Assembly: GCF_000428825.1 (NCBI RefSeq)
Contig: NZ_AUAR01000009.1
Span: 62,001-126,000 of the forward strand
Source of the DNA: Desulfomicrobium escambiense DSM 10707
Lineage (GTDB): Bacteria; Desulfobacterota; Desulfovibrionia; Desulfovibrionales; Desulfomicrobiaceae
DNA length: 64,000 bases
Direction: 5' to 3'
The notes under the pieces were generated by a model. That model was not told the DNA's origin. It worked only from the letters and a program-made list of their open reading frames with translations, and did no database searches. The stretch's first letter is position 1. Every line of letters begins with the position of its first letter. This document shows positions 1 to 64,000 of the stretch, in pieces. The translations under genes and the position numbers were made by a program.

Positions 1-532
1 TCGGGTCGCGGTCACGCTGGTACTGCTGCACGGCATCGAGCACCGTCTGCTTGGTGAGCTTGTTCTTGAGTTCGAAGGTGGCGATGGGCAGGCCGTTGAC
101 GAACACGGCCATGTCGAGGGAGAGCGCAGTCTCATTGCGGCTGTAGCGGAGCTGGCGGGTGACGCTGAAGACGTTGGCCGCGAACCGCTCGGCCGCCTTC
201 ACGTTGCCTGGCGTCGGCGTGCCGTAGAAAAGGTCCACATGGGCCGGGCCGTGCTTGATGCCGCCGCGTAGCACGTCTACCACGCCGCGCTTGGCGATCT
301 CGCCCTGCAGGCGGTGCAGGAACTGGGTGCGCTTGGGGCCTTCCTCGTCGATGCCAAGAGCCTCATAGGTGTCGGGCTGGGTGGCGGAGAGGAATTGCAG
401 CAGCTTGGCCCGGTCGACGGCGTGTTCCCGGTCGTAGTCCTGCGGGTCGCCCTGAACGTATCCGGCCTCCTCCACGAGGGACGCGACGATGATGGACTCC
501 AGGCCCTTTTCGCTGGTGTCGGTCGGTTTCAT
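1..532 (-). CDS. hsdR: Type I restriction endonuclease subunit R (N-terminal part, cut by window edge)
   Basis: About 177 residues are visible and the gene runs off the window. It matches the N-terminal nuclease domain of HsdR, the subunit that translocates and cuts unmethylated DNA. The nuclease core is seen as LDMAVFVNGLPIATFELKN, the D...ExK part of a PD-(D/E)XK site, at about residues 138-157. The helicase motor would lie outside the window. The ATG overlaps the stop of the upstream DUF1016 gene as ATGA, so the two are translationally coupled. It is the last visible gene of the 5331-to-1 restriction-modification operon. Confidence 0.9.
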   Translation of the reverse strand, partial: MKPTDTSEKGLESIIVASLVEEAGYVQGDPQDYDREHAVDRAKLLQFLSATQPDTYEALGIDEEGPKRTQFLHRLQGEIAKRGVVDVLRGGIKHGPAHVDLFYGTPTPGNVKAAERFAANVFSVTRQLRYSRNETALSLDMAVFVNGLPIATFELKNKLTKQTVLDAVQQYQRDRDP

Positions 533-1572
533 AGATCCTCCAGCAAATGGGCGATGTCCTTCGGCGACGGCAGTTGACCTTTCAGCGCCTTGGGCAGGGT
601 CTTGGTGATTTCATAAGTGGCCACGCCGATGGGCTTGCGGGCGTCGTGCAGGGCGTATTCCACAATCGTGCGGCTCTTCTCCTTACACAGGATGATGCCG
701 ATGGAGGGGTTCTCGTCCTCCTGGCGGACCTGCCGGTCCAGAGCCGCCAGATAAAACTGCATCTTGCCGACGAACTCCGGCAGGAACTCGCCGACTTTCA
801 ATTCAATGGCGACAAGGCAGCGCAGACGGCGGTGAAACAACAAGAGGTCGATGAAAAACTCTTTGCCGTCCACCTCCAGCCGGTATTGGCTGCCCATGAA
901 GGCGAACATGCCGCCCATGGCCCGGAGGAAATCCTCGATCCGGGCGATGAGCGCCCGCTCCAGCTCCCGCTCGCTGTGCTCCTCGCCCAGCTCCAGAAAA
1001 TCGAAGGTGTATTCGTCCTTCACCGCCAGCTTGGCCTGGGCGCGAAGTTCCGGTGTGAGCGCCTGGTCGAAGTTGGTCTGGCCGAGCAGGGATTTTTCGT
1101 AGCTCTGGTTGTCGATCTGATGGATGAGCACGTTCTTGGACCAGCCGAACTTGCGGGTCATGCGCAGATAGAATTCCCGCTCCAGCGGGTCCTTGCAGCG
1201 CTCCAGGATGGCCAGGTTGTGGCTCCAGCCGATTTCTCGCACCAGTGGTGCGAGTTTTTCGAGTCCGTTGTACGCCTCGAAAAAAGCCTTCATCCGCCAG
1301 AGGTTGGAAGCCGAAAAGCCCCCCACGCCGGGAAACTCCGTCCGCAGATCGGCGGCGAGCTGTTCCACCACCGCCTTGCCCCAGCCTTCAACATCCTGCC
1401 GCTCCACGATCATCCGCCCGATGTCCCAGTACAGACCGACCAACTCCTTGTTGACCGCCTTGAGGGCTTCATACTGGGCGGAGCGGATGCGCTCCTTAAT
1501 CTCGGACAGCAGGCGCGGGTAGTCCTGCGGTTTGCCGAGGCTGTTTTTTGGGGTTTTGTCAGTCGGTTTCAT
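529..1572 (-). CDS. DUF1016 / YhcG-type PD-(D/E)XK nuclease family protein
   Basis: This 347-residue protein has the DUF1016 layout: an N-terminal helical part (PRLLSEIKERIRSAQYEALK, then YWDIGRMI) and a C-terminal nuclease-like part with FFIDLLLFHRRLRCLVAIEL followed by K. That last segment supplies the D...ExK residues of a PD-(D/E)XK fold. Members of this family are often found inside restriction-modification loci, but their exact role is not settled. I chose the ATG at 1572, which overlaps the end of hsdS by 14 bases; a start at 1590 is also open. It sits between hsdS and hsdR, so it is probably co-expressed as an accessory nuclease or a DNA-binding partner. Confidence 0.88.
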   Translation of the reverse strand: MKPTDKTPKNSLGKPQDYPRLLSEIKERIRSAQYEALKAVNKELVGLYWDIGRMIVERQDVEGWGKAVVEQLAADLRTEFPGVGGFSASNLWRMKAFFEAYNGLEKLAPLVREIGWSHNLAILERCKDPLEREFYLRMTRKFGWSKNVLIHQIDNQSYEKSLLGQTNFDQALTPELRAQAKLAVKDEYTFDFLELGEEHSERELERALIARIEDFLRAMGGMFAFMGSQYRLEVDGKEFFIDLLLFHRRLRCLVAIELKVGEFLPEFVGKMQFYLAALDRQVRQEDENPSIGIILCKEKSRTIVEYALHDARKPIGVATYEITKTLPKALKGQLPSPKDIAHLLEDL

Positions 1573-2974
1573 CCATCTCCCCCTCGTCATCGATCACGTC
1601 ATCGGCATCGGCGGTGTCCTCTTCCAGCGCCAGCAGCTCTTCATCGGCAACCTCCGGCACCTCGATTCCGCGCACATCCACCTGACCGGTGACCACATCG
1701 GAAATCAGCCGGGTACGGTATTCGCGCATCAGCTCGATCTCGCGTTGGGCGCGGGTGATTGCTTGGTCGATCTCGGCCGATTTTTCCTGGATGTGTTCGA
1801 GAATCTCCCGCTGCTCTTTGATTGGCGGCAAACCGATTGGATAGTTTTTCACAAAATCCGATGGAATCCTCTGCTGGCCAGCCGCGCCGGTCATGTATTG
1901 CTCGCCCAGCAACAAGAACTGTTTGGTTGACGTGAGGAACCGAAGGAAAGCGCCGTCAATGGCCTTTGAAGGACGAAGAACGATCAGTTCGGTAGTGCCA
2001 AAGCCGAAATCAGATTCAAGCCCTTTGAGGTAAGCTCCTTTGCCATTTTCAAAGCAGGGAGTGATTTTCGCGACAACCACATCCCCGCGTCGGAAATAGG
2101 TGAAGCCATTCCAGACTTCGGACAGAGTGCGTTTTTCAGAGCAGTCGATATCCCCATTGACAGAGATGTTCTCCATGGGAAGAAAGACAACCTTTTCTTC
2201 ATCCGCCGGATTCGCTCGTGTCTCAGATTTTGATGGATTGAAGCTGACCACGCGTTTGAGCTTCGTGGCATCCCAATGCTCCGGAATATCTCCGATCCAT
2301 TCCACGCCGCTGGGCTTGAACTTGACCTTGGGATCAAGCCCCCGGGTCACGGCCTGATTGATGACGTTCTGCTTCTGCTCCTTGAGAAGTTCAATGAACC
2401 GCCGCTTGTTGCGGATAAATTTTCGGAACAAACGGTCTTGCGCCTTCAGGAATCGTGCGATGGCTTGCTGCTCTTCCTGCGGAGGGCAGACCACCGGCAT
2501 GCTCAGAAATTTATCGGGATAGAGCCTGAGCCGGGAAGAGCGAATGCCCGTTGACCGGCAAATGTATTCCGACCGATATCCTTCAATCCGCAACAGACTG
2601 TCGAGATAGTAGTAGTCGTAATCCTGGTTGCTTCTTGGCCGGTAAACGCCATAGGCGGGACTCACAATTCCAGCATGGTTCGAGACGCCCAATGCAGACA
2701 TCCAGGCCCACATCGTATTGATGATCAGGTCTCCGGGTTGGCAACGTTTCTGACCGACATTCGACTCGGCCTTGAACATGGTCACGTTCTTCTGGCTGCG
2801 GGGAGTCACTCCGGTGATGTGCGACACCGAGAGCATTTCTTCATCGCCTGTCAGGGAGCGATCATCAATCTCCTTGAAGTAATACTTTGCCCGCTTCTCA
2901 GGCCAATGTGCGGGGATGCTCCCGACCCAGCTCACAACCGCGTCCTTGTATTCTGGATAAGGGGCCAGCTTCAT
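1559..2974 (-). CDS. hsdS: Type I restriction-modification specificity subunit S
   Basis: The 471-residue product has the two-repeat structure of HsdS. The first target-recognition region opens with WVGSIPAHWP and the second with WIGDIPEHWD near the middle. Each is followed by the conserved helical spacer (PPQEEQQAIARFLKAQ in the first, PPIKEQREILEHIQEKSAEI in the second). HsdS chooses the bipartite DNA target for both methylation and cleavage. The acidic C-terminal tail (EEDTADADDVIDDEGEMDE) is not part of the core fold. The ATG overlaps the hsdM stop (TGATG). Both half-domains are intact, so a functional protein is expected. Confidence 0.95.
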   Translation of the reverse strand: MKLAPYPEYKDAVVSWVGSIPAHWPEKRAKYYFKEIDDRSLTGDEEMLSVSHITGVTPRSQKNVTMFKAESNVGQKRCQPGDLIINTMWAWMSALGVSNHAGIVSPAYGVYRPRSNQDYDYYYLDSLLRIEGYRSEYICRSTGIRSSRLRLYPDKFLSMPVVCPPQEEQQAIARFLKAQDRLFRKFIRNKRRFIELLKEQKQNVINQAVTRGLDPKVKFKPSGVEWIGDIPEHWDATKLKRVVSFNPSKSETRANPADEEKVVFLPMENISVNGDIDCSEKRTLSEVWNGFTYFRRGDVVVAKITPCFENGKGAYLKGLESDFGFGTTELIVLRPSKAIDGAFLRFLTSTKQFLLLGEQYMTGAAGQQRIPSDFVKNYPIGLPPIKEQREILEHIQEKSAEIDQAITRAQREIELMREYRTRLISDVVTGQVDVRGIEVPEVADEELLALEEDTADADDVIDDEGEMDETD

Positions 2975-5106
2975 CACTCAGCCTCCCCGACAATCTGTTC
3001 CAGCAGCCCTTCGGTTTCCTGCTCCAGGGCATAGATGTCATCCTTAATCTCATCCAAGGTGCGCATGGGCGCGGGCCGGTAGAAGTGGCGGGTGAAGGAG
3101 ATTTCGTAGCCCGTCAGTGTTTTGCCCGGGTCGATCCAGGCATCCGAGGTGTAGGGCAGCACCTCGCGCCGGAAGAACGCCTCGATGCCGCCGTCTTCCA
3201 GAAGTGGTACCTGCTCGCTGTCGCGCAGGGCGGTATCCGGCTCGTATTCGACCACGCAGTGTTTGCCGCCCACCTCGGCCTCGAACAGGCCGTGGATGGG
3301 ATCGGGCGTGGCCTTGCCCGGCTTGTGGACCTTCTTCAGTACCGGCGCGGCATCTTCGCTGGTGTCGCAGAGGTCGCTCTGCAGCAGCTTCTTGCGCTTG
3401 GCGGTGAGCTTGACACCGTGCTTGTCGGCATCGGTGTCGCAGGTGTCCATGAAGGCATTGAAATCGAGGTGCGGCCCGGCTCCGATGGTCTTCGCCACAC
3501 GACGGGCCAGGTTGGCCAGCGGCTCTTCCCTGGCCTTGGCGCAGGCCCGCTCGAACCGGTCCAGCCGGGCCGGGCTCAGGTCAACGGCAAGGCGCAGCGG
3601 GCGGTCCACCGTCACCTTCCAGTAGCCGAAGGCCTCGTTGGGGAAAATCTTGGATTTCTCGGTTTCAACTGGATTGACCACCAGGTCGCAGATGGCGCGG
3701 ATGTGCTCCTCGGAGAACTCGCAGTTCTTCTTGCCGAGGTTGCGGCGCAGCGGTACGTACCATTCGGTGGCGTCGATGAGTTGGACCTTGCCCCGGCGCG
3801 TATCAGACTTGCGGTTGGTCAGCACCCAGATATAGGTAGCGATGCCGGTGTTGTAGAACATGTTCTCCGGCAGGGCGATGATGGCCTCCAGCCAGTCGTT
3901 TTCGATGATCCAGCGGCGGATGTTGCTCTCGCCCTGACCGGCGTCGCCGGTGAAGAGCGACGAGCCGTTGTGAACCTCGGCGATGCGGCTGCCGAGGCGG
4001 GTGGTGTGCTTCATCTTGGAGAGCTTGTTGACCAGGAACATGAGCTGCCCGTCCGAGGAGCGGGTGATCATCTTGTATTCCGGGTCGCCGCCGTGCTGGG
4101 TGACAAAGCGCGGGTCCTTGATATCACCCTTGCCGCCCAGGCGCTCCAGGTCGGTCTTCCAGCTCTTGCCGTAGGGCGGATTGGAGAGCATGAAATCGAA
4201 TTCCTGCGACGGGAAGGCATCGCTGGAGAGCGTGGAGCCGTACTTCATGTTCTCCGCCTCAGCCCCTTCGCCTTTGAGCAGCAGGTCGGCCTTGGAGATG
4301 GCGTAGGTTTCCGGCTGCACCTCCTGGCCGAACAGATGAATGGAGACATCCTTGCCGTGGCTTTCGGCCAACTCGGCCAAGCGCTCTTCAGCCACTGTCA
4401 GCATGCCGCCGGTGCCGCAGGCTCCGTCATAGACGAGGTAGGTGCCCGATTCAATATCGTCGGCCACCGGCAGGAAGATCAGGTCGGCCATGAGCTTGAC
4501 CACGTCGCGGGGCGTGAAGTGCTCCCCGGCCTCTTCGTTGTTCTCTTCGTTGAAACGGCGGATCAGCTCCTCGAAGATGGTACCCATGGAGTGGTTATCG
4601 AGGGCCGGAAGCAGCTCGTTGCCGTCCACGTCCCGCACCGGCTTGGGGCTGAGATTGACGCGGCCGTCGAGAAACTTCTCGATCAGGTGGCCGAGGATGT
4701 CGGCCTCGATCAACGTGGGGATCTGGTTGCGAAACTTGAACTTGTCGAGGATCTCCTGGACGTTGGGTGAAAAGCCATCCAGATAAGCTTCGAAATCGGC
4801 CTTGAGCTGTTGTTGCTTGGCGCGGTTCTTCAGGTCGCGCAGGGTAAAGGGCGAGACGTTGTAAAAGGCCTCGCCTGCGGCCTGGCAGAGCGCGGCGTGC
4901 TGGTTGGCGATTCCGGCCCCGTCGAGTTGCTTCTTCATGCCGAGCACCTTTTCCTTGCTCGGCTCCAAGAGTGCGTCGAGACGGCGGATGACCGTCATTG
5001 GCAGGATCACGTCGCGGTACTTGCCGCGCACGTAGACATCGCGCAACACGTCGTCGGCGATACCCCAGATAAAATTCACGATGCTGTTGTGGATCACATG
5101 GTTCAT
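2974..5106 (-). CDS. hsdM: Type I restriction-modification methyltransferase subunit M
   Basis: The 710-residue protein is an N6-adenine methyltransferase. An N-terminal helical HsdM_N region (IWGIADDVLRDVYVRGKYRD) is followed by the AdoMet-binding motif DGACGTGG and the catalytic motif NPPYG (SNPPYGKSWK). It forms the M2S methylase with HsdS and the restriction complex with HsdR. At 710 residues it is longer than the roughly 500-residue enterobacterial HsdM because of a C-terminal extension, which is common in this subfamily. The gene follows a small HTH gene with a 9-base gap and is co-oriented with hsdS, DUF1016 and hsdR. Confidence 0.96.
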   Translation of the reverse strand: MNHVIHNSIVNFIWGIADDVLRDVYVRGKYRDVILPMTVIRRLDALLEPSKEKVLGMKKQLDGAGIANQHAALCQAAGEAFYNVSPFTLRDLKNRAKQQQLKADFEAYLDGFSPNVQEILDKFKFRNQIPTLIEADILGHLIEKFLDGRVNLSPKPVRDVDGNELLPALDNHSMGTIFEELIRRFNEENNEEAGEHFTPRDVVKLMADLIFLPVADDIESGTYLVYDGACGTGGMLTVAEERLAELAESHGKDVSIHLFGQEVQPETYAISKADLLLKGEGAEAENMKYGSTLSSDAFPSQEFDFMLSNPPYGKSWKTDLERLGGKGDIKDPRFVTQHGGDPEYKMITRSSDGQLMFLVNKLSKMKHTTRLGSRIAEVHNGSSLFTGDAGQGESNIRRWIIENDWLEAIIALPENMFYNTGIATYIWVLTNRKSDTRRGKVQLIDATEWYVPLRRNLGKKNCEFSEEHIRAICDLVVNPVETEKSKIFPNEAFGYWKVTVDRPLRLAVDLSPARLDRFERACAKAREEPLANLARRVAKTIGAGPHLDFNAFMDTCDTDADKHGVKLTAKRKKLLQSDLCDTSEDAAPVLKKVHKPGKATPDPIHGLFEAEVGGKHCVVEYEPDTALRDSEQVPLLEDGGIEAFFRREVLPYTSDAWIDPGKTLTGYEISFTRHFYRPAPMRTLDEIKDDIYALEQETEGLLEQIVGEAE

Positions 5107-5115
5107 AGCCCGCTA

Positions 5116-5331
5116 TTACTCCTTGCGCTTCTTGTCGGTTTCCGCAGGCTCGGCCGCGCCGCCAGCCTTGACCCACTCGTCCACTTCATCTTTCTTGAAC
5201 TTCCAAAGACGACCCATGCGGTGGGCGGGCATACCATGCTTGTCGATCCACTTGTAAACGGTGTCATTGCTGACCCCGAGGTACTTGCAAATCTCGGTTA
5301 TTGATAACCAGCGGTCTTCCATCTCGTTCAT
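5116..5331 (-). CDS. Excisionase-like helix-turn-helix DNA-binding protein
   Basis: This 71-residue protein has a single MerR/excisionase-type winged helix (HTH_17 pattern): LSITEICKYLGVSNDTVYKW for the HTH, then the basic wing HRMGRLWKFKKDEVDEWV. The charged tail is probably disordered. It is the first gene of the restriction-modification operon, directly downstream of a good sigma-70 promoter. It may therefore be the locus regulator that delays restriction until methylation is established. Similar proteins serve as phage or ICE excisionases, so that role remains possible. Confidence 0.85.
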   Translation of the reverse strand: MNEMEDRWLSITEICKYLGVSNDTVYKWIDKHGMPAHRMGRLWKFKKDEVDEWVKAGGAAEPAETDKKRKE

Positions 5332-5427
5332 TCTCTTGCTCCACGGGCGCTTTGGTTGTTTGCCACGTCCGACAGAGGCGAAACGGGAGAGACTGGACGC
5401 ACCTCTCCCAGGTTAAAAAACTCCTTT

Positions 5428-5457
5428 AATATACAAAGACGCTATGTGCTATGTCAA
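5428..5457 (-). promoter_or_regulatory. Sigma-70 promoter for the restriction-modification operon
   Basis: On the minus strand a perfect -35 box TTGACA (5457-5452) is separated by 18 bases from the -10 box TATATT (5433-5428). It lies about 100 bases before the HTH gene. The transcribed leader contains an inverted repeat, GGGAGAG/CTCTCCC (5385-5409), that could form an attenuator-like hairpin. The direct repeat AACGAT occurs twice just upstream (about 5456-5475). This is the clearest host-type promoter in the window. Confidence 0.7.
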
Positions 5458-5491
5458 ACGATCTTTAACGATTGGAGCCGATTATTTTCTA

Positions 5492-6016
5492 TCACGCTCG
5501 ATGCCAGACGCCGGTGTCAAGCCGGGTGCCGTTATCAATGCATGGCATCCAGTAGGTCCAGGCAGGAATCGAGGTGCGCCCGCACAGCACCGCCACCATC
5601 ACCCGCTGATACATGCTGTGCCCGCCGGGCCGAAATCCTTCCAGCCGGTCGATGGGCGGCAGGTCGCGTTGCGGGGCGGTGAAGGTCACCAGTTCCCCAT
5701 AGATCAGATCCCAGTCGCCGGTCGGGCGGCCGAAGCGCGGCGTGCCGATCTCCTGTTGCCTGCGGGCGTCGGCTAATGGGTCGGCGGTGCCCCGGGCCAG
5801 GATCAGCCCTTCCGGCACCTCAAGCGCCGGGAACCCGGCATGGAGGTGGTAGAGCCTGCCCCAGACCACGGCCGGTTCGGTGCTGCGGGCCTGGGCGCAG
5901 AAACGTTGATGGTTCCAGTAGCCCCGTTTCAGGGTGCCGTAGACGAAGAGCCGGAGGATGGTCTCGGGACTGTCTTCCGGATTTGTGTTCAGCTTCGAGG
6001 ATTCTCCAATGTTCAT
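5492..6016 (-). CDS. Gamma-glutamylcyclotransferase (GGCT / AIG2-like) family protein
   Basis: The 174-residue product has the GGCT/AIG2 fold signature. The N-terminal substrate loop is FVYGTLKRGYWNH (about residues 24-36) and the probable catalytic acid lies in DRLEGF near residue 129. Family enzymes turn gamma-glutamyl amines or peptides into 5-oxoproline, or act on related amide bonds. I chose the ATG at 6016 because it overlaps the upstream amidotransferase stop as ATGA; the long upstream extension of the reading frame lies inside that gene. It is the last gene of the amidoligase operon, which suggests it processes or reverses a gamma-glutamyl type linkage made there. The substrate is unknown. 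Confidence 0.85.
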   Translation of the reverse strand: MNIGESSKLNTNPEDSPETILRLFVYGTLKRGYWNHQRFCAQARSTEPAVVWGRLYHLHAGFPALEVPEGLILARGTADPLADARRQQEIGTPRFGRPTGDWDLIYGELVTFTAPQRDLPPIDRLEGFRPGGHSMYQRVMVAVLCGRTSIPAWTYWMPCIDNGTRLDTGVWHRA

Positions 6017-6810
6017 GCATTCACTCCTTCGGGCAGTGTCCCTTTGCGCTCCTGGGGTATGAAGCGGAATTCGCTGTTTTCGATGGCCCGCACATCCTCG
6101 TGGCGGATGGTGAGCATGGTCATGGGCGGCACCTCTAGCTCGCGCCAACCCTTCTCGTTGTCCACGGCAAAGTCGATAAAGGCGTCGTCCGAGGCGTAGA
6201 GCACCACCCGGTGCTGGCGGTGGATGCGCAGGCAGAGCGGCTTGTTGCCCTTGAGCACGGTGATGGTGCCGGGGGCGAGCCGCGAGGCCAGCACGGCGCT
6301 CATCTGGCCGCGACAAAGGGCAAGCGCCTTCTTCAGGCCCTCCTGGTCGATGGGGCCTTCGGGCGCGAAGCGGTCGGCCAGGCGGAAGATCAGCTCGCTG
6401 TCCACCTCGGCATAGCGCGGCAGCCCGAGACGGCGGAACAGATAATCGGCGTTGTAGAGGGTGCCGTTGTGAGTACCGATGACGATCCCGGCCTGAATGG
6501 GATGGTTGTTGCGATTATTGAACTCGTTGCCCCGGGTGCGCCAGCGGGTGTGGCCCATAAGGATGGTGGTCTCGTTGTCGACCTGCCCAAGCAGCTCCTG
6601 AAACGGCTTCTCGTAGACCAGCTCGTGCGCCCGCATCGGCCGCTTGAAGATGCGGTGGCTGCCGTCGGTCTTGAGCCAGGCCAGACCGGAGGCGTGCGGG
6701 CCGCGCTCCTCGCTGTGCAGCAGCATGCGGATAAAGACCTCGCGCAGGTAATCCCGCTCGTTGGGCCGTCTGTGCTTGCGGCCGAAGATGATGCCTACTT
6801 GTCCGCACAT
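6013..6810 (-). CDS. Class II glutamine amidotransferase (Ntn hydrolase) domain protein
   Basis: The 265-residue protein begins Met-Cys-Gly (MCGQVGIIFG), giving the N-terminal nucleophile Cys2 of GATase II enzymes such as GlmS and PurF. Further hallmarks are RGPHASGLAWL, GHTRWRTRG and THNGTLYNADYL, then DSELIFRLAD. It would hydrolyse glutamine to supply ammonia, or hydrolyse a related amide. No synthase domain is fused, so any acceptor enzyme must be separate; the nearby amidoligase is the obvious candidate. Its start overlaps the upstream gene by 16 bases. I reject the longer reading frame because it would bury the catalytic Cys. Confidence 0.88.
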   Translation of the reverse strand: MCGQVGIIFGRKHRRPNERDYLREVFIRMLLHSEERGPHASGLAWLKTDGSHRIFKRPMRAHELVYEKPFQELLGQVDNETTILMGHTRWRTRGNEFNNRNNHPIQAGIVIGTHNGTLYNADYLFRRLGLPRYAEVDSELIFRLADRFAPEGPIDQEGLKKALALCRGQMSAVLASRLAPGTITVLKGNKPLCLRIHRQHRVVLYASDDAFIDFAVDNEKGWRELEVPPMTMLTIRHEDVRAIENSEFRFIPQERKGTLPEGVNA

Positions 6811-7319
6811 GGAGCCGGGTCCTCCTTGCCGCCGAAGTTCTTGCCGAGCAGCGGTCTCGTTCCTTCGAGAACGAAGGCCGCGTATTCGCGCCGGTGGTCC
6901 GCCAGCCACTCGGCCACCTCCGGGTAGCCCATATCGGCGGTCAGCCGGGTCACCTCCGGGTGGTCGAGCATATTGGTGCGCCCGGAGAGCCGCACCGTCT
7001 CCAGGGCTTCGAGGAAGCGTTCCGGCCAGGGATCGCTGGCCTTGTCGTCGGGCAGAAACTCGATCAGTCCGTGCCGCGCCAGACGGGTGAGAAACTCGGC
7101 GGCCGCAGCGGCGGCATCCTCCGGCAATGGCCGGGTCGGTCCGCCTTCGATGCCGGAGAGCACCTCGGTCATGTAGTCCCTGGGCGCTCGGCTGGCGGTG
7201 AATGGCGTCTGGCCGCGCATCAGCTCGACAATTTCAAGGCAGTCGGCGGCCTGCAGGGTTTCTCCGCTGCCGGGGATCGGTTCGCCGTCCAGCGTGGTGG
7301 AGCGGATCAGAATCTTCAT
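6795..7319 (-). CDS. DUF5049-like protein of the amidoligase cluster
   Basis: This 174-residue protein has no enzymatic motif I recognise. Its C-terminal third (VRLSGRTNMLDHPEVTRL, then MGYPEVAEWLADHRREYAAF) resembles the short DUF5049 domain found in phage and prophage proteins. The N-terminal part (ILIRSTTLDGEPIPGSG) may be a separate small beta domain. It is coupled to its neighbours: 11 bases after the amidoligase stop and overlapping the amidotransferase start by 16. A structural or substrate-presenting role in the pathway is inference. Confidence 0.65.
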   Translation of the reverse strand: MKILIRSTTLDGEPIPGSGETLQAADCLEIVELMRGQTPFTASRAPRDYMTEVLSGIEGGPTRPLPEDAAAAAAEFLTRLARHGLIEFLPDDKASDPWPERFLEALETVRLSGRTNMLDHPEVTRLTADMGYPEVAEWLADHRREYAAFVLEGTRPLLGKNFGGKEDPAPCADK

Positions 7320-7330
7320 TGGGCACCTCC

Positions 7331-8290
7331 TTAAACAGTGAGGCCGGGAACTTGCCCGGCCTCGTTGGTGAGAGTGGTGGTTGTTTCGTCCGGGAGGACG
7401 TCCTCCGGTTTGGGCCGTCCGTTTTTGAAGGCGGCGTCGCCGGGCATGTTGGCCATCAAATGCTTGCGGGCGGTCTTGAACTCGTCGCCGATCAGGCCGA
7501 GGTGGAGCAGGAAGACCCGGAAGTCGTACTTGGCGCTCTGGGGATCGAAATCCCGCTTGCGGCTGGAAGCGGCCCGGCCGTTGAGCGCCTTGGCGGCCAC
7601 CGCGAGGCAGAATTGCAGGTAGGCCTTGATCCGCCCCGCGTGGAGGGTCGCCTCGAACCAGCGGAACTCCACCGTGCCCCGGTACCAGACGTTGTGCAGG
7701 TTGACCCCGTGGTAGCGGCTGTTGTCGTAGTGCTGGGGCTGGCGGTTGTGGTAGCCGTACCAGATGCGGTTGAGCTGGTCCTTGGTGCGGGGGCGATGCT
7801 GTTCGATGCGCTGGATCAGCTCGTCGCTGACCGGCCGGGTGTAGCGATTGAGCCGGTCGCGGCTGATGCCGAGGGCGTGGAGGATCAGCGGCTCCTGCTT
7901 GTAGATGATCTTGGCCAGGTTACCCAGGTGTCTGCCGTCGAAGGGCGCGGCGTCGATATGGATGTGAATGCCGCACTGGCTGTTGATCTTGCCTCCGGCG
8001 CGGCGGATGGCCCGGACCGCCTCCTGCAGTTGCGGGATGTCGTCGTAGCCGAGCACCGGGCTGACCACCTCGGCCCGCAGATGGGCCGGGACGCTGGTCA
8101 GGGATGCGTCCCCCACCACCTTCCAGACGCGGCCTCGCAGGTCCTCGACCTCCCAGGGGTCATAGCTGCTGGGGATGCCGACATGGCGGACCGTGCCGCC
8201 CACCACCGAGTGGATGGCCCAGGCGATCTGCTCCCGGGTGCGTTTTACGGTCTCGATCTCGATCCCGTAGTGGATCTCTTTCAGGTTCAT
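7331..8290 (-). CDS. Amidoligase (Amidoligase_2, COOH-NH2 ligase of glutamine synthetase-like fold)
   Basis: The 319-residue enzyme shows the expected motif series: [10 protein letters not shown] at the N-terminus, [39 protein letters not shown] and [15 protein letters not shown]. The Glu, His and Arg residues in these motifs are those predicted to bind ATP-Mg and the carboxylate. Family members are predicted to form amide or peptide bonds with ATP. I chose the ATG at 8290, preceded by GGAGG seven bases upstream. It is the first gene of a tight operon with DUF5049-like, GATase II and GGCT genes, an association noted by comparative genomics for amidoligases. The natural substrate is unknown. 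Confidence 0.9.
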
Positions 8291-8478
8291 GCGTGCCTCC
8301 GTCGTTCGTGGCGCTTCTAAGTCGTTGTCTGGCAAGGCTTTTCAGCCTCCGCTTACACCATGAATGAATGCTTCTTTCCGGACACAAATCAAGTAGAAGA
8401 ACAGCCGAAGCCGACATTTAACACGTTTATTTTCAATGACTTGCGAGTTTGTCCGGATTGGGCGGCGCACAGGCGGCC

Positions 8479-8514
8479 GAAACCCCGGAACGGGCTGGCC
8501 GTATCCGGGGTTTC
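8479..8514 (-). terminator. Strong hairpin after the tail gene cluster
   Basis: A perfect 11-bp inverted repeat, GAAACCCCGGA / TCCGGGGTTTC, with a 14-base loop lies 25 bases past the last tail-operon stop codon. There is no U-tract, so it is not a textbook intrinsic terminator. Position and stability suggest it ends or processes the late transcript. The rest of 8291-8539 holds no gene; its AT-richer part (about 8340-8445) probably carries the promoter of the amidoligase operon. Confidence 0.55.
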
Positions 8515-8539
8515 TGGGTTGGCGGTGGCAGTGAGCCGG

Positions 8540-8797
8540 TCAGCCAGAAGCGGTATCGGAGGTGATCAGGCTGGCGTGCAGCTCGAGGTTGCGCGACTCG
8601 TCGGCCCGCATCCGCGCCAGCAGCGCCGTGAAGGCCTCCGCTTCGTCGGTCGGGAGCTTTGACGCCCGTTCCAGCCGCGCCAGGCGCTGGTGCAGATTCT
8701 CCAGCAGACCCAGGGCGTGGTCGCGGATCAGGCCGTCGCGCTTCTCCTGCGGCGTGGGGATGAACTCGGTCAGGCCGCCTTTGCGTCGAACGATCAT
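8540..8797 (-). CDS. Small hypothetical protein ending the tail operon
   Basis: This 85-residue, largely helical protein (DHALGLLENLHQRLARLERA; ALLARMRADESRNLELHASL) has no recognised domain. A strong AAGGAGG site lies seven bases before its ATG and directly follows the stop of the 1182-residue tail protein. It may be a fibre chaperone or a short coiled-coil component, but this is only position-based. Confidence 0.6.
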   Translation of the reverse strand: MIVRRKGGLTEFIPTPQEKRDGLIRDHALGLLENLHQRLARLERASKLPTDEAEAFTALLARMRADESRNLELHASLITSDTASG

Positions 8798-8809
8798 GGC
8801 CGTGCCTCC

Positions 8810-11800
8810 TTAGCTCAGGGTCGCGCCCAGCGAATGGATGCGCGGGTAGATCAGCGGCGTGCCGGTCATCTCGGCCTTGTAGCGGACCTTGTTGCCGGTG
8901 TTGTCCGTGAAGGTTCGCACCAGGGTGTACTCGGTCCAGTTCTCGTCGATGGGCCGGGTCTCCTGGATGGTCATCGCCTCCCAGGTCAGGCCGCCGTCGT
9001 TGCTGGCGAACCATTGCAGGGTGGTGCCGCTGGGGATTTGCATCTGCACATAGGCCTTGGTCGATTCCACCCCCTGGGTCAGCTCGTTCTCGCGGGTCAG
9101 GTAGGCCCCGGTGGTCTTGTTGAGGTAGCCCACTAGGTTGACGTCGCGGAAGTTGATGGCCGGGGTGTCGTTGGAAAGCGAGCTGCTCAGACGCACGCGG
9201 ATCTGGACCCGGGTGGCGAGGTTGGGCAGCCGTTCCTCCTCGGCGGGAACCATGGCGTCCCAGGTCACGCCGCCGTCGGTGGAGTATTCCCAGTCGAGGC
9301 CGGTGCCCTGGGGGATGGCCGAGTATTCGTCGAGGTTGATGTCGGAGAACTGCACGCCGGTGATCGGCTGAAAGCGGATCATCCCCTCGGACTGGAAGTT
9401 GTAGCCGTAGATCTTCATCGCCAGGTCGGAGCCGTTGAGCGGCGTCCAGGTCTCGGCGTTGGAGCTCTCCAGCAGCACGCCTTCCATGTAGGTCTGCCGG
9501 GTGATGATACCCCAGCGGCCCATCTTGCCGAGGGTGGCGGTGCGGACCTTGTAATTGGTGCTGTTGGTCAGCAGCACCACGGAATAGCTGGTATTGGCCT
9601 CGGCGTAGAACGGGTCGTCGAAGCGAATGCGGGTCTCGCCGCTCAGGCTGATCTCGTTCGGGGCCAGCACCTTCTCGGCGAACACCACGCCGTTGGGCAG
9701 ACCGGTGGTGACGCCGCGAATCTGCACCGTGACCGGGATGCTCGGGTCCCTGGCGGTGAACTGCAGACCGATGCTGGAGATCACCTGGTTTTGGGTGAAG
9801 CTGAAGGTCTGGGCCAGCGGATCGCGGGGCACGAAGATGGTCTGGGTGCGCCAGACCACCTGCACCACGGGCACGCGGATGATGCGGTTTTCGATGATGC
9901 GCTCGATGCGGGTGATGACCAGCGGATCGTTGATCTGCAGGCTGGCCCGGGCCGAGTAGACCCCGTCGGCCATCTCCACGATGCGGTTGCCGTTGCGGGC
10001 GTTGGTCGGAATGGTGAAGGAGGCGCTGACCCGACCGGCCTCGTCGCTGATCAGGTTGCTGGCCATCACTTGGCCGTCGCAGCGCAGCACGATGCCGGAC
10101 TTGCTCGGGGTGAAGTTGATACCGGTTACGGCAATGCCGGTCTGGCCGCGCCGCCCGAGGTTGGGCGTGATCTGCAGCATGGCCGGGGGCTTGTCGAACA
10201 CGGCGTAGGGGTTGATGTTGCGCTCCTCGGACCAGTCGTTCTGCTCCACCAGCACGGTCTCGTTGCCCGGCAGCAGCGCCAGGCTGCCGAAGAAGCTCGC
10301 GTTGCTGCCCGCCTGATCGACCGAGAGCACCGTGGAGTGCGGAATGCGGTCCGGCGCGACGAAACGGGCGATCTCGTTGACCCGGGCGTCCCATTCGGCA
10401 TGGTAGATGTCCGACTGGGCGGTGTTCGAGAAGTCGTCCGAGTAGATGCCTTTTTTGGTCTGGGCGTCCCGGTTTTGCAGTTCGTTGTTCATCTGGTACT
10501 GGGCGTCGTTGTACTTCAGGTCCTCGACGTCCTGAATGATGTCGTGGATCTGGTCCATGGTGATGCGGGTCAGGCCGAAGTTGTGGATTTCCATGTCGGT
10601 GGAGTTGGGCGGGCAGTCGATGCTGCACAGCCCCAGGGCGTTTTCCGGCACGATGGGCAGCTTCGGGAAATCGGCTGGAGCCCCTTCCAGCCGCTTGATC
10701 TCGGTGGTGGTGGCGTAAACGATGTCGCGACGGCCAAGGTAATAGTCGTAGTCCAGGCTGCAGTTGGAACCGTTCACCGGCTGGTCGCCGAGGCTGCCGC
10801 GTCCGAAGTTGATCACGTTGAGGTTGCCCAGCTCGAGCTGGACCGGCGACATGGTGAGTCCGGCCGTGTTGGTGGCCGGAGGCGAAGCGGTGCCGATCTC
10901 CTCGACGCCGTCGTCGACATAGGAGAGCGCCTCGCTGCCCAGTTCCATCAGTCGCTTGTAGTCGGTGCGTGCGCCGTTGGTGGCGGCCCGGTAGACGCGA
11001 TAGCCGGTCGCGCCGCTGACCGGTAGCCAGCAGAGCTTGTTCATCTCCCCGGCGGTGGTGGCCCGGGCAACGACCGCACCGGCGTTGAAGGCCGTCTCGC
11101 CGGTGGCGTTGTAGGCGGTCACCAGATAGAAATAGTTTCCGGCCGCCGGATGGTTGGCCTGTCCGAACCAGCCGCTGTCCACGTAGTCGGTGCCCTTGAC
11201 CATCTGCTTGGTGTAGGTCCAGCGCACCGTGTAGGTGGTGCCGATGGCCGGTTCGTTACCGGAGCCGAGCCAGTCGACATGGTTGCCCGACTGCTGCCAG
11301 TCCACGCCCTCTTGGAAGATGGTCGCCCCCTGGCTGACCTCGAGGATGTCCACGACGGGATTGGGGTCGAGCAGGTCTTCGCCGCCGCCCACCGAGCCGC
11401 GAGTGACGTTGCGGGTAATCTCGACGATGGCCTCCACCTGGGTCGTCTCCTTGAGCGGCGTGGAGTTGACCGGATAGCGGCGCTTGTTGATGTCGAAGGT
11501 CTTCTGCTCGCCGCGCACCGACTTGGTGGCGATGGATTTGGGCACCAGGGTCGAGGTGGGCAGATCGCGCTGATGCCGGAAGCCCTGGATGTAGGCGCGT
11601 CCGGCGTTGGTGATCGCCTCCACGCTGTCGTCGTCGACGCCGCCGATGAAGGTGTCGAAGCCCCGCACCAGATAGCTTCCGGCCTGGTCGAAGGTGCGCT
11701 CGGCCAGGTTCTGAATCAGGGAATTGAGCCCCTCGGCGGCGGCGAATGAGAGCTGGTCCTCGGTGATCGAGGAAACGGTGATCCGGCTGCCCGGCAGCGT

Positions 11801-12358
11801 GCCCAGCAGATCCCGCAGGTAGAGGTTGGACTTCTCCTGCACCGTGGGCGTGACGTCTCCGCTCTCGCGGTCGAACTTGTAGATCGGGATCACCCGGCGC
11901 TCGGTCACGTTGTTGGGCAGCGTCTGGCCGCTGGTGTCCGTCGCTTTGAGGGAGAGCGCCCATTTTTCCCGTTCGGCGGTGGGCTCGCCGGTGGCCGGGT
12001 TGATCAGGGCCGGGTCCTGGGTGTAGCCGTAGTTGTACTTCAGCAGCTCCACGTAAACGTAATCGGCCCCGCTGGTGGTGGCCGGATCATAGGTCAGGGT
12101 CGCGCCGCTCACCTGTTCGAGATGGCCGTCGATGTAGACCACGCCAAGGGCCAGGGTCAGGACGTTGGCGGCCGAGCTGACCTCGAGGCCCATGATGATG
12201 GAGCCTTCCTTGAACAGGATGTCTGCGATCTTGCGCCGCTCCAGGTTGATGATGTCCTGCTGCTCGTTGAGTTCCGAATCCAGCAGGTCGCGATCCTGAT
12301 GGTAGCGGATGCGCTTGTAGTTCTTGGTCGGGTCGAATGTTTCGCGTGAGATGCTCAT
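8810..12358 (-). CDS. DUF4815-type tail / fibre-like structural protein
   Basis: The 1182-residue protein opens with SRETFDPTKNYKRIRYHQDR and SELNEQQDIINLERRKIAD, the typical start of the DUF4815 family in phage tail modules. Later parts are beta-rich: a fibronectin-like stretch (YFYLVTAYNATGETAFNAG), an IPT/TIG-like stretch (LQITPNLGRRGQTGIAVTGI) and C-terminal jelly-roll-like segments with TWDAMVPAEEE and LQWFASNDGGLTWEAM. This fits a large receptor-facing or baseplate-attached virion protein. GGAGG precedes the ATG. Confidence 0.8.
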   Translation of the reverse strand: MSISRETFDPTKNYKRIRYHQDRDLLDSELNEQQDIINLERRKIADILFKEGSIIMGLEVSSAANVLTLALGVVYIDGHLEQVSGATLTYDPATTSGADYVYVELLKYNYGYTQDPALINPATGEPTAEREKWALSLKATDTSGQTLPNNVTERRVIPIYKFDRESGDVTPTVQEKSNLYLRDLLGTLPGSRITVSSITEDQLSFAAAEGLNSLIQNLAERTFDQAGSYLVRGFDTFIGGVDDDSVEAITNAGRAYIQGFRHQRDLPTSTLVPKSIATKSVRGEQKTFDINKRRYPVNSTPLKETTQVEAIVEITRNVTRGSVGGGEDLLDPNPVVDILEVSQGATIFQEGVDWQQSGNHVDWLGSGNEPAIGTTYTVRWTYTKQMVKGTDYVDSGWFGQANHPAAGNYFYLVTAYNATGETAFNAGAVVARATTAGEMNKLCWLPVSGATGYRVYRAATNGARTDYKRLMELGSEALSYVDDGVEEIGTASPPATNTAGLTMSPVQLELGNLNVINFGRGSLGDQPVNGSNCSLDYDYYLGRRDIVYATTTEIKRLEGAPADFPKLPIVPENALGLCSIDCPPNSTDMEIHNFGLTRITMDQIHDIIQDVEDLKYNDAQYQMNNELQNRDAQTKKGIYSDDFSNTAQSDIYHAEWDARVNEIARFVAPDRIPHSTVLSVDQAGSNASFFGSLALLPGNETVLVEQNDWSEERNINPYAVFDKPPAMLQITPNLGRRGQTGIAVTGINFTPSKSGIVLRCDGQVMASNLISDEAGRVSASFTIPTNARNGNRIVEMADGVYSARASLQINDPLVITRIERIIENRIIRVPVVQVVWRTQTIFVPRDPLAQTFSFTQNQVISSIGLQFTARDPSIPVTVQIRGVTTGLPNGVVFAEKVLAPNEISLSGETRIRFDDPFYAEANTSYSVVLLTNSTNYKVRTATLGKMGRWGIITRQTYMEGVLLESSNAETWTPLNGSDLAMKIYGYNFQSEGMIRFQPITGVQFSDINLDEYSAIPQGTGLDWEYSTDGGVTWDAMVPAEEERLPNLATRVQIRVRLSSSLSNDTPAINFRDVNLVGYLNKTTGAYLTRENELTQGVESTKAYVQMQIPSGTTLQWFASNDGGLTWEAMTIQETRPIDENWTEYTLVRTFTDNTGNKVRYKAEMTGTPLIYPRIHSLGATLS

Positions 12359-12373
12359 GTTTGAATCCTCCAG

Positions 12374-12907
12374 TTAGATCTTGATGATCCCGACCAGCTC
12401 CACGCGGGTGTCGGAAATCTTGTTGAAGTCGGGAATGTTCTTCACCTCGTACAGGTAGCCCGGGCGCAGCACCTCGCCGGTCGGGTTGGTGTCCTGATGG
12501 AACACGCCGCCCATGGCGAGATCCCCGGTGGTGCTGGCCACGTACTGCACGTCGCCGCCGAAGAAGCCGTATTCGCGGATGGTGATGCCGTTGGCCTCGG
12601 CCTCGTCGAAGCGGAAGAAGACGCCGATGGTGTTGGTCTCCTCGCCGGTTTCCAGGTAGCGCACGCCGTTGACCAGGAGCGCCCCTTCGGCGTCCTCCTT
12701 GAGGAAGGTCCGCTTGTAGTAGCGCTTGCGGGCACGTTCGTTTCTGAGCCCGGTCTGGCCGATATCCGGCGCGGGCGGATTCTGCGGGTCGGTGAAGCTG
12801 GCATCCCCGTCGCCGATGGCGCAGTGGGTGATGCCGTCCACGGCCTGGCCGAGGAGGAGTTTGGCCGTCAGTATCCGGCCGGTTTTAACGATGAGTCCCA
12901 GTGCCAT
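12374..12907 (-). CDS. Phage baseplate/tail-associated protein, uncharacterised
   Basis: The 177-residue product is beta-rich with clear motifs (THCAIGDGDASFTDPQNPPA; ETNTIGVFFRFDEAEANGIT; REYGFFGGDV). Such sequences are typical of small tail-tip or fibre-adaptor proteins. It lies 15 bases upstream of the DUF4815 gene, with AAGGAG before its start. I cannot assign it to a named family. Confidence 0.65.
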   Translation of the reverse strand: MALGLIVKTGRILTAKLLLGQAVDGITHCAIGDGDASFTDPQNPPAPDIGQTGLRNERARKRYYKRTFLKEDAEGALLVNGVRYLETGEETNTIGVFFRFDEAEANGITIREYGFFGGDVQYVASTTGDLAMGGVFHQDTNPTGEVLRPGYLYEVKNIPDFNKISDTRVELVGIIKI

Positions 12908-12919
12908 TGCTGTTCTCCT

Positions 12920-13381
12920 TTAGGTCTGAATTTCGTGGTCTTGATCGATGAGCACCGCGAACAGGATCTGGCGCGTGTCGGCCAGCAGACCGGCCGGAAT
13001 CGCGATGCGCTGAACGGTGTCGGATAGGCTGATGTGTGCGCCGGACGTCCGGACGCTGGTGTCGATGCTCCGCAGCCAGGGGCGCGTCACTCGCACCGCC
13101 GTGTCGGCATCGACGCCCAGACGGCCATGGATGACGAGCCACAGATCGGTGCTCCGGTTCAGGCGGTTGTTCACGCGAAGCGCGAGGTCGGATCGACGTT
13201 CGAGCCGATGGGCGACCCGTACTGCGCTGTCGGCCCGGACCATCACCGTGCGCCTGGCCGGTGCCACGGAAAACAGCTCGAAGAGCGCTCCGGGTTGCGC
13301 CGCGCCGATGGCGAGCAGTTCCGGCCGCCGGATACCTCTGCGGGTGGTGATGGATGCCAGTTGTCCCTTATGCACGGCCAC
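12920..13381 (-). CDS. Repeat-rich hypothetical tail-region protein
   Basis: This 153-residue protein has imperfect repeats of about 19 residues (RVAHRLERRSDLALRVNNRL / RSTDLWLVIHGRLGVDADTA / RVTRPWLRSIDTSVRT), suggesting a small beta-solenoid or stacked beta structure. I chose the GTG at 13381, seven bases after GGGAGG; the product then begins MAVHKGQLASITT. That N-terminus closely resembles the 43-residue ORF just upstream. No named family is recognised. Confidence 0.55.
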   Translation of the reverse strand: MAVHKGQLASITTRRGIRRPELLAIGAAQPGALFELFSVAPARRTVMVRADSAVRVAHRLERRSDLALRVNNRLNRSTDLWLVIHGRLGVDADTAVRVTRPWLRSIDTSVRTSGAHISLSDTVQRIAIPAGLLADTRQILFAVLIDQDHEIQT

Positions 13382-13499
13382 GGCGAATCCTCCCGCAGAG
13401 CTTGAGCGCTTGACCACGGTTCATGGACAGGAGCGTTTCCGGGCGTCGCTGGCCGGTGATCGTGGTGACGATTTTGAGCTTTCCGCTATGCGTTGCCAT
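13368..13499 (-). CDS. 43-residue ORF, short paralogue of the next protein's N-terminus
   Basis: This ORF starts at ATG 13499 with AAGGAG eight bases upstream. Its product (MATHSGKLKIVTTITGQRRP...) aligns with the start of the next protein (MAVHKGQLASITTRRGIRRP). Shared features are the MA-x-H-x-G-x-L opening, the I/V-TT segment and RRPE. Its end overlaps the next gene by 14 bases in another frame. It may be a truncated duplicate or a genuine small virion peptide. Confidence 0.5.
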   Translation of the reverse strand: MATHSGKLKIVTTITGQRRPETLLSMNRGQALKLCGRIRRGRA

Positions 13500-13503
13500 G
13501 GCG

Positions 13504-14493
13504 TTACTCCTTCACCGCGCACCAGCCGCCGGTGGTCAGATTGAACACGCGGTAGCTGTCCATTCCGATCTGAATGGTGTCTTCCGAGGCGACGTTGCCG
13601 CCGCCCACGGCGAAGATCTCGATGAGTTCGCCACGCAGTTCCTGGTAGGCGGCGGAACCGGACATCGAGGCGAGCCAGGGAAAGAGGATGGTGGTGCCGT
13701 AGCGCATCTCTGGATCGGTTTCGCCCTGGAGACCGCCGTTGGCCGCGCCGCAGCGGCCCTGCTGGCCGGACGCGGAAGTCCAGCCGTCGAACTTGTTCAC
13801 GGCGTAGAAGGTACCCGGTGCGTTGTAGTAGCTGTTGATGACCGGCTGCGGGTCCTCACCGATCTTGGCTCCCGAGGCGTAATCCCGAACGAGGGTTTCG
13901 ACGGTGATGGTGTTTGGCGTGACGGCGGTGTCGATGGCGCTCACCCGCACGCGTTCGATGCCCGCGTCGTCCTTGATCACATAGTCCTGTCCGGGCGTGA
14001 CCACGGTGGCGTCGTTGACCTGAAGCACCACGCCGCTTCCAGCAGTAACCGCCGCCTGCGTAAGCGCGACGGCCCCGGACCAGAACCGTTTCAGCAATCC
14101 GCTGTAATGGCCGTAGTAGGTGGAGACGAGCTTGGTGACCACGAAAACGTGATCCAGGTCGGCGAACAGCCAGAAGATGAAGTCGGCGCTGTCCTCCACC
14201 CGCAGGTATGTGTAACTGGTGTGCGACGCCTCGTTGACGCCGGTGTGGGTGGCCGCGTCCCAATACTGGAATGCCGCGACGTGAATCCGCCCGGAGGTGG
14301 TGCTGATACGGAACTGCAGATAGACGTCCTCGGCCCCGGATTCCCCGTGCGACTTGAAGACGAAATACGGCTGTGGGTCGGCCGACTGATCGTCGTGCAG
14401 GGTCCATCCGGTGGTGGTCACCAGAAAGGTCCGCAGTTGATTGAGCAGGTCGAGCCGACCGTGGGCGAGTCCTTGAATGCTGTGGTATGCCAT
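13504..14493 (-). CDS. Hypothetical phage tail-region protein (329 aa)
   Basis: I do not recognise a named family. The protein is beta-rich and rich in aromatics (YVIKDDAGIERVRVSAIDTA; YYNAPGTFYAVNKFDGWTS; LFPWLASMSGSAAYQELRGE). Similar uncharacterised proteins occur near baseplate genes. It has AAGGAGG before its ATG and lies in the same operon as the baseplate J and tail-I like genes, supporting a structural role. No transmembrane segment or signal peptide is visible. Confidence 0.6.
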   Translation of the reverse strand: MAYHSIQGLAHGRLDLLNQLRTFLVTTTGWTLHDDQSADPQPYFVFKSHGESGAEDVYLQFRISTTSGRIHVAAFQYWDAATHTGVNEASHTSYTYLRVEDSADFIFWLFADLDHVFVVTKLVSTYYGHYSGLLKRFWSGAVALTQAAVTAGSGVVLQVNDATVVTPGQDYVIKDDAGIERVRVSAIDTAVTPNTITVETLVRDYASGAKIGEDPQPVINSYYNAPGTFYAVNKFDGWTSASGQQGRCGAANGGLQGETDPEMRYGTTILFPWLASMSGSAAYQELRGELIEIFAVGGGNVASEDTIQIGMDSYRVFNLTTGGWCAVKE

Positions 14494-14503
14494 GGCGGCC
14501 TCC

Positions 14504-15097
14504 TTAGAGAATCGGGTTTTCCGTGCCGGTCAGGCGCAGCTTGATGTCGAGTTTGTTTTGCACTGGGGTGCCCGGGAGCACGGTGCAGCGCCGCCAGAAA
14601 GACAGCGTCTGCTGGAATGCCTTGTCGCCGAGATTGAGCGGTGCGCCCTGGGTGGCGGTGTCGAGTTCGGCCTGGGTCCGGGCCAGGCGGTACCAGACCG
14701 CTTCGTCGGTGCCGGTCTCATCGATGGGATCGAGCACCAGCCCGGTGTAGTCGTAGCCGGAATAGATGGTCGTCCCGGCGTCGTGCGCGGCCGGAGCGGT
14801 GTTGGCCACGCCCCGCTGCACGGTGAGATTGACGGTGCAGCCACCGCTTTCGACGAGCATCTGCTCGCCGTCGATGATGATGAGTTCGCCGTCAGCAAAG
14901 CGCGGTTCGGCCAGGGCGATGGAGGGCTGCGCCGCGTCGATGGCCGAGGGGAGGCTCGTTTGCTCGTTGGCGACGTAGAGCTGCCGGTCCTTGATGTCGC
15001 CATCGGTGCCGTTGTAGCTCTCGGCCTCGGGGCGGCTGAAATCCCCCTCGGAAATCTGCTGAGTCAGCGCTTCGTCAAGATAGAGGTGAATCGCCAT
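14504..15097 (-). CDS. Hypothetical phage tail-region protein (197 aa)
   Basis: This 197-residue acidic protein has no domain I can name. It contains a hint-like beta segment (GELIIIDGEQMLVESGG) seen in several baseplate-linked proteins and an ending typical of small virion proteins (NKLDIKLRLTGTENPIL). It sits 10 bases downstream of the tail-I-like gene and 10 bases upstream of the next gene, so it is part of the late operon. Confidence 0.6.
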   Translation of the reverse strand: MAIHLYLDEALTQQISEGDFSRPEAESYNGTDGDIKDRQLYVANEQTSLPSAIDAAQPSIALAEPRFADGELIIIDGEQMLVESGGCTVNLTVQRGVANTAPAAHDAGTTIYSGYDYTGLVLDPIDETGTDEAVWYRLARTQAELDTATQGAPLNLGDKAFQQTLSFWRRCTVLPGTPVQNKLDIKLRLTGTENPIL

Positions 15098-15107
15098 GGG
15101 TTCTCCT

Positions 15108-16682
15108 TCAGGTGGGCCACTGGGTGGCGCGATAGTTATTGGTGGCGGCCTCGAACCCGGCCTGCGTGGGCGCGTGCAGGTCCTGCTGACGGAACAGCCA
15201 GTGGTAGGAAGGCCGCGACCAGCGGAATCCGGCCTGGTTGAGGCGCATGCGGCTGACGCGCAGGGGGCGGGTCCGGTCCACGGAGAGACGCAGGCCGGTG
15301 GTGTTGAGCGGGCTTGCGCCCAGCTTCATGGTCTCGACCCGATGGCGCTGGAGAGAGCCCGTGTCCACGTAGACTTCAAGCGAGGCTCGTTCGCCGGTCA
15401 GATTCGCATTGCTCAGATACCGGGTGTTCAGGGTGTTCGCGTTGAGCCGGAACACAGGCCCTCTCCGCCGCCATCGGTCGATCCGGTCGACGGCCAGGGT
15501 GACGTCCGCGTCGCAGCCAGCGGTGGAGGCGAGCAGCAGATTGCTGATGCCGCCCTGGTTGGCGGTGAGATCGAGACCTTCGTTGAGCCTGGCGCGGCCA
15601 AGCTGGAAGCAGAGGCGGTACCGAGATTCCAGCGGCAGGCGCAGATCGTACTTGGCCTCCGCCCGCTCGACCGGTTCCGCCTGCGTGTCGAAAAAGAAAT
15701 CCTTTTGCCGGAAGCAGTAGCGCAGCGCGGTCTCGCCATGGGTCAGCGGCTTGCGGTTGAGATGGCTCTCGCCCAGCCCGAAGCCGCTTTCCAGCACATC
15801 CCCTTCGAAGTCGCGGCCGGTGTAGATGGGCGTGCAGAAGGAAACCCGGTCCTCGCCGACGCGGGTGTACGGAAGCCGCCAGTCGTTGAGGGCCTTGTGG
15901 TTCAGGCGCATCCGGTTCTGGCGGCCTTGAAAACGGGAGACTTTTACGGCGGCCCGGTCGATCTCCGGGATCATCTCAGTGGTACTGGTGAGTTGCAGAA
16001 GCTCCCAGACCCTCTGCTTGTTGGTCAGATGACGGCAGGAACCGAGCGAGGAGCGGCCAAGGACGAAGGTCTCGTCGAGAAACGCCAGCACGATCCGGCG
16101 CACAGCGTTGGCATGCCCGAAGTCGAGCATCGCGCCGCCTTCGATCCATTCCAGGAGAAACTGGAGCCAGAAACAGCGCGTGCCCGCCGGGTGGTGAAAC
16201 ACCAGGGCGTCGCGCAGTCCCTCGGTCTGGTTGAGACACAGCACGCGAAACACGCCGAGGCTGAACACCAGCCCGGGTAGCTTGGCGCTGCTGAGTCTGG
16301 AGCGGGCATTGAGACGCAGCGCCGAGCGGAAGGTCTCCTGCAGTTCCCCCTGCCAACCGAGCGAGTCGAAGTCGCGTTCGATGGCCGGAATGGTGCCCTT
16401 GCGGCGATAGATCTCGACCGCCTCCCGCACGCGGCGGCGCTGGCAGTCTGGCGAACAGGTGCCGTCCACTTCGAGGCCGACCAGTCTCGCCAGCAGCGGC
16501 AGGAAGCGCTCGTCGCAGTGATCGACATCGAAAATGGTCGGGAAGTCGTCGATGGCCTGCTTGAGCTCGTCCAGCGTCCCGGCGGGAAGGCTCAGAAAGG
16601 TGCGCAGGTCACCGGCTTCGTCGTTGTGCTCGTAAAGCGGCGGCAGCAGGCCGAGCAGATTGTCCTTGAACCAATCCGACAT
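15108..16682 (-). CDS. Phage tail protein, P2 gpI-like N-terminus with large C-terminal extension
   Basis: The first 150 or so residues fit the tail protein I family: WFKDNLLGLLPPLYEHNDEA, FLPLLARLVGLEVDG and RREVEIYRRKGT-type helices (read as VREAVEIYRRKGTIPAIERD). The remaining residues up to 524 are repetitive and beta-rich (LRLNARSRLSSAKLPGL, MRLNHKALNDWRLPYTR). Such extensions can hold fibres at the baseplate. The start overlaps the baseplate J stop (TGATG). Gene order J then I matches P2-like baseplates. Confidence 0.78.
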   Translation of the reverse strand: MSDWFKDNLLGLLPPLYEHNDEAGDLRTFLSLPAGTLDELKQAIDDFPTIFDVDHCDERFLPLLARLVGLEVDGTCSPDCQRRRVREAVEIYRRKGTIPAIERDFDSLGWQGELQETFRSALRLNARSRLSSAKLPGLVFSLGVFRVLCLNQTEGLRDALVFHHPAGTRCFWLQFLLEWIEGGAMLDFGHANAVRRIVLAFLDETFVLGRSSLGSCRHLTNKQRVWELLQLTSTTEMIPEIDRAAVKVSRFQGRQNRMRLNHKALNDWRLPYTRVGEDRVSFCTPIYTGRDFEGDVLESGFGLGESHLNRKPLTHGETALRYCFRQKDFFFDTQAEPVERAEAKYDLRLPLESRYRLCFQLGRARLNEGLDLTANQGGISNLLLASTAGCDADVTLAVDRIDRWRRRGPVFRLNANTLNTRYLSNANLTGERASLEVYVDTGSLQRHRVETMKLGASPLNTTGLRLSVDRTRPLRVSRMRLNQAGFRWSRPSYHWLFRQQDLHAPTQAGFEAATNNYRATQWPT

Positions 16683-18091
16683 CAACCGGCCCTCCGCAGA
16701 TCGAGGTTGACGCTGCCGAGAACCGGAATTTCGCCGTGGCGCAGCTCGATGTCCTGCTGCGGCGCGTAGAGATGCATGTGGCTGACGCCGCGCACGCCAT
16801 CGATCAGCGCCACCAGGTCGGAGAAGTGAATGGTCTGCCCGAAGGAGACCCGGTCGAAAGAAAAGAAATCGGTGAGGGCGGCTTCGATACGGCTGCGCAC
16901 GTTTTCCAGCGGTTCACCGGGCCAGATGTAGACCTCGGCGTCGATGGAAACGGGCCGGTAGATCGGGTCGAACAGGGTGATCTCGACCGTGATGACCTTG
17001 CGGCGTTCGAGAAACTCGGCGAGGTCCCGCTTGAGCAGCGCCGAGGGCATTCCGCCGCCGTTGGGGGCGATGGCCAGTTGAACGTTGTAATAGCGGATGT
17101 TCTGACAGGCATTGGTGTCGAGCACCTTGGCCTTGGCGACGCCTGGGTAACCTTCGGCGAGCGCCTGGTAATCCTCCAGGGTGACGGCTTTCCAGAGACT
17201 GCGCAGCTCCGCCGGTGCCTGTCGGCGGGCGTGTTCGAGGGCTTCCCGCGAAGCGCCGCCGGTGGCGGGTACCGGGTTGGTGGCGGTCAGGGAGACCTGG
17301 CCGCCGTTCAGGTAGACCGGGCTCAGCAGTTGGGTGATCCGGTTCGGACCGAGATTGCCCTGGTCCCCGATGGTCTGCAGATAGCTGACGGCGATGGCGC
17401 TTCCCTGAGCGGGTACAGCGCCGCTTTGTCCGTCGCCGAAAATCAGGGTGGAGATGTCGAGGGCGTCCAGGTCGGCCATGAAATGGCGGCTGTCGGCCAG
17501 GCTGTCCTGGAAGTGATCGACCTCGCTCCAGGCGTCGTCCCCCACCGTAACGGTGATGGTGCCCTGGGCGATGACGTCGCCGGTCAGGCGGATGCGCTGG
17601 AATGGCAGCCCCGTCGAAGTGAAGGTCTCGGTGCGGCGCACGCCTTGCCGGGCCGGGATGTCCACCGAGAGTAGGCCTCGCGGGAGCAGGCCGTCCTCGA
17701 CCGTCTCGAAATCCGCCTCGCCGTCACTCAGCAAGGCGCGGCAGGCCGTTCCCGCCGGAATGGTCAGATCCTTGCCGAGCGGGGCGGAGAGCCGGAAACG
17801 CAGCGTGGTGGTGGAGGCCACCGGCGAATCCAGCCGGTAGCCGATGAGCTTGCAGAGGTTGATGACGTTCTGGCGCTGGCGGGCCGTGGGCAGAAAGGCC
17901 TCGGCCGCCTGGGCGTCCAGGTAGTAGGCCAGCATGTCGCCCACGCCGCAGAACAGATCGAGCAGGACGACGCCGAGATCGGAGTGGTTGAAATCGGTCC
18001 AGCGGTCGGTGAGCTGCGGGATCTTCGCCAGCAGCTCCTGACGGATCGATTCGTAATCCTTGTTGATGTATCCGATGCTTGCGCGGCCCAT
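16682..18091 (-). CDS. Baseplate assembly protein J / gp47-like
   Basis: The 469-residue protein has the baseplate_J pattern. An N-terminal WTDFNHSDLGVVLLDLFCGV segment is followed by AFLPTARQRQNVINLCKLIG, a central domain, and the C-terminal wedge part (IRYYNVQLAIAPNGGGMPS; DPIYRPVSIDAEVYIWPGEP; VALIDGVRGVSHMHL). It builds the wedge around the tail hub. GGAGAG precedes the ATG. A copy of the 34-bp dispersed motif lies 55 bases upstream, so transcription of the baseplate block may restart here. Confidence 0.88.
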   Translation of the reverse strand: MGRASIGYINKDYESIRQELLAKIPQLTDRWTDFNHSDLGVVLLDLFCGVGDMLAYYLDAQAAEAFLPTARQRQNVINLCKLIGYRLDSPVASTTTLRFRLSAPLGKDLTIPAGTACRALLSDGEADFETVEDGLLPRGLLSVDIPARQGVRRTETFTSTGLPFQRIRLTGDVIAQGTITVTVGDDAWSEVDHFQDSLADSRHFMADLDALDISTLIFGDGQSGAVPAQGSAIAVSYLQTIGDQGNLGPNRITQLLSPVYLNGGQVSLTATNPVPATGGASREALEHARRQAPAELRSLWKAVTLEDYQALAEGYPGVAKAKVLDTNACQNIRYYNVQLAIAPNGGGMPSALLKRDLAEFLERRKVITVEITLFDPIYRPVSIDAEVYIWPGEPLENVRSRIEAALTDFFSFDRVSFGQTIHFSDLVALIDGVRGVSHMHLYAPQQDIELRHGEIPVLGSVNLDLRRAG

Positions 18092-18146
18092 GGTCTCTCC
18101 GGTTTTCGGCGGTTATGCGAGAGCGCCTGATGCTCTCGCCACGCCG

Positions 18147-18180
18147 GTTACTTACCGGAAGGGACCTGGATGTGTCGGAG
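18147..18180 (-). promoter_or_regulatory. 34-bp dispersed motif, copy before baseplate J
   Basis: Minus strand: box A CTCCGACA (18180-18173), a variable middle, then box B CTTCCGGTAAGTAAC. It ends 55 bases before the baseplate J start. Box spacing is identical in all copies. Likely a phage promoter; function is inferred. Confidence 0.65.
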
Positions 18181-18190
18181 GCGGGATGCC

Positions 18191-19108
18191 TCAGAGCGGG
18201 CCGCGCAGTTGCCAGACGGGATTGGGCTGCCCGGAGGTGTTGTTGAGGTAGTGGGATTCCTTCTTGCCCTCGAAATAGAACAGGCCGATGCGGCCCGGCT
18301 CCAACGTGGTGATCCGGTGAACGGTGCCAGCGGCGTTGTCTTCCGCCTGACTCTGGGTGTCGAAGCCCAGACCGCTCGCGGCCAGATAGAGGGCGTGCTC
18401 GGCCTGGGGCGCTTCCGTTTCTGGCGCTCCCTCGAATGTCAGGTAGTGGCCGTGGTTGTCACCCGGATCGCTGACGATCCACTTGCCGTTGCGGTCCTGA
18501 AAGGCTCCCTCGATGTAGGCGACTTCGTATTCTCCCGCTGGCCAGATCAGGGAATCATCCGGATCGGGGCTCATCTCGGCCGCGTCGAACCAGAGCAGAT
18601 TGAACAGCGAGCGCACGTCCGGCGACAGGCGCACGCTGCGCACCGGCGGCGGTTCCGGCTCGGGCTCCGGCTGGGGATAGCTGGGCGCGGGATTGTTCGG
18701 GTCTTCTCTGTAGAAGGGATAGACCAGGTTGCCGTCCACCTGGCTCTGGATCACCCGGTAGGCGATATGCACCAGCAGCAGGTTGCCGTCGATGTTCAGC
18801 GGCCGGTCGTCGAAGCGCACCTCCGTGATGATCACCCGCTTTTCCCAGCGCTTGATGGCGTCGATCACGTAATGGCGCAGCAGGCCCTTGAGCACCTCGT
18901 CGTTCTGTTCGAACACCAGATCCTTCAGCCGGGAGCCAAACTCCGGATTCATGAAACGTTCGCCGATCCGGGTGCCGAGGATCTGCAGGATGCTTTCGCG
19001 GATATGCTCGTGCTCCCGCGAGGTGGCGGTCGAGATCTGGGTGCCGCCGGATACCGACTGAAACCGGAACGGGTAGCGCAATCCCTTGCCGAGGAAATCG
19101 TAGCTCAT
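18191..19108 (-). CDS. GPW/gp25-family baseplate wedge protein with C-terminal extension
   Basis: Residues of about 1-125 match the gpW/gp25 baseplate family: MSYDFLGKGLRYPFRF, REHEHIRESILQILGTRIGE, RFMNPEFGSRLKDLVFEQND and RHYVIDAIKRWEKRV. A proline-glutamate linker (PQPEPEPEPPP) then joins a second domain of about 150 residues that I do not recognise. Typical gp25 proteins are only 110-150 residues, so the 305-residue length is unusual. The ATG at 19108 overlaps the upstream stop (TGATG). Confidence 0.82.
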   Translation of the reverse strand: MSYDFLGKGLRYPFRFQSVSGGTQISTATSREHEHIRESILQILGTRIGERFMNPEFGSRLKDLVFEQNDEVLKGLLRHYVIDAIKRWEKRVIITEVRFDDRPLNIDGNLLLVHIAYRVIQSQVDGNLVYPFYREDPNNPAPSYPQPEPEPEPPPVRSVRLSPDVRSLFNLLWFDAAEMSPDPDDSLIWPAGEYEVAYIEGAFQDRNGKWIVSDPGDNHGHYLTFEGAPETEAPQAEHALYLAASGLGFDTQSQAEDNAAGTVHRITTLEPGRIGLFYFEGKKESHYLNNTSGQPNPVWQLRGPL

Positions 19109-19998
19109 CAGGTACGCTCCTCGCAGTCGATGCCGCACTGTCCCGAGCAGCCATTTTCCGGTGCGTCGTCGTCGATAGGTTCTCCCTGGAACCGGATCAC
19201 CAGATCCAGTCCGCTCTTGAGCCCCAGATGGATGGTGCCGTCCGCCTCGATCAACCCACCGTGGCCGGACTGGCCGCACTGGAATCCCTTGGCTCCGCCG
19301 GAGAGTAGACGGGCAGCGATGGTTTCGCCGATGCCCTCGATGCGGCCGATGCCGATGATGTCGATAGGTCCGGCCGGGTTGATCAGGGTGATGAAACGCT
19401 CCCGGTGATCGACGTCGAGGCGGATGCCCTCGGGCAGAACCACCGCGAAGCGTTCCGCGCCCATGGCGGTCGGCTCGATCCCGGCAGGCAGTCCGCTGAT
19501 ACCGGCTGCCTCCTGGGTCGAGCGCAGATAGGACTCGACCAGGGTGTAAAGGCGTCCCGGGGCGACCTCGGTGGCCGTGCCGGGTCCGGGGGTGATGACC
19601 TGCTGTTCTCCTCCGTCGATAACGCAGATGCGCTGGTCGTCCGTGGTCCGCAGGATCATGCCGTCGGGCAAGGTGAAGAGCCGGTTGCCATCCGGCAGAT
19701 CCCGGGGTTCGGTGCCCACAGGCAGTTCGACAAAGGGATAAAAATCGGGCTCCGGCTCGATCTGGACCTGCTCCAGGTACTCCTGGGTCCTGGCCTGCTG
19801 GGCCTCAAGATAGGCCTGGGCCTGGCCACGCATCGCCTCCGAGGCGGCGTGACTGGCCTCCAGCAGCGTGCGGATGCCGGAAAGTTCTTCACGGATGCCG
19901 GACAGGTGATCGCAGAGCACCCGCAGCACATACTGCTGTTCGCCGGAATCGGTTTGTTCGATGGTGGCCTGCAAGTCGGCGGGTTCTTCGGAAATCAT
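19108..19998 (-). CDS. Hypothetical tail-region protein with helical N-terminus
   Basis: The 296-residue protein has a helical N-terminal segment (QYVLRVLCDHLSGIREELSG; YLEAQQARTQEYLEQVQIEP) likely to form a coiled coil. A beta-rich core follows (LPDGNRLFTLPDGMILRTTD; FAVVLPEGIRLDVDHRERFI), and the tail carries several cysteines (FQCGQSGHGG, NGCSGQCGIDCEE). A helix-hairpin-helix-like stretch (GIGRIEGIGETIAARLLSGG) is visible but need not bind DNA. I chose the ATG at 19998, six bases after GGAGG. Function unknown. Confidence 0.6.
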   Translation of the reverse strand: MISEEPADLQATIEQTDSGEQQYVLRVLCDHLSGIREELSGIRTLLEASHAASEAMRGQAQAYLEAQQARTQEYLEQVQIEPEPDFYPFVELPVGTEPRDLPDGNRLFTLPDGMILRTTDDQRICVIDGGEQQVITPGPGTATEVAPGRLYTLVESYLRSTQEAAGISGLPAGIEPTAMGAERFAVVLPEGIRLDVDHRERFITLINPAGPIDIIGIGRIEGIGETIAARLLSGGAKGFQCGQSGHGGLIEADGTIHLGLKSGLDLVIRFQGEPIDDDAPENGCSGQCGIDCEERT

Positions 19999-20010
19999 GG
20001 ACAACCTCCA

Positions 20011-21021
20011 TTACATGCCGACATTGGCTGGTTGGGATTGATAGCTCATGGCGTTGACCGGCGTCACTGTCCCGGTCGCACCGTCTATTTCGAACACGGT
20101 CCAGACCGTGCCCGGGGCGTTGGGAACGGTGAAGGTCTGCTCACGGCCATCGTTCAGGAACACTTTCACCGATGCTCCCGACTGCGCCAGGCCGGTGCTC
20201 GGATTGGCGTTGCGGTTGGTGTAGTCGTGGACCGCGTAGCGGTAGACACCGGGGATGAGCCGATGGATGGTGATGGTCTCCGGCCCGTAGGAACTGGTGT
20301 CGTCAACGTCCAATTCCGCCGCCTCGTTTTCGATGGTGTGGGAATAGAACACATGGAACCTGCCGCCGGATGGCGTCGGTCCGGTGAGATGGGAATCGAG
20401 GTCCCGGGGATTCAGGCCCCACTGCAACACGATGCGGGCGACCTGGCCGTCGAGCTCGGGCGAGAGAACGATCTGGATGTCGCCGGAGGTGTTGGGGTCG
20501 GCATTCACCCAGTCATGCCAGGCGATGTATCCCGGCGCGGTGACCTCCACGTAATATAACCCCTCGGGTACGGACAGCTCGAACCCACCATAGGCGTTGG
20601 CGAAGGTCTGGTACGCCGCCGGGCCGGTTTCCGAGCGGCGGAATTCGATCAGCGCGTTTCCGACACCGCTGGTATTGAGGGCGTTGACCACCATGCCGCT
20701 GAGGAAGACCGTGGCTCCGCTGGCAAAGTCCGGGTGGTCGGCGAACCAGGACGGATCGCGGACCTCCACCAGAACATGGCGGAGACTGTCCCGGGCCGAG
20801 GATCGCCAGACCATGAGCACGGCGTTGCCGATGGTCCAGCCGCAGCGAATGACACCGTCCGGCCCGATCTCCGCGACCTCCGGATTGCTGGTGGCAAAGA
20901 CCGGAGCGTCCACGTCGCCGCGCAGGGAGAGCGGAATCCGTTGCTCGAACTCGCCAGCGGAGAGGCGGATGGAGCGAGGCTGTACCTCCCAGTGGCTGAA
21001 GGCTGCCGGGGCATCCGTCAT
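20011..21021 (-). CDS. Ig-like / carboxypeptidase-regulatory-like / DUF2135-like virion protein
   Basis: The 336-residue protein appears to have three beta modules. An N-terminal bacterial Ig-like part (RIPLSLRGDVDAPVFATSNP) is shared with the adjacent 102-residue protein. A carboxypeptidase-regulatory-like fold follows (GMVVNALNTSGVGNALIEFR; YGGFELSVPEGLYYVEVTAP). A C-terminal DUF2135/YfaP-like part has LNPRDLDSHLTGPTPSGG and GVYRYAVHDYTNR. Such modules often bind carbohydrate or decorate virions. The ATG overlaps the upstream stop as ATGA. Confidence 0.68.
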   Translation of the reverse strand: MTDAPAAFSHWEVQPRSIRLSAGEFEQRIPLSLRGDVDAPVFATSNPEVAEIGPDGVIRCGWTIGNAVLMVWRSSARDSLRHVLVEVRDPSWFADHPDFASGATVFLSGMVVNALNTSGVGNALIEFRRSETGPAAYQTFANAYGGFELSVPEGLYYVEVTAPGYIAWHDWVNADPNTSGDIQIVLSPELDGQVARIVLQWGLNPRDLDSHLTGPTPSGGRFHVFYSHTIENEAAELDVDDTSSYGPETITIHRLIPGVYRYAVHDYTNRNANPSTGLAQSGASVKVFLNDGREQTFTVPNAPGTVWTVFEIDGATGTVTPVNAMSYQSQPANVGM

Positions 21022-21326
21022 GAAGGGACCTCCACCGGTGCGGAGACGCCGCCGCCATAGACCTCGACCTGAACGTGCCGCAGGCTGAGCCGCTCGGGTG
21101 AATCCCAGACCAGGATCATGGCCGCTCCGGGAACGAAGCCGCATTCGACATTGCCGTCTTCATCGACACTGGCCACGTCGGGATTGGACGATTCGAACAC
21201 CGGCGCTTCGGGCAGACCACGGATCGAGAGCGGAATACGCTGAACGAATGGGGATCGCGAGACCCGGATCAGTTTCGGGAAAACATCCCAGTAGTGCGGT
21301 TCCTGCGGCTGTTCGAGATTGTTCAT
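21018..21326 (-). CDS. Small bacterial Ig-like (BIG2-type) virion protein
   Basis: This 102-residue protein is one Ig-like domain (FVQRIPLSIRGLPEAPVFES, SNPDVASVDEDGNVECGFVP). It is clearly paralogous to the N-terminal domain of the next protein, down to the SLRHVQVEV / SLRHVLVEV ending, which indicates a local duplication. Ig-like domains on phage particles often give weak glycan adhesion. It lies directly after the PAAR gene in the operon. Confidence 0.65.
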   Translation of the reverse strand: MNNLEQPQEPHYWDVFPKLIRVSRSPFVQRIPLSIRGLPEAPVFESSNPDVASVDEDGNVECGFVPGAAMILVWDSPERLSLRHVQVEVYGGGVSAPVEVPS

Positions 21327-21336
21327 CGCGTCCCCC

Positions 21337-21600
21337 TCAGTTGTCGATGGTGTTGGGACTGCCAGTGACGATGATGGCTCCGCAGGCGGTGATGTCGCCG
21401 ATGCGGGCGTTGGGCAATCCTTCGGTGATGGTGTCGAAGCTCCCGGTCACGATGGGCGTCACGCCATGCCCCGGGATGGGACAGACGTGCAGGTCCCCCA
21501 TGCGGGCCACGGGCATGCCGTTGTCCAGCGTTCGGCTTGCCCCGGTGATGATGACGCCACCGTGGCTGCTGATGTCGCCGAGTCGCGCCTGGGAACTCAT
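21337..21600 (-). CDS. PAAR-repeat spike-tip protein
   Basis: The 87-residue product is a PAAR-type protein: RLGDISSHGGVIITGASRTL, RMGDLHVCPIPGHG and RIGDITACGAIIVTGSPNTI. The Cys and His residues in these repeats are those expected to bind metal at the spike apex. It would cap the gp5-like spike encoded upstream and pierce the outer membrane. The ATG at 21600 overlaps the upstream stop as ATGA. Confidence 0.88.
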   Translation of the reverse strand: MSSQARLGDISSHGGVIITGASRTLDNGMPVARMGDLHVCPIPGHGVTPIVTGSFDTITEGLPNARIGDITACGAIIVTGSPNTIDN

Positions 21601-21971
21601 GGGTTCACTTTCAGCAGCAGATGGATCAGAAAGCCGACGAGTCCGCCGATGGTGCTGCCGATGGTCAACACCAGGCCGACGATCTTCCACATGGTCTCGG
21701 TCCCCATCTTGGAGCCGACCCTGGCATGCAGCCGGTCGATCTCCTCGGCGTGTCGGTGCAGATCGGAATAAATCGAGCGGACCAGCACCTCGACGTTTTC
21801 CTTGTCCGATTTCTTCTCGATTTCACGCTCGATCTTCTCGAGGCGGTCCTGGATTTCCCGGCGGTGACTTTCGAGGATGCTGCGGAATTCCTCCCGCCAA
21901 TGATCGAAGGTCCGGGCCAGCAATTCCTCGCTGGCCGAAAGTCCGGAGGGCGTTGTTGTTCTTTCTCCCAT
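21597..21971 (-). CDS. Coiled-coil protein with C-terminal membrane segment (XhlA-like, possible holin)
   Basis: Residues of about 15-90 form a charged helical region (REEFRSILESHRREIQDRLE, YSDLHRHAEEIDRLHARV). A hydrophobic segment (MWKIVGLVLTIGSTIGGLVG, then FLIHLLL) follows at the C-terminus. This layout matches XhlA-like phage membrane proteins and some holin partners. An M15 peptidase gene that could be the endolysin is close by. A lysis role is inference; it could instead be a tail-associated membrane protein. Confidence 0.6.
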   Translation of the reverse strand: MGERTTTPSGLSASEELLARTFDHWREEFRSILESHRREIQDRLEKIEREIEKKSDKENVEVLVRSIYSDLHRHAEEIDRLHARVGSKMGTETMWKIVGLVLTIGSTIGGLVGFLIHLLLKVNP

Positions 21972-21984
21972 GCGATGCTTCCCT

Positions 21985-23034
21985 TCAGGTGTTGATCAAG
22001 ACGGTGTTCGTCGAGCGAATGATGATGTTTCCAGCCACCCCATCCATGAACACGAGGCTGCCGGACTTGTCGGTGGCGCTGATGCTCTCCTGGCCGGGCG
22101 CGGCGTTCATGCGCACCACCTGACCGGCCTTGTCAGTCAGCCGGATCTGTTCGGCGGCGGCGGTGGAATCGACGAGGATTTCCTGGGTGCCGTTGAGTCC
22201 CCAGATGTGAACCTTCTCCCGACCCTTGGTGGTATCGATGAGGATCTTCTGCCAGCGGGAGCGGCCCTTGTCGCACGAGAGGATGTGGACCTTCTCCTTG
22301 TCCTGCCAGGCTTCGAGGATCACCTGCTGGCGGCAGAGGTCGGTGAGCTGGATGCGGGCGCGGGAGCCGACGATCTGCGAGGCGATGTCGAGCTGGTCGC
22401 CTTTCTCAGCGTCCTTCGTGCCTCGGCGCAGAGCGTTGCCGCTCTGCATCTCCGGCTTCACCTTCCCTTCCATGGTGAGGATCTGTCCGGCGCGGTCGAT
22501 GATCCGCAGCAGCTCGTCGCCGTCGCGGTCATCGGCCAGGATGGTGTGGCCGGTTTCGGTCTTGAGCAGGACCTTCAGGCGCGGGCAGTAATACGGCGGA
22601 TGGTCGTGGTACTTCTTGTGTTCGAGATCGTCATGCCGGTTGACCTGATGCTCGACCTTGTCCTCGCAGTCATGGCACAAGGCATTCGCGCAGGTGCGCT
22701 TGGATTCCTCGGGCTGTTCGCCGGGATTGCTCTTGGCCAGCCAGACCCCGGTCCAGATCGGATACTGGACGACGCCGCCCTCGAACTCGGCCCAGACCGA
22801 GGCACCTTCCTCGGGGATCAGGAACATGCCGGTGTCGTCGTTGCCGCCGTAGGGGAAACAGGGAGCGGCCCATTCGGACCAGTTCTCCCGCCCGCTGCCG
22901 AGCACGGCGGGGATCTCCAGCCGGACCCGGCCGAGGCGTTCGGGATCGTTGTTGTCGCGCACGAAGGCCCGGTACTTGCCGTACCAGCGGTTGCGGTAGC
23001 GCTCCTCGGATTGACGGTCGCGGGTTTCAAGCAT
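21985..23034 (-). CDS. gp5/VgrG-like tail spike protein
   Basis: The 349-residue protein begins with a gp5-type OB fold (NRWYGKYRAFVRDNNDPERL, then GRVRLEIPAVLGS and CFPYGGNDDTGMFLIPEEGA, VWAEFEGG), as in the spike family of contractile tails. The C-terminal half is repetitive beta (RIQLTDLCRQQVILEAWQDK; QEILVDSTAAAEQIRLTDKA), consistent with a triple-stranded needle. A cysteine-rich insert (CANALCHDCED) is unusual. With PAAR it forms the membrane-piercing device. I chose the ATG at 23034. Confidence 0.85.
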   Translation of the reverse strand: MLETRDRQSEERYRNRWYGKYRAFVRDNNDPERLGRVRLEIPAVLGSGRENWSEWAAPCFPYGGNDDTGMFLIPEEGASVWAEFEGGVVQYPIWTGVWLAKSNPGEQPEESKRTCANALCHDCEDKVEHQVNRHDDLEHKKYHDHPPYYCPRLKVLLKTETGHTILADDRDGDELLRIIDRAGQILTMEGKVKPEMQSGNALRRGTKDAEKGDQLDIASQIVGSRARIQLTDLCRQQVILEAWQDKEKVHILSCDKGRSRWQKILIDTTKGREKVHIWGLNGTQEILVDSTAAAEQIRLTDKAGQVVRMNAAPGQESISATDKSGSLVFMDGVAGNIIIRSTNTVLINT

Positions 23035-23446
23035 GCTCCGTCTCCCGTTTTCGACTGGTGTCCCAGGCCAGCCAGCCGCCAAGGCGAACCGCCCAATACA
23101 TGACCTGTCTTTTCCACAGAGGCACGCCCAGGGCCGCCATCAGTTCGAGAAAGACGCGGTCGGCAGCAAGCCGCGAGACCTTGCCGGTGTGGTAGAGGTA
23201 GTCGTGAACGACGGCCGCCGGGGAATATCTCCCCCAGGGCGGCACCACGCGCCAGAACAGGCGCGGCACCGAGGCGAAGTCGGTCTCGAACCCGGCGGGC
23301 ACTTCGATGATGCGGCCAGCGCCGGTACGGACACGGAACGGCTGAGTCAGCCTGGCGGTCATTCCATTGGGAAGTATCTCCACCCGAAGCGGCCCGGAGA
23401 GACCCAGCGCGGTGCCGGAAAACTGGGTCTTGGTTTCGGCGCTCAT
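23027..23446 (-). CDS. DUF1353 family phage protein
   Basis: The 139-residue protein carries the DUF1353 signature: FETDFASVPRLFWRVVPPWG, then AAVVHDYLYHTGKVSR and a conserved DRVFLELMAALGVP. DUF1353 proteins are common in phage tail or lysis regions; their activity is undefined, although the His-Asp pattern suggests metal binding. The ATG at 23446 overlaps the M15 peptidase stop as ATGA, which decides it over a GTG at 23455. Confidence 0.85.
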   Translation of the reverse strand: MSAETKTQFSGTALGLSGPLRVEILPNGMTARLTQPFRVRTGAGRIIEVPAGFETDFASVPRLFWRVVPPWGRYSPAAVVHDYLYHTGKVSRLAADRVFLELMAALGVPLWKRQVMYWAVRLGGWLAWDTSRKRETEHA

Positions 23447-23817
23447 GACCGCCACCTCGCCTTGCCCGACTGGCGCACGTCGAGATGGACCCAGGAGGCA
23501 TAGACGCCGATGCCGCCCTCGCGGAAGAGCGGAATTTCCTCGGCGATGACCGCCAGTTCCTCGGGCGAAACGCCTGCGGGACAGCTCACGTCGGCCGCCA
23601 TGCCCAGCGTGTGGAAACTCTGCTCCGCGCCACCCACCGCCTTATTGTGCCGGTTGCAACGGAAGCCGCTGGTGATGGACAGCGGTTTGCCGATGTGGTC
23701 GCGCAAAGCCTGCAGGGCGTCGACCAGGTCGGGATGGACCGCAGCCGAATGGCCGCAGCAGTTCTTGCCCTTGCAGGCGAATTCCGAACGGTTGAAATTC
23801 TTGCTGAGATCACCCAT
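23443..23817 (-). CDS. M15-family peptidase (Peptidase_M15_3-like), possible endolysin
   Basis: The 124-residue protein shows the zinc-peptidase fold of the M15/hedgehog group: HPDLVDALQALRDHIGKPLS, ITSGFRCNRHNKAVGGA, the His/Asp metal motif in SFHTLGMAADV, and the second His in WVHLDVR. These enzymes cut peptide bonds in peptidoglycan stems. In this position it may be the endolysin or a virion-borne wall-degrading enzyme acting with the spike. No signal peptide is present, so a holin would be needed for lysis. Confidence 0.85.
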   Translation of the reverse strand: MGDLSKNFNRSEFACKGKNCCGHSAAVHPDLVDALQALRDHIGKPLSITSGFRCNRHNKAVGGAEQSFHTLGMAADVSCPAGVSPEELAVIAEEIPLFREGGIGVYASWVHLDVRQSGKARWRS

Positions 23818-25093
23818 TGCCGCCTCCTTGTGTGACCGCGCCGGAATCCGCGTCGATGGTCACCATGGCTGGCGGCTCGTTTTGCGGCGTGGGCGGGGCC
23901 TCCTTGTCGTTGGGTTTGCCCTGGGACTCGGCGGACTTGTCGCCCGCGCCCTTGCCGAGGGCGTTCTTCTTGAGTTTGAGTTCGCAGAGATAGCCAGCGC
24001 CGCTGATGCTGTGGCGCACCGAGTGGCAGTAATAGATGCCGGAAAACTTCCGTCCCACGCCCTTGATATCGACGTTCTTCTTGGCGCGTAGCTGGGGAAT
24101 ACCGATGGTGGCCGCATCCGCCTCGACCTGGCGCAGCTCGGCCTCGCGGAATTTGCCTTCGGCGCTGTCCTGGGCGGGCTCCTGGCGCGGCTCTTCGTGA
24201 AAGCCTTCGGAACGGTCGAAGCTGGGCACGATTTGCCCCGTCTCCTGTTCCTTGAAGCTGCCTTCGCCGGTGTTGCCGTCGACCAGATAAGTCTGCTTGC
24301 CCAGGGCCGTCCGCTCGGGGGTGGTGGCGTTGTTGGCCTTGTGCTCGACCACGTCCTTCTTGCGCGGGTCGACGCCGACCGTCTTGGTTTCGACACCCGC
24401 GCCCTTGGCTCCCTGGGATTGGGTGCTGGGGCGGAACGAGCGCAACAGGCCCTTGGTGTCGGTGAAATATTCGAGGGTCAGAAGCGGCGTCTGGTCGAGC
24501 TCGCGGGGGTGGAAATGGAGTTCGTCGTCCTGGATGTAGAAGACATAGCCGCTCATGCCGTCGCCATCGCGGTCGCGGGCCTTTTCCGCCAGCTCCTTGA
24601 GGAACTGGGCGTCCGAGATGTTGCTCTGGGTAACGCGGAGATGGGTTCCCTTGGTGGCCGTGACCACTGGCGTGAGGCCGTTGGCGGCGGCGATCTGTTC
24701 GGCGATTTCCGAATAGAGGATGCCTGGAGCGGGTTTCTGCCAGACTTTTTGGTTCTCCTTGCCCGCCAGTTTGAAGCCCTTGTCGTAGGCCTTGATGCGG
24801 ATAGTTGGATCGCCGTTTTCCGGGAAGTCGTAATCGATGTCCTTGATGACCGCCTTCTTGCGCGGAGAGAGGTTCCCCACGTAGCCGAAGCGGGCCACGA
24901 TCTCGTTGCCTTCCTGGAACAGCGGATCGTCGACGAACTGCAGGTTGCGGTCGGTCACCGACAGTTCGAGGACATCCAGCTCCTCCTCGTTGTCGGTGAA
25001 TATGAACGAGGTGATCTCTTGGGTGATGTCCTTCGAGAGGTCTTGCCCCTCGATCTGAATCAGAAATGTCGGTTTGAAGGTATCCAGATCCAT
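23810..25093 (-). CDS. Tail hub protein, phage late control D / gp27-like
   Basis: The 427-residue protein has the gpD-like hub fold: PTFLIQIEGQDLSKDITQEI, VLELSVTDRNLQFVDDPLFQ, EIVARFGYVGNLSPRKKAVI and the domain-swap part ILYSEIAEQIAAANGLTPVV, with DAQFLKELAEKARD. It sits on the tail tube and carries the gp5-like spike. The tail end is low-complexity and rich in Gly, Pro and Glu. A 34-bp dispersed motif ends 29 bases before the start. Confidence 0.84.
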   Translation of the reverse strand: MDLDTFKPTFLIQIEGQDLSKDITQEITSFIFTDNEEELDVLELSVTDRNLQFVDDPLFQEGNEIVARFGYVGNLSPRKKAVIKDIDYDFPENGDPTIRIKAYDKGFKLAGKENQKVWQKPAPGILYSEIAEQIAAANGLTPVVTATKGTHLRVTQSNISDAQFLKELAEKARDRDGDGMSGYVFYIQDDELHFHPRELDQTPLLTLEYFTDTKGLLRSFRPSTQSQGAKGAGVETKTVGVDPRKKDVVEHKANNATTPERTALGKQTYLVDGNTGEGSFKEQETGQIVPSFDRSEGFHEEPRQEPAQDSAEGKFREAELRQVEADAATIGIPQLRAKKNVDIKGVGRKFSGIYYCHSVRHSISGAGYLCELKLKKNALGKGAGDKSAESQGKPNDKEAPPTPQNEPPAMVTIDADSGAVTQGGGNG

Positions 25094-25122
25094 GCGTATC
25101 TCCGGCGGTTCGCAGTTCCCTG

Positions 25123-25156
25123 CTTACTTACCGGAAGGCATGGCGAGGTGTCGGAG
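25123..25156 (-). promoter_or_regulatory. 34-bp dispersed motif, copy before the tail hub gene
   Basis: Minus strand: CTCCGACA (25156-25149), then a variable middle, then CTTCCGGTAAGTAAG. It begins two bases past the TGA of the LysM-like gene and ends 29 bases before the hub start. Confidence 0.65.
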
Positions 25157-25159
25157 GTC

Positions 25160-25450
25160 TCAGTCGAGCAGGCGCATCTGAACGTGTTCGCGGGAGGGAA
25201 TTCGCAGCGCCAAGCCGGGCTCGAGCGCCAACGGGAAAAAGATGTCGTTGTAGTCGCAGATGATCCACCAGAGCCGGGCGTCACCCAGATAGCGGTGCGC
25301 GAGCAGATCCAGACGGTCGCCCTCAACCACGGTGTGCAGGCGGTCGTCATATCTCGGAGTAGTGTCGATCCGCTGGCGCATGCCGAGGGAGGTGCCGTCG
25401 CTGTCCCGGTAGAGAACGCAGCGGGCGTAGCGGGAATCACGGCTGATCAT
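25160..25450 (-). CDS. LysM-like tail protein (P2 gpX-type)
   Basis: The 96-residue protein contains a LysM-type core: LHTVVEGDRLDLLAHRYLGD, then ARLWWIICDYNDIFFPLALE and GLALRIPSREHVQ. Such small LysM proteins sit at the tail tube-hub junction of P2-like phages and contractile injection systems. I chose the ATG at 25450, which overlaps the upstream stop as ATGA. Confidence 0.82.
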   Translation of the reverse strand: MISRDSRYARCVLYRDSDGTSLGMRQRIDTTPRYDDRLHTVVEGDRLDLLAHRYLGDARLWWIICDYNDIFFPLALEPGLALRIPSREHVQMRLLD

Positions 25451-25917
25451 GAACGTACCTCCGACCAGTTGATGGAACGGTCCACGTATTCCTCGAGGAC
25501 GATGTCCACCTCGGCCCGTTGCGGCAGCAGGTTGTCCCGGTCGAACAGGCCGAAGAACCGCGCCTTCACCTGACGGACGATGCAGGTCACGCCCGGGTAG
25601 AGATCGCCGAAAATCAGCAGTACGCGGTGCGGCGCGTTCTTGAGCATGGTTCCGGCGTGTTCCGGATATTGCAGCGAGCGGAGCCAGTCGACCTTCTGTT
25701 TCACCGGCCCCTTGAACAGCTCGACCTTGAAGGCGATCCGGCGCGGTTCCCCGGCGACGTATTGGTAGCGCGGGTGGCTCATACCGGGGATCTTGATCGT
25801 CGCGTAGTCGGTCGACTTCTCGTCGCTGATGGAGTTGGGGTTGTACTGGAATTCGAGCCGCTCCCCCGTGTCGGCGTCCACCAGATATCCCTTGATGGGT
25901 TGTTGATCCCAGGCCAT
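25447..25917 (-). CDS. Contractile injection system tube-type baseplate protein (CIS_tube-like)
   Basis: The 156-residue protein starts PIKGYLVDADTGERLEFQYN then PNSISDEKSTDYATI, matching the N-terminal pattern of CIS_tube proteins that lie beside LysM genes in extracellular contractile systems. The core contains RIAFKVELFKGPVKQKVDWL and HRVLLIFGDLYPGVTCIVRQ. It probably bridges the tube end and the hub. It is directly coupled to the LysM gene (ATGA). Confidence 0.75.
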   Translation of the reverse strand: MAWDQQPIKGYLVDADTGERLEFQYNPNSISDEKSTDYATIKIPGMSHPRYQYVAGEPRRIAFKVELFKGPVKQKVDWLRSLQYPEHAGTMLKNAPHRVLLIFGDLYPGVTCIVRQVKARFFGLFDRDNLLPQRAEVDIVLEEYVDRSINWSEVRS

Positions 25918-25920
25918 TGC

Positions 25921-26232
25921 TTACATCTCGACGATCTCGAGGATCGGTTTGCCCAGTTGTCCGGCCCGGTCGAGTTCCCGCCGCATGCCGTTGGAAATGC
26001 CGTTGCCGGTGAACGCCCACACCTCGTCGCAACATTCCATGTAGGCCAGGCCGCAGGCGATGCCCGTCTCCCGCTGCTCGGGAACGCTGTCGTCGGTGAA
26101 GGTCGGATACAGCAGATGCGGCGCGAACGGCGCGTGACCGCTTCTCATGACCTGGCGGCAAAGTGCCTCGGCGACCTTGACGTTTCGGGCTATGTCGCCC
26201 GCGAACGGGCTGCAGACAAAGATGCGTTTCAT
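25921..26232 (-). CDS. DUF4406 / nucleoside 2-deoxyribosyltransferase-like protein
   Basis: The 103-residue protein has a Rossmann-like start KRIFVCSPFAGDIARNVKVA, then APFAPHLLYPTFTDDSVPEQ, CDEVWAFTG and SNGMRRELDRAGQLGKPI. This pattern fits the DUF4406 / deoxyribosyltransferase-like superfamily, which bind nucleosides or nucleotides. It is odd inside the tail operon between tape measure and CIS tube genes, so it may be a moron gene affecting nucleotide or NAD-like metabolites. No catalytic activity is certain. Confidence 0.75.
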   Translation of the reverse strand: MKRIFVCSPFAGDIARNVKVAEALCRQVMRSGHAPFAPHLLYPTFTDDSVPEQRETGIACGLAYMECCDEVWAFTGNGISNGMRRELDRAGQLGKPILEIVEM

Positions 26233-26240
26233 CGGTTCTC

Positions 26241-29200
26241 TCAAAGGGTTTCGTAGTTTCTGATCTTCCGCTCCCGAAGATCCTTGTAGACGGCCTCGGC
26301 CACCTTCCGGCCATCGATGTTGGTGGTCACGCTGAGTTCCACCGGGCGGTCGGCCAAGCCATCGAGGCGCGAGAGCAAGGATTCCAGCAGTTCGCGCAGC
26401 CCCGGACCGGCTTCCTCTCCGCGCATGGGTGTCGCGGGAGCGGTGCGAGCCGGAGCGATCAACCGCTCGGAAGGCACCGTCTCGGCGAGTCCCGATTGCA
26501 GGGGCTTCGCTATCGGAGTCGGCGCGGTTGTCTTGGGCCGCTCGATCCCGGCCGGAGCCAGAGAGGCATCTCCGTTTTCCAGTGCCGGTTCCACCGCGAA
26601 CGGCTGGATATAGCTCTTACTTACCGGCTCGACGGCCGCTGCGACGGTCTGCACGATGCCGTTCATCGGTTGCGGAGGCGGCGCGGCAGTGGCCATGACC
26701 GGCTGGAGCATCAGCATGGCGCTCAGGGCCTTGGGCACCAAGCGCTCGTCCAGACGCGGCACGAGACTGAGTACACTTTCGATGATGCGTTGCCCAATCG
26801 ATTCGGCGGGCGGCTCGGTCCCGAGTGGTTGCTTCCGCTCGGCCACCTGCGGAATCGGGGGCTGGACTCCCAGCATGGCGCGAGCGGAGGAGAGCAAACC
26901 ATTGGCGATCCCGGCGCTTCTATCCTTGATCGCCTGAATGCCCGCGCTCGCGCCGCTCGAAAGCCTCTGCCAGAGGGTTTGCCCCTCGGCACCGGCGTTG
27001 GTAAAGATTCGACCGACAGCGCCGGGAACGGCCGACAGTGTGGCAACGATCCGGTCGCGGATATTGACGGCTCCCGTGGCCAGCGCGTCCCAGGCATTGA
27101 CCTGGGGCGGTTTGAGCGCCAGTACGGGCGTGTCGCCAAACAGGGATTGTTTGAGACCGCCGAAGATGGCACCGGCCTTGGCCGCGACGGTTTGAGCCCC
27201 GGAGGTCAACCCATCCCAGAGTTTTCCAGCCATGCGGAAGGGAGCCGAGGCGGCGTCCATGAGATTGCCGCCCGCCGTCTTGATCTGCTGCCAGGCTCCC
27301 GCAGCGGCTGTGAGAATCCCGCGAGCGGCGATGCCGAACACTTTCGCGGGCAGCGACTGGGTAAGGCTCATGCCGTCGGCGAGGGTCTTGAGCAGCGCGG
27401 AACCGGAGGCGGTCAGGCTGGCGAGCGGTCCCTCACGGGCATCGGAGAACGGCAGCAGATTGCGCAGCTTGCCCAAAGCGTTCTTGAGCATGGTGAAGGG
27501 ATAGGTCACCGCCGACCAGATCCCTTCGCCAAGGGTGATCAGTAGCTTCTTGCCCGCCTCGAAAAAGGTGGTATCCCCGGCGAAGAAGGAGCGCACGGTG
27601 GCAAACAGATCCCGCAGGGTGCTGATGATCGGCAGATTCAGAATCGCTTGGCCGATCTGTCCGGCGGCGTCAGCCACCAGGCGTCCGATGGAGGTGAATA
27701 TCCCGGAAATGAAATTCCAGACACCGACCACCACATCCCGCGCCCAGCGGAACGGGGTGGCAACAAAATCGTAGACCGCGCCGCCGATGGCCTTGAGACC
27801 GTCCAGCAGGGAAATGTCGCCGGTCAGCACCTGCCAGACCGCATAGACGATCTTTCCGGCGGCCACGAAGGCCTCGCCGATCATGCGCACGGGCAACAGG
27901 AACTTGTAGATAAACTTGGCCGCTCCGAACAGGGACCCGACGATGACCTTGCCGACCCAGACCACGCTGCGCACCACCACCGCCAGGGCTCGGACGATGA
28001 GCGACAGGTTCCAGGCCACGATCTTCAGGGCGAACGCCAACCCCTGCAGAAGCACACCGGCGACGGTGCCGATAACCGTGCCGAAGGTGCGCCAGGACGA
28101 GCCGTCGGTGGCGCTGGCGGCCACGCCGAAGATCTCCACCACCGAAAAGACCGCGCTGGCCAGCGCCGCATAGGCGCTCATCAGGGTGCGGACGGTCGGT
28201 TCGAGGATGGCGCGGATGCGACCAAAGGCATGGGAAAAAGCGCCCCACAATCCGGCCATGGCCTCACGAACGCGGTAATAGGCTTTGAAGACGGTGACCA
28301 CGAAGCCCAGCAGACCGGCGGATTGGAGCTTCTGGGCCAGTTCGGCCGACATCTGTCCGACACCGCCGCTGAGCGAGCCCACAAGCTCCCTGATCCCCCG
28401 GAAGACCAGCGAGACCTTGTTCCAGGCCCCGGTGATGACGTCCTGGATGCCGCCGAAGTTGGTTTCCCAGGCGCGTTTGAGCAAATACAACGAGAGGATC
28501 ACGCCCGCGATGATGGCGGTAACTGGCAGAAAATAGGTCGCGACCGCCGAACCCACTCCGGCGAGCGCGGCGCTGATGGCCACGAATCCGGCCTTGATGG
28601 CGGGCAGCATGAGTCCCACCATGCCTACGGCGGCTGTGACAGCTCCGGCCACGACCAGAATGGTGCCGAGGGCCATGGACAGCCCCAGGACCACCCGGGT
28701 CACGCCCGGCATTGATTTAGCCATGCGTTGCAGGAACAGAATGAAGCGGGAGATGCCGTTGATCACCGGCGTGACCACCGGTAGCAGAGTGCGTCCCAGG
28801 ATTTCGCTGAGGTTGGCCATCTGCTGGCGCAGGAGCAGAAATCTGGCTCCGATGTCCTGGTTCATGGCGTCGGCCATCTGTTCGGTGACCGCCGTGCCGG
28901 TCTTCATGGCCCGGCCCACCGACTGGATATTGCCTTCGAGGCTCTCCATGCCCGCCGACATCTGTAGCAGGAACTTGACCGCCTCGTCGGAGCCGAAGGC
29001 CTTCTTCAGCTTCACCTGGGCGGCGGCGTTGGAGAGATCGGGGAACTGGCGCTTGATCTCCTGCAGGATGGGAACCACGCCCTTGAGACGGCCGCTGGTG
29101 TCGGTGAAGGACAGGCCAAGCTCGTCACCGGCCTCGGCCGCCTTCATGATGAACGCCTTGTACAGCGTGCCCGCCTCTGAGCCGGGCATGGTGGTCTGGA

Positions 29201-29876
29201 GCTGGCCGAGCACGGCGAGCTGCTCGTTCAGCGGAATATTGCTCGCGGCAGCCACCGCGCCGATGTTCTTGATGGCGTCGGCCATCTGGGTGCCGTTGGT
29301 CTTGAACGAGGCCACGGTCTGCGCCATGGCTCCGGAAAAGGCGGTCGCCCATTCCATGTCGTTCATGTCGGCCATGATGGGCTTGAAGATCCCGTAGGCC
29401 GTGGTGAAGGTGCCGACCATCTCCTGGGTGGTGGCCTTGGTCGCCTTGGCCGTCATGGCGGCCATGGAGGTGAAGACGCCCACCGCCTCGTCGCTGAGGT
29501 TGGACAGGGCCGATTTCACATCGTAGGTGGCAGTGATGAACGCCGCCTTGTCAGCACCGGACCACTGGTTGGTGAAGGATTCTGCGGCGTCCTCGATGGC
29601 CCGGAGGTCCTGCACGCCGAGGGACGCCAGCTCGCCCAGAGCCTTCTGGGTCGCGGCGGTGGAGGCGACCAGGGCGGCGGGCACTGCCATCAGGGCCAGT
29701 CCCGCCCCGAGCATCATGGTCCCTTGCTGGATGCGGTCCAGGTTGCGGGTCATCCGCTCGCTGGCATCCGCCACGGTGGAATCGAGGTCCATCATGGAGC
29801 CACGGATGCGCTGCGCGTTCTGCGAGAACGCATCCTTCATCGATACCACTATGCCCAGTCCGAGATCGCCGTTCAT
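26241..29876 (-). CDS. Phage tail tape measure protein
   Basis: The 1211-residue protein sets tail length. The first 500 residues match the tape-measure family core (VADASERMTRNLDRIQQGTM; AAAASNIPLNEQLAVLGQLQ after GAV; TTMPGSEAGTLYKAFIMKAA; FPDLSNAAAQVKLKKAFGSD). Several hydrophobic stretches follow (VLGLSMALGTILVVAGAVTA; ITAIIAGVILSLYLL-like), as expected for proteins that help DNA cross the inner membrane. The C-terminus is a proline-rich linker and a helical end. It follows directly the frameshifted chaperone ORF. Confidence 0.93.
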   Translation of the reverse strand: MNGDLGLGIVVSMKDAFSQNAQRIRGSMMDLDSTVADASERMTRNLDRIQQGTMMLGAGLALMAVPAALVASTAATQKALGELASLGVQDLRAIEDAAESFTNQWSGADKAAFITATYDVKSALSNLSDEAVGVFTSMAAMTAKATKATTQEMVGTFTTAYGIFKPIMADMNDMEWATAFSGAMAQTVASFKTNGTQMADAIKNIGAVAAASNIPLNEQLAVLGQLQTTMPGSEAGTLYKAFIMKAAEAGDELGLSFTDTSGRLKGVVPILQEIKRQFPDLSNAAAQVKLKKAFGSDEAVKFLLQMSAGMESLEGNIQSVGRAMKTGTAVTEQMADAMNQDIGARFLLLRQQMANLSEILGRTLLPVVTPVINGISRFILFLQRMAKSMPGVTRVVLGLSMALGTILVVAGAVTAAVGMVGLMLPAIKAGFVAISAALAGVGSAVATYFLPVTAIIAGVILSLYLLKRAWETNFGGIQDVITGAWNKVSLVFRGIRELVGSLSGGVGQMSAELAQKLQSAGLLGFVVTVFKAYYRVREAMAGLWGAFSHAFGRIRAILEPTVRTLMSAYAALASAVFSVVEIFGVAASATDGSSWRTFGTVIGTVAGVLLQGLAFALKIVAWNLSLIVRALAVVVRSVVWVGKVIVGSLFGAAKFIYKFLLPVRMIGEAFVAAGKIVYAVWQVLTGDISLLDGLKAIGGAVYDFVATPFRWARDVVVGVWNFISGIFTSIGRLVADAAGQIGQAILNLPIISTLRDLFATVRSFFAGDTTFFEAGKKLLITLGEGIWSAVTYPFTMLKNALGKLRNLLPFSDAREGPLASLTASGSALLKTLADGMSLTQSLPAKVFGIAARGILTAAAGAWQQIKTAGGNLMDAASAPFRMAGKLWDGLTSGAQTVAAKAGAIFGGLKQSLFGDTPVLALKPPQVNAWDALATGAVNIRDRIVATLSAVPGAVGRIFTNAGAEGQTLWQRLSSGASAGIQAIKDRSAGIANGLLSSARAMLGVQPPIPQVAERKQPLGTEPPAESIGQRIIESVLSLVPRLDERLVPKALSAMLMLQPVMATAAPPPQPMNGIVQTVAAAVEPVSKSYIQPFAVEPALENGDASLAPAGIERPKTTAPTPIAKPLQSGLAETVPSERLIAPARTAPATPMRGEEAGPGLRELLESLLSRLDGLADRPVELSVTTNIDGRKVAEAVYKDLRERKIRNYETL
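26616..26649 (-). promoter_or_regulatory. Possible ninth, weaker copy of the 34-bp motif inside the tape measure gene
   Basis: Box B is nearly perfect (CCGGTAAGTAAG) and the upstream box reads GACCGTCG at the same spacing, but the site is inside coding sequence. It encodes VEPVSKS in the protein. It may be a weak promoter or coincidence. Confidence 0.35.
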
Positions 29877-30047
29877 CTATCGCCGTTCCGTTTGCTCACG
29901 TTCAAAATCAAGCTGCCGCTCGAGGGCCTCGACGAACTGACGCCGGACCCTGAGCGGCAGCGAGCGGGTTTCCGACCAGCCCCAGTGCAGTCCGCCGTAA
30001 GCGAGAAAGAATGCGTCGCTTACAAGCGAACTCCGGGGAACAAAAAA
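29877..30047 (-). CDS. Frame -1 extension of the tail assembly chaperone (GT-like)
   Basis: This reading frame has no convincing own start or ribosome binding site where it leaves the upstream gene, but it is in the -1 frame of that gene. Slippage at the T-TTT-TTG site would add 54 residues (VPRSSLVSDAFFLAYGGLHW, then ETRSLPLRVRRQFVEALERQ, LDFEREQTERR) to give a 273-residue product. Its stop TAG abuts the tape measure ATG. The HW-x-E-x-LP-x-R pattern is typical of tail-chaperone C-termini. By analogy with lambda G/GT and P2 E/E', it would help load the tube subunits. Confidence 0.68.
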   Translation of the reverse strand, partial: FFVPRSSLVSDAFFLAYGGLHWGWSETRSLPLRVRRQFVEALERQLDFEREQTERR

Positions 30048-30697
30048 GCCGGTTCGGCCTCCAGGCGGGTACGGATCTTGGTGCCGCAGCCATCGCATTC
30101 GGTCTCGACCGAGGTGTCGATTCCCGCGTCGACCCGCGACATCTCCTGCCGCAGCGCGTTGCGGTCGCGCATCGACATTTCCGCCAGGCTCTTCTTGGAG
30201 GGAGCCTTGCCGTCGATGTCGAGGACGCGGATGAGCATGGCCGAGGTGATGTTGGGCTCACGCAGGCTGGCCAGGCGCTTTTCCTTGTGGCCGTCGAGAT
30301 ATCCGAAGCGCACGGTTTTCTTCGAGCCGGGCAGCTTGAAGGCGAACTCCCGCTCCTCGCCGTAGGGGGTGACCTTGAGATCCTCGAGATTGATGGTCAC
30401 AAAGTTGGTCATGCGGCAGGAGCTGTTCGGGCAGCTCAGCTCCAGCTCCACCTCGTCGCCGAGGGAAATCTGGCGCAGGCGGACCAGGGCGAACAGCCGG
30501 TCACCCGAGAGCAGGTTCATCACCTCGGCGAGATCGGGATCGGTCTTCTCGCCCAGCCGGACGAAACAGTTGCGGAGCACCTGGTTGATCGCCTCTCCGG
30601 AACGGATCAGGCGCTGGTTGGTGAGCAGTTCTTCCTCGGCCCCGGTCATTTCCCGAAGCTCGAGTTCAGTGCCGCTTGGCAGTTCAAAGCTGTACAT
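30020..30697 (-). CDS. Tail assembly chaperone (T4 gp26/PF12322-like sequence)
   Basis: The 225-residue protein has MYSFELPSGTELELREMTGA, AINQVLRNCFVRLG, SGDRLFALVRLRQISLGDEV, a CPNSSC half-zinc motif and a second ECDGCGTKI pair, the layout of the T4 baseplate-like family PF12322. Its position between tail tube and tape measure genes is that of tail assembly chaperones. The C-terminal codons contain the slippery site that reads into the next frame. GGAGG precedes its ATG. Chaperone role is from position; the family name is tentative. Confidence 0.78.
   Translation of the reverse strand: MYSFELPSGTELELREMTGAEEELLTNQRLIRSGEAINQVLRNCFVRLGEKTDPDLAEVMNLLSGDRLFALVRLRQISLGDEVELELSCPNSSCRMTNFVTINLEDLKVTPYGEEREFAFKLPGSKKTVRFGYLDGHKEKRLASLREPNITSAMLIRVLDIDGKAPSKKSLAEMSMRDRNALRQEMSRVDAGIDTSVETECDGCGTKIRTRLEAEPAFLFPGVRL
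30041..30047 (-). other. Predicted -1 ribosomal frameshift site (T-TTT-TTG)
   Basis: In the chaperone frame the codons are GCT TTT TTG, giving the heptamer T TTT TTG. An inverted repeat TCGCT/AGCGA with loop TTGT begins about 12 bases downstream and includes the zero-frame stop. P2 uses the same heptamer in its tail genes. Confidence 0.65.
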
Positions 30698-30712
30698 GGT
30701 CGATCCTCCGGT

Positions 30713-31174
30713 TTAGGTCCAGTATTGGAAGCAGATGGTGAGCTTCTCGATGGTGTTCTCGGTGTTGCCGCCTTCGAGCTCGTCGTATTCGAGCGCCTTC
30801 ACCCAGGCACCGTGCAGGGTCCAGCGGCGGGTCTCGTTGCCGGTGCGGTCGTAGCGGACAACGTCGATGTCGCGCATGTAGTCGGCCGGAAGACCGCCGG
30901 TGACGGCGTTCACGTCCACCTGTTTCTTGATCCATTCGCGGGCCGCCTCGTCGGAGCCGTCCTGCAGGTTGCCTTTCTCGAGGGTGATGTCCTCGAACTT
31001 GACCCGCCCTGCCACCTTTTGGTCGAACATCGAACCGGCCGGGGCAAAGGCCACTTCCTCGAATTCTGTTTTTGGCTCCTGTCCCTTGTGGAACAGGGCC
31101 ACGTCGAAGCCATTTACCTCGATGGCGAATTGCCAGTTCTGGTAAAGGCTCTTGGGCATGTTTCCGCTTCTCAT
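30713..31174 (-). CDS. Tail tube protein (T4 gp19-like)
   Basis: The 153-residue protein matches the phage T4 gp19/tail tube family: NWQFAIEVNGFDVALFHKGQ, EFEEVAFAPAGSMFDQKVAG, RVKFEDITLEKGNLQDG and RRWTLHGAWVKALEYDELEG. It forms the inner tube that slides through the cell envelope after sheath contraction. It lies 15 bases downstream of the sheath gene. Start 31174 is supported by GGGAGA; an internal ATG at 31159 also fits. Confidence 0.9.
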   Translation of the reverse strand: MRSGNMPKSLYQNWQFAIEVNGFDVALFHKGQEPKTEFEEVAFAPAGSMFDQKVAGRVKFEDITLEKGNLQDGSDEAAREWIKKQVDVNAVTGGLPADYMRDIDVVRYDRTGNETRRWTLHGAWVKALEYDELEGGNTENTIEKLTICFQYWT

Positions 31175-31189
31175 AGCCGTGTTCTCCCG

Positions 31190-32719
31190 TTAGATGATTT
31201 CTTTGAAGTCCGCGCCGGTGCTGGTCAGGATGAAGTTCAGCTCGATGAACTCCGCCGTCTTGGTCGGCTTGACGAACACGCGGGCCACCATTTCGTTGCG
31301 GTCGATGACCGCCGGGGTATTGGTCTCCTCGTCGCACTGGAATGCGAAGTCGTAGAGGCCACCCTTGTCCTTGATGTCCTGCAGGAAGGGGTTGATCAGG
31401 CGGCCGAGGGCACGCCAGGTCTGGGGATGGTTCGGCTCGAACACCACGAAGCGGGAGGATTCCGAGATGGCTTCCTCCATGAACATCATCAGACGGCGCA
31501 CGTTGATGCGGTCCACGGCCGAGGGCTGGCTTTGCAGCGTCTTCTGGCCCCAGATGTTGATGCCGGTGTCGGGGAACACGGCGATGACGTTGACCCCTTC
31601 CGGATAGAGCACATCGCGCTCGCCACGGCTGGTCTTGTAGGCCAGGGAGAGCGTGTTGAAGATGCGGCCACGGTCGATACCGGCGGGCGCGTTCCAGACG
31701 TTGGTCTTCTGGTCGCTGCGGGCGATGCATCCCGCCACCGCGCCGCAGGGCGGCACCAGCTTCTTGCGCGAGTTGACCGGATCGCTGATCTCCAGCCAGG
31801 GGTAGTAGAGCGCCGCGTAGGAGGAGTTGAAGGCCGCGTGGCTGTACATCCCTTGTCCCTTGCGGAAGTCGACCGCTTCGAGCGGCTCCAGGTGCATGGG
31901 CGTGTCGGCGATGAACAGCAGATCCTTGCGCCCCTCGGCATAGGCGATTCCGGCGTTGATCACCGGCACTGTGGTGACGCCGGGGACCATCAGCAGGTTC
32001 AGGGCGTCGATCTCGTCAAAGCCATAGAGGCCGGTATGCTGCGAGGGATCGCCGATGAAGTCCGCATCGGCCAGATCGGTCAGACCATTGTCGCCGCCGC
32101 TGAGCGTGAACACGCCCAATGCCGGACGGTCGCTGGGCGTTCCCATTGCTGCGGCCAGATCCTGGACCAGGATGAAATCCGAGCGGTCGTTGATCGCCAG
32201 CTCCACATGGTTCGGCAGCGTCTCGTCCATGCTCAGATCCTTGAACACCTCGACCACATCGCCTTTGTGCCGGACCACCAGGTTGAAATGGTTGGCCGGA
32301 TCGAGAGAACCGTCCTCGATGGAGATGGAGAGTCGGTCGCCCCAGACGCCTTCGTTCACGGCCTCGATCCGCAGGGCGTCGGCGGGCGTCGCCTCCCGGT
32401 TCTGCAGCACGATGGAAGATTTGAGCGCCGTCAGGGTGTCCCGGTCGGTGGAGTCGGTGAGATGGGCGATGCGGGTGACGTAGAGGACCGACCCGCCGTT
32501 GTCGAAAAACGCCCGTGCGGCGTAGGCCAGATAGCTTTCGTTGATATAGGAGCCGAAACGGTTGATAAACTGTTCCCAGCTCGTCACCAGCACAGGCTTG
32601 TTGATCGGGCCTTTCTCGGCCACTCCGACCATGGCAGCCGACGAGGTCGAGATCTGCTTCACATAGAAACTGAAGTCCGTTTCCCGGGTGTAAATCCCGG
32701 GCGATAGATAGGTCGGCAT
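31190..32719 (-). CDS. Contractile tail sheath protein
   Basis: The 509-residue protein is a tail sheath: MPTYLSPGIYTRETDFSFYV, VGVAEKGPINKPVLVTSWEQ, FINRFGSYINESYLAYAARA and FFDNGGSVLYVTRI at the N-terminus. At the C-terminus it has YPEGVNVIAVFPDTGINIWG, QKTLQSQPSAVDRINVRRLM, FVVFEPNHPQTWRALGRLIN and AEFIELNFILTS. It contracts to drive the tube. It defines a myovirus-type tail. GGAGG precedes the ATG. Confidence 0.97.
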   Translation of the reverse strand: MPTYLSPGIYTRETDFSFYVKQISTSSAAMVGVAEKGPINKPVLVTSWEQFINRFGSYINESYLAYAARAFFDNGGSVLYVTRIAHLTDSTDRDTLTALKSSIVLQNREATPADALRIEAVNEGVWGDRLSISIEDGSLDPANHFNLVVRHKGDVVEVFKDLSMDETLPNHVELAINDRSDFILVQDLAAAMGTPSDRPALGVFTLSGGDNGLTDLADADFIGDPSQHTGLYGFDEIDALNLLMVPGVTTVPVINAGIAYAEGRKDLLFIADTPMHLEPLEAVDFRKGQGMYSHAAFNSSYAALYYPWLEISDPVNSRKKLVPPCGAVAGCIARSDQKTNVWNAPAGIDRGRIFNTLSLAYKTSRGERDVLYPEGVNVIAVFPDTGINIWGQKTLQSQPSAVDRINVRRLMMFMEEAISESSRFVVFEPNHPQTWRALGRLINPFLQDIKDKGGLYDFAFQCDEETNTPAVIDRNEMVARVFVKPTKTAEFIELNFILTSTGADFKEII

Positions 32720-32721
32720 GG

Positions 32722-32979
32722 TTATTTCCTCCGCTTGCTGGTGGTCTTGGCCTCATCGGCTGCGGCGTCATCGGTTGCCGTGGGCTTTTCCGGTTCCGGT
32801 TCCGCGCCGCCGGTCAGGTCGGTGATGCGCACCAGGCCGCGTTTTCCGGCGGTCTTGATCTCGGCGGAGAGGTCCTTGCGGGCGATGCTCTTGCGTTCTC
32901 GCGGCCCGAGGTGAAGGGTTCCCTGGCCGGAGAGGTTGAACGTCAGGGGTTGGAACTGCAGGTTTCTGATCTCGATCAC
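32722..32979 (-). CDS. Small hypothetical tail-region protein
   Basis: This 85-residue protein starts at GTG 32979 after AAAGGAG. A short beta part (MIEIRNLQFQPLTFNLSGQG, then RERKSIARKDLSAEI) is followed by a low-complexity, charged tail (EPEPEKPTATDDAAADEAKT). The family is not recognised; it is conserved in position just before the sheath gene. Confidence 0.65.
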   Translation of the reverse strand: MIEIRNLQFQPLTFNLSGQGTLHLGPRERKSIARKDLSAEIKTAGKRGLVRITDLTGGAEPEPEKPTATDDAAADEAKTTSKRRK

Positions 32980-32991
32980 GGTTGTTCTCCT

Positions 32992-33540
32992 TTACGGTTG
33001 AATGGTTCGTTGCTCTGTCACGTCGCCGTGAAACTGGAAGGTCCGGTCCCGGATCAGCCGACCGTCGCGCAGGTCGCCGTCGTACACCGGGCAGGATTCG
33101 ATGCGGATGCGTCCGGAGCTTTGCCGGAGGTTGGAGAGGTTCACCCGGGCCAGGCCGCCCAGAGGAACCAGTTCGGTAAGGTTCAGGCTGCCCTGGTCGA
33201 CGATGGCGATCTCCGGGTGAAGCTGGAGGAACCGCGACACCGATTCGTGAAAACCGAGCAGTTCGGCCTCCCGATCCACGGTTACCACCAGATCGAAATC
33301 GAGGTGATAGAGCCGGGGAAACCGGCACTCCTCGAAACTCAGCTCCGCGACATTCTTCTCGAACAGGCGGCTCTGGCTGCGACGGAAACGGTCTTCCGTC
33401 AGCTTCGGCCCCTGGAGGATGACGCTGGGGGTGCGCTGGACCTCGAACAGGTCATCCGGGAACACCAGCACGGTGTCCGAGTGGATGGCCTGCTTGGCCA
33501 GGCGGATCAGGGTTTCTGTGACGGTCTGTATCGTGCTCAA
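32992..33540 (-). CDS. Probable tail terminator/completion protein
   Basis: The 182-residue protein has an alpha/beta pattern (TETLIRLAKQAIHSDTVLVF; YHLDFDLVVTVDREAELLGF; HPEIAIVDQGSLNLTELVPL) as in small head-tail junction proteins. Its place between the HK97 gp10-like and sheath genes is where tail terminator genes lie. The start is an unusual TTG at 33540, decided by GGAGG seven bases upstream. A 34-bp motif ends 23 bases before it. Confidence 0.6.
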   Translation of the reverse strand: MSTIQTVTETLIRLAKQAIHSDTVLVFPDDLFEVQRTPSVILQGPKLTEDRFRRSQSRLFEKNVAELSFEECRFPRLYHLDFDLVVTVDREAELLGFHESVSRFLQLHPEIAIVDQGSLNLTELVPLGGLARVNLSNLRQSSGRIRIESCPVYDGDLRDGRLIRDRTFQFHGDVTEQRTIQP

Positions 33541-33563
33541 AGGACGCCTCCGTTTTCTGCCTG

Positions 33564-33597
33564 GTTACTTACCGGAAGCGCTGGCGATGTGTCGGAG
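33564..33597 (-). promoter_or_regulatory. 34-bp dispersed motif, copy before the tail terminator gene
   Basis: Minus strand: CTCCGACACATCGCC, variable AGCG, CTTCCGGTAAGTAAC. It starts two bases past a TGA stop (TGAGCCTCCGAC) and ends 23 bases before the TTG start. Confidence 0.68.
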
Positions 33598-33599
33598 GC

Positions 33600-34085
33600 T
33601 CAAAGCGCGGAGCGGATCGCCTCGCGATAGTTCTGGAGGATCTGCTCGCGGTACTTATCCATCACCGGATGCAGAAAGGGTCTGGCGGGGATGATGATGG
33701 TCGCGCCGTTCGGATGTTTGATGGTGGCCCCGTACTCCATGACGGCACCGATGTTCACCATGTCTTCCCCGTCCTTGTTGACGGTGCCGCGCAGCAGGCC
33801 GACGAACGCCTTGTCGGCCATGATCTTCTGGGTGATGGCGTTGACGAGAAAGCCGGTGTCGATGAGCGCCTTGCTTGAGCCTTTGCGCAGGGTGGTGCTC
33901 TCGGCGAGTTTCACGAAGGCCTGTCCGCCCGGGGCCTGGGAGCGAATCCCCCGCTGGATCTCGCGCACCAGAAAAAGGGCGTTGCGGATCGTGGCCTGAC
34001 GCAGGGCCGTGGCCAGGCGTGGCCCCATGCCGGTGGTCAGCTTGGCGCGGGCCTTGTCCCAGTCACCGGTCCGCCTAACGCCCAT
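33600..34085 (-). CDS. HK97 gp10 / Mu gpG-like virion morphogenesis protein
   Basis: The 161-residue protein has ATALRQATIRNALFLVREIQ, RGIRSQAPGGQAFVKLAEST and SKALIDTGFLVNAIT at the N-terminus. It ends IGAVMEYGATIKHPNGATII then IPARPFLHPVMDKYREQI. This is the pattern of the gp10/gpG tail-completion family. It likely joins head and tail. Its start overlaps the upstream gene by 11 bases. Confidence 0.82.
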   Translation of the reverse strand: MGVRRTGDWDKARAKLTTGMGPRLATALRQATIRNALFLVREIQRGIRSQAPGGQAFVKLAESTTLRKGSSKALIDTGFLVNAITQKIMADKAFVGLLRGTVNKDGEDMVNIGAVMEYGATIKHPNGATIIIPARPFLHPVMDKYREQILQNYREAIRSAL

Positions 34086-34434
34086 TGAGCTTCACCAGTT
34101 GCAGGTTCTTATGAGTGACGGTGCCGAAGAAGTGTTCTTCTTCCACACTCTGTATGCGATAGGTTTCCCTGTCTGCGGCCAGGCGGTCTTCACCCCGGAC
34201 ATCGGCATCCGGAAGGACACAGGCGAGCGCGTCGATCTTGCCGCTCAGCTCCTCCGGCGGGGTTTCGTTCAGTTCGAGGGGGATGACGGAGATTTCCGTG
34301 TATTCGGCATCGTCGGTGCCGTAGAGCCGCTCGCCGGGAACCACGCGCAAGATGCGTGCGGTCTGGCCCGAGGAGAGGATCAGCCGGGCGACATCGGCCA
34401 CGGCTTCGGCGCGTTCCCGGTCATTCAACAACAT
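34075..34434 (-). CDS. Head-tail connector-region protein
   Basis: The 119-residue protein (ERAEAVADVARLILSSGQTA; VPGERLYGTDDAEYTEISVI; ETYRIQSVEEEHFFGTVTHK) resembles short head-closure proteins but I cannot name the family. Its start overlaps the upstream gene by 14 bases, showing tight coupling. Role is position-based. Confidence 0.6.
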   Translation of the reverse strand: MLLNDRERAEAVADVARLILSSGQTARILRVVPGERLYGTDDAEYTEISVIPLELNETPPEELSGKIDALACVLPDADVRGEDRLAADRETYRIQSVEEEHFFGTVTHKNLQLVKLNGR

Positions 34435-34885
34435 CGAGATCGATCCCTTGTTCGTAGATGACCGGAGTGAGGCCGCTCGGGGTCAGGATGTAGGCTTCCT
34501 GGTCGAGCTGGGTGGCCGGACGCAGCTCGGTGAGCCGCTGGCGGTAGTCGGCGAGCAGATCGGCCTCGAGCTTGGCCCAGTGGCCGGGCTGGCCGGTTTT
34601 ATCCACCCGCTTGTCGCCACTGGAAAAGGAGAAGGCGTTGGCGGTGGCCGAACGCATGACCTGGCAGGCGTGGATCTGCGCCATGATCACCAGGAGCTCG
34701 CGGACCTCGCCGGTGGGATCGGGGGTGATCTCTCCGGCCGTGACCGTCTGCGATTGGTCGAGGTCACGGCCGACCCGGAAAACGGCTTTCCGGACGCATC
34801 TCTCCAGAGTCTGGTCCTCGAAGAGAGATGCGCCCGGATCGGACAGGTCGAGCCGCAGGTCGGCGATCAGGTCACTCAGCAGCAC
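34421..34885 (-). CDS. Head-tail adaptor-like protein
   Basis: The 154-residue helical protein starts LLSDLIADLRLDLSDPGASL then FEDQTLERCVRKAVFRVGRD, a common pattern for adaptor (gp6-like) proteins that sit on the portal. It starts at GTG 34885 with GGAGG upstream. It lies directly after the capsid cassette, as expected for head-tail junction genes. Confidence 0.68.
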   Translation of the reverse strand: MLLSDLIADLRLDLSDPGASLFEDQTLERCVRKAVFRVGRDLDQSQTVTAGEITPDPTGEVRELLVIMAQIHACQVMRSATANAFSFSSGDKRVDKTGQPGHWAKLEADLLADYRQRLTELRPATQLDQEAYILTPSGLTPVIYEQGIDLDVVE

Positions 34886-35231
34886 CTTGCAGGCCCTCCA
34901 GACGGCTCTTGAGCGCGTCGATCACCGTGCGGCGTTTCTCTGTGTCCATGTAGCCTTTGAGGGTCTCAGGATTGGCCTCCTCGTTGACCCTGGAGATGGC
35001 GTCGGTGGCGGAGAGCTTGCTCAGGTCCACCGGTTCCGCGTCCTGGTCGGGCTCTGGAGGGGCGAGCGGTTCCTGCTTCGGTTTGTCGGCCATGGCCAGG
35101 CGGCCGTTCTTGAGCGCCGCCTGGATCTGCTTGGTGAGGCGTTCCACCTCGACCACCTGGCCGGGCTTGAGTTTCAGCCCGGCGTCGGGGATCACCAGAA
35201 CGCCGGGACGGATGTTCTTGATTCGATTCAT
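34872..35231 (-). CDS. Hypothetical protein after the major capsid gene
   Basis: The 119-residue protein has a beta N-terminal part (GVLVIPDAGLKLKPGQVVEV) and a helical C-terminal part (SATDAISRVNEEANPETLKG; MDTEKRRTVIDALKSRLEGL), linked by a Pro/Glu region. Similar small proteins often follow capsid genes, but no named family is recognised. It overlaps the next gene by 14 bases. Confidence 0.6.
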   Translation of the reverse strand: MNRIKNIRPGVLVIPDAGLKLKPGQVVEVERLTKQIQAALKNGRLAMADKPKQEPLAPPEPDQDAEPVDLSKLSATDAISRVNEEANPETLKGYMDTEKRRTVIDALKSRLEGLQGAAE

Positions 35232-35249
35232 CTCACGTCACCTCCCGGA

Positions 35250-36113
35250 TTACGGAACCAGTTTGACCTTGGCCATGATGTCAGGGCGGGTAATGCCCTG
35301 GCCGATTTCGGACCACACCAGCCAGCCGGTCTTGAAGCGGGTCTTCTGATCGATGGACTCCGTCTTCAGGTTTTCGCGCACCGGCATCTTTCCGACCTCT
35401 TCATCCGGGACGATGATGATCTCGTCCAGCGGCATGGAGGCGGTCAGCAGAATGCCGCCGGTGCCGTAGTTCTTGATGACACCCTTCTGGCGCAGCTCGA
35501 GCTTGGTCTGGGGATCGAGGTTCCAGCCGCGCATGTCGTTGAACCGGCGGCCGCGCATGACGATGTACTTCACCGACAGCTCCAGGTCCTCGATGATCGA
35601 GATGGCCTCGTTCAGCGCCTCTTCGGTGAGCAGGTCGCCGGTGACCTCGATGGTGTTGGTCGCCGGGATGGCCGAGGAGAGCACCGAGATGGTGCGGCGG
35701 TCCATCTCCTTGCGGATGGCGTCGGCGGCGCTGGTCTGGATGTCCATCAGCGTGCCGATGTTGCCGTTCTTGAGGACGGACACGTCCACCATCGGATTGG
35801 AGTGGATGCGGTTGGTGGGGAACTCGACTTCGTCCTTGCCCACCTCCTGCTCCTGGGCGTCGCCGTCCTTGCTGATCCAGTGGGCCTTGACGGTCGGTTT
35901 CTTCTGGTAAACCGGACGTTCGCCCTTGGGCAGCGTGTGCTTGGTGAGCAGCAGCGAGGAGATCTCCTTGCGCTTGATCTCCTGTTCGATGGGCGCGGCA
36001 ATGGCGGCGGCAAGCGCCCGCATGCCTTCGGGCGACTCGAGAGCCTCGCTCATGAGCCGCGCCATGGTTTCCATGTACTCCTGGGAGTGGATCTTCAACT
36101 GATTGGTTTTCAT
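35250..36113 (-). CDS. Major capsid protein
   Basis: The 287-residue protein is compatible with an HK97-fold shell subunit. Features are an N-terminal helical region (YMETMARLMSEALESPEGMR), VEFPTNRIHSNPMVDVSVLK, the spine-helix-like region (AADAIRKEMDRRTISVLSSA), ELSVKYIVMRGRRFNDMRGW, and a loop VPDEEVGKMPVRENL near the end. It follows the protease-scaffold and decoration genes, the expected order. The N-terminus may be trimmed by the head protease. Confidence 0.83.
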   Translation of the reverse strand: MKTNQLKIHSQEYMETMARLMSEALESPEGMRALAAAIAAPIEQEIKRKEISSLLLTKHTLPKGERPVYQKKPTVKAHWISKDGDAQEQEVGKDEVEFPTNRIHSNPMVDVSVLKNGNIGTLMDIQTSAADAIRKEMDRRTISVLSSAIPATNTIEVTGDLLTEEALNEAISIIEDLELSVKYIVMRGRRFNDMRGWNLDPQTKLELRQKGVIKNYGTGGILLTASMPLDEIIIVPDEEVGKMPVRENLKTESIDQKTRFKTGWLVWSEIGQGITRPDIMAKVKLVP

Positions 36114-36131
36114 GTGCGTTGGCTCCTTGGG

Positions 36132-36494
36132 TTAGACGAGTAGGCGGAATTTGAGGACGCCGCTCTGTACGGAAATGGCGTGGGCGACGACGTGCTCTCC
36201 GGCCGCGACGCCGTTGGTCAGACGACCGCCCGCCGAAACTTTTAGGTCGTCTCCGGCGACGACGGTCCCTTCGAAGGCGTCGGTCTCGTAGACGCCGCCG
36301 TCACAGTAGATGCCGGGCATTTCGCCACCGGCGTAGTCCTTGATCAGGATGCCGAAGGAGCGCTTGGTGGGATCGGTGTTGACGGCGAACAGGTCGTCGC
36401 CGACCATGCGGACCACCTGGCCAAGCTGGCCGTCGCCCTGGATGTGGCCGTCGCCATAGGCGAGGCTGCGGTGACACGGATTGATAAATGACAT
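36132..36494 (-). CDS. Head decoration protein-like (120 aa)
   Basis: The 120-residue protein is beta-rich and glycine-rich (YGDGHIQGDGQLGQVVRMVG; SFGILIKDYAGGEMPGIYCD; DDLKVSAGGRLTNGVAAGEH), similar to small capsid decoration proteins that lie between scaffold and capsid genes. Strong GGAGGAAA precedes its ATG. The assignment rests mainly on order and composition. Confidence 0.68.
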   Translation of the reverse strand: MSFINPCHRSLAYGDGHIQGDGQLGQVVRMVGDDLFAVNTDPTKRSFGILIKDYAGGEMPGIYCDGGVYETDAFEGTVVAGDDLKVSAGGRLTNGVAAGEHVVAHAISVQSGVLKFRLLV

Positions 36495-36506
36495 GGTGTT
36501 TCCTCC

Positions 36507-37094
36507 TTATGCGTTGATTTCCGAGTGTTCGGGAGAGTCCTCGCCGACACGGTTGCGGTAAGCGGCCATGAACCCGTCGCGCAGGCGGTCCTCGAGCGAC
36601 ACCTTGCGGTCGTCCACATCGTGGGGCCGGACACCGGCGTCGCTGCGCAGCGGGGTTTCCGTCGAGGCCTTGGCGGCGGGCTTGCCGCCCTGGTCGCTGT
36701 CGGCGGGTTTCTCTTCCTTGTCCTTGTCCGCTTTGGCCGACTTGGGCAGGCGTTCGTAAGCGGCCTCGGTGGCGGCGAAGGCTTCGTCGGACAGTTCGGC
36801 CAGGCGTTTCAGTTCGGCTTCCCGGTCCTCCTCGGAAGCGAAGGAGAGTCCCTGCTTCTCCAGCCGGGTGAGCAGCTTCTTGGCCCGGGAGCGGCAGGCG
36901 GCCGCCTTTTGTTCGGCTTCCAGTTCCTGGACTCGTTTCTGCAGCTCGGCGACCTGGGCCTTGAGCTGCCGGTTTTCCTTTTCCAGGTCGGTAACGCGAG
37001 CAGGATCGCCTTCCTGCTGGGCCGGTTTCTTCTTGGCCGCGTCAGATTCAGTCTTGGCGGCCTGGTCATCGGTGGGTTTGGTTTTGTCTTCCAT
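36507..37094 (-). CDS. Probable nested in-frame scaffold protein
   Basis: An ATG at 37094 inside the methylase-protease gene is preceded by GAAGGAGATTCCACG, a strong ribosome binding site in good spacing. The 195-residue product (MEDKTKPTDDQAAKTESD..., LKAQVAELQKRVQELEAEQK) would be only the coiled-coil scaffold. This is the same trick as lambda Nu3 inside gene C. It is predicted, not proven. Confidence 0.6.
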   Translation of the reverse strand: MEDKTKPTDDQAAKTESDAAKKKPAQQEGDPARVTDLEKENRQLKAQVAELQKRVQELEAEQKAAACRSRAKKLLTRLEKQGLSFASEEDREAELKRLAELSDEAFAATEAAYERLPKSAKADKDKEEKPADSDQGGKPAAKASTETPLRSDAGVRPHDVDDRKVSLEDRLRDGFMAAYRNRVGEDSPEHSEINA

Positions 37095-38915
37095 CGTGGA
37101 ATCTCCTTCGGGTTGGGATTGGTCGGGCTGGCTCTGAAGGGACGCCACCTGCAGAATCCTGGCGTTCTCGTCCGCGCCTTTGCGGTCGAGCAGTCCCAGT
37201 CCGGTGAAAGTGACGCCGTGCAGAATCTCGAAAACAGGTTGGCCATTGAAATCACGGCCCTTGAACTTGCGCAGGTGCGTGCAGTAATCGGCCTTGTTTT
37301 GGAAGCGCTTATGGCAGACCGAACATTCGCCTTCCTGGTAGTCGCACTCCATGGAGACCTGGGAGATGATCCCGCGCTTCATAAGCTTGTAGGCCAGCCT
37401 GGCGGCCGGGGTGTCGTGGACGTACAGCTCGCCGACGCATTCCACGCGGCCGCCGTTGTCGTCCTCCAGGTAGTCGGCGGCGACGATGCCACCGACGATG
37501 TCGTTGAACTCCTGCGAATGCTGCAGATCGACCTTCTTGTTCACGGCTGTCATGTGCCGACCGGACAACTCCTCGGCGGTGAAGTGGTCGCCGTTCTTGT
37601 TGGTCCCGGTGCGGCAGAGAACGAAGCTGAACTGGGGGTCGCCCGCCGAACCGACATCCATGGCCTCGGTCGCGAGGCGTTCACCATCGCCCAGCCGGAT
37701 GTCCACGGGGATGCTGGTGTGGAAGTTCGCGGCGGCGGCCATCGGAAAGGGTTTCTCCTCCCGTTCGGCGCTGGCCTTGGCCCCGGGAGCGCAGACGAAC
37801 AGACGCTCCTTGGCGTTGGAAGCCTCGCCGTGCTTGGAGGTGATGGCGTAGTGGTGATCCTTGGACTTCATCCGGCTCTGTTTGCCGAAGGAGCCGATGA
37901 TCCGCTTCAGCTCCTGTTCGTTGGGATAGGCGTGATCGCGGTAGGAGATCAGCCAGTGCGGGATGTGCTTGGCATTGCCGAGGAAGGTCTGGAAAAACTC
38001 GCTGGCGTTGGCCTTGGTGACGGTCTTGTGGTCGGTCTCGTAATACTTGACCTTGGTGTCGGCCTTGATTTCGAGCCCTTCCCAATAGGTCATGAGCCCC
38101 TCCACGAAGTGGTAGGCCCGCTCGTAGTTGGTGGTCGAGAACTCGGTGGCGTAGGGCGGATCGAAGTAGGCCAGATCCGCCTTGGCTTTCGGCAGCAGAT
38201 CGTTGATGTCCTGCCGGTATGCCTTGTTTTCCTTGTCGTTGTCGAAGACCAGGGCGTTGATGCGCTGCAGATTCTTGCGCAGACGATCCTTGAACTCGTC
38301 GGGGGTGTCCTGGCGGCGGCCATAATCGGTGGACGACGAGAAGTGGCCGAAGCCGCCCTTGCCGCTCATGCAGGTTTTGCCGAGGCCGAACAGGGCGATG
38401 TCTTTCTTGAAACCGGAGAGCTTGTCGCAGTTGGCGCGGATGGTGTCGATCAGCGCATGGACGCCCTTGGCGAAGAAGATGCCCTTGAAGTTGTCCTGAA
38501 CGAAGCTGCCCGCCTTGGCGTTGTCGGCCAGGAGTGCCTCGATCTCGTCCTCGCTCAGGCGAACCGAGTTGTTCTCGATGATCGCCTTGGCGGCATGGTG
38601 GCAGTAGCGGAGCCGGTCGTTGGCGATGACCTGGAGGCCCTTGGTCTTGTACATGTAGGCCACGACCGCAGACCCCGAAAAGGCGTCGAGCACGGTGCCA
38701 ACGCCTTCCGGGGTATGCTTCCAGATCCAGTCGACGAGCTTCTGCTTACTGCCGATGTAGTTGGTGATGTACTTGGGGCGCTTCTCGGGAGGGAGCTCTT
38801 CAGGAGCGGACTGTTCGGCGGCCTCGGTCCCGAGCGCATCGGGATCGAGAGTCAGCGCCGCATCGGCCTCCAGTAGAAACGCCAGCCTTTCCAGGTCTGT
38901 GGCGAACAGTTCCAT
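36507..38915 (-). CDS. D12-class DNA adenine methylase fused to head maturation protease/scaffold
   Basis: This 802-residue protein combines three parts. Residues 45-375 form a D12-class N6-adenine methylase: YITNYIGSKQKLVDWI, VLDAFSGSAVVAYMY and the catalytic DPPY in LAYFDPPYATEFS (about residues 252-255). Residues 400-600 look like a head protease: RTGTNKNGDHFTAEELSG, KKVDLQHSQEFNDIVGGIVA, MKRGIISQVSMECDY. They carry a zinc-finger-like insert ECSVCHKRFQNKADYCTHL. Residues from about 610 are a charged coiled-coil scaffold. A methylase fused to a capsid protease is very unusual. The ATG at 38915 follows GGAGA. Likely roles are protecting packaged DNA and building the procapsid. Confidence 0.82.
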   Translation of the reverse strand: MELFATDLERLAFLLEADAALTLDPDALGTEAAEQSAPEELPPEKRPKYITNYIGSKQKLVDWIWKHTPEGVGTVLDAFSGSAVVAYMYKTKGLQVIANDRLRYCHHAAKAIIENNSVRLSEDEIEALLADNAKAGSFVQDNFKGIFFAKGVHALIDTIRANCDKLSGFKKDIALFGLGKTCMSGKGGFGHFSSSTDYGRRQDTPDEFKDRLRKNLQRINALVFDNDKENKAYRQDINDLLPKAKADLAYFDPPYATEFSTTNYERAYHFVEGLMTYWEGLEIKADTKVKYYETDHKTVTKANASEFFQTFLGNAKHIPHWLISYRDHAYPNEQELKRIIGSFGKQSRMKSKDHHYAITSKHGEASNAKERLFVCAPGAKASAEREEKPFPMAAAANFHTSIPVDIRLGDGERLATEAMDVGSAGDPQFSFVLCRTGTNKNGDHFTAEELSGRHMTAVNKKVDLQHSQEFNDIVGGIVAADYLEDDNGGRVECVGELYVHDTPAARLAYKLMKRGIISQVSMECDYQEGECSVCHKRFQNKADYCTHLRKFKGRDFNGQPVFEILHGVTFTGLGLLDRKGADENARILQVASLQSQPDQSQPEGDSTMEDKTKPTDDQAAKTESDAAKKKPAQQEGDPARVTDLEKENRQLKAQVAELQKRVQELEAEQKAAACRSRAKKLLTRLEKQGLSFASEEDREAELKRLAELSDEAFAATEAAYERLPKSAKADKDKEEKPADSDQGGKPAAKASTETPLRSDAGVRPHDVDDRKVSLEDRLRDGFMAAYRNRVGEDSPEHSEINA

Positions 38916-38970
38916 CAACGTCTCCGGTCAGTTTGCTGTGCTCTCCGCGACCTGCGGGGAGCATTCAGCG

Positions 38971-39004
38971 GTTACTTACCGGAAGCGTCGGCGATGTGTC
39001 GGAG
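38971..39004 (-). promoter_or_regulatory. 34-bp dispersed motif, copy before the methylase-protease gene
   Basis: Minus strand: CTCCGACACATCGCC, GACG, CTTCCGGTAAGTAAC. It lies 13 bases past the upstream stop and ends 55 bases before the ATG at 38915. Almost identical to the copy at 33564. Confidence 0.68.
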
Positions 39005-39018
39005 GGTGACGGCGAATT

Positions 39019-39372
39019 TCAGCGGGCGGGGTTCAGCCGGGCCAGAACGGCCTTTCCGCAGGCGTCGAGGGAGGGGTATTCGTCGCTCTCGGTGATCTCG
39101 GAAAAGACCCCGTCATAGGGGGAGCGGGACAGCCGGTGGTATTCGAGAAAATCCGCCGGAAGCGAGGTGGCCCCGGCCTCGACCAGACGGTTGACCACCC
39201 AGGCGGCCTCGTCCCTGCGGTCGGCAAGCCCGTTCGGCCCACGGTCGAGATAGTACATCTCCACATCCAGACCGGGACCCGGCCCCTGAACCCAGACGCC
39301 CACGGGCACGTATTCCGGGGCGGTGGCTTGCCGGTCTGCGATTATCGAGTCGAGCATATAGCGCAGTTTCAT
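39019..39372 (-). CDS. Hypothetical protein (117 aa) between MuF and methylase-protease genes
   Basis: The product (MKLRYMLDSIIADRQATAPE; VPVGVWVQGPGPGLDVEMYY; WVVNRLVEAGATSLPADFLE) is not recognised. Its start overlaps the upstream 170-residue gene as ATGA. It is part of a two-gene accessory pair between the giant MuF protein and the capsid cassette. Confidence 0.6.
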   Translation of the reverse strand: MKLRYMLDSIIADRQATAPEYVPVGVWVQGPGPGLDVEMYYLDRGPNGLADRRDEAAWVVNRLVEAGATSLPADFLEYHRLSRSPYDGVFSEITESDEYPSLDACGKAVLARLNPAR

Positions 39373-39881
39373 GACCAGTCCTCCGCGATCCGGAGATGTT
39401 CGGCTAGAAGCTGGGCGTCGATCCGGCGGAATCTTTCGGCGCTTTTCTGGCGGTAGGCGATCCAGCGTTGCCAGTCCGCCGCGAGCTCGGGCTCCGAGAC
39501 CGGCTCGATCATTTCGACATGGTGAATCCGGCCCAGATCGTCGGTCAGCTCGACAATCAGCCAGCCTTCGGCCTCCTTGCCGTCATGTTCGGCCATCAGT
39601 GTGTCTTCGACCCGGACATCGACCACCTTGATGGTGTGGGCGTGCTGAAAGCCCTCGTCGTAACCGAGTGCCTTCCACAACAGCCAGAAATCGGTGTGCA
39701 GATGGTTTCCAGCGGTGTCGAAATGGGGAGCGATCCGGGTGACGGTGAAGCTGTCCACCAGGGCGTCCAGAAAGAGATCCCCGGATTCTCTGACGGTCAT
39801 GCGACTGCCCCGGTTGTTGAACCAGTGCAGCGCTTCCTGCAGCCGTCGTTTCTCCTGTTCGATAAAGTCCTTTATGGTCAT
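39369..39881 (-). CDS. Hypothetical protein (170 aa) downstream of the MuF gene
   Basis: This 170-residue protein has helical ends (TIKDFIEQEKRRLQEALHWF; DWQRWIAYRQKSAERFRRID) around a beta core (TVTRIAPHFDTAGNHLHTDF; HTIKVVDVRVEDTLMAEHDG). It is coupled to the MuF gene and to the next gene by ATGA overlaps. It could be a chaperone or immunity partner of the kinase-bearing MuF protein; that is inference. Confidence 0.62.
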   Translation of the reverse strand: MTIKDFIEQEKRRLQEALHWFNNRGSRMTVRESGDLFLDALVDSFTVTRIAPHFDTAGNHLHTDFWLLWKALGYDEGFQHAHTIKVVDVRVEDTLMAEHDGKEAEGWLIVELTDDLGRIHHVEMIEPVSEPELAADWQRWIAYRQKSAERFRRIDAQLLAEHLRIAEDWS

Positions 39882-42800
39882 TGTTTGCGTTTGCTCCAGC
39901 TTTGCGGGGTATGGACAATGTCCTCCACCTTGCGCCCGTCGGGCAGTTTCTTGATGCCGCGCCGGGTGAAACTCTGGATGATCTCCCGACGTTCGTTGTC
40001 GCTTCTGGCCACGATGAACTCGACGTTGTCCAGCAGCGTCACCGAGTATTTGAAGATGGTTTCGTTGCCATGGCGCTGCGAGAACCGCTTCCAGTCGTCG
40101 ATGCTGGCTCCCCGGTTGCGCTGCACGTAGTCGTCGATCACCTTGCCGTAGGCGTCATGGTCATAACTGATGGCGTCCATGCGCCGCAGCATCTGTTTCT
40201 TGAAATAGAGAGCCGGTGAGGCGTCGCTGGCCGGTTGCTTCTTGATCCGGGTGAAAAAATAGCTCGCGCCGCCGGTCTGCATGTCGGCCACCGGGGACAT
40301 TCCGCCCGGAGCCACGCCCATGCGCATTTTCTCTACCGTGCTGACCATAGCTCCGTTGTTCTCCATGATCATGTCGATGAAGCCGGACATGCTCTCGCCG
40401 TTGGTCAGATCGTGGACCAGCGAATAGCCCTTCATCTGTTTTTCCAGGTCCTCCTCGGTGATGTCGAACCGGAACTGGTGCCGGTATCCGCCCTTGGCGT
40501 CGCGGTCCAGAAAGCCCGCCTGGTATTCGCCCAGCGGGTTGTATCCGGAAAGTTGGGTGATGTCCTGGACGCCCAGCTCCTTTTGCCAATAGCCGCGCAG
40601 GGCCTGAACACGCTCGGTGGTGCTGGCGTTGCGGTCGTCGAGCGATTTCTGCAGCCGTTTGTAATCAGCGCTCTTGTCGGTCTTGCGGATGTAGGCGAGC
40701 TTTTCGAGGTACATCTGCTCGGCGTTTTCCGCAGTGGCCACCCGTGTGTCGATGCCAAGCTGTTCGAGCTTTTCCAGCATCGCCTCGACCCGTCCGGGGG
40801 TGGCGTCGCCATCCAGGAACATTTCCAGCTCGCCGCGCTGGGCGTAGAGGTTGGTGTCCGACCAGGGGCGATAGCGGACCCGGGTGCCGTCCTCGAAGGT
40901 GACGGTGTACTGGTGTCCGTCCTGCATGCGGGAGTTGTGATTGAACAGCGTCCGGTTGTCGATGTCGTCGGCCTCGACGGTAATGGTGCCGGAACCGATC
41001 CTGCGCTTGATGTGGGTCACCTTGCCGCGTTCCACCTTGAACGGCGGTTTCTCCTTGGGTTTCTGCGCGTCGAGCTTGGGCAGGTACTGCTCGAATACGC
41101 CGTTGGTGGCCCGGTCCCAGTCGACGGACTCTTCGATCTCCTTGACCCATTTCAGATAATGGTCCGCCATCTCCTTGACCTTGGGGTCGGTGTTCTTTTG
41201 CAGGGTCTCCAGTTTCTTGCGCAGGCGCAGTGCCTTGTCGATCTTGGTCCGGTTGTACTTGCCGTCGCCCACGTGGAAATTGACGTTTTTGACGGCGTCC
41301 AGAATCGTCGGAAAGAAGCTGTCTTCGACCAGCGGTTGTCCCTTTTCCCCGACCGCCGTCTGCACATACCTGCGCAGCACCTCGTCGATGCGGCGGTCGG
41401 TGTCCGGCCGGATCTTCATCTTGACCACGGTTCGCTTCTTCCCTTTGAAACTCTCGGTGAAGATCAGCGCGTTCTGGTCCTCCACGTCGCCACTGTCGAA
41501 GGGCAGCGTCTTGCCCTGCCAGCCGAGTTTGCGGGCCTCTTCGACCAGGGTCTCTTCGGCGGAGGAGAGCAACTTTTTCTTCCCGGTGGCGGCGCTCAGC
41601 TTGTCGAAACGGAAGCCCCGATCCCCCAGCACATCGGCGTAATAGCCTTCGAAGTCCCGCCTGAGATTGTGTTTCCGCTCCAGGGCCAGATCGTAGAAAT
41701 GCCGCATCCCGGCCGGGTCCTTGGAAAACCGTCCCTCGGCGTATGGCCGCAGCAGATCGAGGTAATCCTCGTCGGCGATCTTTTCGACTTCCTGGATGTA
41801 GCGAAGGGTCGCGTTCGGATCGACCCGTACCTTCCCTTCCTTGGCCCCCCGGAAGACCTTGTTGTAAAACGGCTCTTCCTCGCCGCAGACGCCGTTGGGG
41901 TGATAGTCGAACGAGAGCTTGTCCTGGCCCAGAAACTTGAATGCCTGGCCTTTGTCGATGCCGTAGACGCGACCGTCCCGGGCGCGGATGAATTGCTTGG
42001 AGTGTCCGTCGTGGTTGGCGATCAGCCAGTCGACCACATGCTCGCGCTGGATCTGCTCCAGTTCGATGGTGGTCAGATCCTGTGGCAGGATGTTGCGAAA
42101 ATCGAAGTCGTCCCGCAGATCGGTACGCCATTTCTGGATGGAGCCGGTGCGGCCGTTCAATTGGATGGTGCGCACCTCGATGGAATGGGGGTCGATCAGG
42201 CGGCCGATCTTGTAGGCGGCTTCCTCTCCGAAGGCGATGAACTCATCATCCTTGCGGCCAATGGGCTTGAACAGCCATTTGTCGCCGTTTTCGTCGGTCC
42301 AGAACTCCTTTTCGTGTGCGCCGCCGACTGCGGCCTTGCCGGTTTTCTTGAATTTTGACGGCAGACCTTTCTGCTGCCACGCTGAATCGACTGTGGCGAA
42401 CTCCGCGCCTTTCTTGCCGATCTTGGCCTCGGGCGGCTTGACCGGGCTCGGCTGTGGAGCCGGTTTCGGCGGCTCTTTCTTCGGCGTGGCGGGCTTGGCA
42501 GGAGCGGTTTTCTTCTTGCCTCCATGCTTTTCGGCCCAGGCCGCGTGCTTGGTGTCGATGCTGGCCTGAACCGCCTTGATTTTCGCCGGGTCGGTCTCGG
42601 TGAAGAGCGTGGTCAGCTCGTCTTTGTTGGCCCACTGCCAATACTGGACCTTGGTCTCCTTGGCGAGCGTCTTGAGCTCTGCCGATTTCAGTTTTCCGAC
42701 CTGATCCTGGAAGAGCTGTTTTTTGAGGGCGATTTCCTTGCTGTGGGCCGCGAGCAGCTCCTGGGGCAGATCGGTGCCGCCGGAAACCGCCTGTTCCGCC

Positions 42801-44467
42801 TTGGCAATCGCGTCGAGGAAATCCTTATAGCCGGTCGGCGTGTCGGGAACGACCACGGCCTTGGCGGCGTCTTCGAGGGCCGTTTTCTGTTTCAGGATCA
42901 ACTTCTGCTTGGCCTCGTCGACCGCCTTTTTCTTGACCGACTCGGCCATGTCGGCACCGGCCTTCTTCTGTAGCGCTTCGACGAGCTGCTGTTTGTTCTT
43001 GAGGATGCCGATGCCGTGCTTCTGTTTGGCCGCCGCGAGTTCCTTGCCCATCAGGCCGCTGTGATCCACGCCGGGCTCCAGCTTGTCGAGCAGCTCGATG
43101 GTCTCCTGTTTGGTCATGTTGAGAGAGATGCCGTTCTCCTTCGCCATCTCCTTGAGCTGCTGGGCGGTCATGCCTTCCAGCCCCTCGGCGGGCGGGATCT
43201 TCGCCATCTGGGCGGCGAGCAGCTTGGCCTGTTTGAGTTCCGCCTGCTTCAGTCCCAGCAGCTCGACCAGTTCTTCCTTGGTCCGCAGCAGACCGATCTT
43301 GTGTTCCTTGAGCTTGGCGCTGAGCGCCGCTCCGGCCAGGTCACCGTGATCGATCCCCGGTTCGGCCAGATCGAGCAGCTTGATGAAATCGGCCTTGGTC
43401 CGGGCAATGGCCACGCCGTTCTGTTTCGCCAGGGTCTGGAGCTGTTTGACCGTCAGCGAACCGAGGTCGGCGATGTCGCCGGTTTCAAAGGCGCTCTTGA
43501 GCTTGGCGTTCTCCTTGGCCTGGGCGGCGGCCATGCCTTCCAGCACATGGGGCGGTAGAATGCAGGCGTCCCCCTGCGATGCCTGGGCGGCGGCCTTGGT
43601 TGCCATCTCGCTACCGCAGACGGTCATCGGCCAGGCCACGATGTTGGTACAGCGGCAGTGCGGATGCGCGGGTTGCTGGGGGAACTTGTCGATGGGAAAG
43701 GTCTTGCCGTCCAGGCCGCCGCAGACCGGGCACATGCGCTCATCCTCCATGGCCAGCCATTCCAGTTTCTGGATGCCGACCCGCTCGTGGAATTTGAGCC
43801 TGCCCATGTTGTGGGCGCGGAGGACCTCGGTGCGGGCGATCATCTCCATGCGGTACTGAGCCTTGCTGAACACCCGGCTTCCGGCCTGGCGAAAGGAGTC
43901 CTTGTCGATGATCACCTTGCCCATATCCCGGACGATGTCGTCGGCTCCCTTACCCGTGGCGACGCCGTTCAGGATGGTGCGCTTGATGCCGTCTGCGAGT
44001 TCGCGGTGAACGTCACCGGCGAGTGTGAGGTTGTACTGCACCATGAAGTCGAGGGCATTGGTGTCGACGATGGTGAACACCTTAGTGGCCAGCTTGTCGA
44101 TGCCTTCTGGTTTGAGGTCGGCGTAGAACGGCAGCGCCGCGTCGGCGAGTTCGCCGATTCCCTGCTGGATGCCGAGCTTGAAGGAGTCCTTGGTTGTCTT
44201 GCGAAAGACCAGGGTCTGCTCCCGCTTGAGCCGTTTCATGGTGTCGTCGAGTTCGAGCTGGAGCTTTTCCAGCCCTTTGAGGGCGGCGAGCTTGTTGTCC
44301 GGCAGGGAGCCGAGGGAGCGGTACTGGAGGATGGCGCGGGCGACCTCGTCTTCGGCCTGTTTGAGCGCCTGGGTGAGCTGGGCCGTGACCTGGTCGTTGT
44401 AGCGGTTGCGGGCCGTCAGACTCTTCAGTGTGGCCGCTTGGATGCGCTGCTTGAGGTCCGACGGCAT
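39878..44467 (-). CDS. Giant MuF/SPP1 gp7-type head protein with SAP-like repeats and HipA/PI3K-like kinase domain
   Basis: The 1529-residue protein starts with a MuF-like minor head domain. SKAQYRMEMIARTEVLRAHN, the cysteine pairs CPVCGG (246-251) and HCRCTN, and WLAMEDERM lie in residues 1-290. Five SAP/HeH-like repeats follow (330-625; e.g. LTVKQLQTLAKQNGVAIART). A Pro-rich linker (655-680) leads to a kinase-like domain (705-930) with EHVVDWLIANHDGHSKQFI and RVYGIDKGQAF, like the catalytic loop and DxG of HipA or PI3K-type folds. The C-terminal 500 residues are not recognised. MuF proteins carrying toxin domains are known from temperate phages; this may be a virion-carried effector. Confidence 0.8.
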   Translation of the reverse strand: MPSDLKQRIQAATLKSLTARNRYNDQVTAQLTQALKQAEDEVARAILQYRSLGSLPDNKLAALKGLEKLQLELDDTMKRLKREQTLVFRKTTKDSFKLGIQQGIGELADAALPFYADLKPEGIDKLATKVFTIVDTNALDFMVQYNLTLAGDVHRELADGIKRTILNGVATGKGADDIVRDMGKVIIDKDSFRQAGSRVFSKAQYRMEMIARTEVLRAHNMGRLKFHERVGIQKLEWLAMEDERMCPVCGGLDGKTFPIDKFPQQPAHPHCRCTNIVAWPMTVCGSEMATKAAAQASQGDACILPPHVLEGMAAAQAKENAKLKSAFETGDIADLGSLTVKQLQTLAKQNGVAIARTKADFIKLLDLAEPGIDHGDLAGAALSAKLKEHKIGLLRTKEELVELLGLKQAELKQAKLLAAQMAKIPPAEGLEGMTAQQLKEMAKENGISLNMTKQETIELLDKLEPGVDHSGLMGKELAAAKQKHGIGILKNKQQLVEALQKKAGADMAESVKKKAVDEAKQKLILKQKTALEDAAKAVVVPDTPTGYKDFLDAIAKAEQAVSGGTDLPQELLAAHSKEIALKKQLFQDQVGKLKSAELKTLAKETKVQYWQWANKDELTTLFTETDPAKIKAVQASIDTKHAAWAEKHGGKKKTAPAKPATPKKEPPKPAPQPSPVKPPEAKIGKKGAEFATVDSAWQQKGLPSKFKKTGKAAVGGAHEKEFWTDENGDKWLFKPIGRKDDEFIAFGEEAAYKIGRLIDPHSIEVRTIQLNGRTGSIQKWRTDLRDDFDFRNILPQDLTTIELEQIQREHVVDWLIANHDGHSKQFIRARDGRVYGIDKGQAFKFLGQDKLSFDYHPNGVCGEEEPFYNKVFRGAKEGKVRVDPNATLRYIQEVEKIADEDYLDLLRPYAEGRFSKDPAGMRHFYDLALERKHNLRRDFEGYYADVLGDRGFRFDKLSAATGKKKLLSSAEETLVEEARKLGWQGKTLPFDSGDVEDQNALIFTESFKGKKRTVVKMKIRPDTDRRIDEVLRRYVQTAVGEKGQPLVEDSFFPTILDAVKNVNFHVGDGKYNRTKIDKALRLRKKLETLQKNTDPKVKEMADHYLKWVKEIEESVDWDRATNGVFEQYLPKLDAQKPKEKPPFKVERGKVTHIKRRIGSGTITVEADDIDNRTLFNHNSRMQDGHQYTVTFEDGTRVRYRPWSDTNLYAQRGELEMFLDGDATPGRVEAMLEKLEQLGIDTRVATAENAEQMYLEKLAYIRKTDKSADYKRLQKSLDDRNASTTERVQALRGYWQKELGVQDITQLSGYNPLGEYQAGFLDRDAKGGYRHQFRFDITEEDLEKQMKGYSLVHDLTNGESMSGFIDMIMENNGAMVSTVEKMRMGVAPGGMSPVADMQTGGASYFFTRIKKQPASDASPALYFKKQMLRRMDAISYDHDAYGKVIDDYVQRNRGASIDDWKRFSQRHGNETIFKYSVTLLDNVEFIVARSDNERREIIQSFTRRGIKKLPDGRKVEDIVHTPQSWSKRKQ

Positions 44468-45975
44468 CAGCGGGGCTCCCGGCGGTCGATGAAACGACAG
44501 GCCGGGGCGTCGAAGGTGCGCTCGCTGTTGTGGACCCGGCAGTGGTTGGTGTCAGCAATGAAGTGGCTGCACTCGTCGCACACGGCAGCAATGCCGGTGG
44601 ACTCCAGGTCGCCCGACCAGACTAATGCCGCCTCCGCCGTGGGTTCATCGTCCTCGGCCGGAATCCCGAGCATCTTCCGAGCACGAGGCACGCTGAGGAT
44701 GCCGGAGACGACCATATCCACCACCGGCTTCACCTGTTTCTCGTCCATCAGGTCGATCTGTTTGCGTTCGGTCTCGCGGTTGGCGGCCTCGATGTCCGGG
44801 TCCAGGTCCATCTTGAGCTGGAGGCTGGAGCGGCTGATGAGTTTGCGGTCGTAGAGTTCGATGAGGAGCTTCTTGAAATCGACCGCGTCGCTGGGGTCGA
44901 GGTCGTTGAAGATGAACTGGATGCTCTTGTCGCCGTGGCCGTTAAGTTCCATCCAGTCGTCGAACACCCAGTCGAGGAGCTTGCGAGCGGCCTGTTTGAT
45001 CTCGCGGATCATGACCATCATCTTCTGCATGCTCACCGAGGCGGTGGCGAAGTTCGGACCGTCGCCGGTCACCAGCGAGCGTGACAGCCCCAAGGCCACC
45101 ACGATGTCTTCCTTCACCTCCTTGACCTTGTCCTCGACGTTGAGGACCTGGCCGTCGGTGCCGTGGGTTTCGACGTTGACGTAGAACGGGACCACCAGGC
45201 CGCTTTTCATGTCCATCTTGTTGACCATGTCGCGGACCTGTTCGAGCATCCGCTGGTCCGGCATCACCATCTTCTGGCCGAACGCGCCACCCACCTTGAG
45301 CAGGCGGAACGGCGTGGCCCAGCGCTTGGCGATGGCCTGTTCGGCCCGGCGGTAGTCGCGCAGCAGTTCGATGGCTTGAAAGGCGGGAAGCACGAGGGAG
45401 TTGCCTCGGGGCGAGAAGGCCGGTGCGTCCCATTTGAGGTGGACCACCTGCTCGACGGGCAGCGGAATGGATTCGCCGCCGCCGGGTGTGTCCTCGGGAA
45501 ATTGCCGGGCCTCGATCAGCTCGCCCTGGGCGTATTTGACCTTGACCGAAACCGGGTTGACGCAGACCAGCTCCTCGATGTCCTGGCCGGACTTGGTGAA
45601 GCGTTTGAAGCCGATGGCGTCGCCTTTCACCAGGAGCTGAAGAACCATGTCCTTGATGAACTGCGAGATGTTCAGCCGCCAGGCGGCCTCCAGGGCCTGC
45701 TCCTTGAGGGTCTCGTCGTCGCTGGTGATCTTGATCTCGTCGCCCACGGCGAAGGTGCGCCAGGAGTTGACGCAGTTCTTCACCAGCGGCTCCTCGACAT
45801 AGTATTCCCATGCCTTGCGGGCGCGTTCTTCCCAGGTGGCAGGAATCGCCTCGGCGGCGTTGACCTTGCTGAAGGCTGCCGAGTCGAGCGCGGCCGCAGC
45901 GGCCAGCGGCGCGATGACAAAGCCGGTGGTGTCCAGGCTTTCGGGTTGTTCGTCCTGATGGGCGGTGCTTTCCAC
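44467..45975 (-). CDS. Portal protein
   Basis: The 502-residue protein has portal-like features: RARKAWEYYVEEPLVKNCVN, VVHLKWDAPAFSPRGNSLVL, FQAIELLRDYRRAEQAIAKR, LLDWVFDDWMELNGHGDKSI and MDLDPDIEAANRETERKQID. It forms the ring for DNA entry. A C-terminal Cys cluster (CDECSHFIADTNHCRVHNSE) suggests a bound metal, which is unusual. I chose GTG 45975, four bases after GAGAGGA; the frame is open to ATG 46014, which has no clear binding site. It overlaps the MuF start (TGATG). Confidence 0.82.
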   Translation of the reverse strand: MESTAHQDEQPESLDTTGFVIAPLAAAAALDSAAFSKVNAAEAIPATWEERARKAWEYYVEEPLVKNCVNSWRTFAVGDEIKITSDDETLKEQALEAAWRLNISQFIKDMVLQLLVKGDAIGFKRFTKSGQDIEELVCVNPVSVKVKYAQGELIEARQFPEDTPGGGESIPLPVEQVVHLKWDAPAFSPRGNSLVLPAFQAIELLRDYRRAEQAIAKRWATPFRLLKVGGAFGQKMVMPDQRMLEQVRDMVNKMDMKSGLVVPFYVNVETHGTDGQVLNVEDKVKEVKEDIVVALGLSRSLVTGDGPNFATASVSMQKMMVMIREIKQAARKLLDWVFDDWMELNGHGDKSIQFIFNDLDPSDAVDFKKLLIELYDRKLISRSSLQLKMDLDPDIEAANRETERKQIDLMDEKQVKPVVDMVVSGILSVPRARKMLGIPAEDDEPTAEAALVWSGDLESTGIAAVCDECSHFIADTNHCRVHNSERTFDAPACRFIDRREPR

Positions 45976-46048
45976 GTGATCCTCTCGGTAGTTTCGGCCA
46001 TGACAGCCGCACATCCGGCCCGTGTGGGCCGAATCCGGCTCGATGCCT

Positions 46049-46082
46049 GTTACTTACCGGAGCGGGGTGGAAAGCGTCGGAG
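46049..46082 (-). promoter_or_regulatory. 34-bp dispersed motif, copy before the portal gene
   Basis: Minus strand: CTCCGACG, variable, then GCTCCGGTAAGTAAC. It starts seven bases past the terminase stop and ends 73 bases before the chosen portal start (34 before ATG 46014). Confidence 0.65.
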
Positions 46083-46089
46083 GATGCGG

Positions 46090-47613
46090 TCAGATGAAGA
46101 CCGGATTGGTGAGCACCGGCTTGAGCGAGACCACCTCTTCGCCGACCGGGTCGAGGTTGCCTTCCTCCCGGATCAGCATGGCGCAGCGCACCGCGTCGAT
46201 GATGTGGTCGTTGCCCTTGGAATAGATGATCTTGCCGTCCCGCAGGGTGTAGGTGTGGGTGGTGAACTGGTCTTCCACCTCCAGATCGTCCGAGGGGAAA
46301 ATGAGCTGCTTGCGCTGCAGGGCTCCGTTGATGAGGCTGGTCATCAGCTCCTTGGTCCGCTTCTTGACTTCCTTGCCGTCGCGGACCGCCAGCCGGGTCA
46401 TGCCGCCGAAGTCGTATCCCTTGAGCCTGCCTTCCAGCTCCAGCCCTTTGTACTTGTCCAGGGTGAGCAGCTCCTGGACCACGGCCAGGCCGTTGCCGCC
46501 GTTGTCCACGCCGATGCCCGCCGGGGTGTAGTAACGCTCCAGCAGCGCGATGATCTGGGCGATGTGCGGGTAGGAAACGTGTTCGAGATGAACGCGCAGG
46601 ATCATCTTCAGCAGCGTCCGCTCGCCGATCTCCAACTCCTGGAATACGACGATCTCGGTGGGATCGTTGGTGTAGCCCAGGTCGCCGCCGACCCAGAACT
46701 GACCGCTGCGGGGCGTGAGGTTGAGCAGCATCTCCAGCCGGTCGTGGGCCGCTTCCTCGGTGTCGCAGTCGCGCATCTCGGAATCGGTGATGACGATCTT
46801 CTGGTACTCCAGCAGATCCTGCCGACAGAGGTTGAACTGCTCGACATTGAAGGCCCCATAGGATGGCTTACCGTGTTCACCGGCCACCTCGTGCTGCCAA
46901 CCGGAGCTGTCACGGCCGCCGTAGAACTCCAGCAATTCGGCCTCGCGATCCTCGGTCCACAGGGGATTGAGCCAAGACGGCCAGCGGAACACATGGAACT
47001 GATCCGATGAGGTGAGCCGGTAATAGGTGGTGTCGCGCAGGCCGTTGGGCGTTGAGTAGATGCGTAGCGTCCCCCCGGCCTTGAGGCACTGGCGCAGCGC
47101 CTTCCAGGCCCGTTCGGTCAGCCAGGCTCCTTCATCGACCCAGACGCGGCCCACGTGCAAGGACCGGAAGGCGTCGCCATAGGCCCCGGCCGGGCGGAAA
47201 TAGAGCACCGAACCGTTGGTGAACTCCAGCCGGAAGTAGGGTTTGCGGTGGATCTTGGGCTTGCCGTACTTGGTCAGGGCGATGCTGTTCATCAGATCCG
47301 GGTTGGTGTCGAGCTGGAACTCGATCTCTTCGATGATGGTATCGAGGTGCCCCTGGTGCGGAGCCGCGATGAGGCCCTGGCCGCCCCGGGTGGTAAAGGC
47401 GTAATGGAGCGCGTCGGTCGAGAGCACGATGGACTTGCCCACGTCCCGGCCGTCGAGGTGGATGATGTTCTTGGCCGGGCAGCGCAGGTCCTCCACCTGA
47501 TGCGGCCAATAGTCGCGGCCTGAGCCATCCCGGTTGTAGAGGTAGGCTTGCCCCCACAACACGGGATCGCTCAGGGTCGCCGCAAGTTTGCGCTCCTTGT
47601 CGGTTACCGCCAT
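46090..47613 (-). CDS. Terminase large subunit
   Basis: The 507-residue protein is the packaging motor. The P-loop is HLDGRDVGKSIV (GRDVGKS at 55-61, the GRxxGKS class), Walker B is GRVWVDEGAW, and the nuclease acid residues lie in WVGGDLGYTNDPTEIVVF, AGIGVDNGGNG and DHIIDAVRCAML. It cuts and pumps DNA into the procapsid with the portal. I chose ATG 47613 since it overlaps the upstream stop (TGATG). The small subunit gene is 2.8 kb away, beyond the recombinase island. Confidence 0.92.
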   Translation of the reverse strand: MAVTDKERKLAATLSDPVLWGQAYLYNRDGSGRDYWPHQVEDLRCPAKNIIHLDGRDVGKSIVLSTDALHYAFTTRGGQGLIAAPHQGHLDTIIEEIEFQLDTNPDLMNSIALTKYGKPKIHRKPYFRLEFTNGSVLYFRPAGAYGDAFRSLHVGRVWVDEGAWLTERAWKALRQCLKAGGTLRIYSTPNGLRDTTYYRLTSSDQFHVFRWPSWLNPLWTEDREAELLEFYGGRDSSGWQHEVAGEHGKPSYGAFNVEQFNLCRQDLLEYQKIVITDSEMRDCDTEEAAHDRLEMLLNLTPRSGQFWVGGDLGYTNDPTEIVVFQELEIGERTLLKMILRVHLEHVSYPHIAQIIALLERYYTPAGIGVDNGGNGLAVVQELLTLDKYKGLELEGRLKGYDFGGMTRLAVRDGKEVKKRTKELMTSLINGALQRKQLIFPSDDLEVEDQFTTHTYTLRDGKIIYSKGNDHIIDAVRCAMLIREEGNLDPVGEEVVSLKPVLTNPVFI

Positions 47614-47891
47614 CAGTGCATTCCCGTCCTCAAGGCGCTGCCGAGGATGGTGCCCACCAGTTCCGTCAGGATCTGCTGCACGGCCAGAGTGTTCTTCCTG
47701 TCGTGGACAGCCTCCTGAATGTCGATGATGGCCTGGTCCAACTCCGCCCAAGCCCGGTACTGCTGCTGGGCCGCTTCCAGACGGCCGAGGGCGTTCTCAA
47801 TCCGTCCCGCCGCCAGCTCGGTGCCGATTTCGACCAGGGCCTCACCGGCCTGGCGAACGGCATCGCTGTTCTCCTGAAGAATCTCTTTCAT
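47613..47891 (-). CDS. Small helical hypothetical protein upstream of terminase
   Basis: This 92-residue protein (KEILQENSDAVRQAGEALVE; RLEAAQQQYRAWAELDQAII; NTLAVQQILTELVGTILGSA) is mostly helical and may form a coiled coil. Its ATG at 47891 overlaps the lipoprotein stop as ATGA, and its stop overlaps the terminase start. No family is recognised; it could be an i-spanin-like partner, though no clear N-terminal membrane segment is visible. Confidence 0.6.
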   Translation of the reverse strand: MKEILQENSDAVRQAGEALVEIGTELAAGRIENALGRLEAAQQQYRAWAELDQAIIDIQEAVHDRKNTLAVQQILTELVGTILGSALRTGMH

Positions 47892-48160
47892 TGGCCTGCC
47901 TCCTGGTTCGCGCCGTTGGCCCACTGGTCAAGGGCGTCCACGGCGGTCTGCAGGCGCAGACCGACTCCGGTCAGGCGCTCGGCGTCCGGGTGGCCGACCT
48001 CGCGCAGCGCCTTGTTGGCCTCGGTCACGTACCCGGGCGTGTGGCGGTTGACGGTGGCCACCGCCGACTGGATCTGGGCAGGTGGCCGGTAGGTGGCGCA
48101 GCCGGTCATGATCCCGGCCAGCGCCAGCGGAATGGTCCATTCGAGGGTCTTCTTCAACAT
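47888..48160 (-). CDS. Small lipoprotein (possible outer spanin-like)
   Basis: The 90-residue protein has a clear lipoprotein signal: LKKTLEWTIPLALAGIMTGC, with a hydrophobic stretch ending at the lipobox Cys. The mature part is about 70 residues and helical (QSAVATVNRHTPGYVTEANK). Phage lipoproteins of this size are often outer spanins for Gram-negative lysis, but this one is not proline-rich. An exclusion function is also possible. The ATG at 48160 follows AAAGGAGAT. Confidence 0.7.
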   Translation of the reverse strand: MLKKTLEWTIPLALAGIMTGCATYRPPAQIQSAVATVNRHTPGYVTEANKALREVGHPDAERLTGVGLRLQTAVDALDQWANGANQEAGQ

Positions 48161-48235
48161 GTTGATCTCCTTTGGGTTATGGGTTTGGGGCACATGCAGA
48201 AAGATCTCTGCAAACACTTGATTTCCAACGAAATA

Positions 48236-48270
48236 GAAGCGTCATTGGATGTGACGCGGGATGGTCCCGC
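48236..48270. promoter_or_regulatory. Two adjacent palindromes between divergent genes
   Basis: GCGTCA/TGACGC with a seven-base gap (48239-48257) is followed by GCGGGA/TCCCGC with a three-base gap (48256-48270). They lie between the lipoprotein (minus) and recombinase-island (plus) genes, where an operator or leader hairpin is expected. Confidence 0.4.
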
Positions 48271-48300
48271 ATCCACGAAAACTGGAACCGGAGGCAGGCC

Positions 48301-48495
48301 ATGACCTACGACAGAAACCGCCAGCAGGCACTCAAGGCGTACCGAGAAAAGCAGGAGAACATCGCCCGGCTGATCGAGGGCATTCGCGGCAAGCTCGAAA
48401 CGGACGCGAAGCAGCCGGACATCAACTGGGCGAGCGTTGGCTCCCTCGGCCACGTCGAGGAACTGCTGCGGGAGCTGGACGAGTTCCTGTCCTGA
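48301..48495 (+). CDS. Small helical protein in the recombinase island
   Basis: This 64-residue protein (MTYDRNRQQALKAYREKQEN, then IARLIEGIRGKLETDAKQPD; VEELLRELDEFLS) is predicted helical. GGAGG lies seven bases before its ATG. It is the first gene of a plus-strand trio with two integrase-like genes, so it may be a recombination partner. Family not recognised. Confidence 0.62.
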   Translation: MTYDRNRQQALKAYREKQENIARLIEGIRGKLETDAKQPDINWASVGSLGHVEELLRELDEFLS

Positions 48496-48528
48496 ACACA
48501 CCGAGCCACCGACAAAGGAGACATTGAC

Positions 48529-48903
48529 ATGAGCGAATGCACCGTGCATCAAGCCGCCGAGGCTTTCATCGGCCACCTGCGGGAATCCGGAAAGAAAGAG
48601 CGGACCCTCTACACCTACCGGAAGGACCTCGATGTAGTGGAGGCCTTCTTCGGCGCGGATCGCCAGCTCGCAGAGATCCGGCTTCCCCAGGTCGGCAAGT
48701 TCTACAAGTCCGACCTGCTGCTCAAACTCCCCGACGGCAAGGAGCGAGCCGAACGCACCGTCGCCAAGACCGTCCGGGTGTTCCGCATGATGATGGTATG
48801 GGCCATGGAATCTGGGCGCATCGAGGAGCTGCCGCTGCCCAAGAGCACACCCATGGGCCACAGCCGGGTGAAGGAGTCCAGCGATGAGCAACCGAACGGC
48901 TGA
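48529..48903 (+). CDS. Lone SAM-like core-binding domain of a tyrosine recombinase
   Basis: The 124-residue protein matches only the N-terminal core-binding domain of tyrosine recombinases: HQAAEAFIGHLRESGKKERT, LYTYRKDLDVVEAFFGADRQ and KTVRVFRMMMVWAMESGRIE. The catalytic domain is absent, so it cannot cut DNA itself. It overlaps the full recombinase gene by 20 bases. It may be an accessory DNA-binding subunit, a regulator, or a remnant after partial duplication. RBS AAAGGAG is intact. Confidence 0.78.
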   Translation: MSECTVHQAAEAFIGHLRESGKKERTLYTYRKDLDVVEAFFGADRQLAEIRLPQVGKFYKSDLLLKLPDGKERAERTVAKTVRVFRMMMVWAMESGRIEELPLPKSTPMGHSRVKESSDEQPNG

Positions 48904-49798
48904 CCTCGACCTGACGGGCGCGACAGAGGCGTTCTGTGCCCGCCTGTCGGCCGAAGGTCGCTCCCCTGCGACCATAGCCGCATACCGCCGAGACCTCGCC
49001 CTGGTGGCCCGCGTTGCCGATGAGCTGGCCCCGGGCATCGTCTGCCGGGAAGTCACGGCCGGGCTCCTCGACCAGGTGTTTTCCGCCGGGGCGGTCACCG
49101 AGAGTGAGCGAGGCCCACGCTCGGCGGCCTCGCTCCATCGGATGAAGGCGGCGGTGCGGGCGTTTTTCGCCTGGGCCGCCGAGGCGGGCGTGGTCGATGA
49201 CAATCCGGCCCGGTCCATCCGCATGCATCGGCTGCCGAGAAAGCTGCCGGTCTTCCTGACCACCGCCGAAAAGAAACGTCTGCTCAAGGAGCTCAAAGGA
49301 CGGACCGACTTCTCCGCGCTGCGCGACCGCGCCATGATCGAGGTGCTGCTGGGCACCGGGATCAGGCTTGGCGAGCTGGCCGCGCTCGACATGGATGACA
49401 TCGACCTCGACGCCAAGCATCTGCGGGTGCGGGCCAAGGGGAATGTGCCGCAGGTCAAGTTCATCAAGACCGACCTCCGCACATTGCTGCGCCGTTACCT
49501 GGCCGAGCGCCGTCGACACGGCCGCCCGGAAATGGAAGCCTTGTTCCTGTCGAACCGGGACGGCAGACTCTGCCAGCGGCAGATAGCCAACCGGCTCGCC
49601 CACTGGCTGCGGAAGGCCGGGATCGAAAAGGAACTGACGCCGCACGGGCTGCGGCATACCTTCGCCACCCACCTCTACGGCGCGACCAATGACCTGCTCG
49701 TGGTGCAGCGGGCCTTGGGGCACCGGGACGTGTCCACCACCCAGATCTACACCCACCTCGTGGACGGCCAGCTTGAGGAAGCCCTCGAACGACTCTGA
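48884..49798 (+). CDS. Tyrosine recombinase (XerC/XerD-like)
   Basis: The 304-residue protein has both a core-binding domain (residues 12-100; CARLSAEGRSPATIAAYRRD) and a complete catalytic domain: Arg161 in GTGIRLGELAAL, Lys185, His254/Arg257 in HGLRHTFATHLYG, His280 in LGHRDVSTTQIYTHL and nucleophile Tyr289. It is of Xer size. It would perform integration, excision or dimer resolution. It stands between terminase subunit genes and beside a 44-45 bp repeat array, unlike the usual end-of-prophage location. Confidence 0.93.
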   Translation: MSNRTADLDLTGATEAFCARLSAEGRSPATIAAYRRDLALVARVADELAPGIVCREVTAGLLDQVFSAGAVTESERGPRSAASLHRMKAAVRAFFAWAAEAGVVDDNPARSIRMHRLPRKLPVFLTTAEKKRLLKELKGRTDFSALRDRAMIEVLLGTGIRLGELAALDMDDIDLDAKHLRVRAKGNVPQVKFIKTDLRTLLRRYLAERRRHGRPEMEALFLSNRDGRLCQRQIANRLAHWLRKAGIEKELTPHGLRHTFATHLYGATNDLLVVQRALGHRDVSTTQIYTHLVDGQLEEALERL

Positions 49799-49818
49799 TC
49801 CTTCCGAACCCGACGATG

Positions 49819-49844
49819 GGAGCGGCCTCGGCTGCTCCTGTTTT
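49819..49844 (+). terminator. Probable intrinsic terminator after the recombinase gene
   Basis: Stem GGAGC/GCTCC (with an inner GCC/GGC) followed by TGTTTT lies about 20 bases past the recombinase stop. Confidence 0.55.
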
Positions 49845-49854
49845 CGTTGGGCGA

Positions 49855-49883
49855 GACAGTGTCGAAGACAGTGAATGACAGTG
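49855..49883. repeat. Three GACAGTG direct repeats
   Basis: GACAGTG occurs at 49855, 49867 and 49877, with spacing 12 and 10 bases, right after the recombinase terminator. These may be recombinase arm sites or chance. Confidence 0.4.
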
Positions 49884-50000
49884 CCCGCAAAAGAACACAT
49901 CCGCCGATGATGATTGATCATGACGATGGTTCTTAGTCTCCCAGGCGGAGCGGGAAATATCGATTGACCGGAATTTCTCCTTCGCTGTCTGTCGGCCGCA

Positions 50001-50240
50001 CATCGCTATAACTGCTTGGCTTATGCGCTCCAGTCGCGGAACACACATGGCAATATCTGCTTGGCATGTGCGAGGGCCGCTGCCGATGTAATGGCTGTTT
50101 GCGGGGCTTGGCCGGTTCTGCCTGGGGCTGGATATGCCAATATTTACTTGGGTTGTGTGAGAGAGCCCCGGCGTGAACATGCCGATATCTACTTGGCTTA
50201 TGCGGTTCGGCTTATGCGCACACATCCCAAGCGGATATCG
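50001..50240. repeat. Array of imperfect repeats with 44-45 bp period (around CTTGGC/TATGCG)
   Basis: Imperfect copies of GATATCTACTTGGCTTATGCG have their CTTGG cores at 50015, 50060, 50148 and 50192 (spacings 45, 88, 44). A degenerate copy near 50107 fills the gap, and an inverted copy, read on the minus strand as GATATCCGCTTGGGATGTG, ends the array at about 50218-50240. No gene fits this stretch (49799-50398). Periodic sites beside a recombinase suggest arm/accessory binding, resolution or a partition-like site. Confidence 0.7.
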
Positions 50241-50322
50241 AGAGCTGCAGGAGGAGGTCGAGGAGTGGAAATGATGATCGGCAGCCGGAGAATGCCGATT
50301 CCGAAAGTGCAAGGAACACGTC

Positions 50323-50411
50323 TTATCCGCAATTCCTGGTGAAGCTGTCTGCCGCAAGTCGCCGTGTGCCGGGGTCATCGGAAAGGCCCTCCATGGTGTT
50401 ATCCGCAATTC
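50323..50411. repeat. 13-bp direct repeat pair TTATCCGCAATTC
   Basis: Identical copies at 50323-50335 and 50399-50411, 76 bases apart. The second copy supplies the stop codon of the terminase small subunit gene. Confidence 0.5.
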
Positions 50412-50899
50412 TTTCCGCGTTTCTTGCGGCCGGAGGGTTTCGCGCCCGGGGCGTTTGCGGCCTCGGCCACCTTCTCGAGCAGCGCCGCCGCCCATTCCGC
50501 CGGAGAGGTCTGCGGGCCTTTCGGCTCCTCACCCTCGCGGGCGATCTTGGTGGTTTTGAGGTCCTTCATGTGGCAGCGGATCATCCGGTCGAGCTTTTCG
50601 GCGGCGTCCGTGTTCCCCTCGATCTGGGCGCGGACCAGCTTCACCGAGTAGACGCCCACCAGCTCCACCTGCAGGAAGTCGCTGGACTTGTTGAACTCGA
50701 AGTCCTGGTTGAGGCGGTCGATGATCGCGTCGAACATGACCTTCTCTTCCGGCGTCAGGCAGCGGTCGGCAAAGATGCCGTGACGCAGCCGGTTCTGATT
50801 GCCCTCGGGCGCACCAGGCCCGCGCCGGGGCGGTTCGGTCTTGCCCTCGTTGCGGTGCCAGCGGTCCAGCGTCTCTTTGTCCGGTTTGTTCAGTGCCAC
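50399..50899 (-). CDS. Terminase small subunit-like protein
   Basis: The 166-residue protein contains PRRGPGAPEGNQNRLRHGIF, a motif of phage small terminase-like proteins (PGAPxGNxNxxxHG). A helical core follows (TPEEKVMFDAIIDRLNQDFE; EKLDRMIRCHMKDLKTTKIA) and then a basic tail. It would recognise the packaging site. The start is GTG 50899. The large subunit gene lies 2.8 kb downstream, separated by the recombinase island, so the packaging pair is split. Confidence 0.75.
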   Translation of the reverse strand: MALNKPDKETLDRWHRNEGKTEPPRRGPGAPEGNQNRLRHGIFADRCLTPEEKVMFDAIIDRLNQDFEFNKSSDFLQVELVGVYSVKLVRAQIEGNTDAAEKLDRMIRCHMKDLKTTKIAREGEEPKGPQTSPAEWAAALLEKVAEAANAPGAKPSGRKKRGKNCG

Positions 50900-50989
50900 G
50901 TGGAAATCCTGCCGAATATTGTTTTCCCAAGCCGGGATGCGGGGCGGGAGGCCGATTTAGCCTCCAAACGCGCTCCCGCCGGTTCAGGG

Positions 50990-51023
50990 GTTACTTACCG
51001 GAAGCGGCGCTCAACTGTCGGTC
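50990..51023 (-). promoter_or_regulatory. 34-bp dispersed motif, copy before the small terminase gene
   Basis: Minus strand: GACCGACA, variable, then GCTTCCGGTAAGTAAC. It overlaps the end of the upstream HTH gene: the TAA inside box B is that gene's stop. It ends 90 bases before the GTG start. Confidence 0.62.
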
Positions 51024-51269
51024 CCGATCCTGTTTTCGTTCGGCGGCGATGATCTGGTTGACCCGGCGGGTGGTCACACCGGCGAGGTTGGAGATCTCCT
51101 GGCTGCTGATCCCCTGCAGATGAAGGGCAAGCACCAGGTCACGGCGTTCCTGGTAGAAGCGGCTCGGTGCAGGGACCCAGAGAATTCCGGTGTAGTGCTT
51201 CTGAACCTGCTCGAAGAGTTCCTCGGGCAAGACATCCTTGGCGTTGGCGTAGCGTTTCTTTTTCTTCAC
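50991..51269 (-). CDS. CD3324-like helix-turn-helix protein
   Basis: The 92-residue basic protein begins YANAKDVLPEELFEQVQKHY, then a C-terminal HTH (LALHLQGISSQEISNLAGVT, TRRVNQIIAAER). It resembles CD3324-type and Trp-repressor/homeodomain-like HTH proteins. Its final codons (AASGK, stop) are written by the dispersed 34-bp motif, so the motif was probably acquired or constrained there. GTG start with GGAGG. It may regulate late genes. Confidence 0.72.
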   Translation of the reverse strand: MKKKKRYANAKDVLPEELFEQVQKHYTGILWVPAPSRFYQERRDLVLALHLQGISSQEISNLAGVTTRRVNQIIAAERKQDRDRQLSAASGK

Positions 51270-51272
51270 GGC

Positions 51273-52046
51273 TCAATCCTCCACTTTCTTCATCCACGGC
51301 TGCGGCACGTCCGGGTTGTAGAACCGCAGCGTGCTGGGACGCCCGGACTTCGGCCCGTGGACAATTTCGATAAAACGCTCGGTGACCTCGCCAATCTCCT
51401 GATCGCCATCGACGAAACAGACCAGGCCGTAGTCCTCGCCGCAGGGAAACCGAAACCGGCCCTGGTTCTGATAGAGGCGTGCCTCGGACCAGCTCTTGGC
51501 CATGGCCTCCTCACGGATGGCGTCGACCTTGGCGACAGCCTGGGAAGTTACCGGCTGCTTACATTTCCAAGCTTGGTTCCCGGGATAAATCCAGTCCTTT
51601 CTGGGAACTTCGACGGGTTTCTCCTGGGGTTCGGGACGAAGCGCGGGTGGCCGGTAGTTCTTCGGGGAAAAGGAATGCAGGACCTCCTGCAGGCTTTCCT
51701 TGCCGAACTCCCGGATGGCCAGCTCCTGCAGGGCGTTGAATCGCTGCCGCAGCGTGTTCCAGGCATCCTCGGGGAGCTTTCCGGCCTTGTGCGCGGCTTG
51801 GGCCGTGACCATGCGGGAACGCAGCCAGGCAAAGTATTCAGGCGAAAGCAGACGAAAAACCTTGCCGTTCTGCTCGATGTCGATCTCACCCGTCCGGACC
51901 CAGGCGAACTTCCTGATTTCAAGATCGGTGGTGACGAAAAGGGACTGGCAGTGTTCCGAGGTCTCGGAAACGGCGAGACTGGCTTGGCTGTCGGCTTTGG
52001 GGGCATCCGTGCCGAGGTGACGGATCATGGTGGTCAGCAAGCTCAT
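51273..52046 (-). CDS. Hypothetical phage protein (257 aa), first gene of the late block
   Basis: The product (SEHCQSLFVTTDLEIRKFAW; LSPEYFAWLRSRMVTAQAAH; AWNTLRQRFNALQELAIREF; ARLYQNQGRFRFPCGEDYGL) is not recognised. It has a helical middle and a C-terminal beta part. A 34-bp motif ends 37 bases before its ATG, and a repeat-rich control region lies beyond. It may be a regulator or a packaging helper. Confidence 0.62.
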   Translation of the reverse strand: MSLLTTMIRHLGTDAPKADSQASLAVSETSEHCQSLFVTTDLEIRKFAWVRTGEIDIEQNGKVFRLLSPEYFAWLRSRMVTAQAAHKAGKLPEDAWNTLRQRFNALQELAIREFGKESLQEVLHSFSPKNYRPPALRPEPQEKPVEVPRKDWIYPGNQAWKCKQPVTSQAVAKVDAIREEAMAKSWSEARLYQNQGRFRFPCGEDYGLVCFVDGDQEIGEVTERFIEIVHGPKSGRPSTLRFYNPDVPQPWMKKVED

Positions 52047-52083
52047 GGCAATTCTCCGGAAACGTTGGTAGTCATCGTTTCCA

Positions 52084-52117
52084 GTTACTTACCGGAGCCC
52101 CTGAGCGAGTGACGGAG
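52084..52117 (-). promoter_or_regulatory. 34-bp dispersed motif at the head of the late block
   Basis: Minus strand: CTCCGTCA, variable, then GCTCCGGTAAGTAAC. It is the only copy not directly behind a gene on its own strand, so it must serve the 52046-start gene rather than mark a gene end. Confidence 0.66.
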
Positions 52118-52118
52118 C

Positions 52119-52432
52119 TGTAGAAAGGGGTTTCTACGTCTCCGCCCCTTTCTACGGTACCTTTCTACAAGCAAAAACAGACTTGTAATCAATAGGTTAT
52201 GATTATGATGGTAGAAAGTGTAGAAAGGTTATGGAGGTTACTTGCCGCACGGGGATTTTTCCCGTGAGCCAGCACCGAGGTCATGGGGCTGAAAAATTCA
52301 TGAGTCAGGGGAAGTGACCCCGGAAACCTTTCTACCCTTTCTACGCTTCCGATGAAAACCGATTGAAACCAATGGGTTGCTGCGTAGAAAGTGGTTCCCG
52401 GGACATTCTACAGCGTAGAAAGGTCTTTCTAC
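52119..52432. repeat. Cluster of GTAGAAAG / CTTTCTAC repeats
   Basis: The octamer occurs about a dozen times in both orientations: GTAGAAA at 52120, 52211, 52220, 52384 and 52415, and the complement at about 52131, 52148, 52161, 52328, 52337 and 52425. Some pairs are tandem (nine bases apart) and some palindromic. Iteron-like; origin or multi-operator region. No gene lies here. Confidence 0.75.
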
Positions 52433-52470
52433 CGGAGGCTGTGCATCCTCCGCCGGATTCCGACGCCTCT

Positions 52471-52669
52471 GTAACTGTATTTCGTAAAAAATGCCTGTTT
52501 GTAATCATATTTTGAGTTGCAAATACGTTTTTTGAGGACCACCCCCCATTTTGACCCCTCACCCAGGCATCCCAAACAATTTTCTTGAAAACTGCTGATA
52601 ATGTAACTATATTTTTAACTCAAAGGCTCATAGTAATCATTTTTTGAGAAACGTAACGATTTTTTGAGG
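52471..52669. repeat. Two triads of GTAAcnATaTTTTGAG-like repeats before the fic gene
   Basis: Copies begin at 52471, 52501, 52521 and again at 52603, 52633, 52653. Both triads have the same internal spacing (30 then 20 bases), the second triad being 132 bases from the first. The region is AT-rich and ends two bases before the fic GTG/ATG. A regulator array or origin AT-rich part is likely. No gene lies between 52047 and 52673. Confidence 0.7.
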
Positions 52670-52673
52670 TGTG

Positions 52674-54182
52674 ATGACATTGGACACGACACAGAACCGG
52701 CTGGCAGGCTATGCGTTTCTGATAGAGCAATTCGACTTGAGAGCTTTGCCGAACTGGCACACGTCCTCAGTCAGCCCGACGGGGACGCTGCGCTCTACTA
52801 TTCAGGATGGGCAGGTGGAATCCGTCTACCCCCAGTCCTATTGGCCCGGAGACGGGACGGGAGACCATCTGGAGTTCGCCCTCAAGTACGACGGCGTGAA
52901 CCTTGGCATCCTGTCGGCCCTTTTCGACGTGGTCCCAGCAGACGAGATAGCGGCCTGGATCAGCTCGAAACCGACCGGGAAATACGCCCGCAGGATCTGG
53001 TTCCTGTATGAATTCCTGACCGGGCGGGAACTCCCGCTGCCGGATTTGACCAAGGGGAATTACATCGAGCTGCTCGAGCCGGACCGTTACTACACCGCAG
53101 CGCCCGGCCGTCGCATGCAGCGTCAGAGAGTCATCGACAATCTGCTTGGCGGGAATGATTTCTGTCCCATCATCCGGCGCACCGAAAAGCTCGCCGCCAT
53201 GGAAGGAATCGACCTGCAGAAACGGTGCGAAGAGGTCGTGACCTCCTATCCACCGGAGCTTCTCAGACGGGCACTAAGCTACCTGTATAACAAAGAGACC
53301 AAGTCCTCATTCGAGATCGAACACATCAAGCCGAGCGCCTCCCGGATAGAGAAATTCATCGGCTTGCTGGAGATGGCCGAGCACAAGGACTTTTGCGAGA
53401 AGCCTCTCCTGATCGACGTGCAGAACCGCATCGTCGATCCCCGATTTCGAGACACGGACTACCGGGCCAACCAGAACTACGTCGGTCAAACTATTTCCTA
53501 TCAGAAGCAGCTCGTTCACTATGTCTGCCCGAAGCCCGACGACCTCCCGGAACTGATGGCGGGACTACTCGCTGCCCATCAAGTGATGAAGGAGGGCGCG
53601 GTCCCCACCATTATCCATGCCGCCGCCATCTCCTACGGATTCGTCTTCATGCATCCCTTTGAGGACGGCAACGGCCGTATTCACCGGTTTCTCATTCACA
53701 ATATCCTGTTTCTGCGCGGCGAGATCCCGAAAGGGCTCATGTTCCCGGTCTCCGCCGCCATGCTGAAAAATCCGGCGCTTTACGATCACTCCCTGGAGGC
53801 GTTCTCAAACCCGCTGATGCGGCTGGTTGAATACGACTTGGACGATCTCGGCCAGATGACCGTGCCGGATGAGACCGGACCTCTGTACAGGTACATCGAC
53901 ATGACCGCTCAGGCGGAGGCGTTGTATGATTTCGTCAAGCTCACCATCGAGCACGAACTGGTGGAAGAACTCGATTTTCTGGCGAGTTACGACAAGACCA
54001 AGCAGGCCATTCAGGAGATCGTGGACATGCCTGACCGCCTCATTGATCTTTTTATCCAGCTCTGCCTGCAAAACAATGGTCGCCTTTCGGCGAGAAAGAG
54101 GGAATCGCATTTCGGGTTTCTGACCGATGACGAGTTGGCCGACATGGAAAATGCCGTCCGGGAAGGATACGCGAGGGACTGA
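52674..54182 (+). CDS. Fic-domain protein
   Basis: The 502-residue protein carries the canonical Fic motif HPFEDGNGRIHRF (about 327-339), predicted to transfer AMP or a similar group to a target hydroxyl. Upstream, SSFEIEHIKPS (near 211-221) matches the class II SxxxE inhibitory pattern, suggesting auto-inhibition. The long N-terminal domain (WPGDGTGDHLEFALKYDGVN) is not recognised. It is on the plus strand, opposite the phage operons, with GAGGTG before the ATG. It may be a moron defence or host-takeover factor; a 49-residue ORF follows. Confidence 0.88.
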   Translation: MTLDTTQNRLAGYAFLIEQFDLRALPNWHTSSVSPTGTLRSTIQDGQVESVYPQSYWPGDGTGDHLEFALKYDGVNLGILSALFDVVPADEIAAWISSKPTGKYARRIWFLYEFLTGRELPLPDLTKGNYIELLEPDRYYTAAPGRRMQRQRVIDNLLGGNDFCPIIRRTEKLAAMEGIDLQKRCEEVVTSYPPELLRRALSYLYNKETKSSFEIEHIKPSASRIEKFIGLLEMAEHKDFCEKPLLIDVQNRIVDPRFRDTDYRANQNYVGQTISYQKQLVHYVCPKPDDLPELMAGLLAAHQVMKEGAVPTIIHAAAISYGFVFMHPFEDGNGRIHRFLIHNILFLRGEIPKGLMFPVSAAMLKNPALYDHSLEAFSNPLMRLVEYDLDDLGQMTVPDETGPLYRYIDMTAQAEALYDFVKLTIEHELVEELDFLASYDKTKQAIQEIVDMPDRLIDLFIQLCLQNNGRLSARKRESHFGFLTDDELADMENAVREGYARD

Positions 54183-54206
54183 GCTTCAAAGCAATGGGGG
54201 TGTGAA

Positions 54207-54356
54207 ATGAAGAAAATCGATCAAAACGAGCAGAGCAAACACACTGTTGCACTCCAAGAAATTCTGGTCCTTGGCGAACGCCAGATCAAGGATGGCAAGG
54301 TTCAGCCAGCCGCAGAAATGATTAAGCGACTACGGGAGCGGCGGGCGACAACCTGA
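54207..54356 (+). CDS. Short ORF downstream of fic (49 aa), antitoxin-like composition
   Basis: ATG 54207 has a GGGGG-type site before it. The 49-residue product (MKKIDQNEQSKHTVALQEIL, then GERQIKDGKVQPAAEMIKRL) is helical, and the pattern GxxQIxxGxVxPxxEMxxxL recalls short antitoxin C-termini. It is 24 bases after the fic stop, so it may be a regulator or inhibitor of the Fic protein. This is tentative. Confidence 0.55.
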   Translation: MKKIDQNEQSKHTVALQEILVLGERQIKDGKVQPAAEMIKRLRERRATT

Positions 54357-54384
54357 AGAGGAAAAGCATCATTTGCCCCTCTTC
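54355..54384. terminator. Bidirectional terminator-like hairpin between convergent genes
   Basis: Inverted repeat GAAGAGG/CCTCTTC with a 16-base loop lies between the plus-strand short ORF and the minus-strand primase end, where a terminator is expected. Confidence 0.5.
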
Positions 54385-54389
54385 CCGGG

Positions 54390-57300
54390 TCATTCAATGC
54401 GGCGGATCGTGTAGAGTTTTGTGCCGTATCGCTTCTGGCCTATTTCAATCTCGAACCCTGCCCCCCGGATGGTCTCCAGATCATTCACCAGCCGCTGTGC
54501 GAATTGCCGGGATGAGTCCATCTCGAAACGCAGACCGAAATCCCGAGCGACTCGCTTGAGGGCCACGAACAGGTCCCGGGAAAGAACCTCCCGTAAACTT
54601 CCATCGTCTTCAAAGCGGATCTGATACCGCTGGACGAACTCCTGAACCGGGTCCGTCCGGCGGTCTCCGTAAACATCATGCGCATTGGTTTCGGTCGCGG
54701 TGCGCCATGCGTTGAACAGGGTCGCCAGCGCGGTGGCCGTATGGTTTGAATCCCGGGCCGTATCCCGGCTGGTCCGGTTGAGCGACTCGATTTGCCGGGC
54801 GAATGCCGGTGCCAACGCTTCCAGCCCCTGTTCCATCTCTTCACGGCTCGATCCGGCCAGCATCATCAGGTACATCAGGCTGAGATACTCATTGCAGCGG
54901 CGTTTGTCGTGGTTCCCCAGGGCCTCGTGCAACAGCTTCATGGCATGGCGTCTCATGCCGTCTCGCATCATCGCCAGCACCACCCGGGTCCGCTTCATGA
55001 TGACCGAAATGATGAGGTCACGATGCTGCTGGATGCCTGCGACAACCTCGGATTCGATGAAACAGTCATTGCCCTGGTTGGCGACATCGAAATTGATCAC
55101 AAAACTGCGTGACTGAACCTCCGAGAGCTCCCCGCACAGCGGCTCGATGCCGGTGGTGTTCAGCAGGCATTTGGTCCGCTCGGTGATGGTCTCGCTGTCG
55201 GTGCCGCTCTTGCGTTTCTCCTTGGCGATGCCGGTGATGCTGGTCAGCATGAAGGTGGTCAGATCCTCGGTCATCTGCTTGACCTCGATGTTGTCGAGGA
55301 CGATGAGCGGGTTCTGCGAGCCATCGGTGTAGTTCGCCGCGTCGGTGGCTTTCTTGTGCTGGGGCTCGCCGTAAAGCAGCGTCGACGTGATCTTGCTGGC
55401 GGTGGTCTTGCCCGATCCGGCCGAGCCCTCGAAGCGGGTCATGGGCCGCGTCCCGGCGAAGTCGATCAGCAGGAAACAGGAGAGCCAGGAAAGGATGAGA
55501 AAGCGATCTCCCTGCGGACAGGTCATGTTGCCCACCAGCAGATCGACCAGGAGCCGGTCCGCCTCTTCGAGGTCGGCGTCGGGCAGGAATTTCAGCGGCT
55601 TCATCTTCCGCGAGCCATCCAGGATGATGCCGTCCTCGTTACCGCCGTTCTTCATGATCTGAATTTCGTCCGGGGTGATCTTGGCGATCTCGTGCTCCGG
55701 ATTGTTCAGGTTGAAATAGACGGTGTAGGAAGCCACATCCGTATGCAGCCAGGAAAAATGGTCGCGCACCTGGCCACGGATCATGGCCAGGCTGGGCAGC
55801 ACCTCGAAAAATGTCCGTCCGCCGTTGGAGGTCGGCACCATGCCCGTGTGCTTGTAGAGCATGGCCGCGTAATGGCGCTTGCGGCCACGGTCCGGTGAAT
55901 CCATCCAGTAGATGGCGTTATCGAAATACATGAACGGCTCGCCCTGCAGGGTGTGAAAGAACTGGGCACCGTTGGCGGTGAACCAGTCGTAGGCGGCCTC
56001 GGCGGCCAGGGTGTAGTCGGGAGCGCCGTTCTCCAGTTCCGTGTCGATCAGCACCTCGTCGACCCTGGCGCGGCATGATCCGGGCATCGCGCCGGACATC
56101 CGCTTGGCCTTCTTCTTTTCATTACGGAACTCGACCTTGCGGTCCTTCTGGATGGCGCGGATCTGTTCCTTCAGGGTGGCCATGGAGACGCCACCACCGA
56201 TGCGCTCCTGCACCAGCTTCAGCAGGCGGGCCTGTTCCAACGGAGACTGCTCGGAAATCTCCCCCAGTATCGGTTCGAGCAGGCGGTTGCGTTCCTCTTC
56301 CTCAGCGCCCTCTGGCAGCGAGCGCACGCCGAACTCGATGGGCGTGCTGGCCTCGGCGAGCAGGCGTTCGAAATCCTCCCGGGTATGCCCGGCGGCAATG
56401 TAATCGTTGACGTCGATCTTGGCGGTGGCGAGAAGCACCTCGGCCGACTTGATTTCCTCGGCGGGACGTCCCGCCAGCAGCTTGGCCAGCTCCTTCGGCC
56501 CCACGCTCGCCGTCAGGCCGAAGCGTTCGGTCAGCTCCTGCCGGGCCGAGATCTGTGTCTCCGACAAGGGCAGCGTCACCAGGCGGGTGTCGATCTTGTG
56601 TTCGGCCAGGGTGCGGGCGGTTTGCAGCGCCCCCTTGAGACCGGCCTGGGAGAGTTCGTTGTCCTGGCAGATGTAGACGGTTTCGACGCCGCGCAGCTTG
56701 GGGATCAGGCGTTCCCAATCGGCGGCCCGGATGCGAACGGTGACCGGAGATACGGTGGGCAGGCCCAGTTGCATCAGCGCCAGACAATCGGTCACCCCCT
56801 CGGTGATGATCACCTTGCCGGGCCGGGCCAGCAGACAGTCCTCGTTGAACAGCAGCGCGTTGTTGATGAAGTCGGCGACGTAGGGCCGCTGGTGCTCGTC
56901 ATGAACCGGCAGTTTCTTGTATTTCCCTTGCTCCCAGCCCACGTCCGGGGTCCACGGCGTCTTGCGGCCGATCATGAACACCACTCGGCCACGGCTCCAG
57001 TAGGGAAAGACGATGCGGCGCTCGAAAAATGGCGTCAGGCCGTCCTGGCTGGTGGGACGGAAAGCGCCGGTGGCGGCGAGCTCCCGCTTGGAAAAACCGT
57101 CCTCACCCCCGGTCAGTTGGGCGACCGCGCCGGACGCGTTGTCCGCGTAGCCGATCAGGAGATCGTCGATGGTCTCCTCGCTAAGGGCGTATTTGGATTT
57201 CAGCCAGTCGAGGACCTCCGACGACTCCTTCAGCCTGGCGTGGTAAAGCCTGGCCAGCGAGGTCAGCGCGTCCTTGACCCGCAGTTCGAAGGTACGGTCG

Positions 57301-57692
57301 GCCTCCGTCTGGGCCAGACGCTCCTGGCTCAGGCCATAGCGCGACAGCGGCGGCAAGCCCGCCTTTTTGGCGAGATAGTCCCGGGCCTGACGGTGGCTGT
57401 CCGTCATCGGACCGGATTGCCCGGCGGTGACCGAGCCCGTCTGAATGAACTCAACGAGCTGCAGCACATCACCGCCGGCTCCGCAGCCGAAGCAGTACCA
57501 GCCCTGCTTGTCGAGCATCACGTGCAGCGACAGGCGCGACTGGCTCTGATGGTTGGGGCAGTCGCACATCAAGCGCTGGCCGGTCTCCTGGGTGATCCGT
57601 CCCGGCAGGAGTTCCCGGGCCACGTCACCGATGTCCATCTCGGTGACGAGCCGGTAATACTCCCTGACGTTATCCGTTCCGCCCATACTCAT
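54390..57692 (-). CDS. Phage primase-helicase (CHC2 zinc finger, Toprim, AAA ATPase)
   Basis: The 1100-residue protein starts with a DnaG-type zinc finger (CDCPNHQSQ with WYCFGCGAGGDV, residues 43-75). A Toprim part follows (KVIITEGVTDCLALMQLGLP; VETVYICQDNELSQAGLKG). The C-terminal third holds an AAA/helicase motor with the P-loop GSAGSGKTTASK (about 755-765) and LIVLDNIEVKQMTEDLTT. It makes primers and unwinds DNA in replication. Start ATG 57692 overlaps the RecD-like stop as ATGA. Confidence 0.88.
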   Translation of the reverse strand: MSMGGTDNVREYYRLVTEMDIGDVARELLPGRITQETGQRLMCDCPNHQSQSRLSLHVMLDKQGWYCFGCGAGGDVLQLVEFIQTGSVTAGQSGPMTDSHRQARDYLAKKAGLPPLSRYGLSQERLAQTEADRTFELRVKDALTSLARLYHARLKESSEVLDWLKSKYALSEETIDDLLIGYADNASGAVAQLTGGEDGFSKRELAATGAFRPTSQDGLTPFFERRIVFPYWSRGRVVFMIGRKTPWTPDVGWEQGKYKKLPVHDEHQRPYVADFINNALLFNEDCLLARPGKVIITEGVTDCLALMQLGLPTVSPVTVRIRAADWERLIPKLRGVETVYICQDNELSQAGLKGALQTARTLAEHKIDTRLVTLPLSETQISARQELTERFGLTASVGPKELAKLLAGRPAEEIKSAEVLLATAKIDVNDYIAAGHTREDFERLLAEASTPIEFGVRSLPEGAEEEERNRLLEPILGEISEQSPLEQARLLKLVQERIGGGVSMATLKEQIRAIQKDRKVEFRNEKKKAKRMSGAMPGSCRARVDEVLIDTELENGAPDYTLAAEAAYDWFTANGAQFFHTLQGEPFMYFDNAIYWMDSPDRGRKRHYAAMLYKHTGMVPTSNGGRTFFEVLPSLAMIRGQVRDHFSWLHTDVASYTVYFNLNNPEHEIAKITPDEIQIMKNGGNEDGIILDGSRKMKPLKFLPDADLEEADRLLVDLLVGNMTCPQGDRFLILSWLSCFLLIDFAGTRPMTRFEGSAGSGKTTASKITSTLLYGEPQHKKATDAANYTDGSQNPLIVLDNIEVKQMTEDLTTFMLTSITGIAKEKRKSGTDSETITERTKCLLNTTGIEPLCGELSEVQSRSFVINFDVANQGNDCFIESEVVAGIQQHRDLIISVIMKRTRVVLAMMRDGMRRHAMKLLHEALGNHDKRRCNEYLSLMYLMMLAGSSREEMEQGLEALAPAFARQIESLNRTSRDTARDSNHTATALATLFNAWRTATETNAHDVYGDRRTDPVQEFVQRYQIRFEDDGSLREVLSRDLFVALKRVARDFGLRFEMDSSRQFAQRLVNDLETIRGAGFEIEIGQKRYGTKLYTIRRIE

Positions 57693-59917
57693 TCGGCCTC
57701 CGCGACACGGGCGAAATCGGCATCCGCGTGCTGGGCGGCGTCCAGAAACAGGGGCAAAAAGGTCCGGCGGTCATCCACCTGGCAACGCTTGGCGCAGTTC
57801 TGGATGCCCCAATGGTCACCCAGGACAATGGCGGTGCGCCGGGCACGAGTCACCCCGGTGTAGAGCAGATTGCGGTGGTGCATGAAGGAATGCGCCTTGT
57901 GGACCACCAACACGGCGCAGGGGAACTCGGAGCCCTGGGTTTTGTGGATGGTGAGCGCATAGGCGAGCTGCAGGTCCTGAAGGTCGGGCGAACCCTTCTC
58001 CAGCTCCACCGGCATGCCGTCGAAGTCGATGACCAAGGTGCCGTTCGCGAGGACATCGACCACATAGCCGATGGCACCGTTCATCACGTTCAGGTCGTAA
58101 TTGTTCCGGGTCTGGATGACCTTGTCGTGCTTGAGAAACGGGGCGCGGCGTCCCATGGCGACCGGCGGCACCTCGGTGTTCCAGAGTTTGCGCTGGATGA
58201 GCCGCTGCAATTCCTCGTTCAGTTCCTTGGTGCCGAGCGGCCCCTTGTGGGTCGGCGTCAGCACCTGCACGTCCTTGATGATGTCGAACCCCAGGGCGTC
58301 GAGCCGCTCCTGAAACAGCTCCAGCAGGAACGAGCGTGCAGCCATCGGGTCGGTGAACTGATCCACCAGATACCAATCCCGGCATCCGGCCACCGACGCC
58401 TCGCTGGTCTTGCGCACCTCGCCCTTGAGAACGGCGGTGCAGTTCTCCTTGAGGACGCCAGCCTGGCGCACGACCTTGTCGAGGATGACCGTGGGGATGG
58501 CGCGTGTCTGAATCAGATCGCGCAGGATGTTTCCGGGTCCCACCGGCGGAAGCTGGTTGTGATCGCCGACCAGCAGCACCGTGGTCCGCGACAGGTCGAC
58601 CGCCTCGAACAGATGCCAGGCCAGCGGCACGTCGACCATCGAAAACTCGTCGACCACCAGGACGTCGGCATCGATGGGGTTCTCCTTGCTGCGGGAGAAG
58701 CCCTTGCCGTCATAGCCGAGCAGACGGTGAATGGTGGTGCCGCTGCGACCGCTGACTTCCTCCAGACGCTTGGCCGCCTTACCGGTCGGCGCGGCGAGCA
58801 CGACCTCCAGATCACTCTCCTCGCAGATGGTGTTGATGACCGAGATGGTGTAGCTCTTGCCAGAACCGGCTCCACCCGAGATCAAGCTGATGCTGTGCTT
58901 GAGTGCCGAGCGCACAGCTTCAAGCTGCTTCTCGTTCAGCGTCACCGCGCAGCGCCGAATCAGGGCGTCGAGTTTCTTGACGGACTGGAAATGAGGATTG
59001 GGTGTTTCGGCCTGGCCGAACAGCGAGGCCAGCTCCCGCTCCATACGGACGATCTCCGGCAGGGCGACTACAAAACGTCCGCCGTGGGAATCGCAGGCAA
59101 GCGCCTGTTCTTCGATGAGCACGTCGAGGGCGCTCTCGATGCGAACCCGGCTGTCCAGGGCATCCATGACCAGCAGCAGGTTGGCCTGGTCCACCAGATC
59201 CTCGTATTCGATCCAGCAGTGGCCATTGTCCAGGGCTTCACGGACGCAGAAATTCAACCCGGCCCGGATACGAGGGTTATGGTCCTTGGGGGTTCCCAGC
59301 TTGCGGGCGATCTTGTCGACCTTCTTGAAGCCGAATCCCCGGATCTCCCGAATGAGGATGTACGGGTCTTCCTTCAGGATATCGAGGCAGTTGCCGCCGA
59401 GTCTTTCGACCAGAGTGGTGACCTGATGATGGGTCAGACCGAATGCCGACAACCAGGCCATGACGGCGTTGACGCTGCGGTTCTTCAACCATTCGTCACG
59501 CAGCCGCCGGGCAGCATCCAAGGGCAGTCGGGCCTTGAGCGCAATGCGCTCGGGGTCGTTCAGAAGGGTTTTTTCAAAGGCGTCGCCGAAACTCTCGACG
59601 ATCAATCTGGCCTTGGCCGGACCAATGCCCTTGATCTCCGGATGGTTAGCCAGATAGTGGATCAGCCCCTCCGGGTCGAGTTCGAGGTCGTGCTCCATCC
59701 CGTCGACCTTGAACTGACGGCCGTATTTGGGATGGGTGGACCACGACCCGAGCAGGACCACAGGCTGATTTTCACGGGCGAACAAATTGCCCGCGAACTG
59801 GACTTCCTCACCGGTCGGGGTGAGCAGTCGGCCTGCGGAGAACTTGGGTCCGGCATAGTAAACGCGCTCTATTCTTCCCCGGAGTCGCGCCGGGTTACTC
59901 TCATTTCTTTTTGGCAT
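57689..59917 (-). CDS. RecD2-like SF1 helicase
   Basis: The 742-residue protein has RecD2-type features. The N-terminal part is RLRGRIERVYYAGPKFSAGR, with helix-hairpin-helix segments (HPEIKGIGPAKARLIVESFG; REIRGFGFKKVDKIARKLG). The motor follows: ISLISGGAGSGKSYTISVI (P-loop near 350), APTGKAAKRLEEVSG, VLVVDEFSMVD, LLVGDHNQLPPVGPGN and AYALTIHKTQGSEFPCAVLV, with GVTRARRTAIVLGD. It unwinds DNA 5'-3' in repair or replication. ATG 59917 follows GGAGG; a longer start is not supported. Confidence 0.9.
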   Translation of the reverse strand: MPKRNESNPARLRGRIERVYYAGPKFSAGRLLTPTGEEVQFAGNLFARENQPVVLLGSWSTHPKYGRQFKVDGMEHDLELDPEGLIHYLANHPEIKGIGPAKARLIVESFGDAFEKTLLNDPERIALKARLPLDAARRLRDEWLKNRSVNAVMAWLSAFGLTHHQVTTLVERLGGNCLDILKEDPYILIREIRGFGFKKVDKIARKLGTPKDHNPRIRAGLNFCVREALDNGHCWIEYEDLVDQANLLLVMDALDSRVRIESALDVLIEEQALACDSHGGRFVVALPEIVRMERELASLFGQAETPNPHFQSVKKLDALIRRCAVTLNEKQLEAVRSALKHSISLISGGAGSGKSYTISVINTICEESDLEVVLAAPTGKAAKRLEEVSGRSGTTIHRLLGYDGKGFSRSKENPIDADVLVVDEFSMVDVPLAWHLFEAVDLSRTTVLLVGDHNQLPPVGPGNILRDLIQTRAIPTVILDKVVRQAGVLKENCTAVLKGEVRKTSEASVAGCRDWYLVDQFTDPMAARSFLLELFQERLDALGFDIIKDVQVLTPTHKGPLGTKELNEELQRLIQRKLWNTEVPPVAMGRRAPFLKHDKVIQTRNNYDLNVMNGAIGYVVDVLANGTLVIDFDGMPVELEKGSPDLQDLQLAYALTIHKTQGSEFPCAVLVVHKAHSFMHHRNLLYTGVTRARRTAIVLGDHWGIQNCAKRCQVDDRRTFLPLFLDAAQHADADFARVAEAE

Positions 59918-60351
59918 CTCGCGATCCTCCGGTGAAAACGTGTCAGGTACTCCTCGACAAAACGGCAGGCGGCCTGCCGGTCCGAGCAGAAGTAGACGGG
60001 GACACCGAAGTCGACGACGATGGAGGCGACCGTTCCAATCAGCGCATGCGGGTGGGCATCGCTGCGGTAGCGGCCATCGACCAGATCGCGAAAGTTGCAC
60101 TCGACAACCACGCAGGCGGATTCGTAGGCGGAGAGCTTTTCCAGCTCGCGGTGGAACCGCTTTCGCCCCCGGATGACGGTGGAGACGAAATCCGTCAGGG
60201 ATTTGCGCTCCACCGCCACCCGTTCCTCGAGGCCGACCAGCGAGTAATCACCGGCGGGCAGCGCCTTGCGAACCGCCGAAACCTTGTCGCTATCGAAGCT
60301 GTAGGGCTCCTGTTCGCGGGTGTCGACGACAACGGTGATCCGGTCCATCAT
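59869..60351 (-). CDS. ERCC4/XPF-type nuclease
   Basis: The 160-residue protein carries the XPF/ERCC4 motif GDX(n)ERKX3D: VVVDTREQEPYSFDSD, ALPAGDYSLVGLEERVAVER and KSLTDFVSTVIRGRKRFHRE, the last giving the ERK...D site. XPF-type nucleases cut branched DNA. A lone domain of this size is typical of phages, which pair it with helicases. Its 3' end overlaps the RecD-like start by 49 bases. Start at ATG 60351 overlaps the DUF669 stop (TGATG). Confidence 0.9.
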   Translation of the reverse strand: MMDRITVVVDTREQEPYSFDSDKVSAVRKALPAGDYSLVGLEERVAVERKSLTDFVSTVIRGRKRFHRELEKLSAYESACVVVECNFRDLVDGRYRSDAHPHALIGTVASIVVDFGVPVYFCSDRQAACRFVEEYLTRFHRRIARCQKEMRVTRRDSGEE

Positions 60352-60824
60352 CAGAACGGGATCATGTCGTCCATCGCCGCGCCGGGAGCCCCGGCATCGT
60401 CGGCCATGACAATGCGACGGTTGAAGTAGATGTTCTCGTTTTCACCGCGAGTGCGCTTGGTCACCTCCAGCTTGATGTTCAGAAGCTGTTCGAGGTGGCC
60501 CGGCAGGTCGGAGAGCTTCTGAAGCTGCAGCCCGCAGGTGTAGAGGTCCTGCTTGAGCCACTTGATGTTCTCGTTGCTGGCCATGACGTTGTTGCGCCAG
60601 AGCAGACGGCCCTTGTGGGTCGGCGCAAGAATGCGCAGGGTCCACTTGAGCATGGGGTTGCCCGAGGTCTGGGCGCGGGTCAGTTCGACCCGGTCGACGT
60701 TGACCTGGTACTTGCCATCGGGCACGGCCTCGAACTCACGCTCCTCGACTTCGGCGGTTTCAAAGGCGTCGTCGAACTGCGCCAGGTCGAGGTTGCTGCC
60801 GGATTGGTTTTCGTAGTGTTCCAT
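60351..60824 (-). CDS. DUF669 family protein (probable ssDNA-binding)
   Basis: The 157-residue protein shows the DUF669 pattern: FDDAFETAEVEEREFEAVPD, GKYQVNVDRVELTRAQTSGN, PMLKWTLRILAPTHKGRLLW and LEVTKRTRGENENIYFNRRI. DUF669 proteins lie beside Sak4-like recombinases and are believed to bind ssDNA. It would coat ssDNA for the adjacent ATPase. RBS AAGGAG precedes the ATG. Confidence 0.85.
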   Translation of the reverse strand: MEHYENQSGSNLDLAQFDDAFETAEVEEREFEAVPDGKYQVNVDRVELTRAQTSGNPMLKWTLRILAPTHKGRLLWRNNVMASNENIKWLKQDLYTCGLQLQKLSDLPGHLEQLLNIKLEVTKRTRGENENIYFNRRIVMADDAGAPGAAMDDMIPF

Positions 60825-60836
60825 GGTCGGATCTCC

Positions 60837-61607
60837 TTACTGTTGAGGTTTCGCCGCCGCACTCGCGGTCGGCTCCGGCTTCGGCCGGGCGGCACTCGCC
60901 GCAGCTCCGGTTGCCGTGTTGTTGAACGCTTTCACGAAGCTCGAAAAATCGAGGGGGATGACTTCGGGGAGTCGGCCGGTGCGGTCACCGGCGTCGTAGT
61001 TGGGACTGGGCTTGGTGCGCATCACGCGCTGCCATACCGGCTTGCCGTCCTCGCCGGTTTTCATGTCCAGGTCGCAGAACAGGATCAGGTCCACCAGGCC
61101 GGTGACCAGCTTTCGCGCCTTTTCCGGCAGCGTCGGCACGATGCGGGTGTGTTTGCCGGTCCGGGTCTCGATGTCCCGCTCCTGGGAGTGGGAAATCAGG
61201 ATCAGACCGTAGGGCAGGAAGGCGAGCTTGTTGATGACGCGCTGGAACTCGTTGTTGATCAGCGCGTAGCCCTTGCCGTAGCCCAGGTCGGATTCGTGCT
61301 CGATCTTGAATTTCTTGCAGACGTAGTCCGAGCACATCTTGTAGGCGTTATCCACCGTGTCGACGACGATGGTCTTGAACTCGTGCTTGCCCTCGGCGAT
61401 TTCGGCGCAGGCCTGCAGAAGGTCGTCCCAGCAGGTGATCGGGGTCTGGAACACCTCCAGGGCGTTCAGGCCCGGCTCGGTCGCCAGGAACACTGCGTCA
61501 TCGGCCTTGGAGCACCAGGTGCTCTTGCCGATCTTGCTCGGGCCGTACACCAGGGCGGTGAGGTCCGAGAGCGTGTGTTTGGGTTTGCTTTTGGTCTTGG
61601 GAAGCAT
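60837..61607 (-). CDS. RecA-like/Sak4-type AAA ATPase (AAA_24)
   Basis: The 256-residue protein has a P-loop ALVYGPSKIGKSTWCSKADD (about 27-46), EFKTIVVDTVDNAYKMCSDY (Walker B) and LILISHSQERDIETRTGKHT. It resembles Sak4-type annealing/recombination ATPases. It lies between DUF669 and Cas4-like nuclease genes, forming a recombination set. The C-terminal tail is low complexity (AAASAARPKPEPTASAAAKP). Confidence 0.86.
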   Translation of the reverse strand: MLPKTKSKPKHTLSDLTALVYGPSKIGKSTWCSKADDAVFLATEPGLNALEVFQTPITCWDDLLQACAEIAEGKHEFKTIVVDTVDNAYKMCSDYVCKKFKIEHESDLGYGKGYALINNEFQRVINKLAFLPYGLILISHSQERDIETRTGKHTRIVPTLPEKARKLVTGLVDLILFCDLDMKTGEDGKPVWQRVMRTKPSPNYDAGDRTGRLPEVIPLDFSSFVKAFNNTATGAAASAARPKPEPTASAAAKPQQ

Positions 61608-61633
61608 GGCTTCGTCTCCTTATGGTTGGGATT

Positions 61634-62650
61634 TCAAAACACCGGAGCGGCGTCTTCACCGGCTCCGTCCCGCAGCTCTTCGTGCGGGGCGATCCGTTGG
61701 AAATGGTTTTCGATGACGTTGGGGTTGCCGCCCGAGCGGCAGAGCTGGAAGTAGGCGCAGGGTCTTCCGTACTGGAAGCAGTAGCTGGTGTTGCGGTAGA
61801 AGGTGTCGCGCCGACGGGCGTCGAGCATGGCCTTGGAGAGTTCCCACAGCTCCGCCCGCAGTTCCTCGAACTGGTCTCGGGAGATGTAGAGCACCTCGCG
61901 ATGGAACATGCCCGGCTCGAGGTACTTCTCCTGGAGCCGTTGCTGGAAGGTCTCGTCGTCCTCCGGTAGCTTGCGCTTGGCGCTGCTCTTGCCGGTTTTC
62001 GACTTGGCAATCAGCTCAGCCCGGCGGGCCTCGAATTCGGCTTCGGTCTCACCCTTGCCCTGGCGCAGCTTGGCCTTGACCAGAACGTTGTAGATGATGC
62101 CGCTGACCGTGATGCCGAGGGTCTGCTCCAGGTACCAGGCGTAGAGGATGATCTGGAAATCGGTCCAGAGCCGCTCCAGGTAGCTGGCGTCGATCTGCGA
62201 GGCGGTTTTGTGTTCCAGCAGGAAGTACTGGCCATCCTGACGGACGATGCCATCCACTTTTCCGGCGAGAATGAAACTGCGCGAGGTCGCCCCGGTCGCC
62301 GGGTTGACGATGGGACCTTCGAAGGTTTTCTCGAGCGCGACGACCTCGAACTCTTCGGCCGGATAGTGTTCCGCATAGACGCTCATCATGGCCCTGGCGA
62401 GATGCCAGTCGGCCTGTTGATGATCGTCCTGCGCACGGTTCGGATAGGTCCGGTCGATGTGGTCGAGGACTTTGGCCAGATACCGCTCGCCGTGCCAGCA
62501 CTCCAGGCAGTCGTGGATGACCGAGCCGAAGGCCAGATTGGGGTCGCGCTCGAGCGGCACCAGCTCGTCGATGTAGCGCCACTTGCAGGCCATGCGGCAG
62601 TTGCGGAACAGCCGCCACATGGAATAGGTGGTGGTCATCAGCTCGCTCAT
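61634..62650 (-). CDS. Cas4/RecB-like PD-(D/E)XK nuclease with Fe-S cysteines
   Basis: The 338-residue protein has FGSVIHDCLECWHGERYLAK, then FILAGKVDGIVRQDGQYFLL followed by EHKTAS: the D...ExK nuclease site. Cys residues in RNCRMACKWRY at the N-terminus and CFQYGRPCAYFQLC at the C-terminus fit the four-cysteine Fe-S cluster of Cas4/AddB-like enzymes. It would process DNA ends for recombination. There are no CRISPR repeats nearby, so a CRISPR role is not suggested. Confidence 0.88.
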   Translation of the reverse strand: MSELMTTTYSMWRLFRNCRMACKWRYIDELVPLERDPNLAFGSVIHDCLECWHGERYLAKVLDHIDRTYPNRAQDDHQQADWHLARAMMSVYAEHYPAEEFEVVALEKTFEGPIVNPATGATSRSFILAGKVDGIVRQDGQYFLLEHKTASQIDASYLERLWTDFQIILYAWYLEQTLGITVSGIIYNVLVKAKLRQGKGETEAEFEARRAELIAKSKTGKSSAKRKLPEDDETFQQRLQEKYLEPGMFHREVLYISRDQFEELRAELWELSKAMLDARRRDTFYRNTSYCFQYGRPCAYFQLCRSGGNPNVIENHFQRIAPHEELRDGAGEDAAPVF

Positions 62651-62982
62651 ACCGCCACCCCCGCTTCGGCGGCGGGCGCTGCGCGATGCTTGGAGGCACA
62701 GGCGCAGCCCGACGGCTGGGTACGTTCGATCAGGACCGAGCGTTCGCCGTATTCCTTGGTGGCGAAGCCGGTGAAGATGCGGGCGAGGTCGCTGCCGACA
62801 TCGGTGGATGCGTCGATCACGCAGGTGCGGCGGTCCTTGTCCAGATTGAACCGGCTCTCCATCCGCACACGGGAACGGCCATGCAGGCTTTCGACAGCCA
62901 GCATCGCCAGCATGAAAGTGTCTTCCAGTTCCTGGGCCGGGACCGACTCGTCAAAACGGTACTTGTAGGTGTCGTGAGTCAT
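62647..62982 (-). CDS. Hypothetical protein opening the replication operon
   Basis: The 111-residue protein (YKYRFDESVPAQELEDTFML; AMLAVESLHGRSRVRMESRF; TCVIDASTDVGSDLARIFTG) is not recognised. Its end overlaps the Cas4-like start (ATGA). A 34-bp motif ends 69 bases before its ATG. The C-terminal Cys/Ala-rich tail (SGCACASKHRAAPAAEAG) is unusual. Confidence 0.65.
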   Translation of the reverse strand: MTHDTYKYRFDESVPAQELEDTFMLAMLAVESLHGRSRVRMESRFNLDKDRRTCVIDASTDVGSDLARIFTGFATKEYGERSVLIERTQPSGCACASKHRAAPAAEAGVAV

Positions 62983-63051
62983 GGTTGAACTCCTCTTTTG
63001 TTCAGGTTCTGATTTCCGAGGCCCCGGATAGCCGCACCATGCGGCACGGTG

Positions 63052-63085
63052 CTTACTTACCGGAGCCGGAGTCGATGCGTCGGAG
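63052..63085 (-). promoter_or_regulatory. 34-bp dispersed motif, copy before the replication operon
   Basis: Minus strand: CTCCGACGCATCGAC, variable, then GCTCCGGTAAGTAAG. It begins one base after the TGA of the sigma-like gene and ends 69 bases before the next start. Confidence 0.66.
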
Positions 63086-63086
63086 A

Positions 63087-63671
63087 TCACAGGTAGTCCT
63101 CGAGTCCGGCCTCGCGGAACGCGTCCCGGAGCTTGTTCAGCCGGTCGTAGAGGGTGGTTCTGGGAATGCACATCTCCCGGGCGACTTCGGCCATGGTGCT
63201 GTCGTGCAGGCGCAAGCACAGATCCCGGAGCTCTTCCGGCAGCGAGGCGATGGCCTGGCCGAGATCCATGCGGATCTCATGGGCGAGGCGCTCTCTTGTT
63301 TCGCGTGTGCCGCCCCCAAGAGAGCCTTCGCTATCCAGGAAGTCGATCCGCTCGGTGCTGTCGCCCTCACCGTTGTCGAGGGGTTCGTTGAGTGATGTTT
63401 GGCAGAGCCGCCAGTCCCGGCATTGGGCGAACCGGGCCTCCAGAATGGTGGAGATGTGACGTTCGACGATCCGGGCCATGAAGGTGGTCTTCTTGGCCTT
63501 GGCGGGATTGAAATGCCGCATCCGCTGCAGCAGATCGATCATCAGTTCCTGTTCGAGGTCGGGTCTGTCGTCCTCGGTGAATCCGGCCTTGCCTACGAGT
63601 TGACGTGCTTTGTGCCGAATGAGGTCGGCGGCATACTTGTCGATGCCGTCGTAAGAATTCTGAGAAACCAT
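63087..63671 (-). CDS. Phage sigma-70-family (ECF-like) sigma factor
   Basis: The 194-residue protein has a region 2-like part (DRPDLEQELMIDLLQRMRHF, then KKTTFMARIVERHISTILEA, residues 37-80). A region 4-like HTH follows (LGQAIASLPEELRDLCLRLH, DSTMAEVAREMCIPRTTLYD, about 137-185). No region 1 or full region 3 is present, as in ECF sigmas. It should direct RNA polymerase to a special promoter set; the dispersed 34-bp motif is the candidate. Its own start is masked by a leader hairpin. A replication-accessory HTH cannot be excluded. Confidence 0.8.
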   Translation of the reverse strand: MVSQNSYDGIDKYAADLIRHKARQLVGKAGFTEDDRPDLEQELMIDLLQRMRHFNPAKAKKTTFMARIVERHISTILEARFAQCRDWRLCQTSLNEPLDNGEGDSTERIDFLDSEGSLGGGTRETRERLAHEIRMDLGQAIASLPEELRDLCLRLHDSTMAEVAREMCIPRTTLYDRLNKLRDAFREAGLEDYL

Positions 63672-63676
63672 CGGGG

Positions 63677-63804
63677 CCTCCTCGGAGCGAGGAGGAGGTC
63701 CGCGTGGGTGTCGGCACGGGCCAGATCACAGGACAAAGCTGTCGCGTGGGCGAAGGGGTCGCAGGTACGCCGCCAATTGCCGTATTCGGCTCGGCGACAC
63801 CCAC
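63677..63804 (-). promoter_or_regulatory. Structured leader of the sigma-like gene with masked ribosome binding site
   Basis: On the minus strand CCTCCTCG (63695-63688) and CGAGGAGG (63684-63677) form an eight-bp hairpin whose second arm is the ribosome binding site, ending five bases before the ATG at 63671. Upstream, GTGGGTGTCG (63804-63795) and CGACACCCAC (63713-63704) can pair over an 81-base gap. A regulated leader or RNA switch is possible; 63672-63866 holds no gene. Confidence 0.55.
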
Positions 63805-63866
63805 AACAGCCTCCGCCATGCGTCCAGCTTGTTGTCCAGTGTCTAAGGGTTCAGGTCGTTACGTGT

Positions 63867-64000
63867 TCAGGCTGCCCGTTCCTCGATGCGCATCAGGAAC
63901 GGCAGACCGTGCTTGATCTCGAGCAGGCAGACTTTTCCGCTGCCCATCTGCGCGAGGTGCTCCAGCAGCGCCACGACCTCTTGCTTGAGAATGAAGTCAT
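63867..64000 (-). CDS. Unidentified gene, C-terminal 44 residues (cut by window edge)
   Basis: The visible end is DFILKQEVVALLEHLAQMGS then GKVCLLEIKHGLPFLMRIEE RAA and a stop. The frame is open to the window edge. A helix followed by a beta hairpin is likely. Too little is visible to name it. Confidence 0.55.
   Translation of the reverse strand, partial: DFILKQEVVALLEHLAQMGSGKVCLLEIKHGLPFLMRIEERAA

What the first reader, a model, noticed from the sequence alone, without database searches (positions are those of the whole stretch)
52119..52432. Dense GTAGAAAG/CTTTCTAC cluster: candidate origin or operator
About a dozen copies in 310 bases, some tandem and some inverted, adjoin an AT-rich stretch and the head of the late operon. 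Iteron-like clusters next to AT-rich DNA are typical of replication origins; the phage has its own primase-helicase and RecD-like helicase 2 kb away.
Basis: partly seen in the sequence, partly recalled or inferred. Interest (0 to 1): 0.6.

Follow-up and report, generated by a model that had tools for sequence, protein, structure and literature searches.

The report
Phage replication origin with swappable code-word
The repeat cluster is very probably the phage's DNA-replication start site, read by the tail of its own primase-helicase, and across related phages the repeated eight-letter word and the matching part of that protein are changed together while the layout of the sites is kept.

Summary
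The cluster is real: 10 exact and 2 one-mismatch copies of GTAGAAAG in 313 bp, none elsewhere in the 64 kb (0.34 expected). About 67 relatives show what it is. Each has an array 3' of the same primase-helicase gene, with closely similar spacing and orientation, but the word differs by lineage: GTAGAAAG, GCCGAAAG, TGCGGTGG, TGCGAAGG, GGTGAAAGG, TGAGAAGG, TGCGGAGG or (G)GCGGGTG. The word tracks the last ~45-100 residues of the primase, a predicted winged helix, and tracks the primase N-terminus, RecD2, TerS and the 257-aa neighbour poorly or not at all. Primases almost identical over residues 1-850 diverge from residue ~850 when the word differs. Two near-identical pairs differ mainly in the wing, with a matching change in one half of the word. 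Inside the array an AT-rich spacer is conserved in position. Best explanation: an initiator-specific replication origin working like P4 alpha/crr-ori and SaPI Rep/ori. Binding and origin activity are inferred, not measured. The covariation principle is known (Vibrio PLE satellites, geminiviruses). What looks new is this family, the number of natural words, the wing-only swaps, and the defence/toxin genes in the slot between initiator and origin.

The parts
52120..52432 (.). Iteron array: GTAGAAAG sites at 52120+, ~52130- (1 mismatch), 52148-, 52161-, 52211+, 52220+, 52328-, 52337-, 52384+, ~52404- (1 mismatch), 52415+, 52425-; spacing >10<18<13<50>9>108<9<47>20<11>10<
   Evidence: same geometry with other words in relatives
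52169..52210 (.). AT-rich spacer (71% AT against 39% in the locus): candidate DNA-unwinding element
   Evidence: equivalent spacer 65-88% AT in the nine arrays measured
52228..52327 (.). Central ~100-bp spacer between the two inward-facing tandem pairs, with a short conserved stretch GGGGaAGTgAcCcCgGAAACC beside the right pair
54390..57692 (-). 1100-aa primase-helicase (CHC2 zinc finger, DnaG-type core, Toprim, P-loop ATPase, C-terminal winged helix): the proposed initiator
54399..54596 (-). Codons 1033-1098: predicted winged-helix domain, proposed iteron-binding domain
   Evidence: AlphaFold2 of the C-terminal 135 aa, pLDDT above 90 over most of the domain; word tracking
54483..54515 (-). Codons 1060-1070 (SSRQFAQRLVN): presumed recognition helix
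   Evidence: columns 1060-1062 and 1064-1066 are among the top word-tracking columns
54420..54434 (-). Codons 1087-1091 (KRYGT): wing; KRY becomes NHR where the word becomes GCCGAAAG
52671..54182 (+). Fic-domain protein: cargo in the slot between primase and array; matches candidate defence family PDC-S24
   Evidence: absent from most relatives
52470..52669 (+). Second repeat set GTAAnnnTTTTTTGAG upstream of the Fic gene; not part of the origin array
51273..52046 (-). 257-aa conserved protein of unknown function, diverging from the array; tested as rival binder
57689..60100 (-). RecD2-like helicase upstream of the primase; does not track the word

Best explanation
The array is the replication origin of this prophage. 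The C-terminal winged helix of the phage primase-helicase (54390-57692) binds the octamers. Bound protein would assemble on the two inward-facing halves, open the internal AT-rich spacer (52169-52210), load the helicase and prime DNA synthesis. Which octamer is read depends on the recognition helix (mainly the GAAAG half) and the wing (mainly the first three bases). Wing or domain and origin are exchanged or changed together, so relatives keep the geometry but use another word. Shown by sequence: the array, its conservation, its linkage to the primase and the co-change. Inferred: direct binding, melting, helicase loading and origin function.
For: (1) The array lies 3' of the primase in all eight word classes, 67 loci. 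(2) Primases of the TGCGGTGG group are about 98-100% identical to the window's in most bins to residue 850, then fall to 35-78%. (3) Among six proteins plus the 257-aa protein, the 31 columns that best track the word are all in primase 860-1093. (4) Correlation of word distance with protein distance rises along the primase from 0.19 (residues 1-400) to 0.66 (1056-1099), partial 0.65 given residues 1-800; RecD2 partial -0.24. (5) Wing swaps: window versus L060/L077, 29-31 differences in 1100 aa, 7-8 of them in the last 30 (p 1e-5, 1e-6), word TA to CC; L089 versus L099, 18 of 35 differences in the last 30 aa (p 2e-19), word GGTGAAAGG to TGAGAAGG. (6) In L089/L099 DNA identity of 98% stops inside the wing codons and resumes at the first iteron. 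(7) Geometry is kept across words, 11 of 12 and 10 of 12 sites in the best pairs against a null maximum of 5. (8) Confident winged-helix prediction; second-look matches led by the RepE iteron-binding initiator, weak at Z 4.5-4.7. (9) In P4 the crr iterons lie directly 3' of alpha, with a 9-bp tandem pair and an 18-bp inverted spacing.
Against: No GC-skew inflection. No binding, copy-number or replication data. The 257-aa gene is always adjacent in the main clade and its N-terminus changes with the word too (partial r 0.24). The helicase part is poorly modelled. No sequence match of the domain to any solved initiator, and the Foldseek and VIA matches are weak. Geometry matches between the more distant classes are only marginally above the null.
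Confidence: 0.87

Rival explanations
1. The array is an operator controlling the divergent 257-aa gene / late operon and the Fic side, bound by the 257-aa protein or a repressor.
For: It lies between divergent genes; the first 60 aa of the 257-aa protein change where the word changes (D 0.62 for residues 1-50).
Against: That part is not kept in distant same-word phages (S 0.32), and its divergence fades with distance from the array, as expected of hitch-hiking. Residues 61-250 do not track the word (partial -0.07). In L089/L099 the DNA on that side of the array is 92-99% identical although the words differ. No DNA-binding family was found for it. Arrays exist where no homologue was found (L105, L149).
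Confidence: 0.06
2. The array is a packaging (pac/cos) site read by the small terminase, about 1.2 kb away.
For: TerS lies just beyond the 257-aa gene (50399-50899).
Against: TerS does not track the word (partial r -0.08) and is about 87-100% identical across word classes in the close clade.
Confidence: 0.02
3. A partition or incompatibility site, or an origin-adjacent copy-control site, bound by the primase but not itself the start point (like P4 crr without ori).
For: P4 has both ori and a distant crr, and crr is the element lying 3' of alpha.
Against: There is no second cluster of the word in the window, and no second tandem pair in the genome, so no separate ori with the same iterons was found. 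The array holds its own AT-rich spacer.
Confidence: 0.05

Closest known systems
Phage P4 alpha protein with crr and ori
   Same: Zinc-finger/Toprim primase fused to a helicase with a C-terminal winged helix that binds octamers (PMC4234260); the crr array lies directly 3' of alpha, with a 9-bp tandem pair and an 18-bp inverted spacing.
   Different: P4 word TGTTCACC; P4 splits the sites between crr and a distant ori with type 2 repeats; sequence relation of the binding domains not detected.
SaPI Rep / ori (and SCCmec Cch2)
   Same: The C-terminal domain of a self-loading helicase recognises iterons directly downstream of its own gene (PMC7581432, citing Ubeda 2007).
   Different: Primase and helicase of other families; the origin words and geometry were not compared here.
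Vibrio PLE RepA_N / ori modules
   Same: [quoted passage not shown] swap tests show cognate specificity (PMC8263062).
   Different: RepA_N binds with its N-terminal domain, is not a primase-helicase, and two replicon types are described against at least eight words here.
Geminivirus Rep iteron-related domain
   Same: Few residues of Rep change with the iteron core, and recombination exchanges the origin with the specificity segment (PMC2974675).
   Different: Rolling-circle initiator of unrelated fold; plant viruses.

Membership tests
Initiator-bound iteron origin (general kind) | Multiple short repeats of one word, non-random | tested here: met
Initiator-bound iteron origin (general kind) | Adjacent initiator gene whose DNA-binding domain covaries with the word | tested here: met
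Initiator-bound iteron origin (general kind) | AT-rich unwinding element at a fixed place | tested here: met
   by composition and position only; melting not tested
Initiator-bound iteron origin (general kind) | Drives replication in cis | not testable with these tools
   needs a plasmid assay or marker-frequency sequencing
P4 alpha family | Zinc finger + Toprim primase + helicase + C-terminal winged helix in one chain | tested here: inconclusive
   Pfam zinc finger, DnaG core and Toprim; winged helix by prediction; helicase only by P-loop motif and a weak AAA match
P4 alpha family | Sequence or fold homology of the origin-binding domain to P4 alpha (1KA8) | tested here: inconclusive
   hhalign of the C-terminal profile with P4 alpha: no match; 1KA8 not among the listed fold matches, which does not exclude it
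P4 alpha family | Separate ori and crr sharing the iteron | tested here: not met
   only one cluster in the window and only one place with the tandem pair in the genome
SaPI Rep/ori | Iterons directly 3' of the initiator gene | tested here: met
   in the window a 1.5-kb Fic cargo gene lies between, in L017/L060/L084 nothing does
SaPI Rep/ori | Homology to SaPI Rep (DUF927 or D5-type) | not tested
   no SaPI record was fetched; Pfam gave neither domain

The most novel reading that the evidence does not exclude
Wing, cargo slot and origin form one exchangeable specificity cassette. Phages move to a new origin word by swapping or mutating a few wing residues together with about a dozen sites, perhaps to avoid cross-initiation, parasitic satellites or origin-directed nucleases. 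The defence and toxin genes that sit between initiator and origin travel with the cassette. The helix/wing to half-word pairs form a simple natural recognition code.
Probability: 0.4. Interest if true: 0.8.

Novelty: new variant of a known kind. Interest (0 to 1): 0.66.

Why it matters
Initiator-origin pairs are usually known one at a time. Here nature offers at least eight origin words read by one protein family on a nearly constant scaffold, including pairs of proteins over 97% identical whose words differ. This makes two questions directly testable: how an initiator changes specificity without losing a dozen sites at once, and which residues of a winged helix read which bases. It would also give a set of mutually distinct phage replicons, and it shows that a defence-gene slot is physically part of the replication module.

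Tried and rejected
GC-skew inflection as a test of the origin: none, uninformative. Nucleotide search of the phage records for the region: only chance matches. Primase relatives in deposited phages and plasmids: only distant primase-domain matches, best a Desulfocapsa plasmid at 27%. Sequence profile of the winged helix against solved structures: nothing. Foldseek on the domain: nothing below E 0.001 in the PDB or viral libraries; VIA second look weak, top rows RepE/iteron complexes among unrelated winged helices; P4 1KA8 not listed. Full-length AlphaFold model: helicase region unusable. The 257-aa protein, RecD2 and TerS considered as word readers and rejected. First idea that the AT-rich DNA at 52.47-52.67 kb is the unwinding element: dropped, because it goes with the Fic gene and is replaced in relatives. 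Literature searches found no report of this origin family; most subscription papers are not held.

Full report
WHAT IS THERE. GTAGAAAG occurs 10 times exactly at 52120-52432 and nowhere else in the window; shuffles give 0.34 per 64 kb. With one mismatch allowed there are 12 sites, read along the + strand as >10<18<13<50>9>108<9<47>20<11>10< (numbers are start-to-start distances). Two tandem pairs with a 9-bp period face each other across about 100 bp, and outer sites flank them. The tandem pair exists only here in the whole 3.78-Mb genome, once per strand. The surroundings are a prophage: portal, terminase, a 257-aa protein of unknown function, then the array, a Fic gene, a 1100-aa primase, a RecD2-like helicase, an ERCC4-type nuclease, a Sak4-like protein and an exonuclease.

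RELATIVES CARRY THE ARRAY WITH OTHER WORDS. Loci found through the 257-aa protein showed GTAGAAAG arrays in L002, L006 and L007, but TGCGGTGG in the same place in others. Fetching relatives through the primase and counting enriched words automatically 3' of the primase gave 67 arrays in eight classes: GTAGAAAG 21, TGCGGTGG 21, TGCGAAGG 10, GCCGAAAG 7, GGTGAAAGG 4, (G)GCGGGTG 2, TGAGAAGG 1, TGCGGAGG 1. Many are near-duplicates; at 97% identity of the primase N-terminus 28-29 representatives remain. More distant primases (Acidobacteria, and two archaeal bins) also have repeat clusters near their 3' end, with further words; these were not studied in detail.

LAYOUT IS KEPT WHILE THE WORD CHANGES. 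GTAGAAAG, GCCGAAAG, TGCGAAGG and GGTGAAAGG arrays share the spacing above to within a few bases at most sites. TGCGGTGG and GCGGGTG arrays share a second layout with the same core: tandem pair, about 117 bp, inverted tandem pair, about 45 bp, next site. Sites matching in position and orientation: 11 of 12 (window/L060) and 10 of 12 (L061/L100) against null maxima of 5; between the more distant classes 5-7 against null maxima of 5-6, so only marginal. A spacer of about 40-62 bp between the left sites and the first tandem pair is 65-88% AT in all nine arrays measured, while the loci are 38-48% AT. This is the natural candidate for the melting site.

WHICH PROTEIN READS THE WORD. Primases of the TGCGGTGG group are almost identical to the window's over residues 1-850 and then fall to 35-78%. 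L017-type primases are only 80% identical overall but keep both word and tail. A column test used 15 close pairs with different words and 32 distant pairs with the same word, over seven proteins: the 31 best columns are all in primase 860-1093 and include 1060-1062 and 1064-1066 (helix) and 1090 and 1092 (wing). Word distance correlates with distance in primase 1-400 at 0.19, in 1056-1099 at 0.66 (partial 0.65 given residues 1-800), in RecD2 at -0.24 (partial), in TerS at -0.08 (partial), in the 257-aa protein at 0.24 (residues 1-60, partial) and -0.07 (residues 61-250, partial). These permutations do not correct fully for shared ancestry. The natural swaps below do not depend on them.

NATURAL SWAPS. 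Window versus L060 and L077: primases over 97% identical; 7 of 29 and 8 of 31 differences fall in the last 30 residues (KRY to NHR in the wing); the word changes GTA to GCC at nearly all sites while GAAAG stays (one GTAGAAAG site remains in L060 and in L077). The same-word control L059 has no difference there. L089 versus L099: 18 of 35 differences in the last 30 residues; word GGTGAAAGG to TGAGAAGG. The two contigs are about 98% identical in DNA up to the wing codons, and homology resumes at 94% at the first iteron, so wing, slot and array form the exchanged block. Both contigs are metagenome bins and should be re-checked in isolates.

A PROVISIONAL CODE. SSRQFAQR + KRYGT = GTA-GAAAG; SSRQFAQR + NHRGT, NRNGT, DHKGR or DCHGT = (G/A)CC-GAAAG; SVQQFAQR + short ..RTY wing = GGT-GAAAGG; SVQQFAQR + long ..TATY wing = TGC or TGA-GAAGG; PAQLGRR + NFEY = TGC-GGTGG; PAQLGKR + SWQY = GC-GGGTG. 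This suggests that the helix reads the right half and the wing the left half. It is inference from about a dozen independent cases at most.

STRUCTURE. The last 135 residues fold confidently as helices plus a winged helix: strand, helix 73-87, helix 96-105, helix 107-112, two-stranded wing (mean pLDDT 86). Fold matches are weak. The best VIA rows are dominated by the RepE-iteron complexes (Z about 4.5), which fits but proves nothing. The P-loop ATPase part was not modelled well.

MECHANISM. Most likely: protein bound by its tail to the two inward-facing halves assembles into helicase rings, opens the AT-rich spacer and primes synthesis itself. Only the anatomy and the co-change are shown; the steps are inferred from P4 alpha and SaPI Rep (PMC4234260, PMC7581432). 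In P4 the crr element lies directly 3' of alpha with a 9-bp tandem pair and an 18-bp inverted spacing, a striking parallel, but P4 splits its sites between crr and ori, and no sequence homology of the binding domains was detected. I therefore say that it works like P4 or SaPI and do not file it as a member of either.

NOVELTY. Covarying initiator domain and origin is established for PLE satellites, with swap experiments (PMC8263062), and for geminiviruses (PMC2974675). New here, as far as the held literature shows: this phage family, the number of words, wing-only changes with layout kept, and the cargo slot. The slot between primase and array holds Fic (matching candidate defence family PDC-S24), an AbiL/AriA-like ATPase pair, ParE-Phd, AbiEii, a PLD nuclease or nothing. 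In the PLE system an origin-directed nuclease selects for origin change; whether something similar drives the switching here is unknown.

LIMITS. No experiment. No GC-skew signal. Many loci come from metagenome bins. Word classes with one or two members are weakly supported.

Noticed in passing
window 52470-52669 and L006/L007 upstream of their Fic genes: A second repeat set, GTAAnnnTTTTTTGAG, sits upstream of the Fic gene; in L006/L007, whose Fic is 66% identical, the equivalent repeats read GTAAnnATTTTGCCAG. This may be a second case of a changed word, perhaps for Fic autoregulation.
   Followed up: no
slot between primase stop and array: window 52671-54182; L061, L062, L099, L029, L078, L028: The slot holds different defence- or toxin-like cargo in different relatives (Fic, AbiL/AriA-like ATPase pair, ParE-Phd, AbiEii, PLD nuclease with HNH, ABC-F-like ATPase, GNAT) or is empty.
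   Followed up: partly
L075, L076, L081: Nearly identical primase modules occur in distant hosts (Desulfofustis 100%, Desulfobulbus 98%, Ectothiorhodospira 89% overall with RecD2 98%), suggesting recent wide spread of these phages.
   Followed up: no
G231 (L064/L065), Desulfobulbus rhabdoformis (L076/L088), Desulfosarcina alkanivorans (L084/L090), G106 (L072/L073): Genomes with two such prophages usually hold two different words (4 genomes), but G114 holds two with the same word: a hint of incompatibility, too few to test.
   Followed up: no
L073 (G106:C56): Primase frame is 98% identical up to residue 727 and then reads unrelated sequence, although the array is present: probably a frameshift or assembly error.
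   Followed up: no
window 51273-52046: The 257-aa protein is conserved beside the array in almost all relatives of the main clade but matches no Pfam, PHROG or PADLOC family.
   Followed up: partly
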